Notes under the pieces: model-generated
The model's input: only the letters and a program-made list of their open reading frames with translations
Told to the model about the DNA's origin: nothing
Database searches by the model: none
Position numbers and translations under genes: made by a program
Origin: Cylindrotheca closterium
Lineage: Eukaryota; Bacillariophyta; Bacillariophyceae; Bacillariales; Bacillariaceae
Assembly (NCBI GenBank): GCA_933822405.4
Contig: CAKOGP040001847.1
Coordinates: 1-64,000 of the forward strand
Direction: 5' to 3'
Length of the DNA: 64,000 nucleotides
In this document: positions 1-64,000 of the stretch, piece by piece
Layout of the letters: each line of letters begins with the position of its first letter
How positions within the stretch are numbered: position 1 is the stretch's first letter

Positions 1-659
1 GAGGATGCCTTCGCGTTGATAGATTTGCCCATGGTGCGCCGGTGTTGAATGGTTGGCTTGGTGATAAATTCGAAAGTTTTCTACGTAAATTCAGTACTAG
101 CGCTACGCGAGGCAGACTGGTTGGTTCAGCCGGATTGCGTGTTGTTTCGTTTCTGAAATAATTTTTTCTATGGATATCAGGTGACATGCCCCGAGGATTT
201 TGAACCAGAAGATTGACGAATGGAGGAATTGGAGCAACAATTTGACCAGTGGAACGATCCTACTTTGACTTTCGCCCAGCGCATGAGAAATGGAGAAACA
301 ATGTCTCCTGGTTTTGCCCTTTTGGTCAGGAAAGGAGAAGATGGACAGCCATGTCGAATCATGTTTATTTCCAATCCGGTCTTGACCAAGCCAGATGTAA
401 TGGAACCCAATACTTTTGGAGCTCCAGCTCCCTTTGGGGAAATTGTCAATAATGATCTTGCGCGAAAGTACGTAGGTGATCCTACAAAACGGACCCATTG
501 TCTGTTGGGATCGCTGTCCGGACATACTTTTGCCTCTTATGGAACCGGCAATCGTATCGATTTTTCAAACTCTCTTCTTCCCGTTTTGATGACAGATGGA
601 GCTGCGATTGGAAACAAACCTTTCAACTGTGATGATTGGAAAATTCTGTTCTTTCCAGC

Positions 660-662
660 AAT
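660..662. repeat. Target-site duplication AAT, left copy
   Basis: AAT at 660-662 is repeated at 2663-2665 immediately outside the inverted ends of the 2,000-bp element. Removing one copy with the element restores the host reading frame. Because the bases next to the ends also form TA on both sides, a 2-bp TA duplication is the alternative reading. Confidence 0.75.
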
Positions 663-690
663 AGGGGTTGTCAATGAACCCAACCCAACT
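663..690 (+). repeat. Left terminal inverted repeat
   Basis: These 28 bp match the reverse complement of 2632-2662 except for a 3-bp gap after base 12-13 (TCAAT-GAACCC here, TCAATAATGAACCC at the right end). A poly-T run follows directly. Related TAGTTGG/TAGTTGGGT motifs recur inside the left end (about 738, 761, 797, 929) and right end (about 2547, 2631) and may be transposase-binding sites. Confidence 0.85.
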
Positions 691-780
691 TTTTTTTTTT
701 TGGGGGGCAGCTGTGATTGGTCGAGCAAAAAAAAAATAGTTGGTTTGGGTCAGAAAAAAAAAATAGTTGTGCCGAAAAGA

Positions 781-805
781 GACCCAACTATAATATAGTT
801 GGGTC
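781..805. repeat. Perfect 12-bp palindrome in left transposon end
   Basis: GACCCAACTATA, one central A, then its exact reverse complement. The arm contains the same CCCAACT/AGTTGGG core as the terminal repeats, so it reads as a duplicated, inverted end motif, probably a subterminal protein-binding site. Confidence 0.7.
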
Positions 806-1042
806 TTCAATGACCCGGAGATAATTAATTCGCGGGATAAAAGCTTTATAATTCTGTCCAATGTTTTATATTTATCGTGTGGAACAGTTCAATTTTGAGT
901 AAACGTAGCCCAAAGTTAAACAAAGAGTAGTTGGGTCATGCTATATTTTTCAAAGATAGAGAGTCGTTTGTCTTCTTCTCCCTTTTGCAGACAGCAACTT
1001 CTTGCCATAACCTACAAGTACACCATTTTTCATCAAACAACA

Positions 1043-1240
1043 ATGCCAAGGAGGTCGAGGGAAGCGCTAGAGGAGCGTGTCACTCAAAGAGAGCTTCAAA
1101 CGATAACTGGACGGACGAATGCTGCTGCTGATTGTCTTAACTTGCTTCTGCTTGGGCGAATAAGATCGCTGGAGTCCAAACGTTACCTGTACCGTTCCAA
1201 GTACCGAAAGTCTTCAACTTTTATCTTCGAACGAGACATG
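1043..1240 (+). pseudogene. N-terminal fragment of a possible transposase
   Basis: The ATG at 1043 opens a reading rich in basic residues with the segment SLESKRYLYRSKYRKSS followed by FERDM. It then runs, at about 1240, into the antisense of the accessory ORF's C-terminus, and the remaining open frame to 1309 is probably accidental. Its location (left end of the element, convergent with the Myb-like ORF) is where a Harbinger transposase should start. No DDE residues remain. The assignment as transposase is inferred from position and the basic N-terminus. Confidence 0.4.
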
Positions 1241-2467
1241 AACGCAATTTACAATGTTCTTCCAACTCCCGGAACTGCTTTAGAATATCCACAAGATGTG
1301 GATGCATGAAGTGGATGTATCTGTCGCTTTTGTTCTCAGCTAAGAGGCCATGGAGCTTGGCGAGACAAGCCTTCCTGAAGCTTGCCTCTTCTGCAATGGC
1401 CTGACGTTTGAATACCTTTTGTTCCTCTTCAAATCGCATACGGAAGTGCTTCTCCCGTTGTGAGATCTCCTCCTTCTTCAGCCCAACATTCTCTTCATGT
1501 CGCTTTTGCTTTTTACTCCCTTCCTCATCCAGCTGACTCTGTGATGTACGAAGAAAGGATTCCATGGTCTCCTCTTTGATACGTTTTCTTGCAGAAATGA
1601 TGACCGGATCACCAGGTGTTTGCTTTTTCTTTGAAGCATTTGGGCTCTTTTGTTTTAAAATAACAGGAGGGGGGGCTCTCTTACCTGGTGGGGTGGGTGT
1701 TGCCAGTGTTGGCGATGGCCTTGGAGTTCTTTGGTCAACGGAAGTTGATGTACTACTTGGAGTGGTCACCCGAGTTGCGGTCGAAGCACTTGGACTTTCC
1801 ATGTTGTTTTCTGCTACTGGATTACTCTTTCCACCAACCATACCAATAACATCAAGCAAAGAATCATCGTCACTGTCTGCCAAATCATTTCCCACATCAC
1901 CGAAGCCATCATTCGGCATCTCTTTGTTTGTCTCAGGTGAAATGCCAACACGGTCAGTGAAAATAGGTTCTAGTTTGAAAAAGTTCTTGCACCTTTTCCT
2001 TACTAGGTCTTGGAAGCTGCCTTCATCTGTTGCCAACAGGCCAACGCCAGTTTCTGTGTACATGAAATCCCGTGCAACCTTATAGGCTCGTTCAATTCCT
2101 CCAATCTTGTCTCTAACCTGTTCAGCAGTTCTTTCAATCTTGATTCCTTTTGTTTTAAGCAGGCTTGAGATCTGGTGGGAGTACTGTGTCTTTGAGGTGC
2201 CTTTGCTACCGTTACCACCGCGGTAATTGCTGTAGTTGTTGGCTGTCTAAGGAGCCACTCTAGGAGGATAGTTTCCGAATTGACTGGATCAGTCGGGCCA
2301 TTTGGGCCATCTTTATCCCAAGGGACCCGGGATGATGCCTTTGATCTCTGAATGGCCAAGTAACAAGCCTTGGTGCAAGCCCAAAACACTTCCCCGTCAT
2401 TATTTTCCATAATATTCAAATTGTGCTGATGGCATTTTTCCTTCACTGTCATAGTCCGCCATACCAA
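1221..2467 (-). pseudogene. Myb/SANT-like accessory ORF of the transposon, frameshifted
   Basis: Reading from ATG 2467 gives an N-terminal part ending in WDKDGPNGPTDPVNSE and LLEWLL. At about 2240 the frame changes and continues TANNYSNYRGGNGSKG, then an Arg/Lys-rich helix and a segment ending near KCNFFKLEP-type sequence. The two pieces belong to one domain of the trihelix/Myb-SANT kind that accompanies transposases. Downstream come a Ser/Thr/Pro-rich linker, an NLS-like basic patch and a charged coiled coil (about 1350-1570). The frameshift sits inside the DNA-binding domain, so this copy is probably dead. The family is inferred from memory of similar transposon ORFs. Confidence 0.65.
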
Positions 2468-2631
2468 AAAATGGAGGGAAAATAAGCAGGCAAAGTGTAT
2501 CTACGACATATCTTACGTCACTGTAAACTACTGCATTTTTCAAAAATAGTTGGTTCGTGGCTTCAAAGGGGGTGGTCAAATATCGGCAAAAATACTGCAT
2601 TTCTATTGGTCTATAAAAATAAACCAAAAAT

Positions 2632-2662
2632 AGTTGGGTTGGGTTCATTATTGACAACCCCT
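2632..2662 (-). repeat. Right terminal inverted repeat
   Basis: Its reverse complement begins AGGGGTTGTCAATAATGAAC and matches the left end apart from 3 extra bases. It is followed outside by the AAT duplication at 2663-2665. Confidence 0.85.
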
Positions 2663-4765
2663 AATGTCTGTTTGTCCTGTGGGATTTGTTTGGCCGGCAA
2701 GTGATGGTTTCGAGGCCTTTCAAGAGAGTATTACCAATCGGAAAAAGATATTCAATGGTCTCCTTCACCTATTGAAGTCCAGGAAGACTATCGTTGAAAA
2801 TTAGTTCAATGCCGTTAAGGCCAGTCCTGCAAGTTTTGCGGTCCCAGTGGTGGATGCTCTGCCGTTTTGGTCTTGCTTTCCCACTGAGTATGACCCAGTT
2901 GATGCCCGTGTTTTGGATGTGGCCTTACTAGCCCCATTCCAAGAACAAATGGATCGTTTCCTTTGGAGCCACTTGATGCAACTCATATACAAGATGCGTG
3001 CTCAGGTCAGGATGCATAATATGCGCGTGGCGGAGTCTTATCCTTCTGCCTTGGGCATTACTTTACCACCTGAGTGTCAGGCCTTTGTCACCTACCTCTT
3101 CCCTTTTGAGGATGAAGACAAGGGATGGGATGGTCGTATCCCTAAATGGTACAAGACGCTTGATTTAGATTCTGGAACTGAGGTTCCGGATTCGTACTTG
3201 CAATACACCCCTCGCCCGCTGCCGTCATCTGCTCAAGATCCTGACAATTATGTTACACAGAGGTTGACATTGCCTCAAAAAGCACCTGCTGCCGCTTTGC
3301 CACCAATGGATGATGATCTTGCGGAATTCATTCAGGCTACCAAGCGGCACAAGCCCAATTCCCGTCGATCACTGGTCCATCTGCAAGTTACCCCCGCTCC
3401 TGAAGACTCTTTTGTCTTGACAGAGGAAGGAAACTTTGAAGATGGACATGGTACTAATTATGTACCCTAGGATGATCATGGCGGGATGCAACCGCGTGCT
3501 GATGGACAAGTCATGCCAGCAGTGACACCGTCTCCTTTGGCATATTGCCCAATGGATCATGTTGCTCCGAGCCACACTTTGTTTCCATCGTCTCGTGGCC
3601 AACATCAAGATTCCAGTTGTTTCAGAAATCCTTCAAGGGGCGATCCGTTTGCTGGTGTTATGAACGGTACGAACATACCACTCCAGTTGCCAGCCAAAGG
3701 TATGCCTCATGATGGGATCCATGATTCGACATGGAATTCTCCGTTTCAACAAGGTCCTCGTGTCAGAATTGATTCTACCCCTTGTGGTCCGTCACCTTTT
3801 GCTGGTCATCGTCCCACGACGTCACCGGCAATGGGGTTACCCACACCGGTGCACGACCAACAGATGTTTCCCGCCTCCCCAGGGCTGCCTATGCATCAGA
3901 TGTATCCACATTTGCATCTGCCAATGTCTTACCAACTGGGGTATGATGGTACGATATATCCGATGAGTCATTATCCAACCCACCCAGCATTCCATACCAA
4001 TAAGCCGAATTCTCGGTCCAAATATACCCTCATGTGTTTGGCAAGTATTAATTCGGAAATGGAGCGTCGTTGTTGTCCTCCAGAGTTGAAAGCGATTGGA
4101 TATTGGTTGGTGCATCCACTTCCTCCTACTGTGGGCGTGGTCCGTACCTTCCTTGGTGATCAAGCGGCAACTGATGTGCTCCAATTTGGATTACCAACTG
4201 CAATTGGACGACGATGTCTGGAAGGTTTTGATTACAAAAACCATGGTCAAGTTGCCGTGAATATTGTTTGCACTGCTCTTGAGTACCGCATCAAACACCA
4301 ATTTGGATCTTTTTCGCAAGTTGGAGAACTCCAGCGTGACCTACGGTCTGTGATGAACAGTGAATTTGTCAAAAGCAGTTTTAATATTGCTACTTGGGGA
4401 GTGAATCCTGACAATGCTCCACCTCCAGGAACATCTAAACAATTTTCTTTGCTGGCGTTCCTTCCGTGCGTTTCGGAAAACCTTTCTTCTGAATATCTCC
4501 CACGTGACGGTCTTACATGGCAGCAGATGAAAGAATTCGCCATGGTGACATACTATCACTTTGCACTTTTGGGATGCACAAATCCGACATCGGACAACGG
4601 TGATTATGACAATTCACTATTTCGGAATTACCTTTTTGGCCATTGTTTGGGATACATCTGTCAATGCGTTCAAAACACAAACTTGGGACATCGGTGGGAT
4701 CAGACGCCGGCGCAGTGTACTGCTGCGTACTTTCGTGATTTGAGTGAACTGTTCTCGCCTATCTC

Positions 4766-7621
4766 TTGAAGAAGTTTGTTGACCATCGTATTGGCCATGA
4801 TGTGGAAAACTATGGTATTGGTGATGCCTGGCCCACAAAAGACCGTAATGCGGTCTTTATGTCAGTATCGGCGCGTACAAATAGTACCGGTCTTATGGCA
4901 CAATCGGAGAGTGTGGTTACGGTTCTTCATGAGTACTATGCTTGCATGCAACGTAGTTGGGGAGCTGGTGGTAATACTGCTCCAAACGAATGTTCGTGGG
5001 CTATGTCTTCCTCACCTTTCTTTGCACCTGGGAAACCTGCGCCATTTAAACATCCAGATGTACCAAAGTTGAAGCCTACTTGTGATGATAAAGAAAATGT
5101 CCCTTTTAAGAACACGAGTCCGTTGTTTGTTTGGAATCATGCAGCCAATCCTTTGGGACATAAATTGCCTTCGGACAAGCTGTATCCGGTGGTCCAGAGA
5201 GGCACCTATCCTTCTATTGTGAATCCAAAGGCAAAGCGTACTACTGGTAAGCATCCAATTTGTTTCAATTCCTCCTTTGAGGGCCATTGCACTTGTTCCA
5301 AACCCGGGACTTGCAAGACCCAAAAGGTGGTCCGTTACGCCGGAAAAACACGTCTTCATATTGATTTGAATGACGCCTGTTGGTCCGCGGCCACCTACAA
5401 AGAAGAGGATTGGAAGCCGATTGTCGATTTTATCAAAAAGTATCATACACACATTTTGCCAAGTGAGGCATTCAAGAAATTAACCCCAATTACAACTTGG
5501 TGATGGGATCCGCTGGTGCCAGAAGGGGCCCAGCTGGTGGAGCACGAGTCCAAACCTGTGGTCTCAGATGTTCAGAAAATTGAGGTTCCACCACGTTGTT
5601 GATTCTACAAGTGCCCGCCGCCAGAGATCAAGAACAAGTGGCCTGGTGATTGGGATTGGCAGTACCTACCGATTCGAAATTTGCCGTTGGATATGGTGCC
5701 GTGTCTACCATGGGGAGAGGATAAGAAATACAATACTCCTACCAAGACGATGCACCAAAACATTCCGGGTAATGGACAGGTCCAACCAACATTTCTGTTG
5801 ATTGCACACTTGGTTCAGGCGAGTGACTATCTCGATGAGGAGGATTATGACATGATGGACCAGGTAACACCGGCCTTAGCGTGCGGCTCCTTGCTTTTGG
5901 AGTTTCCTTTTTCTCGTCCTCGGAAGACTACTCGGGGCTTTGGAAAAGTTCACAAGGATTGATACAGCACCCATGCAAAAGTCAATCCCCGCTCTATGAT
6001 CCACTATGCCTGGGGTTTTCTGTCGCACATCGATCGCCACAATACTATGATTGTGGCATTGCCTCAGTGGCGCCAATATGCCTCTTTGTGCCGTTTCGCC
6101 TCTGTCACTTTGCTGGCTTGTTTGAAAGAACCACTCGTCCTTCCAGCGACAGGTATTCTGACCATGTTGGATCCCGTACGGGCGAAATTCAACTCTGCTG
6201 GTCTTCTTCAATTTGACTTTCTTCATGGTGATTTCATCCGTTGGTTGGGTGGAGAATATGTAAATTCCGCTCATGACTTCAATGCCGAATGGGATGTCAT
6301 CGACTCCACATTGCATAATCGCGAAGTTCCTGCTGAATATCCTCCACTAAAACTGGAAATGGCTTACCGTATCCAGACCGAGGGCGTTCCTATCAAGGCC
6401 CAATAAACAACTCCGATGTCTGCTACTGTTCTACGTGAAGAATATGATAACCATCCTGCAGCTGCTGCCAATTTTTCGAAAGTCGAAGAGAAGTTTGCGA
6501 AAGAAGAATGGAAGGCCTATCACCTTCACTACTTACAGTTCGTCTTCCAATTTATTCCAGGATTGGTTATTAATCCCATCCAGTGGGTTTTTGACAAAGG
6601 CAAGGGCCGGATTTGTATTGATTGTTCCAATGGTCCTGACGACTTGGGATCAATCAACACCTACATCCCAAAACCTAAGCAAGATGAAACTGGCGATGAG
6701 TGCCCACCCATTCACTACCAGTTCGCATTCAAACGGTTCCTTCGTCAGATTCTCCGTATGCGCATCACCGAACCAACAAGTCCAATCTTGGTTCATGCTG
6801 ATGATGTTGAGACTGCCTTTTGCTGAGTGCTTTATCATCCGGATGTGGCTGTGGCTTTCGCATATGTCTTTTCTGATTATTTGATTGTCCCAGTGGGTCA
6901 AGTGTTTGGCTTGCGAAAAGCTCCTTCTTTTTACTGTGTCCTTGCTGATCTGCGAGAGGTCCTGGCTACGTGTTGAGTCGACGTCCCTATGGACGAATTA
7001 CATGATTTGGTTCAAAAATGTTCTATTTCTGTTGATACAACTACACCTTTGTGTACGGTGCCTGCGGATTCCCATCATCCACCATTGTCTATGGATGAAC
7101 TGCTACGGATGTACAATGCCAGCTATGTTGATGACAATGCAGTCGCTGCTTTTGCTGCCCACATTGAACAAGCCATACATCATAGTGTGATGTCGGCCTT
7201 TGAGGTTTTTGGCCATGATCCAAATCAAGGTGATTGCCTTCAAGCGACAAAGTGGGAACCTGAGGTCACCGAAACCTTCTTGCTTTTGGGTTTTCGTATC
7301 AATACCCATGATATGACAGTCTCTTGGCCCCTTTACAAACGGGAAGATTTGCACTCGCAGTTGGTGGACATTCTTAAGCGTTGTCCTTGTTGTGTCTCTC
7401 CTCGAGAAATGGCAAAGATTGTTGGCATTGTCAGATCTGCATCTGAGATTGCTCCATGGGGCAATTTCTTGAGTTTCAACTTGCAAAATGCACTGACACA
7501 GCCAAGCGGCCAAGAATGCTTTCTCAGACAAACAAAGTTGGTGGACACGCTCCCATATCTATCTATTGCGGGTGGCAGTTGCTACGATTCATCAAATGTT
7601 GGAAACATTACTGGAACCTGA
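4766..7621 (+). pseudogene. Reverse transcriptase polyprotein region, riddled with stops
   Basis: From about 4766 the retroelement reading moves to a new frame and stays there to about 7615, broken by TGA at 5501, 5600, 5960, 6824 and 6974 and TAA at 6404. A Cys-rich patch (CFNSSFEGHCTCSKPGTC, near 5265-5320) may be a zinc-knuckle-like nucleic-acid motif. Reverse transcriptase motifs follow: GKGRICIDCSNG (near 6600), HADDVETAF as motif A with its Asp (near 6797), VFGLRKAPSFY as motif B (near 6905), and SYVDDNAVAA as the YxDD catalytic motif C (near 7120). The domain is clear. Six nonsense codons and a terminal frameshift make it non-functional. Confidence 0.8.
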
Positions 7622-8160
7622 GGAGAGTCCACTTTGGTCTCGTCCTGTCGCATTATACTTGGATCATGATTACACCCACAGCGCGTACTCCAATGCCAGT
7701 TATGGGGGTTTGGGTGGTTGGAGTGCGGACTTCAGTTTCCTTTGGCGCTTGATCCATGACACTCTTGTCGAAGCCGGTTTCGACATGCGTGCCATAAAAA
7801 TCTCTTCTACCGACCCAGCATCCATTGATGGCTTCCTGCATATCAACTCATTGGAATACTTGGGCGCACTCATCAATCTTTGGATATGTATAAAATGTGT
7901 GATACTTCTCACACCCCAATGATGGGGGCTATATCTTGGCTTTATTGATCGACAATACAACGGCCGTGTCGTGGATGTCTACTGCATCTCGAACAAAAGA
8001 TCCTCTTCTCCAGGGACTGGCCCGCTTGGGTGCTGCATTGCTTGTTGAAGCCTTGCAATAACTAATGAAAGTTTGTCCTAAACATCATCCTGGAAACCAC
8101 AACGGAGCAGCAGACGCACTCAGTCAACCACAGCTTCAAGGAAAAGACCACAAGAATTCG
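7566..8160 (+). pseudogene. RNase H-like segment of the retroelement
   Basis: After a frameshift near 7566-7615 the reading carries LYLDHDYTHSAYSNASYGGL (first acidic strand) and later LLIDNTTAVSWMST (third-strand Asp and following Asn-Thr, near 7945). After TAA at 8059 comes HHPGNHNGAADALSQP, the C-terminal His/Asp region of retroelement RNase H. Two further frame changes (about 7915-7945 and near 8160) break it. The order right after the reverse transcriptase fits DIRS-type elements. Confidence 0.65.
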
Positions 8161-8999
8161 TTGGCCTTCGTCATCGCGGAATGGTCCCAACTACAGACAT
8201 GTCGCATTTGCCTTCTGCCTTTCAAATTGCTGTCCAAGATTGCATCGACGCTGAAAGAAACGCCGACAGGGGATCAGTACGGGCGCGTAACGACAGATCT
8301 TTTGACTCTCGAGCCCACTTTTTTGCCGGTTGGTGCATCAGAAATGAACTTTCCGAGCACGATTTACAGAAGTTAGATGATGCTGGTTGCATTTTTGTTC
8401 TTGGCACTTATCTTCGTGACGTAAAACAGGGTGACAACAAACAAAAGAAAGCAGACTTGATGGCAGATACACTTTGTGCATATTTGTCTACAGCTCACAA
8501 ATACTTGCAACATCGCCTTGGCCAATCTATCAATGTTATGGATCCAACATATGGTGGTAAGCAGAATCGATATCATCCATTTCTCTACCAACAGATCCAT
8601 GATTGTGGTTGTTGGCAACAAAAGCATGAACGATATGCACCATTTACAATGGAAATTTTTCTTGCATTGCAACGATGGCTTGCTGGTGAACCAGATCCAA
8701 CTGCAACCTTCCTTGGTAAGACACATTCTGTCTATGATTGGACCCGTCTCGGTAACTTCATTGGCTTTCGGGCTAGCGAATATTCTCAAGGCGACTTAGG
8801 TCGTGGAGAATTATTCAACAAGATTCCAAACAAACATTTCTTTGACAAGAACTATGTGTTAATCCCATACAAACATTTGATCACACGGTATAAACGTGGT
8901 GATGTTGTGTGGCTTGAACTTCGATGGAAACATGATAAGAGCTCATTCAACTTTGTGAAGAAACGCTTCAAAATCACAGGCCATCCTATCTACTGTCCC

Positions 9000-9043
9000 T
9001 GGTCTTTTGGAACCGCACGCTTCGCGCGCAATCCAAAAGACCA
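9000..9043. repeat. Hairpin repeat with CGCTTCGCG apex
   Basis: The 12-bp arms TGGTCTTTTGGA and TCCAAAAGACCA enclose an inner GCACGC-TTC-GCGCGC stem (one mismatch). The whole 44 bp can therefore fold as one long hairpin with a TTC turn. A diverged copy occurs at about 9458-9500. Confidence 0.75.
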
Positions 9044-9130
9044 GCTTCACACCACAACCCACCAGAGTCACACCAAGAAAGAATCCCTCACAGAAGAAAC
9101 CAGACGGCAGGCGCCAGTTGGCTATCGATA
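9000..9130 (+). repeat. Direct repeat, copy A
   Basis: It begins with the hairpin and runs through CCAAGAAAGAATCCCTCAC and ACCAGACGGCAGGCGCC to AGTTGGCTATC. Most of this is repeated at 9458-9577, where about 20 bp after the hairpin are missing and a GCA triplet is gained. Copy A marks the exact point where the recombinase reading is cut off. Confidence 0.8.
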
Positions 9131-9331
9131 GTCTAACATAGACGAAAGCTCAAGAACGAATCATTGGATTCCTTTCATCATACTGACAACGGTCGAACGA
9201 CCGTCACAACAGCATTGCTCAGCAACATCAAGTCCGATCAGTCTATCAAATTTGTGTTCGAGTATACGTCAAGAAATAAGGTTTATTTCTTTCTTTCCCT
9301 CCCTTCACATCCCTGTTAAGCCTTACATTGA

Positions 9332-9439
9332 CGCATTCTACGTCTCTGCAAGGCCTAGTAGGCAAGCAAGTCTTTGATATTCCGCCGCATTCTACGTCTC
9401 TGCAAGGCCTAGTAGGAAAGCAAGTCTTTGATATTCCGC
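9332..9439 (+). repeat. Two tandem 54-bp units
   Basis: Unit 1 (9332-9385) and unit 2 (9386-9439) differ at a single base (GGCAAGC versus GGAAAGC). Each ends in AGTCTTTGATATTCCGC. The last copy of that end is also the left arm of the palindrome at 9423-9459. Since 54 is a multiple of three, the repeats stay open in frame, but no gene is supported here. Confidence 0.85.
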
Positions 9440-9459
9440 TTCGCGGAATATCAAAGACT
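9423..9459. repeat. Perfect 17-bp palindrome with TTC loop
   Basis: AGTCTTTGATATTCCGC, then TTC, then the exact reverse complement. The apex CCGCTTCGCGG shares the CGCTTCGCG core of the hairpin at 9000-9043 although the arms are unrelated, so the two hairpins look like one structural class. Confidence 0.85.
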
Positions 9460-9577
9460 GGCCTTTTGGAACCGCACGCTTCGCGCGCAATTCAAACGAC
9501 CAAGAGTGAGTCACACCAAGAAAGAATCCCTCACGGAAGAAACCAGACGGCAGGCGCCGCAGTTGGCTATCAAGATA
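9458..9577 (+). repeat. Direct repeat, copy B
   Basis: Diverged second copy of 9000-9130, starting right at the 3' arm of the palindrome. The hairpin is imperfect here (TCAAACGACC instead of CCAAAAGACC). A and B bracket about 330 bp that include the tandem units. Confidence 0.8.
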
Positions 9578-10039
9578 CCGGTAGCGTACCTTGAATGAAT
9601 CTCTTGGATCAGGAAGTCACAATGCATGATTGCGTCGACCTTCCACACAGTTCCGTTGCACAAAATGTAAATGCACATTTTATACATAAATCAACTTTTG
9701 ATGGTCTTCGTTTCGCTGTTCCCATTCTTTCAATTCGAACAGCTCAACATCTTTACTTTACCAGTAAAACGATGCCATCTTGCGAATACCACACCCTCTG
9801 TAGGAGTAAACGAATGCTCAGTTGCCTCCATGTCAATTAATTTCTTGATCTTGCACAGTCATCTCTTACATCATTTACAATAAGATCGAAGGGGCAACCA
9901 CAGAAAAAGTGGTTCTAGATATATATACATGTAACGATTTACACAAAGCATAATAAATGCATCTATACACATCTATTCCTATTTCAAAATGAAACTTTGC
10001 CTTGTTGTTGTTGTTGCTGCTACTGTTCGGTTCGTTTTC
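9578..10039. other. Intergenic, no gene seen
   Basis: AT-rich spacer between the mobile-element debris and the 3' end of the PsbQ-like gene. It holds only a short TTG run near 10004. No coding potential or RNA gene was recognised. Confidence 0.6.
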
Positions 10040-10645
10040 TCACTCGTCAAGAATCTGTTGGACAATTCCGATTGCTTTTTTCGCAAGGTCTACCGGCTCT
10101 TTGATTTTCACTTTTCCATTTCCTGGTTGGAAGTATACAAATACATTGTCGTAAGTGAGCTGATCGGTCATTTGAAGTGCTATTGATAGTTCATCCTTCA
10201 CTTCAAAGAGCTCCACATCGCCAGTTTCCTTTGCCAGTTGAAGGATGACATTTTGCGAGTCACCAAGATTCCATAGCTTATTGACGGGTGGCGTCTTGAG
10301 AATGGTTCTGACCTTGTCCCATTCTTGTTGTTCCAAGAGAGCCGGAATATCAACGAGCTTGGATTGGCAGGTTTTCAATTCGTCTTTCAGGGAAGCTACT
10401 ACGGAAGTGGCAGCTGACGCAGGAAGTGGCGAGATTGCAGCCACTGTGACGAGAGTAGAGGTGGCAGCAATTGCTTGTTGGAACCAATGGCGGCGGGATG
10501 TAGCCAGTCTCTCTGTATTCGATTGCTGTGATGTTCTTGTGATTGGATCTGGCATGGACCAAGCCTCGACTGTGGTGGTGTCACGACCGAGGTAAGCTGC
10601 TGCTAGAACAGCGAGGAGAAATATATTGTAGCTGGAGGATTGCAT
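10040..10645 (-). CDS. PsbQ-like thylakoid lumen four-helix protein
   Basis: 201 residues, single exon. The N-terminus is a signal peptide (FLLAVLAAAYLG) with a cut near VEA-W, the usual first step into a diatom plastid. It is followed by a second leader with a twin-arginine and hydrophobic stretch (SRRHWFQQAIAATS) ending in PASA-A, so the mature protein (about 120 residues) should be exported by the Tat route into the thylakoid lumen. The mature part is all helical: LKDELKTCQSKLVDIPALL, LEQQEWDKVRTILKTPP, and a C-terminal helix AKKAIGIVQQILDE. This fits the PsbQ/Psb31 class of extrinsic photosystem II proteins. The targeting is well supported, but the family name rests on size and helix pattern. 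It is divergent from the RING gene, sharing a 410-bp upstream region. Confidence 0.7.
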   Translation of the reverse strand: MQSSSYNIFLLAVLAAAYLGRDTTTVEAWSMPDPITRTSQQSNTERLATSRRHWFQQAIAATSTLVTVAAISPLPASAATSVVASLKDELKTCQSKLVDIPALLEQQEWDKVRTILKTPPVNKLWNLGDSQNVILQLAKETGDVELFEVKDELSIALQMTDQLTYDNVFVYFQPGNGKVKIKEPVDLAKKAIGIVQQILDE

Positions 10646-11055
10646 CGTTCAGATAGAGATTGCGAGACCTTGAAACAGCAGAGATGTGTGTTGTGTTCCC
10701 AGTCAATGGATCTGTGTATACGATGAGATGGCGACATCGCATGATGATGAATTTTTGAAATACGTGTTCATGTTTCGACCTGTTGGACTAAGTCCTGTCG
10801 TGTGTCCTTCGCCTGTCCAAAGAAAGGTCGTAGCGACGTCGCACTGCTAAGCTGCGCAGCTGCTTTCAATAATAGCGCCTCTGCGGTTCATTGACAATAG
10901 GTTGCAGTTATTGTGTGATTTCTGTCTTCTCATCCAAACGAACGAACCATTAAAAGTGCGAATTGGCACTCTCCATGTGTCTACCACGAAAGAGAAATAC
11001 AAACAAGACATCCCTGTTTCACCATTGCAGCGCGCGGTGTTAGAAACTACGAAAA
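10646..11055. promoter_or_regulatory. Shared upstream region of two divergent genes
   Basis: These 410 bp separate the starts of the PsbQ-like gene (minus) and the TPM-RING gene (plus) and must contain both promoters. No TATA box or named factor site stands out. Confidence 0.5.
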
Positions 11056-13653
11056 ATGTCAACCACAGACGAATCGTCAACTTCCATGGACGACGAGCAC
11101 TTGATTGTTGAAGCAACCTATCACGAGCAGCATGCCAATAGTAGTGCTGCCTTCGTTCTCCTGAGACGACGGCGACGACAGCAACTGGGGTGGAGACATC
11201 ATATTTCAGGATCTGGATCACCGACAAGATTTCGCAGAATCTTTATCCGTCCTCTGATGGTATTCTTGATTGGATTCTGTTATCTGCAACGAAGAAGCAT
11301 TGTTGTTCGAAAGAATCCAAGTCAACAGCAGCAACAACAGCAACAACCAGAACTAGAAGAAGAATCGAGCCGATGGTTGAAGCCTTCGTACTCAACATCA
11401 TCATCGTCCAATTTGGAGTTTCACTTTGGAAACGAGACTCACGAGATGGACTTCGCATCATCATCAAGCCATACGATACGCTCCAACAACAATAACAACA
11501 ACAACCCAAACTTGGTTTCCTCGGCCTCTCGCATGAACCAACATGCTTTTCATCCACCATACTTTCCGCGGCACGTATCATCATCATCATTGCACTCCTC
11601 GTCCGCAGACTCTGCCGAGTCGGATCCAGAGACCTTTGGATGGGAACCCTCGTTGTATCCAAACCCAAGAGAAAATCCACAAAAGTGTGGGATTGCCTAC
11701 TTATTTCAGAATGAACATTTCGTACAACAATCCAATGATACTACTACAACTACTTCCTCTACTACTACTGATAACAGCTTGCAACTCTGCGATCCTGATT
11801 GGGTACTGGGAGGAATCTATTTGGAGGAAATTGCTATTGCCATGAAGAACTTTGTGGCAACTTATTCGTCGCAGCCACCCTTTGAGGTATCGCCTCCTGC
11901 TAGAAAAACACGAATGCTACAACAAGACAAAAGAGGCTGGGAAATAGTCGACGAAGATTATTTGAAGGATACGCCACCTTATTTGCAACAAGGTACGCCA
12001 CCGCCAATCGATCCAGTCAACAACGAATCAGCAGGAGACGAGAATCTTGCCAGTCCCGATCTTTTGGATTCCGAAAAAGAGGATGATTCGATAGGTGAAG
12101 CATCTGTTCCTTTTGTGGAACTTGCTATTGCGACTGTTCGTAAGGTACGTTTTCACTTGACGGGAAGAAGGCATGAGAAGGCATGAGAAGGCATTAGCTA
12201 AACATTTTTATTGTGTACAAATGACATATCCCTAACGCCCGTCTCGTCCTTTTCGCGCTATCTATCTATGAATATACAATAACAGATGCACATATCAGCA
12301 GTACTAGAGCATGGTATTTACTATTCGTATGAGGATGAAGAAGACATGGTTTCCGATGCTGCCCAAATATTCGCTCGGTATCTTCACGATCGCTGGTGGC
12401 AGGGAAATCCAAATGGGGCGTATGGAATACTGATTTTCTTGTCCATTCAAGACCGCGTATGCTTTATCTCTACGGGGAGTGCCATTACGACGGTTCTGCC
12501 GTGGTGGAGACTTGAGCATATTGTCGCGAGTATGAAGCCTGATCTGCGTCATCGAGACTATGGACATGCGCTGCTGACGGCCATTCATGATTTGTCCGAC
12601 ATGCTAGCGGAGGGTCCCCCCACCTTGGCGGATCGGTTTCATGATTTCATGGCACGCTTCGGAGTAGTCATTGCCTTTGCAGCCTTTACCTTTTTCTTTG
12701 GGGCCTGGGGGGAGTTCCGGGATCGACGGAAACGATGGGAATATGCGGATTCCCGAAGCAAAATGTCACAAGTCGAGCGGGAAAAAGCACGATTGCTTCA
12801 ACGAGAGTTCAAGACGAGGTCATGTCCAATATGTTTGGAGAACTTTAACGATGGCACTGACAGCCAAGGGAATCTTTACGAACTGTCGATGGAATATGAA
12901 AAGGAACAAGAAGAGTATGCTGACTCCCAAGATCGAAGCACGGGCAGCCGTTGTTGCTGCACTCCAAAGTCAGATAAGAAAGTGAGTAGCGAAGAGAAAG
13001 AAGCGCCCAACAACTCTCTGTTGCGGCGAGTGGACAGCTACGGAATACCTCTTTTGGGGCCAGATCATCGAAATGTGAAGATGCTGCGATGTGGCCACAT
13101 CTTTTGTGATTCTTGTTGGAAAGAGTGGGTGCATTCCGGACAAGGAAATCCATGCATATGTCCGGTTTGCCGGCAAGACGTTGGAAAAGCATCTAAACAT
13201 CGGCGGCGTAGGCGACAGCAGCAACTTCAAGCGGAAGAGGCCCGACGCGAGGAACAACGATTGGAAGAGGCAGCTAATGCGGCTTCTACAGCTCCTCCGA
13301 ATACGGATACGACGCCACTTATGAATAATACTTCAGCTCGCTCAAGTGGTGGAACTTATGATTCCTTATCATCTTACCGGGCATCATCGATTATCGATGG
13401 AGTTGACGAAGAGAATGGCCATGGAGGCGAAGGCATGTTTTCAGAACTACAGTATACTCTATCCGAGGGCGGAGGGCGAGCTTCCTTGCCTTCAAATTCA
13501 AGCCATTCGATGCAGCCAAATCCCTTCCAGGCCAATGCAAGAGCGACAAATGGTGGACAGGAGGGTGAGGATGGAGAAGGGGATCAAGGAGAGACACAAT
13601 CCCTTTTGCGAAATGGTCCAAGACGGGCCCAGCGCAACTGGTTTATGAGGTAA
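11056..13653 (+). CDS. TPM-domain membrane RING-finger protein
   Basis: Two exons, 11056-12144 and 12286-13653 (GTACGT...ACAG intron, 141 bp, phase 0), 818 residues. There is a possible membrane segment near residues 61-75, then Gln-, Ser- and Asn-rich filler. A TPM-type domain follows across the intron (about 220-465; [17 protein letters not shown] and a typical [18 protein letters not shown] end), then a membrane helix (about 485-505). The C3HC4 RING has its ligands at C543, C546, C632, H634, C637, C640, C655 and C658. The first loop of the RING is 85 residues long, far above usual. RINGs of this kind act as E3 ubiquitin ligases, so a membrane-bound ligase is likely. TPM domains occur in plastid and bacterial membrane-associated proteins. 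The substrate is unknown. Confidence 0.75.
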
Positions 13654-14037
13654 CAAGTCAATCATTCAGTCCACAACTGCAAGTACAACTATAGTATGAT
13701 ATCATTAGAGCTCTTGTTTGTAAATTAGATTTTTCATCTTGCAAGACCAAGTCGATTAAAGTTTCTCTCCCCATTGACACTTCAACTCGTACTGCATGAG
13801 ATGATTATTGTTACACTCTAACCCTTTCTCTTTCCATCAGCATTACATATTATGAAGTTCGACATATTAGACTAAAATGACGTATGTCCGTCCCCCGTTT
13901 GTATTCAGGACCAAGCAACATTTCAAAATTGAATCCTCATCATCGTTACTGTTCTTATTAGGCAGACGAGAAGGGTTTCGATAGCAACCTTCCATAATAG
14001 CCGTAGTTCGATATTCCAGGCAGACTTCCAAGTCGAC
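13654..14037. other. Intergenic, no gene seen
   Basis: 3' region of the RING gene and promoter of the next gene, both on the plus strand. No repeats or RNA genes were recognised. Confidence 0.6.
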
Positions 14038-16304
14038 ATGGAGGTCTCTAGTGAAACCAAAGCATCCATAGAAGCGATGTATGGCATCATCAATGACGAC
14101 AACGATGGCAATGACAATACCAACGCTGGTTCTAGCACCAATCAAAACAAAAGCGGAACGGAGAAGACGGAAAGCGCAAAAAATCCATTAGATATCATTC
14201 CTCAGCTGGAAGAAGACGGTATCACCTACGGTGATTTGGAAATTACTGTCAAAGTCCTCAACGCGGTCTCGAATTTGATTCCTACGAAAAAGAACAAAAA
14301 GCGAAAACACAAGCAGACCAAGGAAGAAGCCGCAAAAGAAGAAGAAATTGCATTCGAAAAGTACCAACACACGAATCTAAGACCACTTCGAAAAGCCATA
14401 GCACAGTGTATGAACATACATCAACGACGAATGTTCGCAGGCAAGTCGGAAGATCAATACTACGACGAAAAGAACAAGGCTCGATCGTTGAAACGACAAA
14501 AGATGGCTGAGCGAGAGATGCAACGAAAGTACATTGCTGACACTGCTCTTCGAAGAGGGCGGATTGAAAGGTTAAAACAAAAGCAATCGGAAGCGAAGGA
14601 TGAGGAAATCGCCAAATTGCAACAGCGTATGATGATCCCAGACGGACACGTCGAAACACACAACCATGCACCCAAACTACTCATGCCAGCATCCAAGGAG
14701 ATTGATACAAACAACAACAATGAAAGCACCGAAGCGCCCAAGAATGGTAACGGAGAAAAGGGAATCGAAACGATTGTGGAAAGTGTCACCGACATGATAG
14801 ATGAGCCGACAGTGCTACCAAAACTTCGATCGTGCTATGCCTGCAAAGTGAGATATCGAGTCCTCCATCAATTTTATGATCAACTCTGTCCCGATTGTGC
14901 AAAATTGAATTGGGAGAAACGGCATCAGACCGCCAATCTGAAAGGCAAGGTAGCTGTGGTGACTGGATCTAGAGTAAAAATTGGGTTCCAAACCTGTTTG
15001 AAACTTTTGCGGGCGGGAGCCACAGTCGTCGCCACAACACGGTTTCCAAACTCGGCGGCAGAAGCCTACCAGAGCGAACCAGATTTTGATCAATTCAAGG
15101 ATCGGTTGCAAATTTATGGTCTCGATTTGCGGGATGTCACGGGGATTGAAGCCTTTTGTCGATTTCTGAAACTCACCTACTCGGAATGTGGGATTGACAT
15201 GCTCATCAACAATGCATGTCAGACTATTCGTCGACCGACTGGGTATTATCTCCCCATGTGTCAAAAAGAGGAGTCTCTCTGGAAGGGAGCAGATACCACA
15301 CACAAGAAGTTACTATCTGGATGCATGGAATTTGAACGAATTCGACGACAATTGCATCTTGGATCAGGTAACAACAGGTCGCATGGTAGCATGGGAGCGC
15401 CTGCTGCCACTATTCTGGGAAGTGATCCATCCCCAGCGGTCTCAATGGAAGTAGAGACACCTAACAACGATCAACAAGGTTCGACTCCATCTACCACGCT
15501 TGTCGTTCAAAAGAATGCGAATAGCTCGTCCGCAAACACAATGACCACGATGGGATCAAGTGCGCCTTTCGAGTCCAATGGTATCTCACATTCAGCTGCA
15601 ATGTCCCAAATGATTCTCTTGCCAGAAGATGTGGGAGTATCAGATGAGGTGCTGCCTCCGGGAGTCACCGACATCAATGGACAACAACTCGATCTACGAA
15701 GTACTAATTCTTGGCGACTCAAAATGGAAGAAGTGTCGACGCCCGAGGTGATGGAGTGCATGTTCATCAATGCTATTGGTAAGTAATCCAACATACAGGA
15801 ATGGATGTATCAAGCAAATAGAGTGAGTGAGTCGCATCTCGTTACTGACAGCAGTGCTTCTTCTCTCGCAATTTCATCATTTTAGCTCCCTTTGTGTTGA
15901 ACTCCCGGTTGAAACCTCTAATGAAGGTTCCACACTCTCGCGAAGATCGATTCATCATCAACGTCTCTGCCATGGAGGGCAAGTTCTATCGCTACAAGAT
16001 GGCCAATCATCCCCATACCAACATGGCCAAAGCAGCATTGAACATGATGACCCGAACGTCTGCTGAAGATTTGGCAAAGAACAATCGAATTTTTATGAAT
16101 TCGGTGGATACAGGATGGATCAATGATGAAAATCCTTTGGAGCGTGCTACCAAGACAGCAGCAGCTAATCTTTTTCAGACTCCCATTGATGAAATCGATG
16201 CGGCAGCTAGAATCTTGGACCCCATCTTTTCTGGCATCAATGACCCAAAGGCACCCAAGGACTATGGCAAGTTTTTGAAGGATTACAAGGAAACAGAATG
16301 GTGA
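14038..16304 (+). CDS. Zinc-ribbon short-chain dehydrogenase-like protein
   Basis: Exons 14038-15778 and 15886-16304 (107-bp GTAAGT...TTAG intron), 719 residues. A charged coiled-coil region (about 80-215) precedes a zinc ribbon (C266, C269, C284, C287) and a Rossmann domain of the short-chain dehydrogenase/reductase family. It has the cofactor motif TGSRVKIG at 309-316 and the structural NNA at 391-393. A Ser/Thr/Asn-rich insert of roughly 120 residues separates these from the C-terminal half. In the active-site helix the sequence is HTNMAKAALNMM: Lys629 is kept but the position of the catalytic Tyr (625) is Thr. It may bind NAD(P) without standard oxidoreductase chemistry. The substrate is unknown. 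Confidence 0.75.
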
Positions 16305-17107
16305 AGGATGACTACATTACTGAATAGACTGAATATGGCAATGCTGCTGATTCTGAACTACGTTTGGACGGGTACTGTCCCTCAAGGCCAAGAGGCTAAT
16401 GGTCAGGATTTCAAAGAAGTTAGTCGTAGTTTTCTGATATTACCATCCAAAGGCTGATACTCTAATAATAATAATAATAATAGATCTGTCGATAGTGGAA
16501 TGTTTCCACCCACAGCGTCGTCCCTCGTATCGAGGCTATCATATGATATTTGTTATCCATAAATCGGAAAAAGCCTCAGCGGCACTCTTTCTCGATTGAT
16601 CCAAATTCAAACAGCCAAAGATTTTTGGCGACGTCTTGGTGGCCATTTAGATTACAAGACACGAGTTGTAGTTTGAATTTGAAAACAACTAGATCAGCAT
16701 CACCAAAAATGGCGACCTTTCAAGTGCCTATCGTGTGAGGTGAACGTTGGGATTTTTTCCAATGCATCTTCTGGTCCCCTGTACTTTTTGGAGATTCGTC
16801 CCCGATTTAAACAACGCGCGTAATCGGAGAGTGATCGGATGGCATCATGTCTCACAAGAGCCGTTCGAGATTCCTTGTAAGTATTTTTGTTGCGACCCAA
16901 TGAGACTTTCTAAATAGACGGAATTTTTTGGCATCCCACGGACTGTGTGAAACATGTGGAAAGAGGCCTGCAGGCGCTAATCGGAGGGAGAAAATGGTAA
17001 AATAAATGAGGTTAATTCAAAACCTCCGATTGCCAACCGCAAACCTTCCGAGTTCGTCACTCTTCTGCACAAAACTCAGCAGAAACTCACTCTGTGATTT
17101 GGCAACC
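16305..17107. other. Intergenic with a (TAA)n run
   Basis: 800 bp between two plus-strand genes. A (TAA) microsatellite lies at about 16463-16482. Short open frames here have no recognisable product. An ATG at 17006 is in frame with the next gene, but the downstream ATG at 17108 starts a proper signal peptide and is preferred. Confidence 0.6.
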
Positions 17108-18786
17108 ATGAAGCTTGTGACGACGGTTTCGATTCTACTGTCGATACGATACGATGGGGCGTTTGGTGACTCAATCCGAGGCAGAAGCATAAAAGGCAGT
17201 CAAACTGACCAGCGAAACCTAAACGCGTTACCGTTCGAAATACCAGAACGAAAAGACGAGCCAGTAGCCTCAAAGGATGACTTGAAGTTGCAATTAGGCG
17301 AAGGTTACAGGTTCACACCTATGCCTACGACTCCAGCTCCAACACAATCACGGTCACCGTCGTTAAGGCCGACCTCTTCGGTTAGCCCTTCGAATACCCA
17401 GAGTCCAAGCACGTTTCCGTCCACAAATCCGTCAAGTGCCCCGTCGAAGAACCCAACAGCCTTGCCCTCTATCACGCCATCGGTGGTCCCATCCGTTTCG
17501 CCTTCAGCGAGTCCGTCAAAGCAACCTACGCCACAACCGACTCCTGCTCCCACGCCTGGGCCAACACCACAACCGACTCCTGCTCCCACGCCTGGGCCAA
17601 CACCACAACCGACACCCGCGCCGACACCTGGACCAACAGCTCCGCCAACACCTGGACCAACTCCTCAGCCAACGCCTCCGCCAACGCCTGGACCAACTCC
17701 TCAGCCAACTCCTCCGCCAACGCCTCCACCGACACCTCCGCCGACACCTCCGCCAACGCCTCCGCCAACGCCACCGCCAACACCCCCACCAACGCCACCG
17801 CCCACACCACAGCCTACTCCGCCTCCAACGCCGCCGCCAACACCTCCACCAACACCCGCTCCAACGCCACAACCTACTCCCCAGCCAACGCCGCCTCCCA
17901 CGATATCTCCATCTGCGGCGCCTTCCGCAAAGCCAGTAACTGCTTTCTTTGAAGAAATTGGAAACAACGGATTGCCAAACAATGTTTTCCCACTGAAACA
18001 ATGTGAGGGAGATTGCGATGGAGGTAAGAAACTCAGGATGATTTGTATCAAATCATTTTTGGAATGCACTGACTCGGTTGTTTGTTGCTTTTGTTGTCTA
18101 CCACAGACTGGGAATGTGCAAGTGGTCTCATTTGTGCAGAACGAAATGGCAATGAACCAGTTGCTGGATGCATGGGTATAGCTAATACAGGGATAGACTA
18201 TTGCAAGGATCCCAATGCTATCTTGGAAGAAAATCCTGTCTTCCCCACTGATCCAAATGCGTTTCAACTGCGATTGTACTGGCAACAGGGATACTTTTGG
18301 CAAGAGACGAACGCTGAAACCTTTTGGTGTATGGAGTGTGCGAAATGCAATGGGTATGGCTTGTTGGATGGCGATTTGTTTGGATGCAAAACTCCAGGGC
18401 CAACAGGTTCATCCTGTCGTGAAGGATACAACATTTGGGTGCGAAATTGCAAGGATCCTCAGCACGACTTTCGGTTTGACATTATCAAGAACAACCGATC
18501 TGGAGACCAAATTCGAGTGTCCGGTACAAATCTGTGCCTATCGACCGTCGAGAGATATCTGGAATTGCGGAAGTGCGACAGTAGCAGAGGAAGACAGCTG
18601 TGGGCCCCGATCACTGATTCAAATAGATTTGCATTGAAACCTTACAACCAACGGACTTGGGACGAACGTTCCAGCGAATGCTTGAGCCAGCTACATCACC
18701 CAAAAGACAAGGAACTTGTTGGTTTGCATCAATGTAAAGAAACCCGAGATCATACTACAATCTTTTGGCAACAGTATAGACGATGA
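17108..18786 (+). CDS. Secreted Pro/Thr-stalk beta-trefoil protein, paralogue 1
   Basis: Exons 17108-18023 and 18107-18786 (83-bp intron, phase 1), 531 residues. MKLVTTVSILLS opens a signal peptide. Ser/Pro and then very regular PTPxPTP repeats (about residues 135-270) form an extended, probably glycosylated stalk. Next comes a 40-residue Cys module (CEGDCDG-DWECASGLIC...GCMG...DYC), split by the intron. The C-terminus reads as three repeats of a beta-trefoil with degenerate Q-x-W signatures (WQQGYFW, GRQLWAPI, TIFWQQY), as in R-type carbohydrate-binding modules. It is the only member on the plus strand, has the longest stalk, and lacks the second intron found in paralogues 2-4. A cell-wall or extracellular-matrix lectin role is inferred. 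Confidence 0.75.
17519..17910 (+). repeat. Pro-Thr coding repeat tract
   Basis: Imperfect 12-bp units encoding PTPx in which CCAACGCCTCC-type variants alternate. Thr codons vary (ACA, ACG, ACT, ACC) while the amino-acid pattern is kept, which suggests selection at the protein level. The tract includes a near-perfect 36-bp duplication around 17524-17595. Confidence 0.8.
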
Positions 18787-19185
18787 TGAGAACATGACAA
18801 TTATCTAGTTTGAATAACCGGCATCATGAGGCAGACTGGTGATGCAGGGGTTCTTGCCAGCTTCTACTGCTCATACTCCTACTTGTGGATTTCGTTGCTC
18901 GTTTGTGTACGACGACTCCGTTTTGTTTTTGTTTTCTTTCCTGAAGGAGGACGATCGCCTACTTTTCCAACACTATGTCACAAGCAGTATCCGTCGACAG
19001 CTCTCAAGGAAAGTTTGAATGGATTTTGGAGTAGGCAGAAGTTTGAAAAATGGTATTATTATCGAAAAGGAACGCCGATGAACGATTGCTGTGAAAACAA
19101 CAAGCGTTCCTTCCCAATTATTTGTGCTAAACTAGACAGTTACTTATAAATACAATCTGGTTCCCTTGGACCAGTATGTGGTGGC
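18787..19185. other. Convergent 3' spacer, nothing recognised
   Basis: Lies between the 3' ends of paralogues 1 and 2. It has short unsupported open frames only. Confidence 0.6.
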
Positions 19186-20657
19186 TTAACGATAGTAATC
19201 CTCCCAATAGACAGTTTCATGATCCTTTGCTGTCTGACATCGGTGTAACCCGACCAACTCCTTGTCCTGCATGTTGAAAGAATCACGTGAGTGAAACCTA
19301 ATAATATACTGCTGATTCACAAAACAAACTTGCCTTGGGGTGGTGAAGCTGACTAAGGCATTTTGCATCATTCATTGACCAATTGCGCTGATAGTATGGT
19401 CGCATCTCGAACCGATTAATATCCGAAATTGGCTTGAACAGTTGGTTCTGGCTACCACTGTTGCATTTCTTCATCTCAATAAATCGGTTGCCTACAGTTG
19501 AAAGACATAGATTGGATCCAGCAGCTCGAATTTGGTCTCCAGATCCACTATTTTTCAAGATTTGCCACTTGAAATTTCTTCGAGTGTCTGTGCACTTGCG
19601 GATCCAGATTGTATGACCCTCTTGACAGGAGCCTCCGTTGTTCCCGGGTACAACGCAACCGTGTCTGGGCCCATCGCCCAAGGAAAACTCATCACATTTT
19701 GTGCACTCAAGGCACCACCAGGTTTCCTTGTGTGTTTCCTGCCAAAAGTAAGAGCTCTGCCAATAGAGGCGAAGCATGAAGCTCCCAGAATTGCTTTGTG
19801 GAGGCATAGTTGGTTTGTCTGTTGGGGCCTGCGTCAATGATGGATCCATGCAGTAGTCCTTCGCACTATCTCCACTTCCATTACACCCAGGTACTGGCTG
19901 TGTTCCACTACGCTGCATACAAATCAAATTGTCCATGCAATCGTTATCTGATTGCAGGTAGGCAACACGCAACAGTGTGAGTGACATGCACTGTGAGTAA
20001 ATGCAAGATTATTGATTTCTTACCACTGTCGCAATCCCCCTCACACATAGAAAGCGGGAACCCGTTCCTGTTAGTATCATTGTCTCCGACATATGACAAT
20101 GTATTTGTTGGTACCCTAACAGGCTGTTGAGTAGGTCGGCGCGTGGGAGGTTTCGTTGGACCTGGAGTTGGAGGCTTTGTTGGAGGTTTTGTAGGACTAG
20201 GAGTTGGAGGCTTCGTCGGGGGTTTTGTAGGCTCAGGAGTAGGATATGGCGTCGGATCTGGTTTTGGATAGGATGTGGGCCATTTTGTCGGGGACTTGGT
20301 TGGCGAGTAGGATGGAAACGGAGTTTGTGGCGGAAAAACGCTGGGAGCTGTAATCGTTGGGGTTTTTGCTAGTGTAAAGAAGCCTTGGGCTGAATTCTTG
20401 GCTTTGGTGGACCCAGACGGAGAATGAGTAGGAGCCCCAGGAATCGAGGGCATGATTGGCGATTCTGCTTGTCCAGCCAACTTCCAACGCTGCTTGAGTC
20501 TATAGCCATAAGGCACTGCTTTCCTTAGAGGGAACGTTTGCAAGTCTCTGTTTTGGTGGTCGTCTCCTCGGATAATCTTTCCCTTCATCCTAGAGCCAAG
20601 TACACCGGTACTTCCAGCATGAATGATGAGAAGGATTGCTACAATGGAATTCTTCAT
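19186..20657 (-). CDS. Secreted Pro/Thr-stalk beta-trefoil protein, paralogue 2
   Basis: Three exons: 20024-20657, 19334-19947 and 19186-19266; 442 residues. The start at 20657 (MKNSIVAILLIIHAG) gives a clean signal peptide; an in-frame ATG at 20681 is less likely. Intron 1 (76 bp, phase 1) splits the Cys module as in all family members. Intron 2 (67 bp) lies after LSQLHHPK and appears to be GC-AG (AAG|GCAAGT donor). Architecture: signal, basic segment, PTKPPTP-type stalk, CEGDCDS-DNDC...VPGCNG module, then the beta-trefoil with WWCLECTKCDEFSLGDGP and GSNLCLSTVG. The closest relative is paralogue 3. Extracellular carbohydrate binding is inferred from fold similarity. Confidence 0.75.
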
Positions 20658-21413
20658 CGTTGGCTGCTGCAATCTCCCCAACGATAAACGGAAAGTGAAA
20701 ACAGATTTGCGTTTTGTGTGATTTTATAAAACGTGAAGTGATGTGACCCCAAAGAGGCCCAAAAAATGTTCAACATTACTTAACGCCTCGACGAAATCAC
20801 TGAATAGATTTTGGAATACGGCCGAAAATATCAGCAGCTTTGGTCGCAAGGTACCAGTACTTATGAGAGACGATTCTTCACATGATATGTGCCCGAAAAA
20901 ATGTCTGATCCAAAACGCCGGCCAGCCCGAAAATCTCGCGTGAGTCTGGGGTTCGAAATGAGGATACGTGTACCTTTCAACCTTTGGAAGAGGCAATGAA
21001 ATATATATTCCTGTCACACAGTACCTACGAAAATTTCAACATCTCTACCGAAAATCTGAGTCTTCAAGATCATGCCTGAGCTTGAATCAGATATGATAGT
21101 CCAGATGTCATGACTGTGTCTAAGTTTTTCATATCTTCTTATTACAATATATCTGCTTTCTTGCAAGACAATATTTTTTTTCCTTCTATCCAACCAGCAA
21201 AATCGGCGATGAAAGGAGTGGTCTGGGTTTCGATGGTTCCGCGGTTTGTCGGATGACAATACTAAACGCGATTAGAATATCTTCTGCAATTCTTGAAGTG
21301 CGGCTACTTTATGCTTGGCTAATATAACTAAAGTGTTTTTACCTATTTCCACAGTCATCAATTTACATGCTACGAGGCGGCTTCATTTGAAAACCCTTTG
21401 TCAATATACAACC
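20658..21413. other. Intergenic between paralogues 2 and 3
   Basis: Promoter region of paralogue 2 and 3' region of paralogue 3. AT-rich, with no recognisable gene. Confidence 0.6.
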
Positions 21414-22775
21414 TCATCGATGATACTCCTCCCAGTATATTGTCTCGTGATTCCTTGCAGTCTCACAACTGTGCAAGCCGACCAACTCTTTGTCCTGCGG
21501 GAAGAAAACGACCATACATGTGAGTCAAACCTGCAAAAATCTACCATTGATACACCCGAAGCAACTTGCCTTTGGATGGTGCAGTTGGCTGAGACACTTG
21601 CTGCTGCTCCTTGACCAGGTCCGTTGGTGGTATGGACGAAGTTCAAACTTGTTGATATCAGTTATCGGCATGAAAAGCTGCCTAGAGCTCCCACTGTCGC
21701 ATTGCTTCATCTCAACATATCTATTGCTGACTGTAGAAAGGCAAAGATTGGAACCACGAGCGCGGACTTGATCTCCAGAGCCACTGTTTTTTAAAATGTC
21801 CCACTTGAAATGACGGCGTGTGTCCTTACATTTGCGAATCCAGACTGTATATCCTTCCCGACATGAGTCTTCATTATTCCCGGGCACGACACAGCCGTGA
21901 TTGGGCCCGTCGCCCAACGAAAACTCATCACATTTTGTGCATTCAAGACACCACCAGGTCTCGGCGTGTGTCTCTTGCCAGAAATAGGAGCTCTGCCAAT
22001 AGAGACGAAGCATGAAGCCCCCAGAACTACTTTGTGTGGTAAGGGATAACGAGGGATCAGTACAAAAGTCTGTGCCAGGATTGTTTCCAGATCCGTTGCA
22101 TCCTGGAACACTTTCTGTTCCATCACGTTGCCTACAAATTAGATTATCCATGCAATCATTGTCTGTTTGTATTCAAGCAACAAGCAGGAATGTGAGTTGC
22201 ATACGATACAGCGAATGCGAGATCATGGGTTTCTTACCACTGTCACAATCTCCTTCACACATTGCGAGAGGGAACTCATGACTAGGGTTTCCATTGTTCC
22301 CAACATATGACAAAGTATCTGTTGGCACCTTGATTGGTGCTTTTGTAGGATTTGGTGTTGGAAGTGGGGTTGGGAACGGAGTGGGCTTCCTTGTTGGAGA
22401 GCGAGAAGGCTGTGACGACGGCGATTCAGATGGTACTGGAGTCTGTGGCGGCCAAACGCTGGGAGGAGTTGGCGAAGATGGACTCTTGCCAAGAGAGTAG
22501 GTGAACGCTTCGGCTTCTGTTGGGTTCTTGGCTTTGCTGGGTACAGAAGGAGGAGTTGTTGGAACAGAGAAAGATGTTGTTACTCTTGCTCTCTTTAATC
22601 CTGCCTTGAGAGCGTAGTTCGAAGGGACTTGTTTTCTCTGCTGAAAAAATACAAGGTTCCTGTTTTGATGATCGCTTCCTCGGACCTTCTTTCCAGTTGA
22701 CCTCCCGGTAGACCCAGAGACGCAAATATTCTCCAATTGCAATACAAAAAGGAGAGTCACTATGGCGTACTTCAT
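21414..22775 (-). CDS. Secreted Pro/Thr-stalk beta-trefoil protein, paralogue 3
   Basis: Exons 22238-22775, 21570-22162 and 21414-21494; 403 residues. The signal peptide starts MKYAIVTLLFVLQLE at 22775. Intron 1 is 75 bp, phase 1, inside the Cys module. Intron 2 (75 bp) is again a GC-AG intron after LHHPK (AAG|GCAAGT). The stalk is shorter (PTPFPTPLPTPNPT). The Cys module CEGDCDS-DNDC...VPGCNG and the trefoil are almost collinear with paralogue 2. Ends DKELVGLHSC...YWEEYHR. A recent tandem duplicate of paralogue 2 is likely. Confidence 0.75.
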
Positions 22776-23157
22776 CGTCGATGGGCGCATTGTCTGTGTT
22801 GTTTGGAGATCTGTAAAATAATGCATTCAAAAGGTTTTCTAAAACGTTGCGATCACATGTGCAACACGACAAATATATCGCGCGTGTCAGTTTTGTGATC
22901 GCCTCACCAAAAATACACGACATAAATCTGAAGAACGACGAAAAATGCGAGCAAACCTCGATGGTTTCATGTTGCACGTGTCGTTGTTCCGAGTTCGGAA
23001 CTTACTCAACGATGAAAAATGATTACTACAGTACACGTGTACGTGTACCCAGTTTCTAAAAGATCAATATGATACTAATTGCAAAACTAATACTTGCGAG
23101 TTATGAATACTATAAAACAAGATAAACACCTTGACTCAATTGGATGAATAGATCAAT
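22776..23157. other. Intergenic between paralogues 3 and 4
   Basis: 382 bp containing the promoter of paralogue 3. Nothing else was recognised. Confidence 0.6.
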
Positions 23158-24611
23158 CTACCGTTGAAATTCCTCCCAGTAGAGGGTCTCGTGACCCAGG
23201 GCTCGGCGGCAGGGCTGCATTCCAACAAGTTCTTTCTCCTTTGGATGATGCATCTTAAGAGAGACGAAAAGTGCACGGTGGCAATGAGAAATCAATGTTT
23301 TCACAAGCAAGCCAGGAAGGAAAGAAACTTACTTGAGTCAGGCAAATCGCATCGTTGCGTGACCACCTTCGCTGAGAGTAAGGTCTCAGCTCGAATCTGT
23401 CCAAGTCGGCGATCGGCATGAAGAGCTGCTCACTTCTTGTGTTATCACATGGCTGAATCTCAAGGTATCGATTGTCAACCGTATGAAAACACAAGTTGGT
23501 ACCGTCTGCTCGAATTTGATCTCCGGATCCTGGATTGTTCACAATGTTCCATTCGAACTTCCTTCGCGTATCTGTGCATTTTCTAATCCAGATCAAGTGC
23601 CCAGTTGCACAGGAACTACTTCTACTTCCAGGAGTAACGCATCCATGATTCGGTCCGTCGCCCAACGAATATTCGTCACATTTCGTGCATTCCATGCACC
23701 ACCAAGCCTCTTTCTTAGTCTCTTGCCAAAAGTAGTCAATTGACCAATACAGTCGCATCATGAAATTGTGGTTAGGGTCTCCTAGTCCCTGTGATGTCGG
23801 CTTTGCTGTAACTGGAGCAGGCGTGGGTTTATCTGATGGTGCGTCGGTCTTGGATGGATCGAAACAGTAATCAGTGCCAGCTGCTCCATTGCCATTACAA
23901 CCTGGAACCTTTTCAAAAGCGCCGCGCTCCATGCATTTCAGACCAGACTGACAGTCAGAATCTGTTGATAATCAGGCCAGGGCAAAGAGCATGTGAGTGA
24001 CATCAAACTCGGCACAAATACCAATTCATTCGTTTTTCGTTACCTCTATCGCAATCTCCATAGCACATGCCTAGAGGAAATACATTCTCTGGGACTCCGT
24101 TGTTTCCAATAGTCGTGAGACTGGTTGTTGGTGGCACCGGAGTTGGCTTTTGTGTGGGCTGCTTTGTTGGTTCTGGAGTTGGATTTTTCGACGGCTTTTG
24201 TGTGGGCGGTTTTGTTGGTTCTGGAGTTGGATTCTTTGTCGGCGTTCGAGTGGGTTTGGGCGTCGGTTTTGGGGTTGGTAATGGCGATGGCGGAAAAGTG
24301 GGTAAGGGCCCCCCTGTTGCTTCATTTTGGTTGGTTTTTGTCAACGCAGAAGGTGATGGGACCGGTGGCACTGGAACAGGCGACAATGTGGGCAAAGATG
24401 GATCCGCAGGAAACGAATAAGACGATTGGCGTGCAAGCTTGAATGTGGCTTTCAAGACGTGATTAAATGGCACATCCTTTCTTTGCCGTAACAGCTGTCG
24501 ATGGGGATCAAAGGTGTCGCCTTTGACTTTCTTTTCTCGGAGAGATGATCCATCGACAACACAAAGGCTGTACAGAAATGCGGAAGGCACAATCAGAGTC
24601 GAAAACTTCAT
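23158..24611 (-). CDS. Secreted Pro/Thr-stalk beta-trefoil protein, paralogue 4
   Basis: Exons 24044-24611, 23333-23961 and 23158-23253; 430 residues. The signal peptide is MKFSTLIVPSAFLYSLCVV. The stalk is built of NPTPEPTKPPTQKP-like units. The Cys module is CYGDCDR-DSDC...VPGCNG...DYC. The trefoil includes WWCMECTKCDEYSLGDGP and GTNLCFHTVD. Intron 2 is a standard GT-AG intron (79 bp) but sits after CLTQ, four codons upstream of its place in paralogues 2 and 3 (LTQ|MHHPKEKELVG versus LSQLHHPK|DKELVG). It is the oldest-looking of the three minus-strand members. Function as for the other members, by inference. Confidence 0.75.
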
Positions 24612-25135
24612 ATTGTTTCTGTCTGCCCCAGAATTTGTGAGTTCATACGAATTTTCAGGGAAACCAGATTACGCACCTGTTTCGCCATAGTGTTTTACAC
24701 ATCTCTAAGTAATGTCCGGTTATTTGTCCCGCATTTAGGTAAGTATTGGCCAAAAATCGTCCAAGTGGGTCTCATTAGCGTAAGTGTATCGTGTAAACGA
24801 CGCGATTTGGGCGAAGATTTATCACGAATGATTTTGGAGATTTGACTCAATCGGAACGCGCGTGCGATGTTGAAGAGGAGATACACGTGAAAAACAGCTG
24901 CGTCCCAGCACTGTGCAGCTCTTTCTGGATACCCAGCACCCGAGTAAAAATCAAGCAGGCTAAATCGACCGGTATATGTATTTCTGGCAAATGACTCGTT
25001 CAAGTTCAAGGTTCCAAGCGGACCAATATAGCACCTAATCAGTCAGCAAATTGAGTCATGTTGTCCGTAGCCAGAACTACAAGGCCTTTAGTCGAGCGAA
25101 TAAGGTCGATGGTGCTTACATTTAGTTTATGTCGG
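24612..25135. other. Intergenic, no gene seen
   Basis: Promoter of paralogue 4 and the 3' region of the DHHC gene. Short open frames here have no recognisable content. Confidence 0.6.
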
Positions 25136-26110
25136 CTATATTAATCCACCCGTACCTAATTTCCAAGCCAACCCAATAGCAGTAGTGGCATACAAAAGAA
25201 CACTAGCTCCAACAGCCATGTAGAAGAGAGGTAGATTCCCTTGAAAAGGGAGACGCCCGGCAATGCAACGTCCAAAAACATTGCAATGATGATCATAATG
25301 CGAAACGCATCTCTGACAGGTATTGCAATGAAAATACTTCTTCTTTCCTCGCCTCCACACCAAACATCTGACGCAGTAGGTATCAATAGATGATAAGTCC
25401 TCTCCATTGTCACTATTGTTTTCGTCTTGCATTGAAATGTAAAGCTCCGAAGGTGCTGGAACCATTTCCTGGACCAGCGCATCGTTTTCCCCATTTGACT
25501 TATTTGGTTGCTGTTGATGGGTTTGTATGTAGGACCTGACATAAGGTTGGACTTGTGGTGGAATCGGATGACAGGTGAATGGTGATCGTTTCACCACACC
25601 AGGATCTTTGTGGTAAATAGCCAATAAGCACAGCAGCTCAACAAAAAATAGACTAGAGACCGCAGCAACAAAAATGGAATCAGCAATATTGGACTGAGCA
25701 TTTGACAATCCAAACGCACTTAGGACCGCGACAAAGCACAAAGAAGCAGCACCTCCAAGGACGAAGGAGCCACACCGAAACTCTTTGTGTTTTGCTTCTT
25801 GTGGAGCCGGAAGCGGTGGTAGCAGCTTCCAATCGAGCTCAGTTGTTTGATAAGATATGATAGTTCTCGATCCACCTTCTTCCACGGAAGCATTTGCAAC
25901 TCGAGCTCCTTCGTTGTCGAGAGAAGACTTTGAAGCAATATTCAACGCCGTATTGGAAGAGGAGCCTTGCACTTGGTAGGGGAGGTTTTCACCTTCTTCG
26001 ACTCTGTCCTTTATCGAATCTGTCATTTCACCTCGATTCTTGTCGATGCTGGATCTGCAAAGCAATAGGCAACCTGTTGGCCAACATGCAATAGGATAGA
26101 AAAACATCAT
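25136..26110 (-). CDS. DHHC-type protein S-acyltransferase
   Basis: 324 residues as one exon. It has two membrane segments (FVLGGAASLCFVAVLSAFGL and SIFVAAVSSLFFVELLCLLA), a DPG motif (HKDPGVVKRS), the Cys-rich domain (CVRCLVWRRGKKKYFHCNTC) ending in the DHHC tetrad at residues 273-276, then one further membrane segment. DHHC enzymes attach palmitate to cysteines of target proteins at internal membranes. The protein stops 48 residues after DHHC, so the fourth membrane segment and the usual TTxE region are missing; an unrecognised 3' exon (a GTACGG site lies in the last codons) is possible. The start could instead be ATG 26026, since a TTGCAG just upstream resembles an acceptor. Confidence 0.7.
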   Translation of the reverse strand: MMFFYPIACWPTGCLLLCRSSIDKNRGEMTDSIKDRVEEGENLPYQVQGSSSNTALNIASKSSLDNEGARVANASVEEGGSRTIISYQTTELDWKLLPPLPAPQEAKHKEFRCGSFVLGGAASLCFVAVLSAFGLSNAQSNIADSIFVAAVSSLFFVELLCLLAIYHKDPGVVKRSPFTCHPIPPQVQPYVRSYIQTHQQQPNKSNGENDALVQEMVPAPSELYISMQDENNSDNGEDLSSIDTYCVRCLVWRRGKKKYFHCNTCQRCVSHYDHHCNVFGRCIAGRLPFQGNLPLFYMAVGASVLLYATTAIGLAWKLGTGGLI

Positions 26111-26374
26111 CGCATGAGATAATCTTTTTTGTTAACGCAGCGAGGGGTAGTTTATCCCACAAATAGAATGACCCCGAACTGAAATCCCCTTATTCTAAAA
26201 ATTTCTTCATCAGTTTCATCGGCATTGTATACCGGTACAGCTCTCCTAATTCTGGTTGAAAGAAAGGACGAAACAACTCGGCAAGAAATTCGTTTGCGTG
26301 TAAGACAACGTTTTAGGATAAAGGAAATCTAGAAACTTCAATTTCCAAAAAACTTGCTTTCTGGAGAAAGTCGA

Positions 26375-27425
26375 CTACTCTTTGGCTTGAGCGTACAAGA
26401 CGAAAGTGTACCGCAACGACTCTTTGTCCCACGGAAGAAGGTTTTCATCGAGGCCCAATTCCAAGAGTTCTGCCCTGGTGAATAATGGAGGTTCTCGAAT
26501 CATTGGAAGATTTGTAGCATCGAGTCCTGAGAACCGAGAAGGTCCATCCCATGCGGGAGGAAATTCAGCATAAACAGCAATGTTTTACCAGACTGACTTT
26601 GATAGGCTTCAAATTGCAGAGGTGAAAGAGATATTGACTTTTGGGCGAAGTCATCTTTGAAGACGACCTCCGTGATACCCAAGTATTTCCACAAGTCGGT
26701 CTCGGAAAAAAATTGCTTCGACGAAAAGCTAGTTGTAATCAAAAGCAAAATGCTTGAATCCCAGTCCTCTGCCTTTCAGTAAACGCTTCAGTGCTGCCTG
26801 GTGATCGTCAAAGAATAGGAGAGCGTGCGCAAGATTGTCTCTTCCTCCGACCCAATCCTCCCACTGCTCCCTGGACGTGTATGCAAAATCTACAAATTCC
26901 TTGCCTGTCAGATAGAGAGAGTGCCCTTCGTCGATGTGAGGAATGTTCTCTTTTTCCGCGGAGCGAGAACAATGATCTTTGTCTCTGGTCCAGCTGCCTG
27001 TCGCAATATCCAGGTGCCGACTCCTTGAAAGGCTCCACTCTCGACAATGACCTTGGGTTTCAATTCTTTCTCATGACAAATAGAGCAAAGTAATGAAAGA
27101 AGCCTCCGCCTTTATCATTTTCACGATCTGGGGATTTTGTCCACATTTGAAAGAAGTCTTTTAGATAATTCTTCCATTGCGATTACGAGAGTTGGCTCCA
27201 TGGAGACTTCGAAGGATTCACACGACACAGTAGTTTATTTCCTTTATCGTTATCTGCATTTATGATGGCTTCCCTCCAGTTCACATCGGAAGGGTTTGTC
27301 ATCAACTCCAGAGGTAAAACGTCCTGAAAATTCAAAGACAGGAAAAAGGATAGAATGACTGCAAAAATCCACCAGAAGGAGTTGGCAATCAGGTTGGGCT
27401 TGTTGTTGCCATGTGATGGCCTCAT
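26375..27425 (-). pseudogene. Broken membrane-anchored enzyme-like gene (Rossmann-like)
   Basis: Fragments in changing frames read as one protein of about 350 residues. A membrane anchor comes first (FWWIFAVILSFFLSLNF), ending at a TAA at 27183. Next are MWTKSPDRENDKG and FFHYFALF, then after a frameshift KVIVESGAFQGVGTWILRQ. A second shift gives HIDEGHSLYLTGKEFVDF and ALLFFDDHQAALKRL, a third gives DLWKYLGITEVVF, and a fourth gives a long intact tail ending LRYTFVLYAQAKE before the stop at 26375. At least one nonsense and four frame changes make it a pseudogene. The ESGAxxGVGTW and FFDDHQ motifs recall SAM-methyltransferase/cephalosporin-hydroxylase folds. I only vaguely recognise it as a diatom family. 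Confidence 0.6.
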
Positions 27426-27851
27426 CTCCTTTCATTCACCCGAACAAAGATAACTTGATTCAAACTTGGACAGAGAAGCATCCGACTGTTTGGCGCGTTG
27501 TTCGATCAGTAGATGTCTGCATCTGGTCCATCAATAGGGGCCCGCATAACAACAGCAAGAGGGTGATGATGTGCGTGAGGCTTATTGACGGCTCGGAATG
27601 CTGTCTCCCCCAAATTGTTGATTGCTTTTAGGGACGCGACCCCTTTTATGTGAAGTACTGTACGTACGCCGTCGGCTTCATTGGCAATCTCAAAACATCG
27701 TCTCCGAGACCACAATGGAAGAAACGACTTATACTCATCAAAATTGAATCTATCTACTTCACTCATTATACATCATCCAAATTCCATTGCTTATTTCCCG
27801 TGCTAGTTATTCATTCCTTCTCAAACTTCACAAATAAAAAACTTAAGCACC
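27426..27851. other. Intergenic, no gene seen
   Basis: Upstream region of the next gene, AT-rich towards its 3' end. Nothing else was recognised. Confidence 0.6.
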
Positions 27852-28829
27852 ATGTCTCGTTGGGCCAAACAAGTCTCACGAATGGGACGTGATGGCTTTC
27901 AATTGGCGAGCGCCATTTTCAAGGATTCCACCACGAAGAGAGCCGTATCCTTCAAGCCGGTACTATTGGATCAAGCTCGTCAATATAATTTGGTTGCACG
28001 CTCGCTGTTGCAAGTGGACCGGCAGATAGGACTTGTGCGCTATCACGGCATTATGGGGTATTTTCAGCAACAATGGCAAGCTCGCTTCTCGTCATCTCTG
28101 CCGCCATCTACGACTACGCCGGAAGGCTCTTCGCCCGCCGATACTAGCCAGCCAAACAAGGCAAGAATAGCCTTCATGATCACAGGATCCATGAAGCAAG
28201 AATTAAACGAACAGATGGGATACCTGGACGAAGACATTAGGAAAATGACACCTTTGCAAGCATCATTGATCCTGCATTATCGAATCATCCCAGATGAAAT
28301 GGAAGAAAAACTTCCTGTAGTAGAAGCAGAATATGAAAAGCAGCGAGAAGAGGATGCTGTGAAGCAGCAACAGGAAGCGGAAGAACGGGAAAGGTTGAGA
28401 GCAGCTCAACAGGTGGAAATGAAAAAGGCGGAAGCATTGCGAAAAGAGCAAGCAGCAAGCACAGCGGAATCCAAAACGGAAGTGAATGCCCAGCAAGAAA
28501 CCCCTTCAGCGCCTTACGTTGCCCCGGCACCTCTAACAGTTGCCTCGTTCAGCGCTGCTGCGAATAATTTTCAGTCGTCCAACACGCTTCTATCACCATC
28601 AGCCGACGGTACAACCAATGGGTTTGGAGATTCCTGGTTCGAAGTGAATGAAATCGATCCCAAAACGGGTGAAGCAACTCGAGTTGGCCTGTATCAAGAG
28701 GAAGAAGAAGCCACCTTGGGAATGAAAACTCGGCAAGAGATTGCAGATGCAAAGGAAACCAATCTGACCTTTGAACTCAAGCCAGTTGAGAAGAGTGCTC
28801 TTTTTTCGTCGTCGCAGAAGCAAAAGTGA
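27852..28829 (+). CDS. Coiled-coil protein with UBA-like motif, probably mitochondrial
   Basis: 325 residues, single exon, start in a good context (ACCATGTC). The N-terminus (MSRWAKQVSRMGRDGFQLA) is basic and amphipathic, as in a mitochondrial presequence. Residues about 100-142 hold MITGSMKQELNEQMGYL and MTPLQASLILHY, a pattern seen in algal and plant proteins with a UBA-like three-helix motif. A strongly charged coiled coil (about 150-200) follows, then a Ser/Ala-rich linker. No catalytic motif is present. The function is unknown and the targeting is an inference. Confidence 0.6.
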   Translation: MSRWAKQVSRMGRDGFQLASAIFKDSTTKRAVSFKPVLLDQARQYNLVARSLLQVDRQIGLVRYHGIMGYFQQQWQARFSSSLPPSTTTPEGSSPADTSQPNKARIAFMITGSMKQELNEQMGYLDEDIRKMTPLQASLILHYRIIPDEMEEKLPVVEAEYEKQREEDAVKQQQEAEERERLRAAQQVEMKKAEALRKEQAASTAESKTEVNAQQETPSAPYVAPAPLTVASFSAAANNFQSSNTLLSPSADGTTNGFGDSWFEVNEIDPKTGEATRVGLYQEEEEATLGMKTRQEIADAKETNLTFELKPVEKSALFSSSQKQK

Positions 28830-29531
28830 TCGATCTACAATATGCTGCCAATGGAATTGCCCCTGATGCAACTCCTACCAATGTCATTCAGAACGCTTTG
28901 GAACAAGTATGCCATACTTTTTCGCATGTGACACATACGATGTCTTTTTTGTTTCGCTTGTGGTGCATACGATATCGTTTTGATCGGGAACTCTTCACTT
29001 AACTAGCAAGGCTTATATAAGTTATGGAACAAATAGTATTGCTTAACCAACCTCAGTCGTGAATGAGCTCATAAGTCGCCAGGAACAAATATGTATGGCT
29101 GCCAACATTCGGTGCGGTATTCCAACTGATCCAAATGTTGGAAAACATTACAGCCTCCATGCTTGTGACGTCGCCTGCACACAGACAGCATAGTTCCTCG
29201 CGAGATTGATGTATATTGGCTAGTAAAAAATGAGGGAACGAGGTGCGGGTTTCAGCACACTGTATGGTACTCACTCCTAAGCCCTTTAATTCGTGTTTCT
29301 CCCGCGTGGAGTAGCTCGTTCAAATTGCTACTGGTATACTGTGACTCACTCCACCGGCATGCGCGAAAAAACGACACTTCACAATCCTCTTTATTATGAA
29401 TCCCCGAAATCATCGTCCAGCTACCGATGTGGACGAGAGAAGTACTGTACAAATGGAGACTCAGCACACAGTTTGAGAAAAGCTTACAAAACAAACAAGA
29501 GACCCGCCTGAACAATTACCACACTATTAAA
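28830..29531. other. Intergenic, no gene seen
   Basis: 700 bp between two plus-strand genes. An in-frame extension of the next ORF reaches back to 29427 (ATG), but the ATG at 29532 follows a short A/T-rich leader (ATTAAA) and precedes the conserved part. Confidence 0.55.
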
Positions 29532-30677
29532 ATGGCACAAGATCCCCCACAGGAACAATTGAATCCCTTCATTGAAAGATGCATGCCAGAACCTAGAGTG
29601 GTGAATGTACTGTTGGAAGGGACAAATGAAATCCACCAAGTTGAGGTCTTTGTGGCAGGTATGACGTTCCAACGTGCCTATATGGTTCCAGATATAAGGG
29701 AACCAACAGCTATAAACCACGGTGGTCCTGACTGGGGGGCGGTATCCTATGGTTACACGTTAGAGAGGATACAAGGATATGAACCACCAGTATTTTTGTT
29801 TCCTTCAGATGCTTCAGAAAGAATTGATGTCGCCATTAAACGGTTAGACAAACGAATATTCGAACCACTCTTGGCTCAAAATAGAGAAAATCCCTATCGA
29901 GAGATTCATCGAATGCAAACACCATCGCTGACGGATGGAGGATACGTTCACCCTTTGGTGGAGGCACTGGAAGATGACCATTACCTCTACATAATCACTC
30001 CGTTCGCCGATGGTGGTGACCTTACGGAAAGCATACCTCTCCAACCACAAGAGAATATGCCTGTCGAGCTACAAGCCTATCAAGTATACAAGCAAATGTT
30101 GGATGCTGTGAACCACATACATAATAACCCACACATCCGTGGTCAATTTGGGATTGGCCATCGCGACATTAAGGGAGGCAATTTCTTTGTTTCCCAAGGC
30201 AGAATACGCCTCGCTGATTTTGCCATGTCATATCCGATACCGCCAGGTGATCTGGTGAACCACATGGGGGGCTTTGGAACTCCGGCATACCTTCCGCCAG
30301 AGATTGCACGAGAAGGAGAGTTTTCAGCAACAGGCTGCGATTTATGGGCATGCACGGTGACACTGTTCAATTTGGTCACTGGCATGCCAGTATACATGAT
30401 GCCAATTCCCACGGACATTTTCTTTGTATACAATATCATGGCTCGAGGGTTGTCCAATGATCCCAACGGCGAAATGGTTGAGGCACTTTTTGATGAAGCC
30501 GATGGCCGCGGAAGACATGCGCTCCAAGAAATGTGGCAACGAATACAGGGCTTGAGCCCGCAATTGCGGGACCTACTTTCGAATGTTCTGGAGCTTGCCC
30601 CTGGCCAACGATGGAATATGCAAGACGTGCAGAACTCGGCTTGGATGCAGCTGTCCGCAGCATTGCTAGGCGCATAA
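29532..30677 (+). CDS. Divergent protein kinase-like protein
   Basis: 381 residues. Recognisable kinase landmarks are the ATP-binding Lys103 in VAIKRL, the catalytic loop HRDIKGGN at 210-217, the activation-segment end GTPAYLPPEIAR, and the subdomain IX region CDLWACTVTLF. Two features are unusual. The glycine-rich loop is not recognisable before VAIK, and the metal-binding DFG is DFA (229-231). The catalytic Asp212 and Lys214 are kept, so weak or altered activity is possible. The first 75 residues match no known domain. An alternative start is ATG 29427. No family is assigned. Confidence 0.7.
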   Translation: MAQDPPQEQLNPFIERCMPEPRVVNVLLEGTNEIHQVEVFVAGMTFQRAYMVPDIREPTAINHGGPDWGAVSYGYTLERIQGYEPPVFLFPSDASERIDVAIKRLDKRIFEPLLAQNRENPYREIHRMQTPSLTDGGYVHPLVEALEDDHYLYIITPFADGGDLTESIPLQPQENMPVELQAYQVYKQMLDAVNHIHNNPHIRGQFGIGHRDIKGGNFFVSQGRIRLADFAMSYPIPPGDLVNHMGGFGTPAYLPPEIAREGEFSATGCDLWACTVTLFNLVTGMPVYMMPIPTDIFFVYNIMARGLSNDPNGEMVEALFDEADGRGRHALQEMWQRIQGLSPQLRDLLSNVLELAPGQRWNMQDVQNSAWMQLSAALLGA

Positions 30678-30755
30678 AAAGGTTTAAAATTTTGACATGG
30701 GTAACAATAAGACAATGAGACGTTATCGTTCTGTACAACCGCGCTATGCTTCTAT

Positions 30756-32596
30756 TCACAACTTCAAAGTTTGTTGAACTTTTCGCTTCTTCTTTGCGGG
30801 AGCTGCCTCTTTTGGTGGCGGTGTCTTCTTCTTTGTTGGGGATGGGGCTTTGGAACCACCGGCTTTGTATGCCGCGTATGCTTCTTTCATTCTATTCATG
30901 TTTTCCTTGCTTTCTAAGGCATGGTCAACGATCGGCAACGGGTAATCTTTGCCAATCTTCACTCCAGCAGTCTGCTGTACAGACGCTGGTGCTTTCCATG
31001 GTTCATAAATATACTTCGCCGGCATATTCTTGAGTGCTGGAACCCACTTCTTTATGTAGTGTCCATGCGGATCATTTTTCTTTTGGAAGGCAACGGGACT
31101 GTAGCATCGGAAGTACTGGTAAAAGAATCCTGAACAACTCAGCCACAGCCAATTGAAACCATTCAAGGCATAGTCTGCATCCAACAGCTGACCCTCAAAA
31201 TGTAAGGCTCCCCCTTCCCAACTTTGCCACAAGTCACCCCGAGTCAAGAAGCAGGCAACAGCATGACGACCGAGATGGTGAATCCATCCCTCCGTCTCTA
31301 ATTGTTTCATACAAGCGTCAATCCATGGATATCCCGTCTCACCATTCTTCCAGGCAGTCAAGAATCGCTCGTTTTCCGACCATGGAACTTCACGGCAGTA
31401 CTTGTTACCTTCCATCTTCCCCCAACTACCAGGATTGTCTTGGTTTGCCGAGTGGGCAATCAAATTGTTGAAGTCCCTCCAGAGCATTTGTCCATGCAAA
31501 CTCACTGGCGGTTTGGACTTGGGGGCGGACGCGGGTGCTTGGGCGACGGCATTGGAAATGGCATGCCAGACAGTTCGAGGACTTAAACAACCAACCGACA
31601 TGTATGGACTGATGGAAGTCGTCGATGGAGCCAACCTGGAAAGATGTCAAATACATTGAGCCAGTGAGTGAACTATTACTATACGGACAATAACGACTGA
31701 AGAGGAATCAACAAATAAGGGTCGACGTACGATGTACACGAGGTCTTTGGCTTTTCAAACCCTGCAACCCACGCTGCTTTCGCCATGCTCTTGGAAAGAC
31801 TCTCCTGTGCCTTGGATTCACCACCCCTCGTGATTGGTGTTAGATTCTTGCAATCCTTGGGACCCCATATGGGAGTGGCATCAGCCTTGGGCGTATCTCT
31901 AGGCCATGGGAGATCAGTGGCTCGCTTGGGAGGTAGCATTTTCCCTTTTGTCTCCTTTGCTTGTTCTTTGTCGATAATGGGCTTAAAGTCTTCCTTCGTT
32001 GGAGCATTCAAAGGCTTGGGCACCTTGCCCATTTTTCCAAAAATACCTTGAAACTTCCCCATGGTGGCAGGCACTTTGGCCAAACCACCACTCTTCTTCA
32101 CGTAATCCCCCAACGGAAAGATTGTTTCGGAACAAAATGACTCTACTTCAATGCCCTTCTCTTCGCACAGATTCATCACAGACTCGTCCCTAGCTTTGGC
32201 ATAGGGTTCTCCTGTCTCGTCGGCCTCAAAGGTCAAGTGAGTCACGTCCCAGTCCTCCCAAAGGGCTGGCAGTTCTTTTGTGGGGTCTCCTGATACGACG
32301 TACAAGCGAGAACCCACATCCTTCAAAGATTTATCAAGGTCGATCAAACATTCGACGAGGAAATTGGCTTTCAAAGCGGAACAATGCTTCAATTGATAAC
32401 AGTCTCCATCCATGACGTAGACAGGATACAGTCTTCCTTCGTCTGATTTCTTCGCAGTCTCCAATGCATGTAGAAGTGCGGGATTATCTTGTAGACGCAG
32501 GCCCTTTCGGAACCAGTGCATTGCCACATTTTTGGTATTCTTGGTATTCGCCATCATAGACAGAGCTGCCGAGGATAGGACAGCAGTAATGCGCAT
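30756..32596 (-). CDS. CPF1: Cryptochrome/(6-4) photolyase family protein (CPF1-like)
   Basis: Exons 31731-32596 and 30756-31635 (95-bp GTACGT...CCAG intron), 581 residues. The N-terminal antenna domain has AMHWFRKGLRLQDNPALL. The FAD domain has SVGCLSPRTVWH, GYPWIDACMKQL and WIHHLGRHAVACFLTRGDLW, including the two active-site His of (6-4) photolyases, and ends with DYPLPIVDHALES. The C-terminal tail is Lys/Pro-rich with KKKRKV, a textbook nuclear localisation pattern, so the protein should act in the nucleus. Diatom CPF1 proteins repair (6-4) photoproducts and can also repress clock-type transcription; which applies here is not visible. The gene symbol is by family analogy. Confidence 0.9.
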
Positions 32597-32837
32597 GCGA
32601 CGTGAAACGAAGAGATTTGTTTGGCACTATGCTTTGTTCATGGTGGTGACGAAAAGAAGGTTCTTTCGAGCTGATGGGTTTTGAATGATGGGGGTGATGA
32701 GGTGGTGGGTATCCAAGGTACTACGAAAGTGTTTTCAGTAGCAGAGGAAAAGAGTAATCTTCCAATTTTATTGCTACCTACGTACTATAATACAGTATAG
32801 CTAGTTTCTGTTTTCTCTTTATTTTTGATTTACTTGT

Positions 32838-34602
32838 TTAGCCTTCCATTTGTGGTTGCTTTCCCATTTGCTTTCCAGCGCGCATGACTTCATCCACCAG
32901 CAATAGTTGACTGGCCAAGACAGTGGACAAATACAGAGACTGTCTCTTGACTCGAACATTGTCCCAAACTCCTTCGTCTGCTGGCAAGATGGGTTCCCCC
33001 GTCTTGACGTCCAAACCGACCATCATATTTGACGATTCTCTTTCCTCTTGCAAATTGAAGATGGTATCCTGAACATCAAGTCCAGAGTTTTCAGCGAGAG
33101 TCTTGGGAAGGATCAAGAGGGCATCCGCAAAAGCTTGGATACCCAATTTGGACTTGCCCTTGACGGTAGGCAATACTTTTCGCATCAAATGCAACGAAGC
33201 GGCAATTTCAAAAGCCCCAGCACCTGGAATGACGGCCTTGTCTTCCAAGGCATTCTTCAAGGCTCGCAAACCATCCTTCACCGCATCCTTGGATTGGGCA
33301 ATGGCGTGATCGTTTGGTCCCTGCAAGAGAAGGGTACACGACTTGGCATTGGCGCATTCTTCCACAAAGGTGTACTTGTCCTCACCAAGAGTGACTTGGG
33401 AGACCTTGCCGGCATAGCCCAATTGGGATTCTTCCATATCTTGCAAGGAATGAATGGGAGATCCGCCACAGGCCAATGTCAAGCGTTCCATGTTTCTTCG
33501 CTTGGCGCGTCTCAAACATAGAATGCCTTCCTTGGCAAAAATATCCAGTGACAGCGGATCGACACCCTTTTGATTGATAATGACAAATGTCTGTTATGGT
33601 TGGAAAGGAAGAGAACAAGATACGAAAACAGCAAGTTTTTGGTGAGAACAATGAGTGCATGAAAGACACGACTCATAAAAACGCGTCTTCCACGGATAAT
33701 CAGCTAGTCTCTGACAAGTTTATATATTTACTCACCTCTCCCTTCTTGCACATGGCACGCTTGAATTCAATGACTTGTCGGCATCTATCATCAAGCCACT
33801 TGCGTTCACTCTCCACCAACTTTTCACGTTCTTCAGCGTTGGAATAAAAGAAGCCACTTTGCGTTTCCGTCTTTTCGTATTCCAGACTGACGTTGCAAGT
33901 CATAATCTTACAATTTTCCAAGACCTCTGGCATATCCGGATGGCGGGCGCCGTGATCCAAGACAATTCCATTGACAAATCTGGATTCCTTGGCTCTGGTC
34001 ATGGAAAGAACTTCCACCCGGTTCAGATCAATTGGCTCATCTGGACTTTCGTAAACACACTGAATACAGCTGACTAGAGCATCCGCCAAAGACACACTCA
34101 AATCGTATTCCAACTTGGTCGCCAAACTAGTCAAAGCTATGGATTGCAACAAATCCCGATCTTGAATCACATCTTCCTCGTTTTCGACCTTCACTTCGTT
34201 CAAAAATTTCAAGGCTTCTTCTCTCGCCATCTCAAAACCTTCCACCAAGATGCGAGGATGCAAACCTTCAGAAATGTGCTTGTCAGCTTGACGCATCAGT
34301 TCACCGCACAGGAGCACTGTGGAAGTGGTTCCATCTCCCGTGACATCATCTTGGGCCGTGGCCGTTCGGGCAATCAAGGCAGCAGTGGGATGTTGAATTT
34401 GCATTTCTTTGAGTAGAACCAAGCCGTCCTTTGTCAGTTTGAGTTGTCCGGCACCGCCCACCAAAAGTTTCAAAGTACCCCGAGGACCCAGATTAGATTT
34501 CAGCACGTTCATAAGACCAACTCCAGCAGCGACGTTGACGGCACGAGCCTGCGTCTTGGAGACAATTTCAGCATTGGGGCTGATATCTTTTAATTGGGAC
34601 AT
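32838..34602 (-). CDS. CCT6: T-complex protein 1 subunit zeta (chaperonin CCT6)
   Basis: Exons 33736-34602 and 32838-33590 (145-bp GTGAGT...ACAG intron, phase 0), 539 residues, the normal length. It has LGPRGT (38-43), the nucleotide motif GDGTT at 89-93, VIPGAGAFEIA in the C-terminal equatorial domain and the zeta-typical NVAAGVGLMNVLKSN. CCT6 is one of eight subunits of the cytosolic chaperonin that folds actin, tubulin and WD proteins. It is intact with no odd features. Confidence 0.95.
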
Positions 34603-35341
34603 GGCTAAATAGTTGTGAGGGTTGAAGCGTCGTGTTGTTTCTGGATGGTAGATCGATACAACAATGACAATACAAAAACAGATAGCAGTAGGTTCCCGCC
34701 AAGGACAGCCCTCGAAACTTTTTGCTTCCGGCTGGACGATGGACAGACGTCGGTGGTAACTATATTGATCAATCCGACTGGTCGGACGAAGGCAAGAACG
34801 AGGTGAAGGTTACCGGCACTTGTACCCTCAACCCTATCCCTTTATCCTTGCTTGTATCACAGTACAGTAATGCTAATCATCGTCACCATCATCATCTCTA
34901 CGTCGCAAAGTCTGGCAATAGGGGTATTTCCAAGATTTGCAAGCATACGGTTTTATTATTGTTGGAGTTTCATTGGTTTGAGTTTGACAACCGCACATCA
35001 AATAGCTATCGCGGTGATTGAATGATTCATTCGTTCCATGCTGGCGTGTTCAGCACTCATCAATCTTCTTCCTGATGATAACACTTTTGGTTTGCCTCTA
35101 GTAGAACTAGCGCCAGATATTGAAGAAGACATGCAACACTTACTAATTGATACTGGACAAGAGGTTGATTCACTGGTCGCTGAGTAAACTTCGGTCGGGA
35201 TTCTTTATCTTCGACGACTCCTCTCTCATTTGATCAAACTTTGTGGACACATTTATCAGACACAAGCACAGTCAATGTCCATTCGCCTCCATGCATTCAC
35301 ACCAATCTTCGTTTCTTCGATTTAGGAAGACTTGGATAATT
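34603..35341. other. Intergenic, no gene seen
   Basis: CCT6 promoter side and the 3' flank of a broken LRR gene. No supported coding or RNA feature. Confidence 0.6.
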
Positions 35342-36410
35342 TTATTCCTCAACTTTTCCACAGTGCTCAAAGATATTGGCGTGATCCCGTAGCAGGGAGA
35401 ACACAACTGCAGCCCTTGGAATCTTATCAGATGACTTTTTTGCCCTTGCCACCAAGTCGATAAGTTCCTCCACCAAAGTATTTGATGGAGGAGGCACGGT
35501 GAAAGATCAAAGGCCACAGGCCACATGAGATACATTGGTTTGCCGACTCCACTTCGATGCCGTATCGACCCCGTCGGTTGACATTCAATGTATGATATAT
35601 GATACAACAACCTCGCCTCAGCAGCTATCCTGTGGTCTCCTATTGAGAACTGTTCGAGGCTTTTGGTGTCATTCATGGTTCTCAAAAGCTGCCGAAGCAT
35701 TAGGGTTCCCTTCCTTCTTTTAGCCGATGATATCTGACCAAGAAACGGATTCCTTATCAAGTTCAAACTTCTAAAAGTCCTCATCAGTCGTATCTTTTTG
35801 GCAAACTTCGTTATTGAATCGTAACTGATATGATTGTGGCGCAAATCCAACTCTTGAATCTTGGAGTCCTCCATGCACAAAATAGATTCCAATGGGAAGA
35901 GATCACAAATCTGGTTGTTCTTGAGCGACAAAATGCTCAAGTTTGGGAATGCACTGCACAATCCTCCCAGGTCATTGCTGGAAAGATTGACTCTGAACAA
36001 CATCAGTCGTTGCAAGCTTCTACTCTCAAATACTTTCCCTCCAGTAGTTTTGCTGAAAGCGGGCAAGTGGTGCGCACCGTGGCTTCCGCCAGCACTTCTT
36101 GCACCGTCCAGCACTCCTGGTTGATTGTCAGGAAAAGACAAGACAAGTTTCTGCATTCCATCATCTGCCAAAATTCAATTTCTAGGTGCTTCTGTCGTTC
36201 TCATTGCGGCAATGAGAATGGCAAAAAACGATGGGGAACTGGGTTGAGACTCCCCTATAGACAATTCAATAGAGTTCCATATTCTGGGATCACTTTGCAA
36301 GAGGTTGAGCACGTTTAGCATACCATCACTCAAATAAGTTATTTTCCCAACAATGTGAAGCTGCAGTCATAATCTTCATGGATGGTGGCGATGTCAGTCG
36401 ACTCACTCAT
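35342..36410 (-). pseudogene. Leucine-rich-repeat protein gene with three lesions
   Basis: ATG 36410 opens MSESTDIATIHEDYDCSF. A frameshift near 36340 is followed by a readable stretch (SDGMLNVLNLLQSDPRIW, AILIAAMRTTEAPRN) up to a TGA at about 36180. The same frame then gives the LRR core (LQRLMLFRVNLSS, FPNLSILSLKNNQI, IQELDLRHNHISY, FRSLNLIRNPF). Near 35505 a second frameshift is needed to read the tail TVPPPSNTLVEELIDLVARA and AAVVFSLLRDHANIFEHCGK to the stop at 35342. With two frameshifts and one stop this looks like a recently broken member of the large diatom LRR family. The piece 35272-36171 remains open on its own. Confidence 0.65.
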
Positions 36411-37116
36411 CGTGAAAAGTGATTTTTCAGGAACTGTGCGCCAGCAGTACTCGAAAGATAAATGAATGGATCACCTAACCGATTCATTCATGACTCCGTA
36501 AGTTTCCTCCGTCCATGGGAGAAAGTCGTCTCTCATATTATATATACGAAGGTTCAGTTGTTTCCCACAAAAAATAATAATAGTGTCATAAATGACAACA
36601 GGAACGGAACTGCGGTGAAGTACAAACGTCGGTGGAAATGTGACCAATCCGACCGATTTCCAATTGTACTGTTATTATCGGTAGCAGTACGAGCCCTCCC
36701 ATGCGGTACCGGTACCGGTAAATGGACCCACAGAACGGCGAGAAGGCTCTTGCAATAAGCATCAACAGGTTCGTGGGAACAACAAAAGAGTACTGGTACG
36801 TGTACTCTTGGTGGGAACATGCGAATGAGAGGCCGCTACAACGACCTGTTGGGAATGAAAGTTGCGAACCCCTCTCTTCACTAGGTACCAGGTAGAGAAG
36901 GATGATACGAAGCAAATTATGCCGTGGGAGCACCATCTCACTGGAAAAAGAAAAAATCGGCTTCGGGACGGACACACAACACAGAACAAAGGAACGCAGA
37001 ACACCAAAATCAAATAATCCACACCAACTTCTTGTTAAGCCCGATGATAAAACGGTATGGACGCACCAGCATGCGAAATGAACTTTCACATCCTGGCTGC
37101 CCACAAATAATGTATC
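36411..37116. other. Intergenic with GGTACC repeats
   Basis: Contains GGTACCGGTACCGGTA at about 36705-36720 and AT-rich stretches. No gene was recognised. From 37080 on it contains the first copy of a tandem duplication described with the next gene. Confidence 0.6.
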
Positions 37117-37198
37117 ATGACTTCTTACCAAAGTGTTCCCGAACTTTCATCTCCTGCCCACAATTTATTCATCATGACTTCTCACATCAATGTTATCT
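37080..37198 (+). repeat. Imperfect 60-bp tandem duplication over a start codon
   Basis: GAACTTTCA...GCCCACAA...ATCATGACTTCT occurs from 37080 and again from 37141. Each copy carries an ATG in the same frame (37117 and 37174), so the start site of the following gene has been duplicated. Confidence 0.75.
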
Positions 37199-37800
37199 AC
37201 CAAAACAACGCCACTGTCGCCCTCTTGAGGGATCAAGATGCTTCCCATGCTATTGTGGCATCTTCTGAGGCACTACGGTGCTTAAGAAGGTGCGCCTCTA
37301 CATTACATGACGTCCCCGCTAACAAGAGCTGCACTGATTCCCTACTAGACCAGTGCATGGCTCGTTCCGTGACCGATCAAAGCCAGGCGGAATCTGGCAA
37401 GCCTTTCATCTTTGATCGCGGCATCCAGATCCCTCTGACAACAACAGATACTGCAGCAATTTCTGCAATTCTAATCTTCAACTCCGCTCTTTCGCACCAG
37501 CTTTGGGCTGCGCAAAACCCAGCCGATGCGCCTGGATATCTTACCAAGGCGAGACAATTGTACGAACTGGCCTATCGAATGGACGATGTGGAACACAACG
37601 TAATGTTCCAAATTGCTATCATGAACAATATGGTAGTGATCGAACGAAGCTTCGGCAATAACGCAGAATCCGAGAGAGATTTTGGTCACTTGCTGTCGAT
37701 GTGGATGCTTCTACTTGATCTAGGTTATGGCTCCCGAATACATTCTATGAGGGGTTTCCTCGTTAACGGGCGATGGAGCGAGAATGCCGCTGTCGCATAA
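37117..37800 (+). CDS. TPR-like hypothetical protein
   Basis: 227 residues from ATG 37117, or 208 from the duplicated ATG 37174. Helical pairs such as AISAILIFNSALSHQLWAAQ, AGYLTKARQLYELAY and FQIAIMNNMVVIERSFG look like tetratricopeptide-type repeats. The segment IQIPLTTTDTAAISAILIFN resembles a large diatom family of short helical-repeat proteins. No catalytic residues. Binding of other proteins is the only reasonable guess. Confidence 0.6.
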   Translation: MTSYQSVPELSSPAHNLFIMTSHINVIYQNNATVALLRDQDASHAIVASSEALRCLRRCASTLHDVPANKSCTDSLLDQCMARSVTDQSQAESGKPFIFDRGIQIPLTTTDTAAISAILIFNSALSHQLWAAQNPADAPGYLTKARQLYELAYRMDDVEHNVMFQIAIMNNMVVIERSFGNNAESERDFGHLLSMWMLLLDLGYGSRIHSMRGFLVNGRWSENAAVA

Positions 37801-38350
37801 TCAACGTTTGCTGGGACCACTATTGAGCCGCTATTAATAAATAGATCTGTACAAAGCCAGACGCTACATGCTACGAGTTCTTCCTATTCTTGTAAATCAT
37901 AGTACTACTGTAGCTGAAGCGAAAGATAGGAAACCTGCAGGATGATTCTAAATGTATATATATGTTGCATGCGAAGGCGCATTAGCATGAACACTACAAG
38001 TCTATCAATAGACATGTTCTGAATCGATCCCGTTGTCTCTGACGAGAAACTTCGTCACTAGCAACTTGAATGGAAGAGAATCGGACTTCATGCAAGAAGT
38101 TTTAATTGTGAGACGGTGGATGGAAATTGGATCGAATTTGAAAATGTAGCGTGCTAATATATAATATATAGTTAGGCATTGCAAGAAAGGTTGCAGTAGC
38201 ATTCATGGCCTTTCCATTCCTAGTCAGGTTTGACAATACTTGAAAATTCCGCAATGGAGTGGAGTCTGAATGGAATATAAGTGTGCTGATATTCGGGCTG
38301 AGATATCAAAGATGATTGATTGATTCATCAACAGAAACAAGTAACCAAGT
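37801..38350. other. Convergent 3' spacer, nothing recognised
   Basis: AT-rich stretch with TATATA runs near 37956 and 38157 between two convergent genes. Confidence 0.6.
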
Positions 38351-39199
38351 TTATGGCTCGGTGACATCTCCCTTTGAACGGTAGGTATCAGCGACATCCT
38401 TGTCAACATTCTTCAAGATGAATTCCATGGTTTCTTCAAAGTTGGGAATATTTCTCATCTCAAACTTGGCTCCATCTCGCAAGAAGGCGACCATGTCACC
38501 ATCTCCGAACAATCTCTTGACTGTTCTGATTTCGACAATGTCGGGGTAAACAATTTCGGCCATGTCCTTTCCTCCGATTCCAGAAGTCACACGGATACGA
38601 CGGGAAGTGATTCTGTATCGAACCCAAGCTTGGCGGGCCCATGCGGCAGCAGCAGGAATGATTCCAACCACAGTAAGGATAGAGATGGTGGGGACAATAG
38701 TCTCAGTGATGGCAGGAGGACCTTCGTAGAATTCTTCTTCAGGAGCAAGTGAGACAGCAGCCTTGGTTGCCTTGGGAGCTGTAGATCCACCCTTTCTCTT
38801 TCCGCGCTTGGCCTGTCGTAAACAGAAAACAAAGAATACATTAGACAACGAAATAGAATGAAATTGGAGGCTTTGAATGGACCGTTTTCGTCATTCATTA
38901 CTTCGTCTTTCCGGATGGTCATGATCCTAACAACGCACCTTGGCGGCTCCTCGTCCCAACAATTCAGCGACTTCCAATCCAATTTCAGTGGCCTCTTCTT
39001 CTTCTTCTTCTCCTTTTGCTGGTTCTTCTGGTGGAACAAAGACTGCACCTTCAGCTGACTTCGGCTCCTCGGCAAAAAGGGCACTGGTCATAGTTGGTCG
39101 AACGACGACAGAAGAAGCAGGTGGGGCAAACGCTTGGGCATCTTGCGAGGCAAGAGCGAGAGCGGCGACGGCACCGAGGACGGTAATTTTCTTGGGCAT
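38351..39199 (-). CDS. Plastid-targeted membrane protein with PH-like domain
   Basis: Exons 38939-39199 and 38351-38812 (126-bp intron, phase 0), 240 residues. The leader MPKKITVLGAVAALALAS ends in DAQAFAPPASS, a classic diatom signal-peptide cut (A-QAF-APP) followed by a Ser/Val-rich transit region, so plastid import is well supported. An acidic Glu-rich linker follows. In exon 2 a hydrophobic segment (IVPTISILTVVGIIPAAAAW) precedes YRITSRRIRV, DIVEIRTVKRLFG and a final helix, the layout of bacterial PH (bPH/YdbS-like) domains. It is probably a thylakoid or inner-envelope protein of unknown role. Confidence 0.75.
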
Positions 39200-39417
39200 G
39201 ATGATGTATGTGAGTAGTAGTAGCAGTTGTTGTTGTTGTTGTGAAGGTGATGTATGAGTTGCAAGTCGACGACTAATTGTGACCGGCAATGGAAAAAAGG
39301 AGAACGCAAGTGTGTTGCAAGGATGGATGACGATGTGGTAAAAAGCTGGTGTCAGGACAGTCGTGTGAGTCAGAGAGATACCCCGATCGTAGCCTTTCTA
39401 CTACGGTCTACGCACAT

Positions 39418-40095
39418 ATGAACACGTCATTCCGTTTTCATAATAGAGCGGCTGTGCTAAATATTTTCCGCCAACTCATCAGCGGGATGACTAACAACAC
39501 TGATGATGTGAAAGATGTGAGAACACTACACACCAACATCCAACGTACACGTCGGACCATGTTGATACCCCAAATTTCTTCAGCGCTCTACGCTGGGATG
39601 GTCCTGATATCGCCCGATGTTCCTTCGTTCACACAATCATCATATCGTCCACAACCAACCGCCATGATCACAGCGGCGCCACCACCACCAACAACGCCCA
39701 GTACATTTTTGGTTCCGTCACCTTCTTCCAACGCCGCGAGGTTGCTAGTAGAACCAAAGAGTGGATCCTTTGCCAGAATGGCCAATCCTCAAAGCAGCAG
39801 CAGTTTTCAAAACAATTTTGCTCTGCAACAGTTGTTCCAACAACGAGCCTTACAAGACGCCCGGTTGGAACAATGTCAAGAAACACAAGAAGAGGATTTT
39901 GAACAATGCTTCTTTTATGGAACCGGTGGTATTGATCGTATGGATGGAATGGGACTGATAGGAGGAGGAGTTGGACGTGGACGAGGATTGGTAGGTGCAA
40001 GATATCCATCGAATGCGGGAATTGCCTCGAACCAAGATGGTACCAACAGCATGATGCTGCCATCATCCAAAAAGACGACAGTCCCCACATGGTAG
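39418..40095 (+). CDS. Hypothetical protein
   Basis: 225 residues from ATG 39418 (the open frame extends upstream only to a GTG). It has Pro/Thr- and Ser-rich segments, a Gln-rich stretch (LQQLFQQRALQDARLEQCQE), an acidic/aromatic QEEDFEQCFFYGTG segment and a Gly/Arg patch. No domain was recognised. It starts only 220 bp from the divergent plastid gene, so part of it could be non-coding. Codon use looks gene-like from 39600 on. Confidence 0.4.
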   Translation: MNTSFRFHNRAAVLNIFRQLISGMTNNTDDVKDVRTLHTNIQRTRRTMLIPQISSALYAGMVLISPDVPSFTQSSYRPQPTAMITAAPPPPTTPSTFLVPSPSSNAARLLVEPKSGSFARMANPQSSSSFQNNFALQQLFQQRALQDARLEQCQETQEEDFEQCFFYGTGGIDRMDGMGLIGGGVGRGRGLVGARYPSNAGIASNQDGTNSMMLPSSKKTTVPTW

Positions 40096-40628
40096 AAGGC
40101 AAAACGACAGCGCATAAAGATCAGTGTTACTCTCCTGCCGAAAACAAGAAATCTTGATCATTGGACGAACGAAAGAAATGCAAGATATGCACATGATCAT
40201 GTCTTTTCAAGGTGGTGATGTCTCTCCGCTCATTTGCCTACCGGCACAGAAGAAGTGAAAGCTACATATATATTTATATACTACCACTGCAACGTTTTGC
40301 TCACAGCCTCCATACGACCATTCCTGCGTACTGTATCACTGAGCAAACTAACTTGACCATTCATTGAGCCACTCGCACGCTTTACGCAGTTTAGAAAGCA
40401 ATCTTACACATGCTGAGATTTTAAAGGCTAGCATATCTAACTACTTTCGACATGCTTGTAACTGACAATGTAATATTCGCTCGCTGTATCATTCATTCAT
40501 TGAATCATTCATTCGCTCATTCGACGTGTAGATTGAAAAGGATCATAGACCTTATTGTTACTACTGCCAAAGAACATAACCTTCAAGCCTATCATCGACG
40601 CCTTTACGAAATCCCATGGTTTCGAATT
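40096..40628. other. Convergent 3' spacer
   Basis: Contains TTCATTCATTGAATCATTC-type tetranucleotide runs at about 40490-40520. No gene recognised. Confidence 0.6.
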
Positions 40629-41654
40629 TTAAACGACGCGAATGTGTGTGACATGACGTCGGTGTGCTTGCAGTCGTTGTCGCAATCGATCCGGTAGATT
40701 CATGGCATCCTCGAAGCTGAAGTCCACAATGTTCCCATCGTTCTTGTCCAGACCAATCAACAAATGGTCCGGATAATAATATCGTTCCTTCATGCAGACC
40801 AAAAGTGCATTGGTCCACCAAAAGAGTGCCGAACAAAAGGTCCCCATTAATATGGTGGAGGTGGATATTTTGGCTTGGGAAAAGTATTCGACATAAATTA
40901 AGGACAATTCAATGGTCGTTCCCATGATCAATAAGAGTCTGCCACATTTTTCGAGGGATCCTTCCGTGTTGGCAGGCGTTGTGGTTGTTGATTCCTCTTC
41001 TTGTTGTTGTTGTTGTTGTTGTTGCTGCTCTAGTTCTGGTTCATCTTCGGCAGTCTTTTTCTTATCGTGCGATTCGCTGTCGCTGTTTGGAATGATCTTG
41101 TACAGTCCATAAGTTGACAACCAAAACAAATGCAATGATCCAACGAAGCAATATTGAGACGCCCGTTGTTGTTTTCGTAAACTTCTCATGAGCTTGTGGG
41201 TCTTGAGCTCTTCGGCGCCAAACAACAAGATGGAACCAATGAGGAATAATACTTGGAGGGTGTATTCCGCTCGAACTTCCAAATGATCTTCCAGTAATTT
41301 TTGCCACCAAGGATGTTTGCGCTTGTTATGATGATGATGATGTTGTCTTGATGTTGTCAAAGCAGAGGGTGTGACAGAAAGTGTCAAAATGGACATGAGA
41401 ATGTACAAAAAGGCAGCCAGTGCTGCAATGGGTGTGGCATTCTCCGTCAAGGAATCATTCAATTCATCATCCTCTTCATCATTGACATTGCTCCAATAAG
41501 AGACTAAATCCATCAAACCGGCAATCGCATATAACGAAGTTCCTAATCCAAACAAGAAGGCTCGTTTCGAAATGGGGCGCGGTCGTTTGGCTTTGCTACT
41601 ATTCTTGTTCCCAGCACCACTTGGTGTCAATCCCAATAATGAGTACTGTGGCAT
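40629..41654 (-). CDS. Six-pass membrane protein, unknown
   Basis: 341 residues, single exon. Six hydrophobic segments: FGLGTSLYAIAGLMDLVSYW, IAALAAFLYILMSILTL, YTLQVLFLIGSILLFGAEEL, YCFVGSLHLFWLSTYGLYKI, LLLIMGTTIELSLIYVEYF and TILMGTFCSALFWWTNALLV. Loops carry a His run, a 9-10 residue Gln run and acidic stretches. Ends in a charged tail. No family was recognised and no catalytic motif seen. Confidence 0.7.
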   Translation of the reverse strand: MPQYSLLGLTPSGAGNKNSSKAKRPRPISKRAFLFGLGTSLYAIAGLMDLVSYWSNVNDEEDDELNDSLTENATPIAALAAFLYILMSILTLSVTPSALTTSRQHHHHHNKRKHPWWQKLLEDHLEVRAEYTLQVLFLIGSILLFGAEELKTHKLMRSLRKQQRASQYCFVGSLHLFWLSTYGLYKIIPNSDSESHDKKKTAEDEPELEQQQQQQQQQEEESTTTTPANTEGSLEKCGRLLLIMGTTIELSLIYVEYFSQAKISTSTILMGTFCSALFWWTNALLVCMKERYYYPDHLLIGLDKNDGNIVDFSFEDAMNLPDRLRQRLQAHRRHVTHIRVV

Positions 41655-42251
41655 GATATGTTATAGGACTATATAGTATATTGTGTTGATTATGAGACAA
41701 TTGGTTTGTATTGCACACTTGTGTTTGTTTGTGTATAAGGTTGTCAAGAGCAATACGGTAATAGGTTTGGCATCTATCGATCGATTGTTGATCGTGATGA
41801 TGAGATATTAAATATTAATATCAATGCAGTAGCATTGAATATGACTGCGGTGATGACTCGACTGAACGGAACCGAATCCTGATTGCTCATCGACTGATCC
41901 GACTGTCATGCAACATCAAAATTTTCAAACTGCCGAGCACGTGCCTCCGATTCCAATGAGAAAGTCGGTCAACCCCAAATTTTCTTCACGATCACACTCT
42001 ATCGGAATAAGAAAATAAAACAAAACAACAACTTTACCAAGAACTTACGCTACACTTGCAAATCGTTTTTTACTTTCTCAACGATTCTTCCTCAGCAACA
42101 AAAACAGGAACAACAACAGCAAGAAGCGGAAATTGAAAGGTACAATATAGAATAGCCTACAGTATCGATCAGCAAAGTATCCTTCAGATATACAGTAGTA
42201 CTATCATATACTCAGCACGACAACAAATAACCAATCAATCAATCAATCATC
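41655..42251. promoter_or_regulatory. Divergent promoter region
   Basis: 600 bp between the starts of the six-pass protein and the acidic membrane protein A. It ends in a CAAT/AATC run (42232-42249) immediately before the ATG. No defined motif. Confidence 0.5.
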
Positions 42252-44468
42252 ATGACGATCGAAATGACAAAAGCGCACTTTGACGACACTCTGGAGACAG
42301 TGTTGGCAGTCGCCGTTGGTGGAATTGTTTTCTGTGCCATGTGGATCATTTTTATCCTTGTGGACATTGAAGCCAGCAAGGTTTCCTTCTTTTCCGTGGA
42401 CGCTGTCGGCAAAGACATGGATTTGCAGCTCGATGTGACCACGGACGATGCCAACACTACTTCTAACGGCACCAATGGAATGGAAGTCGAACCTGAACGA
42501 CAGCAACAAAATTCAAATGAACCAGAAATCAAGGCAACACGGGGACGACGCGTCTCGTGTGGCTTTAAAATGATGCAAATAGGATCTGTCTTGTTGCTGA
42601 TCCTATTGACATATTTGTTATTGGTCGCTTCCAATGCTTCTGGATTTCTTTCGGCATTAGGTGCACTAGCAGTCTTTGGAATGTTTTTGCGATTCCAAAT
42701 TGGAGATGAGCTTAGAAGACAACGATGGGACCGACTGACCTTGATGGTCAGTCTGTTCCTATTGATTGCTTCCTTTTTGAATCTCTCGACCTATGCCTGG
42801 AAGTCCTTGGCGCAGGGAGAAATATACCTGGGACCTGCTCGTATCATTGGCTATGATATTTCGGCATACTCCAATACTACTACCAACGCTACCGACGTTC
42901 CAACGACTCGCACCAACCTGGTGGTCCAATGGGGAAGTGACTGGGGATGTCCATTCACTGGAGGCAAAGTATGTGAAGCGGAGGTTCATGGTGTCATGTG
43001 CGCTACAAAACCCAATGGTGGTGGTGGTAACGGCAACAATGGCAATGGTCGTCGCATGCAAAATAACCAAGCAGGCGGCAATGGTAATGGTAATGGCAAC
43101 GGCCAGCATACCAATACCAATGGAAATGGCAATGGCCAGCATACCAATACCAATGGAAATGGCAATGGCCAGCATACCAATACCAATGGACCGGTAGGTC
43201 ACCATCCGAATGGAAATGGAAATGGTACCCATGCTGGAAATGGCAACCACAACAACACTAGCAACAATTCAAATGAAGAAAAGCAACTCGAAAAAGAAAA
43301 CCAAGACTTGGAAAAGGAAAACGAAGAACTCAAGAAAGAGGTCGATGAACTCAAAGAAAAGGGTGACGAAGAGATTGATGAAATGGTGGATGGCGAAGAA
43401 GCCATTGAAGAAGAGGTATGTGACAAGATATCATCATTGTACATCATTTGTTTTGTTTTTTGTCTCGTTCTTGCCAATCACTTGTTGTATGATATTCTAA
43501 ACGTTTGTTGCCTGCTTGATTGCTTGTATGTGTGCTGTACAGTTGATTGGTGATGAATTGATCGAGGATGTGGATTTGATTGATGCCAATGAAGGCAAGG
43601 AGGAAGCACTCGCTGATGGTAGGTTCCAAATTCATTCTTTTTTACTCCATGCTCCATTATGTTTGCTTGCTTGCTTGCTTTGTAGTACACATACTCATGT
43701 TCGTCCATGTCTTGCTTGTTGCTTGCAGAGGATGAAATGGAAGAAGAAATGGACAAGAAGGATATCGAGGATGAGTTGAAAGACACGAATGATGATGGTG
43801 TCAAAGACGAATTGGAAAAGGATATTGACCTGCTCGATGAGGAAGAAGTTGAAACAGAAAAAGATTTGGACGCTGTTATTGACGAGGATGAGGAAATTGC
43901 CGATGAATATTCAGACTACGCAGACGAGTATTTTGACGAAGCCGACAAGGCAATTGATTCCGAGATTGATGAAATCTTTGACGAGGAAGATACCATGGAG
44001 GATATTGATGAAACCGAAGAAGAAATCGATGAGACGGAAGATCAACTGGATGAGGATGGTTTGAACTGGGACGAAATGACTTTTGAATACGATGATGACA
44101 TGTACGAAAATGAGTACTGGAACTACAACTGGGATTCGGCTTGGGGTGATTACGGTTGCGATGAACTGTTTCAATCGGATATCGAAGGTCAGGTCCACGA
44201 TGCTTCGATTCCTGCCGGTAGCGGTGACAGCTGGCCATTCATCAATATCTATGGCAGTTGCAAGCATTGTGATGCTTACATTATGGACTATTTCGCCGAA
44301 GAGGCCTTTGAAAAGCTCGATGACTATTTTGTTCAAGCTGTCTTGTTTATGGGCCTCGGATTCACTGGAATTGGAATGTCACTGATTGGTTTCATCAAGT
44401 ACAAGATGGAAGCTCCTGCCGAGAATCAAATTGAACTTTTGGGAAATAGTGCTGGAGTCATTGCTTAA
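42252..44468 (+). CDS. Acidic multi-pass membrane protein A
   Basis: Exons 42252-43415, 43543-43618 and 43729-44468; 659 residues. N-terminal membrane segment VGGIVFCAMWIIFILVDI, then a conserved DLQLDVTTDDAN, and further membrane segments at about 115-155 and 165-190. Next is a Cys-containing loop (WGSDWGCPFTGGKVCEAEV) and an Asn/Gly low-complexity tract with three 11-residue repeats (GNGQHTNTNGN). An extremely acidic coiled coil is encoded over the introns. A C-terminal module follows with EYWNYNWDSAWGDYGC, YGSCKHCDAY and a last membrane helix, ending in GNSAGVIA. No known family. A homologue lies immediately downstream. An acidic luminal or extracellular domain, perhaps metal- or mineral-binding, is only a guess. 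Confidence 0.75.
43100..43191 (+). repeat. 33-bp tandem coding repeat
   Basis: Three copies of a unit encoding GNGQHTNTNGN, with only one or two base differences between copies. Located in the Asn/Gly tract of gene A and absent from gene B, so it is a recent expansion. Confidence 0.8.
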
Positions 44469-44929
44469 AAAAACAGAATTGGCTGCCTGAAGATGCGGCA
44501 ATAATTTTATATATGATACACGGATATATGATGAGGATGGGATGCATCGCCCCCGCGGATTATTGGAACGTTTCCCTTTTTGGTGTAAATCTGCTGGACA
44601 ATGCCAACGAATTTTTGAAAACTGCATCAACTCATTCCCAAAACACGCTAGCCGGGCTGTGCGATATATATAGTACCATATACAAACGTAGAATTCTGCA
44701 CGTAAATAATTCAAGGTATATTTTGGGAACGTCTTTTTACATTGAAAATTGTTGTTGTGGACGTGAAACGCAAAACCAAAACTCATTTTGTCCAAATACC
44801 GAAGAAAGCCAATACAGATTGCATATTGCATATTGCAGTCTTCCTTTTGCACCAAAGGAACACAGAAATCAAAACAACCATCACAACAAGCTGAAGGACA
44901 AACGTTAGACAAAATACATAATCTAAAAC
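44469..44929. other. Spacer between the acidic membrane paralogues
   Basis: 460 bp with promoter and terminator functions implied for genes B and A. Nothing else recognised. Confidence 0.6.
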
Positions 44930-47248
44930 ATGACGGTCGAAATGACGACGGCTCACTTTGATGACACTCTGGAAACAGTTCTGTCGGCGTCATTCTGTGG
45001 CATTGTGTTCTGCGCCATGTGGCTTATTTTTATCCTTGTGGATATTGAAGCCAGCAAGGTTTCCTTTTTCACAGTTGACGTCAGTGGCAAAGACATGGAT
45101 TTGCAGCTCGATGTGACCACGGACGATGCCAATAGCGGCAATAACAACGACAACAACAACAACAATGGAACAGAAGCGGAATCAGAACCACAATCAAAAA
45201 GTGAACCAGAAATCAAAGCTAGACGTGGACGACGCGTCTCGTGTCAGTTCAAGCTGATGCAAGCTGGATCCGTGCTGTTGTTCATCCTGTTGACATACTT
45301 GTTGTTGGTCGCTTCGAACGCCTCGTGGTGGCTGTCAGCAGTGGGCGGTTTGGCAGTGTTTGGAATGTTTTTGCGTTTCCAAATTGGTGATGAGATCAGA
45401 CTACAAAGATGGGATCGATTGACGCTGATGATGAGCCTGTTATTGTTGATTGCTGCATTTCTGAATCATGCCACATATGCCTGGAAAGCCTTGGCACAAG
45501 GAGAAATCTACATGGGACCTGCCCGTATTTTAGACTATGATATGGGAGCGTTCAACAATACGATTAACGGTACCACCACTACTCGTACTAACTTGGTGGT
45601 TCAATGGGGAAGTGACTGGGGATGCCCATTCTCTGGTGGAAAAATTTGTGAAGCAGATGTAGAAGGAGTCATGTGCGCTGTCAAGCCGGGTTCCAATCGC
45701 CGCCGCAGACAAACTCGTACCCTTGTGAACAATCAAGCGGGGGTTACACATTCTAGTGGTGGCAATGGACCTGGGAACAATCATCATCAGCAGCAGCAGA
45801 ACGGTGCAGGACACAATGGAAACGCGGTACCCCAAGGAAATGGCACTCATGCTGGATGGGGAAAGAACAACTCCACCACCACCACCAACAACAACAACAA
45901 TAATGAAGAGTTGAAGCTTGAGAACGAAAATCAAGATTTGGAGAAGGAGAATGAAGAGCTAAAGGAGGAGATCGAGGCGCTGAAGGAAAAAGAAGACGAA
46001 CAGGTTGATGAAATGATCGATGGCGAAACGGCCGTTGAAGAAGAGGTACGAACGTTTGACATTTTTCGTGACACGATGTTGGCCTGACATGAAGCTCAAT
46101 ATACTGTGCATGATGGCTATAGATGCTTGGAGAGCAACTGGAAGAGGATGTAGATATTATCAACACCAATGAGGAGAAAGAAGAAGCTCTAGCAGACGGT
46201 ACGATTTTGTTGCTATTTTCCGTGCTTACCATTGTTTGTATGGCACACTCGCTCATTTGGAATTGATTTTATTTTTTTAGAGGATGAAATGGAAGAAACA
46301 ATGGACAAGGATGAGATTAAGGATGAGTTGAAAAACACGAATGATGACAGTGTCAAGGTACGTGACACTGTATTTACCAATACGGCACTCGTAACAATAG
46401 ACCATGCCGCTAATTCTGGTTTCGTTCTATCCACCTTATCAGGACGAATTGGAAAAAGATATTGACCTCCTTGACGAAGAGACAGCTGAAACGGAGAAGG
46501 ACCTTGACGAAGTTTTGGATGAAGACGCGGATCTGGCCGACGAGTACGAAGGTAGGTCAAGTACAATAGTGCGTATACAGCTGCTTTTTTCGGTTCATCT
46601 CCATATTCCCACTTGCCTTCTTTCCTATTTTATCCTTTAGAGTTTGCCGACGAAGAGTATGATGAAGCGGTTGACGAGTTTGATGCTGAAATTGACGAAA
46701 TGTTCGATGAGGAAGACTCCAACACGGACTTGGATGAAATCGAAGCTGAACTCGACGAAACTGAAGAACAACTAGATGAGGACGAAGGCAGCAGTAGCGG
46801 TGGGTCTAACCAGAACCAGCATTCAGAAGCAACTGACGATTGGACTTGGGATGATATGTCTTTTGAATATGACGATGACATGTTTGAAAACGAATATTGG
46901 AACTACGACTGGGACTCTGCTTGGGGAGAATATGGTTGCGGTGATCTCTTTGAAACTGAAGTTTCAGGACAGGTACACGATCCATCGATCCCAGCTGGTA
47001 AAGATGACGATTGGCCATTCATCAATATTTACGGCAGTTGTAAATATTGTGATGCTTACGTCTTGGATTACTTTGCAGAAGAGGCATTTGAAAGACTGGA
47101 TGAATACGTGCTCAGAGGGGTTGTCTTCATGGGTCTTGCATTCACAGGTATCCTGATATCATTTGTAGGCTTCGTCAAGTACAAGCTGGCTCCACCAGCA
47201 GAGAACCAAATCGAACTGCTGGGAAGCGAGGCTGGGGTTATTGCTTAG
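44930..47248 (+). CDS. Acidic multi-pass membrane protein B
   Basis: Five exons: 44930-46045, 46123-46198, 46281-46357, 46443-46551 and 46641-47248; 661 residues. Collinear with protein A throughout: N-terminal helix, SKVSFFTVDVSGKDMDL, RGRRVSCQFKLMQAGS, the WGSDWGCPFSGGKICEAD loop, an Asn/Gln-rich tract, the acidic coiled coil, then EYWNYDWDSAWGEYGC, YGSCKYCDAY and the final helix with GSEAGVIA. Its first two introns share position and phase with gene A; introns 3 and 4 have no counterpart in A, whose third exon is continuous. Splice sites were chosen by alignment to A. Same unknown role. Confidence 0.75.
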
Positions 47249-47817
47249 CTATTATTTCAAAATAATTGATGTAGTACTACTTTTTTTGATTTGGTCGTGT
47301 GGCAAAAAACAAGTGAATGAACGATCGATAGCGTTGATAGATGGAAACGGATCTCGTACAAAAGAAAACCATGTTGCTTCACTCAACTTTGTCATTTCAC
47401 TTTTTGTTATTTCAATAATGTCGAGCCTACCGGGTACGCGTAGTCCAGAATGTATCATTACAGTACCTGGTACTTGGTACTCTCACAATAATATTGAAAA
47501 TTGAATATTGACTATTGTCCTATTCAAAAACTGGTCGGATGGATCGGCAATACACGGTCTTGCTGGCGTCCGTGACAACAAAAACACAAGATGCTGCAAC
47601 ATCAAACGAGAGCATCACACACAGCCTTGTTGGAAAGAGCAGAAACTATACCGAATTTGATAGAAACCAGCCAATCGCTTTCATTGGCACATCTTTGCTA
47701 TTGCCCAAGTACAATACCGCAGATTGATTGAATCAACGAAGAAAAGTTCACATTCCAGAAGCAATTCAACAACAACAACAACCCATTTCCAACTCTGCAA
47801 CATCCATCGTAGATACA
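47249..47817. other. Intergenic, no gene seen
   Basis: 3' region of gene B and promoter of the U1-C-like gene. Contains a CAA run (47767-47781) in the likely leader. Confidence 0.6.
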
Positions 47818-48511
47818 ATGCCTCGTTTCTTTGACGATTATTCGAATACCTACTTGACTCATGACAGTTCCGCTGGCCGTAAGCAACAACGGCGAGGTTG
47901 GAAATTTCGAGAAAATTTCAAATTGCATTACGGTGACCACATTGATGATTGGCGTAAGTACAATACTGTATATGGCTTTTTGGCAAACTGTGGTTTCTAC
48001 AAAAGGACACTTGACTAATATTTTGCTTCCATTGTTTCAATAATATTTTATAGGAAAAGGACCAATGGGTTTGGCGTCAGCACAACAGGCATATATTAAA
48101 GCAATGGGTATCAATGATCCCATGATTCCTCCTCTCCCGGATCATTGGAAGCAAGAGGCGGACGATGTGACTGGGATTTTGTATTATTTCAATACCATGA
48201 CCAAGGAACGATCTTGGGTGAGACCAGGATTCTTTCCACCCCCGCCACCAGGGGTCATGGGTCGAGGACCACCACCACCCCGAGGAGGATTCAATCAGGG
48301 AGGAGGAGGATTTCCGCCACAAGGCAATTTCAATCGGGGTCCGCCACCACCGCCAATGATGCAGCAGAGGCCACCCTATGGAGGCCCACCGCCGCCAATG
48401 CAAGGAGGCCCCCCCCCTCCATTTTCAGGTGGTCTTCCTCCGCCCCCACCGGGACAGTATGGGGGACCACCTCCACCGAATAACTTTCAGCGGCCACCAC
48501 CAAGATATTAG
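47818..48511 (+). CDS. U1-C-like protein without zinc ligands, fused to a WW domain
   Basis: Exons 47818-47953 and 48054-48511 (100-bp intron), 197 residues. The first 40 residues align without gaps to the N-terminal zinc finger of the U1 snRNP C protein ([18 protein letters not shown], then GWKFRENFK). All four zinc ligands are replaced: C6 to D, C9 to S, H24 to Q and H30 to F. Residues 74-104 form a WW domain (W77, YYFN, W100), and the rest is Pro/Gly-rich (PPPP...RGG). U1-C stabilises 5' splice-site recognition, and WW domains bind proline-rich splicing factors, so a spliceosome-associated role is plausible. It may be a specialised paralogue beside a normal U1-C elsewhere. The intron starts in the hinge between the two parts. 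Confidence 0.75.
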
Positions 48512-48870
48512 ATCGAATCAAATAAGGTGGACAATAAGTCATGCATGTTCCTGAAGTAGGCCCGAGTTTCTTGGATAATGACTAAAGACATCCGTCTCAC
48601 AGCAAACAATACAAAACTAGTACTTCATTGTAATTGATGAACCCCGAGTAATATTATGGAGTAGGCCTGCCGTAATGTAATTTACAATACAGATCGATCG
48701 TCGAGTCGACGAGGTCAACGGTTTTAAGTCGTGGCATAATCTTTTGCATAGCGATGCGTTCGCAATGTTACTGCATTATTGTTTCGGAACACAACCACAC
48801 ATACTTCAAGCAGATAGAATGCTGAACGCATACCGGTGATTGTATTTGTATATATCACATATTGAATAGT
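48512..48870. other. Intergenic, no gene seen
   Basis: 3' region of the U1-C-like gene and promoter of the oxidase. Confidence 0.6.
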
Positions 48871-51054
48871 ATGGCTAAGAAACCATTTACCATGGAAAAA
48901 GAGAGCAAAGACTTGTTGCAAACATGCGTTCCAGGAGTCACCGTCTCCACAACACATGATTCTTGTACTGATTCCCCCCGATTGTTTCACTACTATCACA
49001 GCTATCAGACTTTGTACGTGGAAGATGACGAGTACAATGATGATGCTGATGATGATGAAGGCAGTCCTATGTATCATTCTTCTCCCATCACACAGCATGT
49101 GCCTCGGCTAGAAGAACAACGACAACGGAATCGAATCATACTCTTGATTCGTCTGTCGTTGTTGTTGAGTGCAGTTTGGTTCTATTGTTACAATTCTTCT
49201 ACCACAACCAACAGCAACGAAAGTCAATCAAACCATTCGTCACTTCCAACCTGGACGGTAGAAAATGAAACCGCAACAAATGCTACTCGTGTTGGTGACG
49301 ATCGTCAAGACCACATCTTGACCGCACTCAAGAATTTGGACGAAGATATTCAGGGGGATATTGTCCTTGCCTCTACCAAGCAAAAGTTTCAAATGGCGGC
49401 CAAAGTGTGGTCCTTGGGACGAGAGCCGCCACTTGCCGTGGTGGAAGCTTTTAGTATACAAGATGTGGCGTTGGCCGTCCCCATTTTGGCGGGACTCTCC
49501 AAGGAATACTCGCTCGAATTTCGTGTCAAGTCGGGAGGTCACTCATTCGATGGGGCCAGTACTGTCCAAGGGGGAGTCATGCTCTCCTTGGCCAAATTGA
49601 ATGCCATGACACTCTCGTGGGATCCCGAAAACGATGACGATGATGATGCTAATCAGACGCAAAGAATGAAAATGACAACGACTCCACAACACCGGAAGCA
49701 GCAACAACAAGATCCATCACCCAAGACGGTCATTGTGCAATCTGGTGTCAAAATGGAAGACTTCTTGGGAACCGTATTGGACCAGCACGGATACGAGTCA
49801 GTGGTATCCTCGGCTGCTGGCGTAGCCTTTGGTGGCTTTTTGCTGGGAGGTGGCTATGGTTCTACTTCCAGGCTTCATGGATTGGCCATGGATCAAGTTA
49901 TCAGGATCAAGGCCGTGCTAGTGAATGGAACCGTGGTAGATGTGTATGCACCAAACGCAACGACGACAAGAACTAGCTTTAGCAGTAGAAGTAGTCAAGA
50001 CAATGACAATGATGACCTCTTTTGGGGACTCCTCGGGGCAGGAGGTGGCAACTTTGCAGTGGCAGTCGAGTATGAACTCAAGGTGTATCCCTCCAAGGAT
50101 ATGAAATTGGGTGCCAAGGTGAAAATGCCAATTTCTTACTTGACACAGTTCTTGCAAAAGGTGGGAGAAAAAGAACCAAAATTGGATGACAGGTTTATTG
50201 CTTCTGTAGAAGAGTTTGAATTAAGTGGTGGGGGCTCTTCCCCAGATGGTGGTGAGGATGATACTCGTTCCTTCCAATCCAAACTTTTGAAATTGAAATC
50301 CGAAGCCAAGAATGGCTATCGTTTTTCTCGTCTAGGCAAGACGAATAATAATGATGATCAGTACAATGATACTGAAGAGGAAGGAACTGCAACGGTGACA
50401 TTACACTGGATGGGGGACTCCAATGGTGGAAGCGACGACGGAGAGGTTGGAATGGACTACATTAACCAGAATGTTGTGTCTCTGATTCCACAAAAGGTCC
50501 GCAAGGATGTGACAGTCAGCTATTATTATTTCTCTTGGTCCGGGATTACTCGACAAAAGGAACAATCCGAGACTTGGAGGACAGTCTGGGCGGCCCAAGC
50601 GTGGAATGGCTTTTTAATGCCCGAAAATAATACTGCTGCTGTTTGGCAAAGCATCTACAAGGATATGATGACCATGTTTCAGTACTGCACCTTTTTGGTT
50701 CCCAATATCGAACTTTGGGGTGGTGCCATTTCACAACGTACTAACAATGAAACAGCCTTTGCACATCGGCAAGCGGTCTACAATGTGGGAGTCCGACTAA
50801 TGGTGCCAAATGGTACCAAAGAGGAGCAACATTTCTCTGAAGATCAATCGGCATTGGTGAGTGCAGTATGGCCATCGATTGCAAAGCATTTGCAAGGAGT
50901 CTATGTGAATTATCCAATGTCCAGCTTGGCCAAGGAAGACTATCCCAATGCCTACTGGGGCGATAATTTGGATCGCCTCGTCAAACTGAAGGATCAATTT
51001 GATCCTGATAACTATTTGCACCATCCTCACAGCGTGCCAAGTGCAAAGAAATGA
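48871..51054 (+). CDS. Membrane-anchored berberine-bridge-type FAD oxidase
   Basis: 727 residues, single exon, ATG 48871. An acidic N-terminal tail precedes one membrane anchor (IILLIRLSLLLSAVWFYCY), so the catalytic part should face the lumen or exterior. The FAD-binding domain has VKSGGHSFDGAST with His224 at the position of the 8-alpha covalent FAD link, then AGVAFGGFLLGGGYGSTSRL, FWGLLGAGGGNFAVAVEYEL, and the C-terminal YWGDNLDRLVKLKDQFDPDN of the BBE domain. The second covalent site (Cys before GGHxxGGG in bicovalent enzymes) is absent, so single-link FAD is predicted. Substrates in this family are sugars or alcohols; none can be named here. Confidence 0.85.
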   Translation: MAKKPFTMEKESKDLLQTCVPGVTVSTTHDSCTDSPRLFHYYHSYQTLYVEDDEYNDDADDDEGSPMYHSSPITQHVPRLEEQRQRNRIILLIRLSLLLSAVWFYCYNSSTTTNSNESQSNHSSLPTWTVENETATNATRVGDDRQDHILTALKNLDEDIQGDIVLASTKQKFQMAAKVWSLGREPPLAVVEAFSIQDVALAVPILAGLSKEYSLEFRVKSGGHSFDGASTVQGGVMLSLAKLNAMTLSWDPENDDDDDANQTQRMKMTTTPQHRKQQQQDPSPKTVIVQSGVKMEDFLGTVLDQHGYESVVSSAAGVAFGGFLLGGGYGSTSRLHGLAMDQVIRIKAVLVNGTVVDVYAPNATTTRTSFSSRSSQDNDNDDLFWGLLGAGGGNFAVAVEYELKVYPSKDMKLGAKVKMPISYLTQFLQKVGEKEPKLDDRFIASVEEFELSGGGSSPDGGEDDTRSFQSKLLKLKSEAKNGYRFSRLGKTNNNDDQYNDTEEEGTATVTLHWMGDSNGGSDDGEVGMDYINQNVVSLIPQKVRKDVTVSYYYFSWSGITRQKEQSETWRTVWAAQAWNGFLMPENNTAAVWQSIYKDMMTMFQYCTFLVPNIELWGGAISQRTNNETAFAHRQAVYNVGVRLMVPNGTKEEQHFSEDQSALVSAVWPSIAKHLQGVYVNYPMSSLAKEDYPNAYWGDNLDRLVKLKDQFDPDNYLHHPHSVPSAKK

Positions 51055-51144
51055 ATTTGCATTGTGAGCAGTAAAATTGTATTTTAGATTGTACATAATA
51101 TGTCAACATTTGTTGGATGATCAGTGGCTGGTTTCTATTACTAG

Positions 51145-52353
51145 CTAGCATTCAAGACATAGCACATGATGTTTAGGGGTGCATTCGGTAGGATTCAGCT
51201 TCCACATGCTAACCTCTTTGAAGCCACTTTCTTTCGCCCACAAGGCTCGATCATACTCGATCAAACATTTGGCTTCGTAGTTGCCTAAATCGTCAGCACT
51301 CTTGCTGAGCTGACCCAGATATTCATCTTGACTCATGATTCCTCGAAAGCTGGAACTTCGTGGGTATTGGTACCCACCTGTAGTTTTGGATGTCATGGCG
51401 CCATTGCAACATGGACAAACTATACAAGTTGCACCACGTCTCAAACACAATTCCATTACCATATCAGTGAATGAACCACAACAATGCAGTCCTATCCCCA
51501 CGTCAAACGCTACAACCTCGTTATTTCCACTGCCAGCATTGTTTGCATCTAACGTGGGACAAAAGTCGTTGAGATTCTGCGGAGAGAATGTGTATTGCAT
51601 GACCTCCACATTTGTAAGTCCAGCTTCTTTGGATCGTCGCTCCGCTAGCTTGAGTGGGTATGGCTTCATATCCACCAAGATAAATCGAACGTTTTCAAAG
51701 TAGGCTGCCAAGGCCAGACACAGATTGCCTGACCCGCAGCCAAAGTCTACCACAGTGAGAGGCTTGTTGTTCGCGGGTCGTTTCTTCAATATCCGCGTTA
51801 ATAAGAAAGCAAAGTTCTCAATTTGCCAAGCCTTCCGTTGGCCACGCCGAGCACTCAGGAGGGAAACTCCGGCTGTATCATCCATACCCCGTCCATGTTT
51901 GGTCCACATTTCTTCCTTCTCTGTTTCCGTTATCTTTCCCATTTCTTGCATGACAGCAAGTTTCTTCTTGTACTTTGTTTGATATTTCTTGTCTCTGTCC
52001 AGTTTGGGGTCATCGGCTATAGCTTTGTCCATGACAGCTCTGCACGGATCGCACATGCATGGAACTTTGCTCCAAAAGTGGTTCTTTGCATTTGGATCCA
52101 AAGGTATCGACGAGTATAGATTCTCCACTTTGGATGCGGAAGGGTCACCATCCATAGATTCTATCATTCTATTCATCAACTCGGTGAGAGCATTTTGTTT
52201 GCGGTCTTGATTTCTTTTTCGTTGTCGTCTCTTGTGCAAGCGATGTTTGGATACCGGTGGTTCTTCTTGGGCATTTGAGGAAGGATCATCTAGAATCTCT
52301 TTTCGCTTGTTCTTGCCAGATTCTACCTTTTGTTCGCTCTGGCTCATCATCAT
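51145..52353 (-). CDS. GSTCD-type SAM methyltransferase
   Basis: 402 residues, single exon. A Lys/Arg-rich N-terminus suggests nuclear or nucleolar location (HKRRQRKRNQDRKQ). A Cys pair motif CMCDPCRAV follows. The SAM-binding domain starts VVDFGCGSGNLCLALAAYF and includes LVDMKPYPLKLAERR. Then come HCCGSFTDMVMELCL and CIVCPCCNGAM, typical of the methyltransferase domain found in GSTCD and related proteins. The glutathione transferase-like N-terminal domain of animal GSTCD is missing. An RNA substrate is likely by family, unproven here. Confidence 0.8.
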   Translation of the reverse strand: MMMSQSEQKVESGKNKRKEILDDPSSNAQEEPPVSKHRLHKRRQRKRNQDRKQNALTELMNRMIESMDGDPSASKVENLYSSIPLDPNAKNHFWSKVPCMCDPCRAVMDKAIADDPKLDRDKKYQTKYKKKLAVMQEMGKITETEKEEMWTKHGRGMDDTAGVSLLSARRGQRKAWQIENFAFLLTRILKKRPANNKPLTVVDFGCGSGNLCLALAAYFENVRFILVDMKPYPLKLAERRSKEAGLTNVEVMQYTFSPQNLNDFCPTLDANNAGSGNNEVVAFDVGIGLHCCGSFTDMVMELCLRRGATCIVCPCCNGAMTSKTTGGYQYPRSSSFRGIMSQDEYLGQLSKSADDLGNYEAKCLIEYDRALWAKESGFKEVSMWKLNPTECTPKHHVLCLEC

Positions 52354-53221
52354 TGACGTACGCTGCTTGGTTCGATGACGCAGTGACTCCTCTTCTCTTC
52401 ATCCGGTTCAGACATTGGCATTTTGTGTTTGGTGGTTGGGTTCTTTTTCGTTACACGGTCAATCATTGACAACGAGCAAGCGACCAGACCGTCAGCCGAT
52501 CATGCGCGACCAGCAACATGCGGTTCTTATGAGACTTTCATTGCCAACTTCCGTCAGCCTGAATGGTCCCGCGACCAACAACTTGTACCTTCAAAGTCAT
52601 GTAATAATAAATTTTGAGAAAGCCATCTTTGAAAGAGTAAAGAAGTCGTTGCACTAAAGTAAATTTGTAATCGATGCTTTCGTCACAATAGAAAATGTGT
52701 AGTCGAAGCGTGCCATTTCATCAATCATAAAAGATACTGTAGTTTTAGAGAGGTAATGGATGTAAAAGTCTCCAAAAAAGAGAAGGGAGTGAGTGAAGTA
52801 CAAACTGATGCAATCGAGCTCACACACTTCACGATAGCCATATTATGAAAAAAAGGTAACACACCATGCGGCGAACTTGGACATGATATCGCATACAGCA
52901 CCACGTCATGTTCTTATGCAGGAAAAAGGTGCAAATTTGACGCAACCAGCAGAAAAAGATCGTAGCACCTATTTATGGGGGAGAAGGTTGTGCGTGGCTT
53001 CGAGGTATCGTCTCATAAGTAGAGATGCGTTGAGGTCCTCAGGCCCTATCTTTTGACACGTGCAAACTTGATAATTTGTCTGTGATAAAAAATCTGAACG
53101 GCACTCGAACACGTGTGAGGTAGTCGTTTCAAACCACAGTTCATCCTCTGATGAGACGCCCTCTAGGAGGAGTATATACAATATACCGGTATAATACCGA
53201 ATGGATGCATAGAACCGAAGG
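52354..53221. other. Divergent intergenic region
   Basis: 870 bp between the methyltransferase and the ankyrin gene. AT-rich with a TATA-like run near 53174. No gene recognised. Confidence 0.6.
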
Positions 53222-55000
53222 ATGCCAACGAGGAGCCCATTGACGCTACTTTTGGATGCCGTTTTGCTGGGAGATGCTGACAGAGTAGAGGTTGCATTGA
53301 GTCGAATTAGGCCGCTGGTAAACCTAGAAAGTCTTTGTGGAAATCCTCTTCAATCGATCAGCGCCCTCGAAGAGATCGTCCAGGCTCTTATGATGCATCA
53401 TCCACAATTGGCCAAAGTTTCAACGTCTCGGGACAATTCGCTACCTCTTCACTATGCTGTGAGGATGAATAGCATCAAAATTGTCAGTCGGCTGCTCCAA
53501 CGATACCGGGAAGGAATTTTCATGCAAAACGCACAGGGAAAGACGCCGCTGCATTTTGCGGCACGGGTCGGAAAGCTAGACATGGTGAGGCAAATATTGC
53601 AAATTGCCCCCGAGACAGCCGCCATACGGTCCGAAAACGGAAAATTACCCTTGCATTTTGCCTGTCGGGAAGGGCATTTGGAAATCGCAAAAGAGCTCTT
53701 GCAGGTTCATCCCCAAGGAGCTAGCTGGCAAACCGACAAGTGCAAGGTGGCCCTCCATTTTGCGGCTCGATGGGGTCATATAGAAATAGCCAAGGAACTC
53801 TTGCGTGTTTATCCACAAGGTGTTTCGATTTTGGATTACGAAGGCAGTCTGCCGTTACACGATGCCACCCGGCAAGGTCAAACGAGAATGGCCAAGTATC
53901 TAGCTCCTTTGTACTTGAAAGGACTCGAACTTGAGAATGTTCGAGGAGAAACCCCGCTGTTCACAGCCGTAAGAAGTGGAAACTATGAATTGTCTTCCTT
54001 TCTCCTACGAGCATGGCCGGAAGGGGGGAAACATGTTTTGCAAAGTGCCTGTTTTGATGATCGAGTAGGCACCTGGGAGCCAGGACTACTCAACATGTGT
54101 TTGTTTGGAGCATCCATGGAAAAAGGAGGAGGAGCAAATACTACTGTCGACATCAAGTGCCACGGCATTGCAAATTCTACTACTACTAGTAGTACTAGTA
54201 GTAGTACTAGTAGCATAAGTAGTGGTAGTGGTAGCAGCAGAACGTTCACCTCGTCCCGGGTTTTGGCTCCAATGCCGCACGACAAGGTTACTAACAAGCG
54301 GTCTGCTCCCATTAGCAGCAATCATGGTATTGCGGCGAAACGACGTTATTTGGAAAAGAACGAAAATAATTACCGTGGTAGTGATGATCACCAACAGCTT
54401 TCATCTACTTCGTCCACCAACAACGAACAACAGCAACAACAACAACCGCCACAAATCTCGGCCTTTTTACCGTTGCACGCCGCATTGGAATGCGGAGCGT
54501 CTCCCGCAGTCTTGAATTACATTCTACAAAAGGGAACCAATCAATTGATGGAACGAAATAGGATGGGAATGTTGCCCCTGCATTTGGCGGCTGCTTACTT
54601 CAAGGAAGAAAGTCTACCAATCATTCTCAATGTCCTTTGGAAACATTACGAACAGGCATCCAGTGTTCGTGATAATTTGGGGCGATTGCCACTGCATTTG
54701 GCACTCCAAGCGAGGGCCGATTGTCGATTGGTCGAATGTTTGTTGCATTCTGCAACGGCAAGTACTAGTGGTAGTAGCACTGGTAATGCCAAAGAAGATC
54801 ACGATGCTCCAGATACTACAACGATGAGTACTACCAACAACGACAACAACAACAACAACAATAACTCTTCCAGCACCAACTCGGCGATGGTGGACGAGTA
54901 CCCATTGTTCATGGCTACCGAATATGGATGTGACTTGAGCACTATATTTCTATTACTCCGAGAAGATCCCACTGTGTTGAAAAATGCTTCCCCCATATGA
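53222..55000 (+). CDS. Ankyrin-repeat protein
   Basis: 592 residues, single exon. Residues about 60-265 hold consecutive ankyrin repeats (GKTPLHFAARVGKLDMVRQI, NGKLPLHFACREGHLEIAKE, GSLPLHDATRQGQTRMAKYL, GETPLFTAVRSGNYELSSFL). A Ser/Thr- and Gln/Asn-rich spacer follows (about 315-410), then further repeats (LPLHAALECGASPAVLNYI, GMLPLHLAAAYFKEES, GRLPLHLALQARADCRL), another Asn/Ser tract and a short end. Typical protein-binding scaffold. Similar diatom ankyrin proteins are numerous and mostly uncharacterised. Confidence 0.85.
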   Translation: MPTRSPLTLLLDAVLLGDADRVEVALSRIRPLVNLESLCGNPLQSISALEEIVQALMMHHPQLAKVSTSRDNSLPLHYAVRMNSIKIVSRLLQRYREGIFMQNAQGKTPLHFAARVGKLDMVRQILQIAPETAAIRSENGKLPLHFACREGHLEIAKELLQVHPQGASWQTDKCKVALHFAARWGHIEIAKELLRVYPQGVSILDYEGSLPLHDATRQGQTRMAKYLAPLYLKGLELENVRGETPLFTAVRSGNYELSSFLLRAWPEGGKHVLQSACFDDRVGTWEPGLLNMCLFGASMEKGGGANTTVDIKCHGIANSTTTSSTSSSTSSISSGSGSSRTFTSSRVLAPMPHDKVTNKRSAPISSNHGIAAKRRYLEKNENNYRGSDDHQQLSSTSSTNNEQQQQQQPPQISAFLPLHAALECGASPAVLNYILQKGTNQLMERNRMGMLPLHLAAAYFKEESLPIILNVLWKHYEQASSVRDNLGRLPLHLALQARADCRLVECLLHSATASTSGSSTGNAKEDHDAPDTTTMSTTNNDNNNNNNNSSSTNSAMVDEYPLFMATEYGCDLSTIFLLLREDPTVLKNASPI

Positions 55001-55586
55001 TGAGTCCTAACCTACCAATCATTCATTCATTCATTTATTCATTCTGGTGTCCTACTATTTTATTGGAGTGAGTCGAGTCGTGCCAATCATTGTGTTCCAA
55101 TACACGGAACTTCTATTTTGGCAGTCGTAAAACAAGAATGCAATCATCTTTTTAAAATAAAACGAAGCAATGCGATGCACTATAAAACCAACCAATGTGC
55201 TTTTACTCTACGATTTTATACATTGGCATACAGTAGTAGCTCCTGCAGTATAAAAACGTCGGAGAACACCGCATGATAATGTAGGTGTGATAAAGAAGAA
55301 TGATATGATACCGGTACCGATATGATATGAGGAAATTCTTCGATATTTTGACTAATATGATTCGACTCAGTCATCCTACACAAAAATCTACGAACATCGT
55401 CACAGTTCGATCTGAAATAAGCTCCAAATTTCCCAAACCACCACCTCAACCGAATACAGTCGCTCGTGCATCTTTGATTATTGGCGAAACAAACAAGGAC
55501 AAGCATCCACCACCACCATCCTTGCATAGAACGATTGGTAACTGAATAATAAAAAGACAAAGCCTAAAGACTCCTTCAATAAGAAA
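55001..55586. other. Intergenic with (ATTC)n run
   Basis: An imperfect ATTC tetranucleotide run lies at about 55014-55045. Otherwise nothing recognised. Confidence 0.6.
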
Positions 55587-58500
55587 ATGTCTGGGCTGAT
55601 TCCAGATTTGGCCAGTTGGGCGCTTCGTGGCGGAGCTGCTGCCAACAATGAAGACGACGACGACAACAACAATGGAAACAATGGCGACAATGGAAACAAT
55701 GGCGATAACAATAACGCTACCAATGAAGATGGAAACTCCAATACTCCTCCTGCTCCAGCACTCAATGAACAGGAAATGAGAGAACGCCGTCTAGCACGAA
55801 TGGCGGGCAATGCTGCTCCATCTCCTACTGCTGCTGTTGGTGGCAGTGGTGGTGGCAGTGGCAGTGGCAGTGGCACGGCTCCCATGGACATTGATCCTCC
55901 TCCCTCCAATGCTCGTACTGCGACGGCCAAAGCAACTCCCGAAAAGAAACCTACCCCAAAGCCAACACCCGAAAAGAAACCAGCCGCAGCGGAACAGCCA
56001 TTGCGAAAACGAAAGAAGGAATCCAAGTTGGGAACTCCCTCGGATTCGGCCAAGAAAAATCAGCGAAAGAAGGAACTCTTGATCAAAAAGGTTCTCGGCA
56101 TTACCCTTTCGACGGAAGATTCTTGTTGTGTCAAGATTGAATTGGACGACAAAGACAACATTGGAACTCATTCGGTGGCCGAGATTTTGGCCACTCGACT
56201 CTCGCTTCCACCCTCGGACATTCGGACCTTGCCTCAACAAAAGCCTCTCATTCAATATTTGGGATTGGCCCATCGCAAGGCGGGGGACGAATTGAAAACA
56301 CTCCGTCAGGCCAGTAAGAAGGATACGACCGATCTTCAAGAAATTCTACAAGAAATACAGCGACAAGTGGTCAGTTACGCGGCATCGTCTCTCATGGAAC
56401 CAGATCTATTTGAACAAGCCAAAGATGGCGTCCAGCAATTGACCAATGCGCTCTTGAATGCGACCTTGGATCCCATTACGTCCATTACCTTTGGTGTTTC
56501 TGGTGCAACTACTTCATTTTATTATTGCCTCTGCGAAGAACTCGTGACGCAAGACATGGCTACCCTGGACCGAGTCGTGTCCGCTTGTGCCACTCAAATT
56601 CTCACCAAGCTGCAACGATGCGAAAGCATTGAATCGGGGATTGGAGATAGCAATGCGCTTTCACTAGTAGCTTCGTTGACAGCTTTGTGTCATCACAAAA
56701 GAGCAGCCGTGGCCATTACCAAGATGGATTCCTTTTTGGTCCCGGCTGCAGGAACACCTGCGGCGACCGAACAAATTCGACCTTCGGTTCCTGCCGGAGC
56801 TGATTTGCTGCGCATGTTGACGGGAGAGCACCGTCCCTACCCCAAACGCAGTGGACCTGCCATTGAAAAACAAACTCTTATGGGGGCTTGTTTGAAGGTA
56901 TCTACGCCCAAGAATAATCCAACCTTTTCGCCAACTTCCATTATGAGACAGTCCTTGGACAATGTGGAACGGGTCACCAACCAACAGCGTCTTCAGCTAC
57001 GGAATTATCAAGAAGCTTGTAATGGATTCATTCTCGGATTGATCAAGGGAGGACCCGAAGCTCGGGAGAAGGTATGAGATTTATGTTTTGAAATACCATG
57101 TTCTTGGAGTGTAGAATCATGGATTGAAATGATGATGCTGACAAATTGCTTCTTCTCCTCCTTGACACTATTACCAACATTACCATCATTAGGTACTGCA
57201 ATGGTTCACAGACTGTTTGTTGCTCAACACGGGAGCCACTGCCATGAGACCAGATGCATCCAAGGTCGCTTCCTCGACCATGCTTTTGAACACTTCGGTA
57301 GTCTTGCTCAAGCTTTGCGATCCGTTTGTACGAGACGAAAAGAAGCACAAACTAATCGATCCCGGATTTGTGTCATCACCGCAGCACAATGGAGGAATCT
57401 TTCCTACTTCCGGGGATGACTTTTTGCCACGGTTGGGAGAATCTTCGGACGATGATACTCCCATGGTAGAATATGCTCCCAAGAATACCTTTGTTCCCCA
57501 ATGCTTCTTTTTGACGGCCCGGTCCTTGGCTCTTGGATTTGTTCCCATGCTGAGTCACCACGAGAATTTGCTTAGACATATTTCCCATATACATTGGGAA
57601 TTGGGCTCGCAAGACCGGGACATTCATTCGGATCCTCACTTTTGCATCATGGTGAGCAAACAACGATCCGGTGAAGTCGCCCTATTTCAAGACGAAATGG
57701 TGACCGATACTTTGAATTTCCTTAATTTGATGGCCAAGGTGCTGACGGATTTGCCTGACGCATCGTTGAAGCAAATGCCGGAGCACTTTGCGGACAATAT
57801 TTGCGATGCTTTGGAAGGTGTGGCCAAAATGAAGCCCAAGGCGTTGCGCGGCTTGGAACTTCGAAATGTCTTCAAGATGGTGGTCAAGCTACTATCGGCG
57901 CGATATGCAAGCGTGAGTGCATGGGAATGGAATTCAATTCAATTCAATCCAATTCGTGTTTATGATGGTAGTCGGGTTTCTTGACAATATGTTCTGACAA
58001 TCTTGTTGTTCCTTGTTCATTTTCGTATTCACAGATGGTCCGCAACTACAATCTTCGAGCCACCCTTGGAGATGTACTGTACGAAATTTTCTTGCCCTGT
58101 GGAAATGATGATCGACGTGATGTCCCTACCAGTGTTGCATGTGATCCAATGGCTGGGGGTCAGACATACTTGATATCCGACAAGTCTGCCCAAGAATCAT
58201 TGGCTCCGTCACTGCTACTCCTTTATGGAGAAGTAGAACACACTGGATACTATGACAAGATGAGTCATAGAGCCAAGATCTCATCCCTCCTCAAGTACTT
58301 GTGGGAGTCTGCCGAGCATCGTCCAGCGTTCCGATCGATTACTCAAAACAAGGAATCCTTTATGAAGTTTGCCAATGGAATCATTAATGAAACCAACACG
58401 TTGATTGCGACAGTCATGCAAAAGCTACCCGAGATTCGAATGGTCCAAGAGCAACAGGCCAATCCAACTGAATGGGCCAGTCTTACCGAAGAACAACAAA

Positions 58501-59295
58501 GCGATGTGACCAGCCGATTGGAAGACAATGAACGTGAAGTCAAGCATGCACTTCCATTGTGCAACAAGACTCTTCAGATGTTTGGATACTTGAATACGGA
58601 CAAGGATATTCGAACCCTCTTTTTGCTCGACGAATTGTGTCCTCGTCTTGTCAACATGTTGATACATGTGCTGGGTAAACTGGTGGGATCCAAGGGTTTG
58701 GAATTGAGGGTATGCATTTTGATTTGATGGATATTAGAAGTGTTGTTTGTTTGACATTTGGGGCTCACCATGTTTCTTGTCCTAATTGTAGGTGAAAAAT
58801 CCAGACAAGTACGAGTTCCGACCAAAGGAAATGTTGCGGGATCTCTGTGCCATTTTTGCTCTCTTTACGTCCGCGGGAGAGTTTCAAGTCGAGTGTGCCA
58901 AATCTGGCTGCAACCCAGATCTCTTGCGAAGCGCCATCAAGACTTGCAAGAAGTTGAATTTGCTGACTGGTGAATCCATGACTGCCTTTGAGTCCCTTCC
59001 AGATTTGGTAGACAAGGCCTCTAAGATAGTCCAAGAAGAAGAAGCACTTCTTGAGGACGCACCACCAGAATTCATGGATGAACTGATGGCCAGCTATATG
59101 ACGGATCCTGTCATATTACCCAGTGGTCATTATGTTGATCGATCCACCATTACACAACACTTGCTGAACGATCAAATGGATCCGTTCAGCCGTGAAAAGA
59201 TGACAGTGGATGACATCAAGCCAGCAACCGAGTTGAAGGAACGAATGGCCAAGTGGCTAGAAGGGAAACGATCATCGCGCATGTCCGATGACTAA
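55587..59295 (+). CDS. UFD2: Ubiquitin conjugation factor E4 (UFD2-type)
   Basis: Exons 55587-57071, 57193-57912, 58035-58709 and 58792-59295; 1,127 residues, close to the family's usual size. The first 150 residues are Asn/Gly/Ala-rich filler with an NLS-like LRKRKKE. The Ufd2 core includes RYAS-MVRNYNLRATLGDVLYEIF and VGSKGLELR-VKNPDKYEFRPKEML across exon joins. The C-terminal U-box (about 1052-1120) has PPEFMDELMASYMTDPVILP and DPFSREKMTVDDIKP. E4 factors extend short ubiquitin chains on substrates together with the p97/Cdc48 ATPase. All introns are phase 0 and GT-AG. Confidence 0.95.
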
Positions 59296-59643
59296 TAATG
59301 CAACTAACTAACTAACTAACTATAGAGCATTTGGTATAGTACATACATTATCATCCTTGAGTCATTCGTGAAGGTTGTATGCGGAGTTGCTACTTGGGCT
59401 ATCGATCTGCTTTGATTTGGAGTGTCCAAGGTCTATCTGTTGAACAAAGGGAGCTAAGTTCTGAAGCCACCAAGAGGTGTTATTCAAAACTGCCGAGCTG
59501 TCGATTTCCAGGGGCGAAACAACGTGAAGACATAGTCATAGAAATATATAAGAGAGATAGATTTGTCTCGCTTATATATTCATAGTAGACAATCTTACGC
59601 ACTATCATCTATCCTTGATATGGATTCTGACAGGGTTCTCGTT
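59296..59643. other. 3' spacer with (AACT)n run
   Basis: An AACT tetranucleotide run lies at about 59302-59322, just after the UFD2 stop. Nothing else. Confidence 0.6.
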
Positions 59644-59934
59644 TCACTTCTTGGGTGTCCTGCGTCGAAGATTGTATCGGCCCACCACCATCGTATTGTT
59701 GGTATCGTCGTGGTTTTCATTTTGGAGGGGTGAAGAGGGCAGATCAAGATCTACCTCTCCGCGTGATCGCTTGAGATGAACCTGCCATAGTTCTTCCCCA
59801 ATTAAACTGGCACTTCGTTTGCGGGCTTCTCGCAATTCAGGAAGAATGTCTCGTTGTTCCTCAGCAGCCTCTTGACCCTCATTGCGACGAAGGTGAACCA
59901 AGAATAGCTCTTCTCCAACGGTGGTTGATTTCAT
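59644..59934 (-). CDS. Small protein with duplicated GEELxxVHLKR motif
   Basis: 96 residues. Two copies of the same motif occur 38 residues apart, VGEELFLVHLRRNEG near the start and IGEELWQVHLKRSRG in the middle, both followed by basic and acidic residues. The end is very basic (GRYNLRRRTPKK), as in nuclear or nucleic-acid-binding proteins. No known domain was recognised. The conserved internal duplication supports a real gene despite its small size. Confidence 0.55.
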   Translation of the reverse strand: MKSTTVGEELFLVHLRRNEGQEAAEEQRDILPELREARKRSASLIGEELWQVHLKRSRGEVDLDLPSSPLQNENHDDTNNTMVVGRYNLRRRTPKK

Positions 59935-60375
59935 GCTTTTCAGTTGTTGTTGTGTTTGATTTTATGTCCGATCAACAAACCAACCCCTCCAAGACAGCGG
60001 GATCTCGTTCCAGTTGCTACGATGGTGCCGTACGAGGTATTTGTTCTTTTGACATCAAATGATCCGAACTCGGAATAAAACTGACGGTGGTGGCGGGTGT
60101 CACTGTTTCGTTCCATCCAATCCTTTGATCGAACATGTCGACCAAGTTGATGCGAAATTTGGAAAATTCCAAATTCTTCCAGAAAATTTTTCGAACGCGT
60201 ACGGTCTGGTAGAATACATAGGTAACCGTTACCTGAACTTCAATCTCAACGGAAGTTTAGGGATGTTTTCGCGGCAATGGTGTGGGAGTTTTGAACCAGG
60301 CTCTCCATACGCGCAACACTAACTTAACTTCTTTCTTCTGTGTCCTTCATCATCATCATCATCATCATCAAAGTG
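59935..60375. promoter_or_regulatory. Divergent promoter region with (CAT)n leader
   Basis: Lies between the small protein and the SR gene. A CAT microsatellite (60347-60370) lies a few bases before the SR gene start and is probably in its 5' leader. Confidence 0.5.
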
Positions 60376-61735
60376 ATGCCAGGCCACGAAGACAGTGGTG
60401 ATCCACCGCTAGGTGGTCCCGACGATGAGCCGATTAGTAGCAGTCGTCCTCGCCGAAGTCGATCACGATCTCCTCCACGTCGACGCCGTCGAAGCAGGAG
60501 TCGAAGTCTTAGCCGGAGTCGATCCAGATCGCCAGAATCACGACGAAGGCGATCACCTCCTCGGCGATACCGAGGAAGATCAAGGAGTCGCAGTTTTAGT
60601 CCAGGGCGCTCTCGCAGTCGATCGCCTCCCCATGGTGTAAGTATCTTGGATGCCTGGTATTTTTTTCAATCACAATCACCTACATGGTTGCATTGCATGT
60701 GATGGTGATGTATGTCATTCTGGCGAAAAAATCTGACTCGCTAATTCTACCTATTGATTTGTAGGGAAGACATTCTCGTGAGAGAGATCGCTCTGGAGGT
60801 CGTAGAGGAGGACCTGGCTTTGGTGGAAGAGGAGGTATGTTTGTTTCACAATATATCATCAATTCATCTTGTGCAATAGGTACTTTTTTCTTTCTTTCAA
60901 AGGATACCTCACCCATCAACTTCAAATCTTTTTTCGATCAGATTATGGACGCGGCTATGGACCACCCCGTGGGCCTTATGGTGAACCCTTTCACGATGCC
61001 GCTGGCTCAGGTCCTTACGGTCCTCCACGAGGCGGAGGAGGAGGACCTCCGCCCCGCCGTGGAGGAGAACGTAGACGCCGTGAGGAAGGGCCTCCTGGAG
61101 TCTCTCTCTTGGTGCGAAACGTATCTCCCGATGCGACTACTGCTGATTTGCAAAGGGCTTTTGGAAAGATTGGAGAAGTGCGAGATGTCTACATTCCAAG
61201 AGACTACCACTCACAGCAACCCAAGGGATTTGCTTTTATTGAATATGCCGACCCTGAAATGGCAAAGGAAGCACGCGATGAGATGGATAGATTCCGAATC
61301 AAGGGACGGGAACTCGAAGTTGTGTTTGCTCAAGAACGACGCAAAACTCCTGGTGAGATGAAAGTTCGAGGTGGTGCTCCTGGTGAACGTGAACGAGGAG
61401 GAGGAGGTGGTGGTGGTGCTCCAAGTGGCCGTGGACGAGGTGGAGGAGGAGGCGGTGACCGTGGACGAGGCGGACGCAACTTTGAGCGGTAAGTGAATTG
61501 GATGAAGTTGTCCTATGGTACAACTCCTGAGGCCCCGGACTAACGAAGATTCTCTGACATGTCCCACAGCTCGTCTTCCTTTGAGAGACATCAAAATCAA
61601 CAGCGAAATCGGGATCGAAAGGGGAGTGATAATGAAGGCCGTCGTTCGGAATCGAGTCCAAAGAACGATCGCAAGGGCGAAGAATCTGGAAATGCCGCTG
61701 GGGAAGGCAACCAAGGATCAAATAATGATGTCTGA
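60376..61735 (+). CDS. SR splicing factor (RS-RRM, SC35-like/SRSF10 type)
   Basis: Exons 60376-60636, 60765-60834, 60942-61488 and 61570-61735; 347 residues. An N-terminal RS region (RSRSRSPPRRRRRSRSRS) is followed by a Gly/Arg linker. One RRM starts near residue 164 (SLLVRNVSPDATTADLQ, KGFAFIEYADPEMAKEARDE) and ends VVFAQERRKTPGEM, close to plant SCL30/SC35-like proteins. An RGG tail and a short charged Asn/Ser end complete it. SR proteins bind exonic enhancers and recruit splicing factors; the RS domain at the N-terminus is the SCL/SRSF10 arrangement. Exon 2 is only 70 bp, so exon skipping with a frameshift is possible. Confidence 0.85.
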
Positions 61736-62524
61736 AAGCAGCAGACAGTTCATATATGTGTCGAAGGATTATGTGTTGATGGATCAAGTTTTCCAATCGA
61801 ATGGATAACTTACCCCATCGTATAGTTTGAAAGTCAAGATGTCGAGGCAGTAGGAAGAAGTTTGTGATTTCCTCTTGCTCTGGCAACGAGTAAATGTTTA
61901 TTTATATAATACAGTTCATGAAGGTCAAGATCAAGATTTCAATGACTCGCATTACCAAGTTTCGAATGGTGACCTTTTGTCACCGTTCGAGCCCTATTCT
62001 CGTTCTCTCAAGTAGTATCCTTGGGTCCGTTTGTGAGAGGACCATCAAGTGCATTCACCACAGTGAAATCTGTACAGAGGATATCGTGCTGGTTGCGTTT
62101 TGACTAGGCTCATGTGAGCAGAGTCCATGGCACGGCCTGCACCAAGGATGACATTCATTCTTCCATCGTAACGAGAAGACTTTTATAATTTTACAAGTTG
62201 TCTACAGTTACCCATGAAACGAATGACCTCCATATCGATAACACCAGTCGGCGTCGCATACGAGACTCAACGAATAGCAATTTCTTCGGTAGGAGAAGGA
62301 TACATTGCCCAACAAATCTTGATACCCTTACTATAGCATCAATTGAAATACAAATCACTGGAACTTGGTCTTGTCTCCTTGCATTCCTAATTTACCATCT
62401 TCTAGTATTACCCCATTATTTTACTGTGACAACTATTAGAGTGGTGGCAGGATCGACTCGACGACTGTGTCAATCAATTCCGCTCTTTGAATACATCTAT
62501 GATCATACAGTATATATGCATTCC
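61736..62524. other. Convergent 3' spacer, nothing recognised
   Basis: 790 bp between the SR gene and the TDP1 stop. Only unsupported open frames. Confidence 0.6.
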
Positions 62525-64000
62525 TCATGCCATGTAATCTATATTCCATGGTTGATCGTTTGGAGAACAATATCGTTGAGGAATGGAATCGTAGGGCAAT
62601 GGGATCGGCATGTCACCGCCCTCCTGTTCCCCCCGACCAGTAAAAGGGACCAGCCGTTTGCCCATGATGCTGGGACAGATCAAGACGGCCATTTCCCACG
62701 AGACGACCCGATGACATTTGCCGAACTTCCCATTGATAATTTCTCCCCATGCCGCTTTGGATAGATTCTGACTTCCCATGCAGAACCATGCAAATGACGG
62801 TGACTTTTCCTTGTTGTTGCTGCTGCCATTGTCAGCATTTGTTATCATGCGATGCTGATGCTGCAATTGGAAAAAAGTCTTGATGTGCGGAATACTCCTT
62901 GGCTTGTGAATCATCATACTATTATTAGTACTGGTCAATGTCGTCTTTGTCGTCGTCCATTTGCAGAGGAGGGGCTTGACACATTTCTTGGTCAAGTTCT
63001 TGATGCGTCCTGGAACAGCAGCACCTCCAGATATTCCCTGATTGGATCCTTCGATTTCTGAAATGGTTGGCCAAACCAATTTGATCATGTCAACAAGATC
63101 GGGTTGTTGTTTGCCCATACTGTTCGTAATAGTGGGAGGCACTACGGAGAGACTGGTGGCAAAGTCTTTCAACCATTTTTCACTGAGAGAGCCAATGGAA
63201 GAAAATTGGCTCACCACGGGACCATATCGAGTAGAAGAATGGGAGGAAGGAACATTGGCATGTGTTTGAATGGCATTCTTCAGCTTTAGGTATCCTTGGA
63301 GTGGTTTTGTTGCTCTGCCTTCTCGTGGTCTCTGTTCACCTTCAGGGAGGATGGCGTGATATCCTGGAATGGAAGGAATAAGAATGGCTTTGGCATTCGA
63401 AAAGTCATACTGCGCAAGTTGGTCCACCAAAGTCCTAGCGGGTCCTCCGTTCGACCATTGCTTCTTGGTTCGGTAACCATAGGATTCGAAGTAATGAATC
63501 AAGGTTTTTTCAAAATCGTCACCAAGGGACGAAGGAGCTGCGGCGGCCTTGACCGACGACTTGAATGGAAAGTCTTGCACAAAGGCACCATTGGCTTGGA
63601 GTTCCAAATCTACCTTCCCAATGTTGGCTGTTGAGACAACCACCCGCAATCTGTCTTCCATGCCCACAAGAAACATTTTAGTGTGATGACTTCCATAGTC
63701 GAACTTGTATTGGAGCGGATTTGTGGTGGGAGTTCCATAGGTCGATGGCTCTTCCTTTGGATTGAGCGGACAAAAGTCGGCCGATGGATCCAAAAAGCGC
63801 CAGGAATCTGGATTGTTTCCGCCGCCGGATTGTGTAAAGAACACTTTGTTCCGGACCGAGAGTAATTCAGGGTGCTCTTCCATGAGAAATGAAAAGTCAC
63901 AGAGGAAATTGGAAAGAGCAAACCACTCAATGCTCTTTCTTCCCGGATATCCTTGAGCAATCGTAGTAGGATTATGACTCCCCTTGAAAGGTTTCCAGAT
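62525..64000 (-). CDS. TDP1: Tyrosyl-DNA phosphodiesterase 1, C-terminal part (runs off the window)
   Basis: 492 codons are open to the right edge, so the N-terminus and start lie beyond base 64000. The two HKD-type active-site blocks are present: GSHHTKMFLVG with STANIG, and IPHIKTFFQL with CMGSQNLSKAAWG. The C-terminus has PIPLPYDSIPQRYC and DQPWNIDY, as in eukaryotic TDP1. The enzyme removes topoisomerase I peptides from DNA 3' ends and acts in the nucleus and in organelles. A low-complexity insert (SSNNKEKS) lies between the second His-Lys pair and its Asn. No lesions. Confidence 0.92.
   Translation of the reverse strand: MWKPFKGSHNPTTIAQGYPGRKSIEWFALSNFLCDFSFLMEEHPELLSVRNKVFFTQSGGGNNPDSWRFLDPSADFCPLNPKEEPSTYGTPTTNPLQYKFDYGSHHTKMFLVGMEDRLRVVVSTANIGKVDLELQANGAFVQDFPFKSSVKAAAAPSSLGDDFEKTLIHYFESYGYRTKKQWSNGGPARTLVDQLAQYDFSNAKAILIPSIPGYHAILPEGEQRPREGRATKPLQGYLKLKNAIQTHANVPSSHSSTRYGPVVSQFSSIGSLSEKWLKDFATSLSVVPPTITNSMGKQQPDLVDMIKLVWPTISEIEGSNQGISGGAAVPGRIKNLTKKCVKPLLCKWTTTKTTLTSTNNSMMIHKPRSIPHIKTFFQLQHQHRMITNADNGSSNNKEKSPSFAWFCMGSQNLSKAAWGEIINGKFGKCHRVVSWEMAVLICPSIMGKRLVPFTGRGEQEGGDMPIPLPYDSIPQRYCSPNDQPWNIDYMA

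Follow-up and report, generated by a model that had tools for sequence, protein, structure and literature searches.

The window, the whole 64,000-nucleotide stretch analysed here, comprises positions 1-64000 of contig C308 in the 47.6 Mb assembly of Cylindrotheca closterium. It contains a two-exon gene whose product joins a U1-C-like N-terminus to a WW domain, with the following features:

47818..47953, + strand: exon 1, ex-zinc-finger and start of helix B (spliced frame = P0001)
47818..47931, + strand: residues 1-38, former U1-C zinc finger (ungapped alignment with U1-C)
47833..47835, + strand: codon 6, Asp for ligand Cys6
47842..47844, + strand: codon 9, Ser for ligand Cys9
47887..47889, + strand: codon 24, Gln for ligand His24
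47905..47907, + strand: codon 30, Phe for ligand His30
47954..48053, + strand: GT-AG intron of 100 nt, GTAAGT...TTATAG
48054..48511, + strand: exon 2, rest of helix B followed by the linker, the WW domain, the proline-rich tail and the stop
48062..48106, + strand: predicted linker helix, residues 49-63 (pLDDT 86-93 in ten-residue blocks)
48134..48226, + strand: WW domain, residues 73-103 (PF00397, 31.3 bits; PDB WW matches)
48236..48508, + strand: proline/glycine-rich tail by sequence, residues 107-197, the least conserved part

The 197-codon spliced product is identical, letter for letter, to the NCBI C. closterium protein P0001 and contains no cysteine, and the 5' splice site of its intron, GTAAGT, can pair in full with the 5' end of U1 snRNA. 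The neighbouring gene (48862-51054, + strand) is a 730-aa ORF with FAD-binding and berberine-bridge-like domains, and an SR-like ORF, with a single RRM and a Gly/Arg-rich tail, lies at 60869-61492 (+ strand).

Pfam recognised zf-U1 (residues 1-35, 26.6 bits, cut-off 22) and WW (31.3 bits, cut-off 26.9) as the sole domains of the protein, with no FF domains after the WW. In the PDB sequence search the best match was the WW region of yeast Prp40 (1o6w, E 1.8e-8), and human U1-C (2vrd) matched residues 1-45 (E 4.8e-7). The alignment to U1-C starts at Met1, spans residues 1-38 and is gap-free between the ligand positions; at positions 6, 9, 24 and 30 the protein reads D, S, Q and F (D/S/Q/F), where human and oomycete U1-C read C, C, H and H. 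A preliminary description of this DNA had proposed that the protein keeps U1-C spacing while D, S, Q and F stand at the ligand positions C6, C9, H24 and H30, and that a WW domain had been fused to the U1-C-like part. The gap-free alignment and the Pfam and PDB matches confirmed the former; the fusion proved real and nearly general, as 92 of 93 diatom-type proteins scanned have a WW domain.

Relatives were collected with three queries, namely residues 1-110 of the protein (best 120 of 210 relatives listed), an invented canonical-looking bait (best 120 of 490) and an invented diatom-like bait with the ligands written in (best 120 of 177). The pooled rows comprised 295 different proteins, all found through shared five-letter words, which strongly diverged fingers would escape, and the start of the finger could be placed by a simple scan in 293; in the other two, P0062 and P0104, the usual finger start is absent and diatom sequence runs onward. 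Among the matches listed with a locatable finger start, 166/293 carry D/S/Q/F, 5/293 carry C/S/Q/F (P0069, P0071, P0075, P0081 and P0285) and 122/293 keep all four ligands, 119 by scan and three by eye (P0181, P0190 and P0191, in which an insert shifts the scan and C, C is followed by H, H past the insert). Plants and metagenome entries were among the 119 C/C/H/H proteins. No two- or three-ligand form appeared among the 293 listed relatives, despite a bait designed to rank such forms first, and gradual loss via visible intermediates was rejected on this ground.

Since grouping by the ligand letters cannot serve as evidence about them, the 293 proteins were also grouped blind to the ligands, by the linker motif and the W.RP of the WW domain. 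This selected 165 proteins with D/S/Q/F in 161, C/S/Q/F in 4 and the canonical set in none; position 6 was D in 161 and C in 4, and S9, Q24 and F30 were each present in 165/165. The 128 proteins outside the group were the 119 C/C/H/H proteins, 6 diatom-type proteins without the motif and the 3 insert rows. From finger start to end, 142 of the 171 diatom-type proteins, here grouped by ligand letters, are free of cysteine. The U1-type C2H2 finger is recognised by its zinc ligands Cys6, Cys9, His24 and His30, and the diatom-type protein lacks this set; judged by its residues it is not a zinc finger, though Pfam scores zf-U1 above the cut-off.

In a tree of 112 rows and 105 columns, with most inner forks open and no branch separating the chosen outgroup from the other rows, the 99 diatom-type rows formed one group (SH-aLRT 98), which was retained without the ligand positions (101 columns, SH-aLRT 92). 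Inside this group P0069, P0071 and P0075 clustered with D6 rows (SH-aLRT 99, and 97 without the ligand columns, in a short tree with most forks open), and it is therefore unlikely that these C6-only proteins are ancestral intermediates.

All 16 named diatom species checked carry D/S/Q/F, as established by name for C. closterium, C. fusiformis, Nitzschia sp. Nitz4, Fistulifera solaris, Fragilaria crotonensis, Stephanocyclus meneghinianus, Conticribra weissflogii, Cyclostephanos tholiformis, Thalassiosira pseudonana, T. oceanica, T. exigua and Chaetoceros tenuissimus, and by taxid for Asterionellopsis glacialis, Coscinodiscus wailesii, Stephanopyxis turris and Minutocellus polymorphus. The preliminary description had suggested aligning orthologues from other diatoms, among which intact Cys/His would mark the gene as a lone mutant; intact orthologues were absent from the 16 diatoms, and a lone mutant is excluded. 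The non-diatom check covered 37 entries (P0121-P0152, P0155, P0177 and P0180-P0182), 35 of them named (all except P0140 and P0146). By scan, 36 of the 37 read C/C/H/H, the remaining one being the insert-bearing P0181, and all 35 named non-diatom stramenopile entries were canonical, drawn from oomycetes, Fibrocapsa, Nannochloropsis, brown algae, Phaeothamnion, Phaeomonas and pelagophytes (P0155 by taxid). Bolidophyceae and Dictyochophyceae are the nearest relatives of diatoms, and neither occurred by name among the listed relatives. Three metagenome proteins, P0288, P0291 and P0294 (MPRFFCDYCDAYL...GWKHRENF), have all ligands present with F4, F5 and F34 already there; at a guess, they are a near sister group of the diatom type.

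U1-C stabilises U1 snRNA at the 5' splice site, and its structure is regarded as depending on the zinc site. A second, canonical U1-C, which the preliminary description had proposed looking for, was not found in the assembly by PF06220 or an oomycete U1-C query, and such a copy was set aside. The PF06220 search gave two loci, the U1-C-like gene and a 453-aa ORF with an intact C..C..H..H; the oomycete query, run exon by exon against the 47.6 Mb, matched only the U1-C-like locus (66% over 41 residues, E 1.4e-13) and nothing else at E<=10. The idea that zinc sites were lost throughout this genome was likewise rejected, since the other zf-U1 protein and the zinc knuckle of SF1 keep their ligands.

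As for the partners of U1-C, a U1 snRNA candidate on C135 scored 52.8 bits over the full model, below the Rfam gathering score of 69.5, and has an intact 5' end (AUACUUACCU) and loop (GAUCAAGAAG). The SmD3 acidic pair meets Arg21 of U1-C, and the best SmD3 match (C112) keeps this pair (FEAEDQMN). A second, diverged SmD3-like frame of 112 aa, with SAEETMNLSL at the acidic pair, lies at G000:C551:567235-567417. The N-terminus of U1-70K holds U1-C in the human U1 snRNP; a PF12220 search of the genome, run without a positive control, gave no U1-70K candidate, and with human and Arabidopsis RRMs as queries all matches lay at 24-41% identity. The loci opened from these matches appear to be CSTF2, CBP20 and an SR-type protein, the CBP20-like locus giving only an RRM in the domain search; the RRM ORF of the window was inspected as well. 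A diverged U1-70K or an assembly gap is possible, because the U1 snRNA loop bound by U1-70K elsewhere is preserved.

The ex-finger is the best conserved part of the diatom-type protein. In the 93-row diatom-type alignment the mean pairwise identity was 0.959 for residues 1-38, a value possibly somewhat high because word-based searching favours conserved fingers, compared with 0.562 for residues 39-70, 0.612 for the WW domain and 0.485 for the tail. Decay is therefore excluded, and the earlier view that pseudogenisation is unlikely was borne out by the sharing of the ligand-free form among diatoms and by the identity of the ex-finger. The same description had proposed selection for a zinc-free fold; its exclusion of decay stands, but AlphaFold2 did not recover a U1-C fold without zinc. 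Some relatives bear the label of MMETSP, a transcriptome project, which suggests that in those relatives the ligand-free form is transcribed.

The residues in contact with the RNA backbone or SmD3 in the human U1 snRNP were taken from PMC4383343. Of these, T11 is kept in 169, Y12 and T14 in 170 each, and H15, R21 and K22 in 171 each of the 171 diatom-type proteins, and the contact positions that differ from human are S19 (A), H24 (Q) and R28 (W). W28 is also the commonest residue of the canonical set (74/119), in which D7 and H15 are each found in 119/119. D6, D7 and H15 are nearly invariant in the diatom type, and position 37 is H in 160/171. The diatom-typical changes beside the ligands are F4, F34, R25 and mostly H37.

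Structures were predicted with AlphaFold2 from 93 diatom-type sequences and, as a canonical control, from 32 sequences. The diatom model, for which the near-invariant alignment gives AlphaFold2 little to work with, showed an all-helical ex-finger with one long helix (18-47) and no hairpin, with low confidence at residues 1-20 (pLDDT about 50), pLDDT of 86-93 in the linker helix blocks and 92-97 over residues 71-100 (WW). The control had the U1-C topology (a hairpin followed by helices 18-25 and 29-45), at a low pLDDT of about 60. In Foldseek the best 50 of 197 matches to the diatom model were all WW-containing entries, and the control gave two matches, with 2vrd first (E 0.038, rmsd 7.5; weak). 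These models weakly suggest that the isolated ex-finger may lack a zinc-finger fold.

A Prp40-like ORF of the genome has both WW and FF domains, and simple relocation of the WW from Prp40 to U1-C was rejected since this ORF retains them. An SF1-like ORF combines a KH domain and a zinc knuckle with a tail bearing PPPPP and PPAY stretches. According to PMC11079029, the WW domains of PRPF40A bind PPLP/PPPP motifs of SF1, and we infer that the diatom WW domain reaches SF1-like proline-rich tails. Outside the window, an unusually WW-rich open frame of 3018 aa with 27 separate WW matches was found at G000:C329:785215-791430.

Compared with known systems, the diatom protein resembles U1-C/Yhc1 (SNRPC) in its 38 N-terminal residues in register, most RNA- and SmD3-facing residues, the proline-rich tail and the lack of a detected second copy in the assembly; unlike U1-C/Yhc1, it has all four ligands replaced and a WW domain added. 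Its closest sequences are the CCHH U1-C proteins of stramenopiles (oomycetes, Nannochloropsis, brown algae, pelagophytes and Fibrocapsa), which share G20 and W28, whereas these keep CCHH and the precomputed Pfam column of the named entries contains no WW domain. With Prp40/PRPF40A it shares the WW domain and the proposed bridge from U1 snRNP to SF1, but it has no FF domains and a separate Prp40-like ORF exists in the genome. The order of a U1-C finger followed by a WW domain also occurs in four metagenome proteins (P0186, P0187, P0189 and P0203), whose zinc-finger ligands are intact and whose linker and WW, of a different type, are unlike the diatom ones; they are possibly an independent U1-C/WW fusion in another lineage. 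WBP4 consists of a zf-U1 with ligands and then WW domains, whereas the diatom protein lacks the ligands and has a U1-C-like N-terminus. Zinc-free versions of zinc proteins are known from bacterial ribosomes, where, as PMC3087516 reports, conserved RNP proteins such as S4 have zinc and zinc-free (C-) versions. According to the same paper, both forms occur across bacteria and side by side in 26 genomes, whereas the diatom clade, as far as sampled, has only the zinc-free form. A literature search covering few subscription journals or preprints returned no zinc-free U1-C and no U1-C with a WW domain in diatoms.

In our judgement, diatom U1-C probably works without zinc, with aromatic and U1 snRNP contacts replacing the metal and the WW domain reaching SF1-like tails. 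This reading builds on the orthology by sequence, ligand loss, conservation, lack of a second copy in the assembly, WW domain, intact U1 5' end and SmD3 pair observed here. Most likely in the stem of diatoms, the zinc site would have been lost through C6D, C9S, H24Q and H30F, accompanied by V34F, N25R and Y4F. The ex-finger would remain a member of the U1 snRNP, still sitting on the duplex of U1 snRNA with the 5' splice site and on SmD3, and would bind no metal, its zinc core giving way to aromatic packing (F4, F5, F30, F34 and L13) and a further hold coming from contacts formed in the assembled U1 snRNP. Through helix B and the short linker helix, the C-terminal WW could add a contact to the proline-rich tails of early splicing factors, with SF1 as the first candidate partner, in parallel to Prp40. 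Function without ligands is unexpected, because in PMC3985668 the human U1-C mutants C6S, C9S, H24Q and H30Q each abolish binding to the U1 snRNP and C6A is lethal in yeast. The same study reports that yeast tolerates C9A, H24A and H30A, which shows a possible first step toward ligand loss.

A more radical reading, which we regard as rather doubtful, is that the diatom ancestor swapped the zinc-nucleated fold of U1-C for a zinc-free one, that U1-70K was lost or became unrecognisable and that the WW serves as a cross-intron contact to the branch-point factor; the new fold would perhaps consist of a single long helix plus an N-terminal arm, the arm becoming ordered only upon contact with SmD3 and the U1/5'-splice-site duplex. 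It is improbable that this U1-C descendant has left the U1 snRNP for another role, such as one on another RNA duplex or as a WW scaffold, leaving the diatom U1 snRNP without U1-C. The failure of human ligand mutants to bind the U1 snRNP (PMC3985668), the undetected U1-70K (PF12220 and human/Arabidopsis RRM queries), the additional WW domain and an AlphaFold2 model without the U1-C fold would fit such a departure, but most RNA- and SmD3-facing residues are kept (169-171 of 171), the genome has a U1 snRNA and an SmD3 with the acidic pair, and searches of the assembly gave no other U1-C.

That the ex-finger holds a different metal through D6, D7, H15, Q24 or H37 instead of the C2H2 site seems very unlikely. 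The near invariance of D6, D7 and H15 and the presence of H37 in 160/171 are what one might expect of such a site, yet D7 and H15 are invariant in the canonical set too and need no metal to explain them, D6 is C in 5/171, and S9 and F30 are unable to form the old site. A decaying gene or a sequencing artefact has a negligible probability: decay could give the loss of all four ligands, but the same residues recur across many separate database entries and the identity of the finger (0.959) far exceeds that elsewhere (0.485-0.612). With D/S/Q/F in 166/293 of the relatives listed, lone mutation and decay were both rejected.

Under the preferred reading, that of a U1-C working without zinc, the whole zinc site appears to have been removed early in diatom history and the result then frozen. 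This change is hidden in annotation, because family models label the diatom-type proteins zinc fingers. Diatom U1-C allows a direct test of what zinc is for, with a natural set of accompanying changes (Y4F, N25R, H30F and V34F), and it suggests that the early spliceosome has changed in a major phytoplankton group; if the more radical reading is true, it would mean a rebuilt diatom U1 snRNP.
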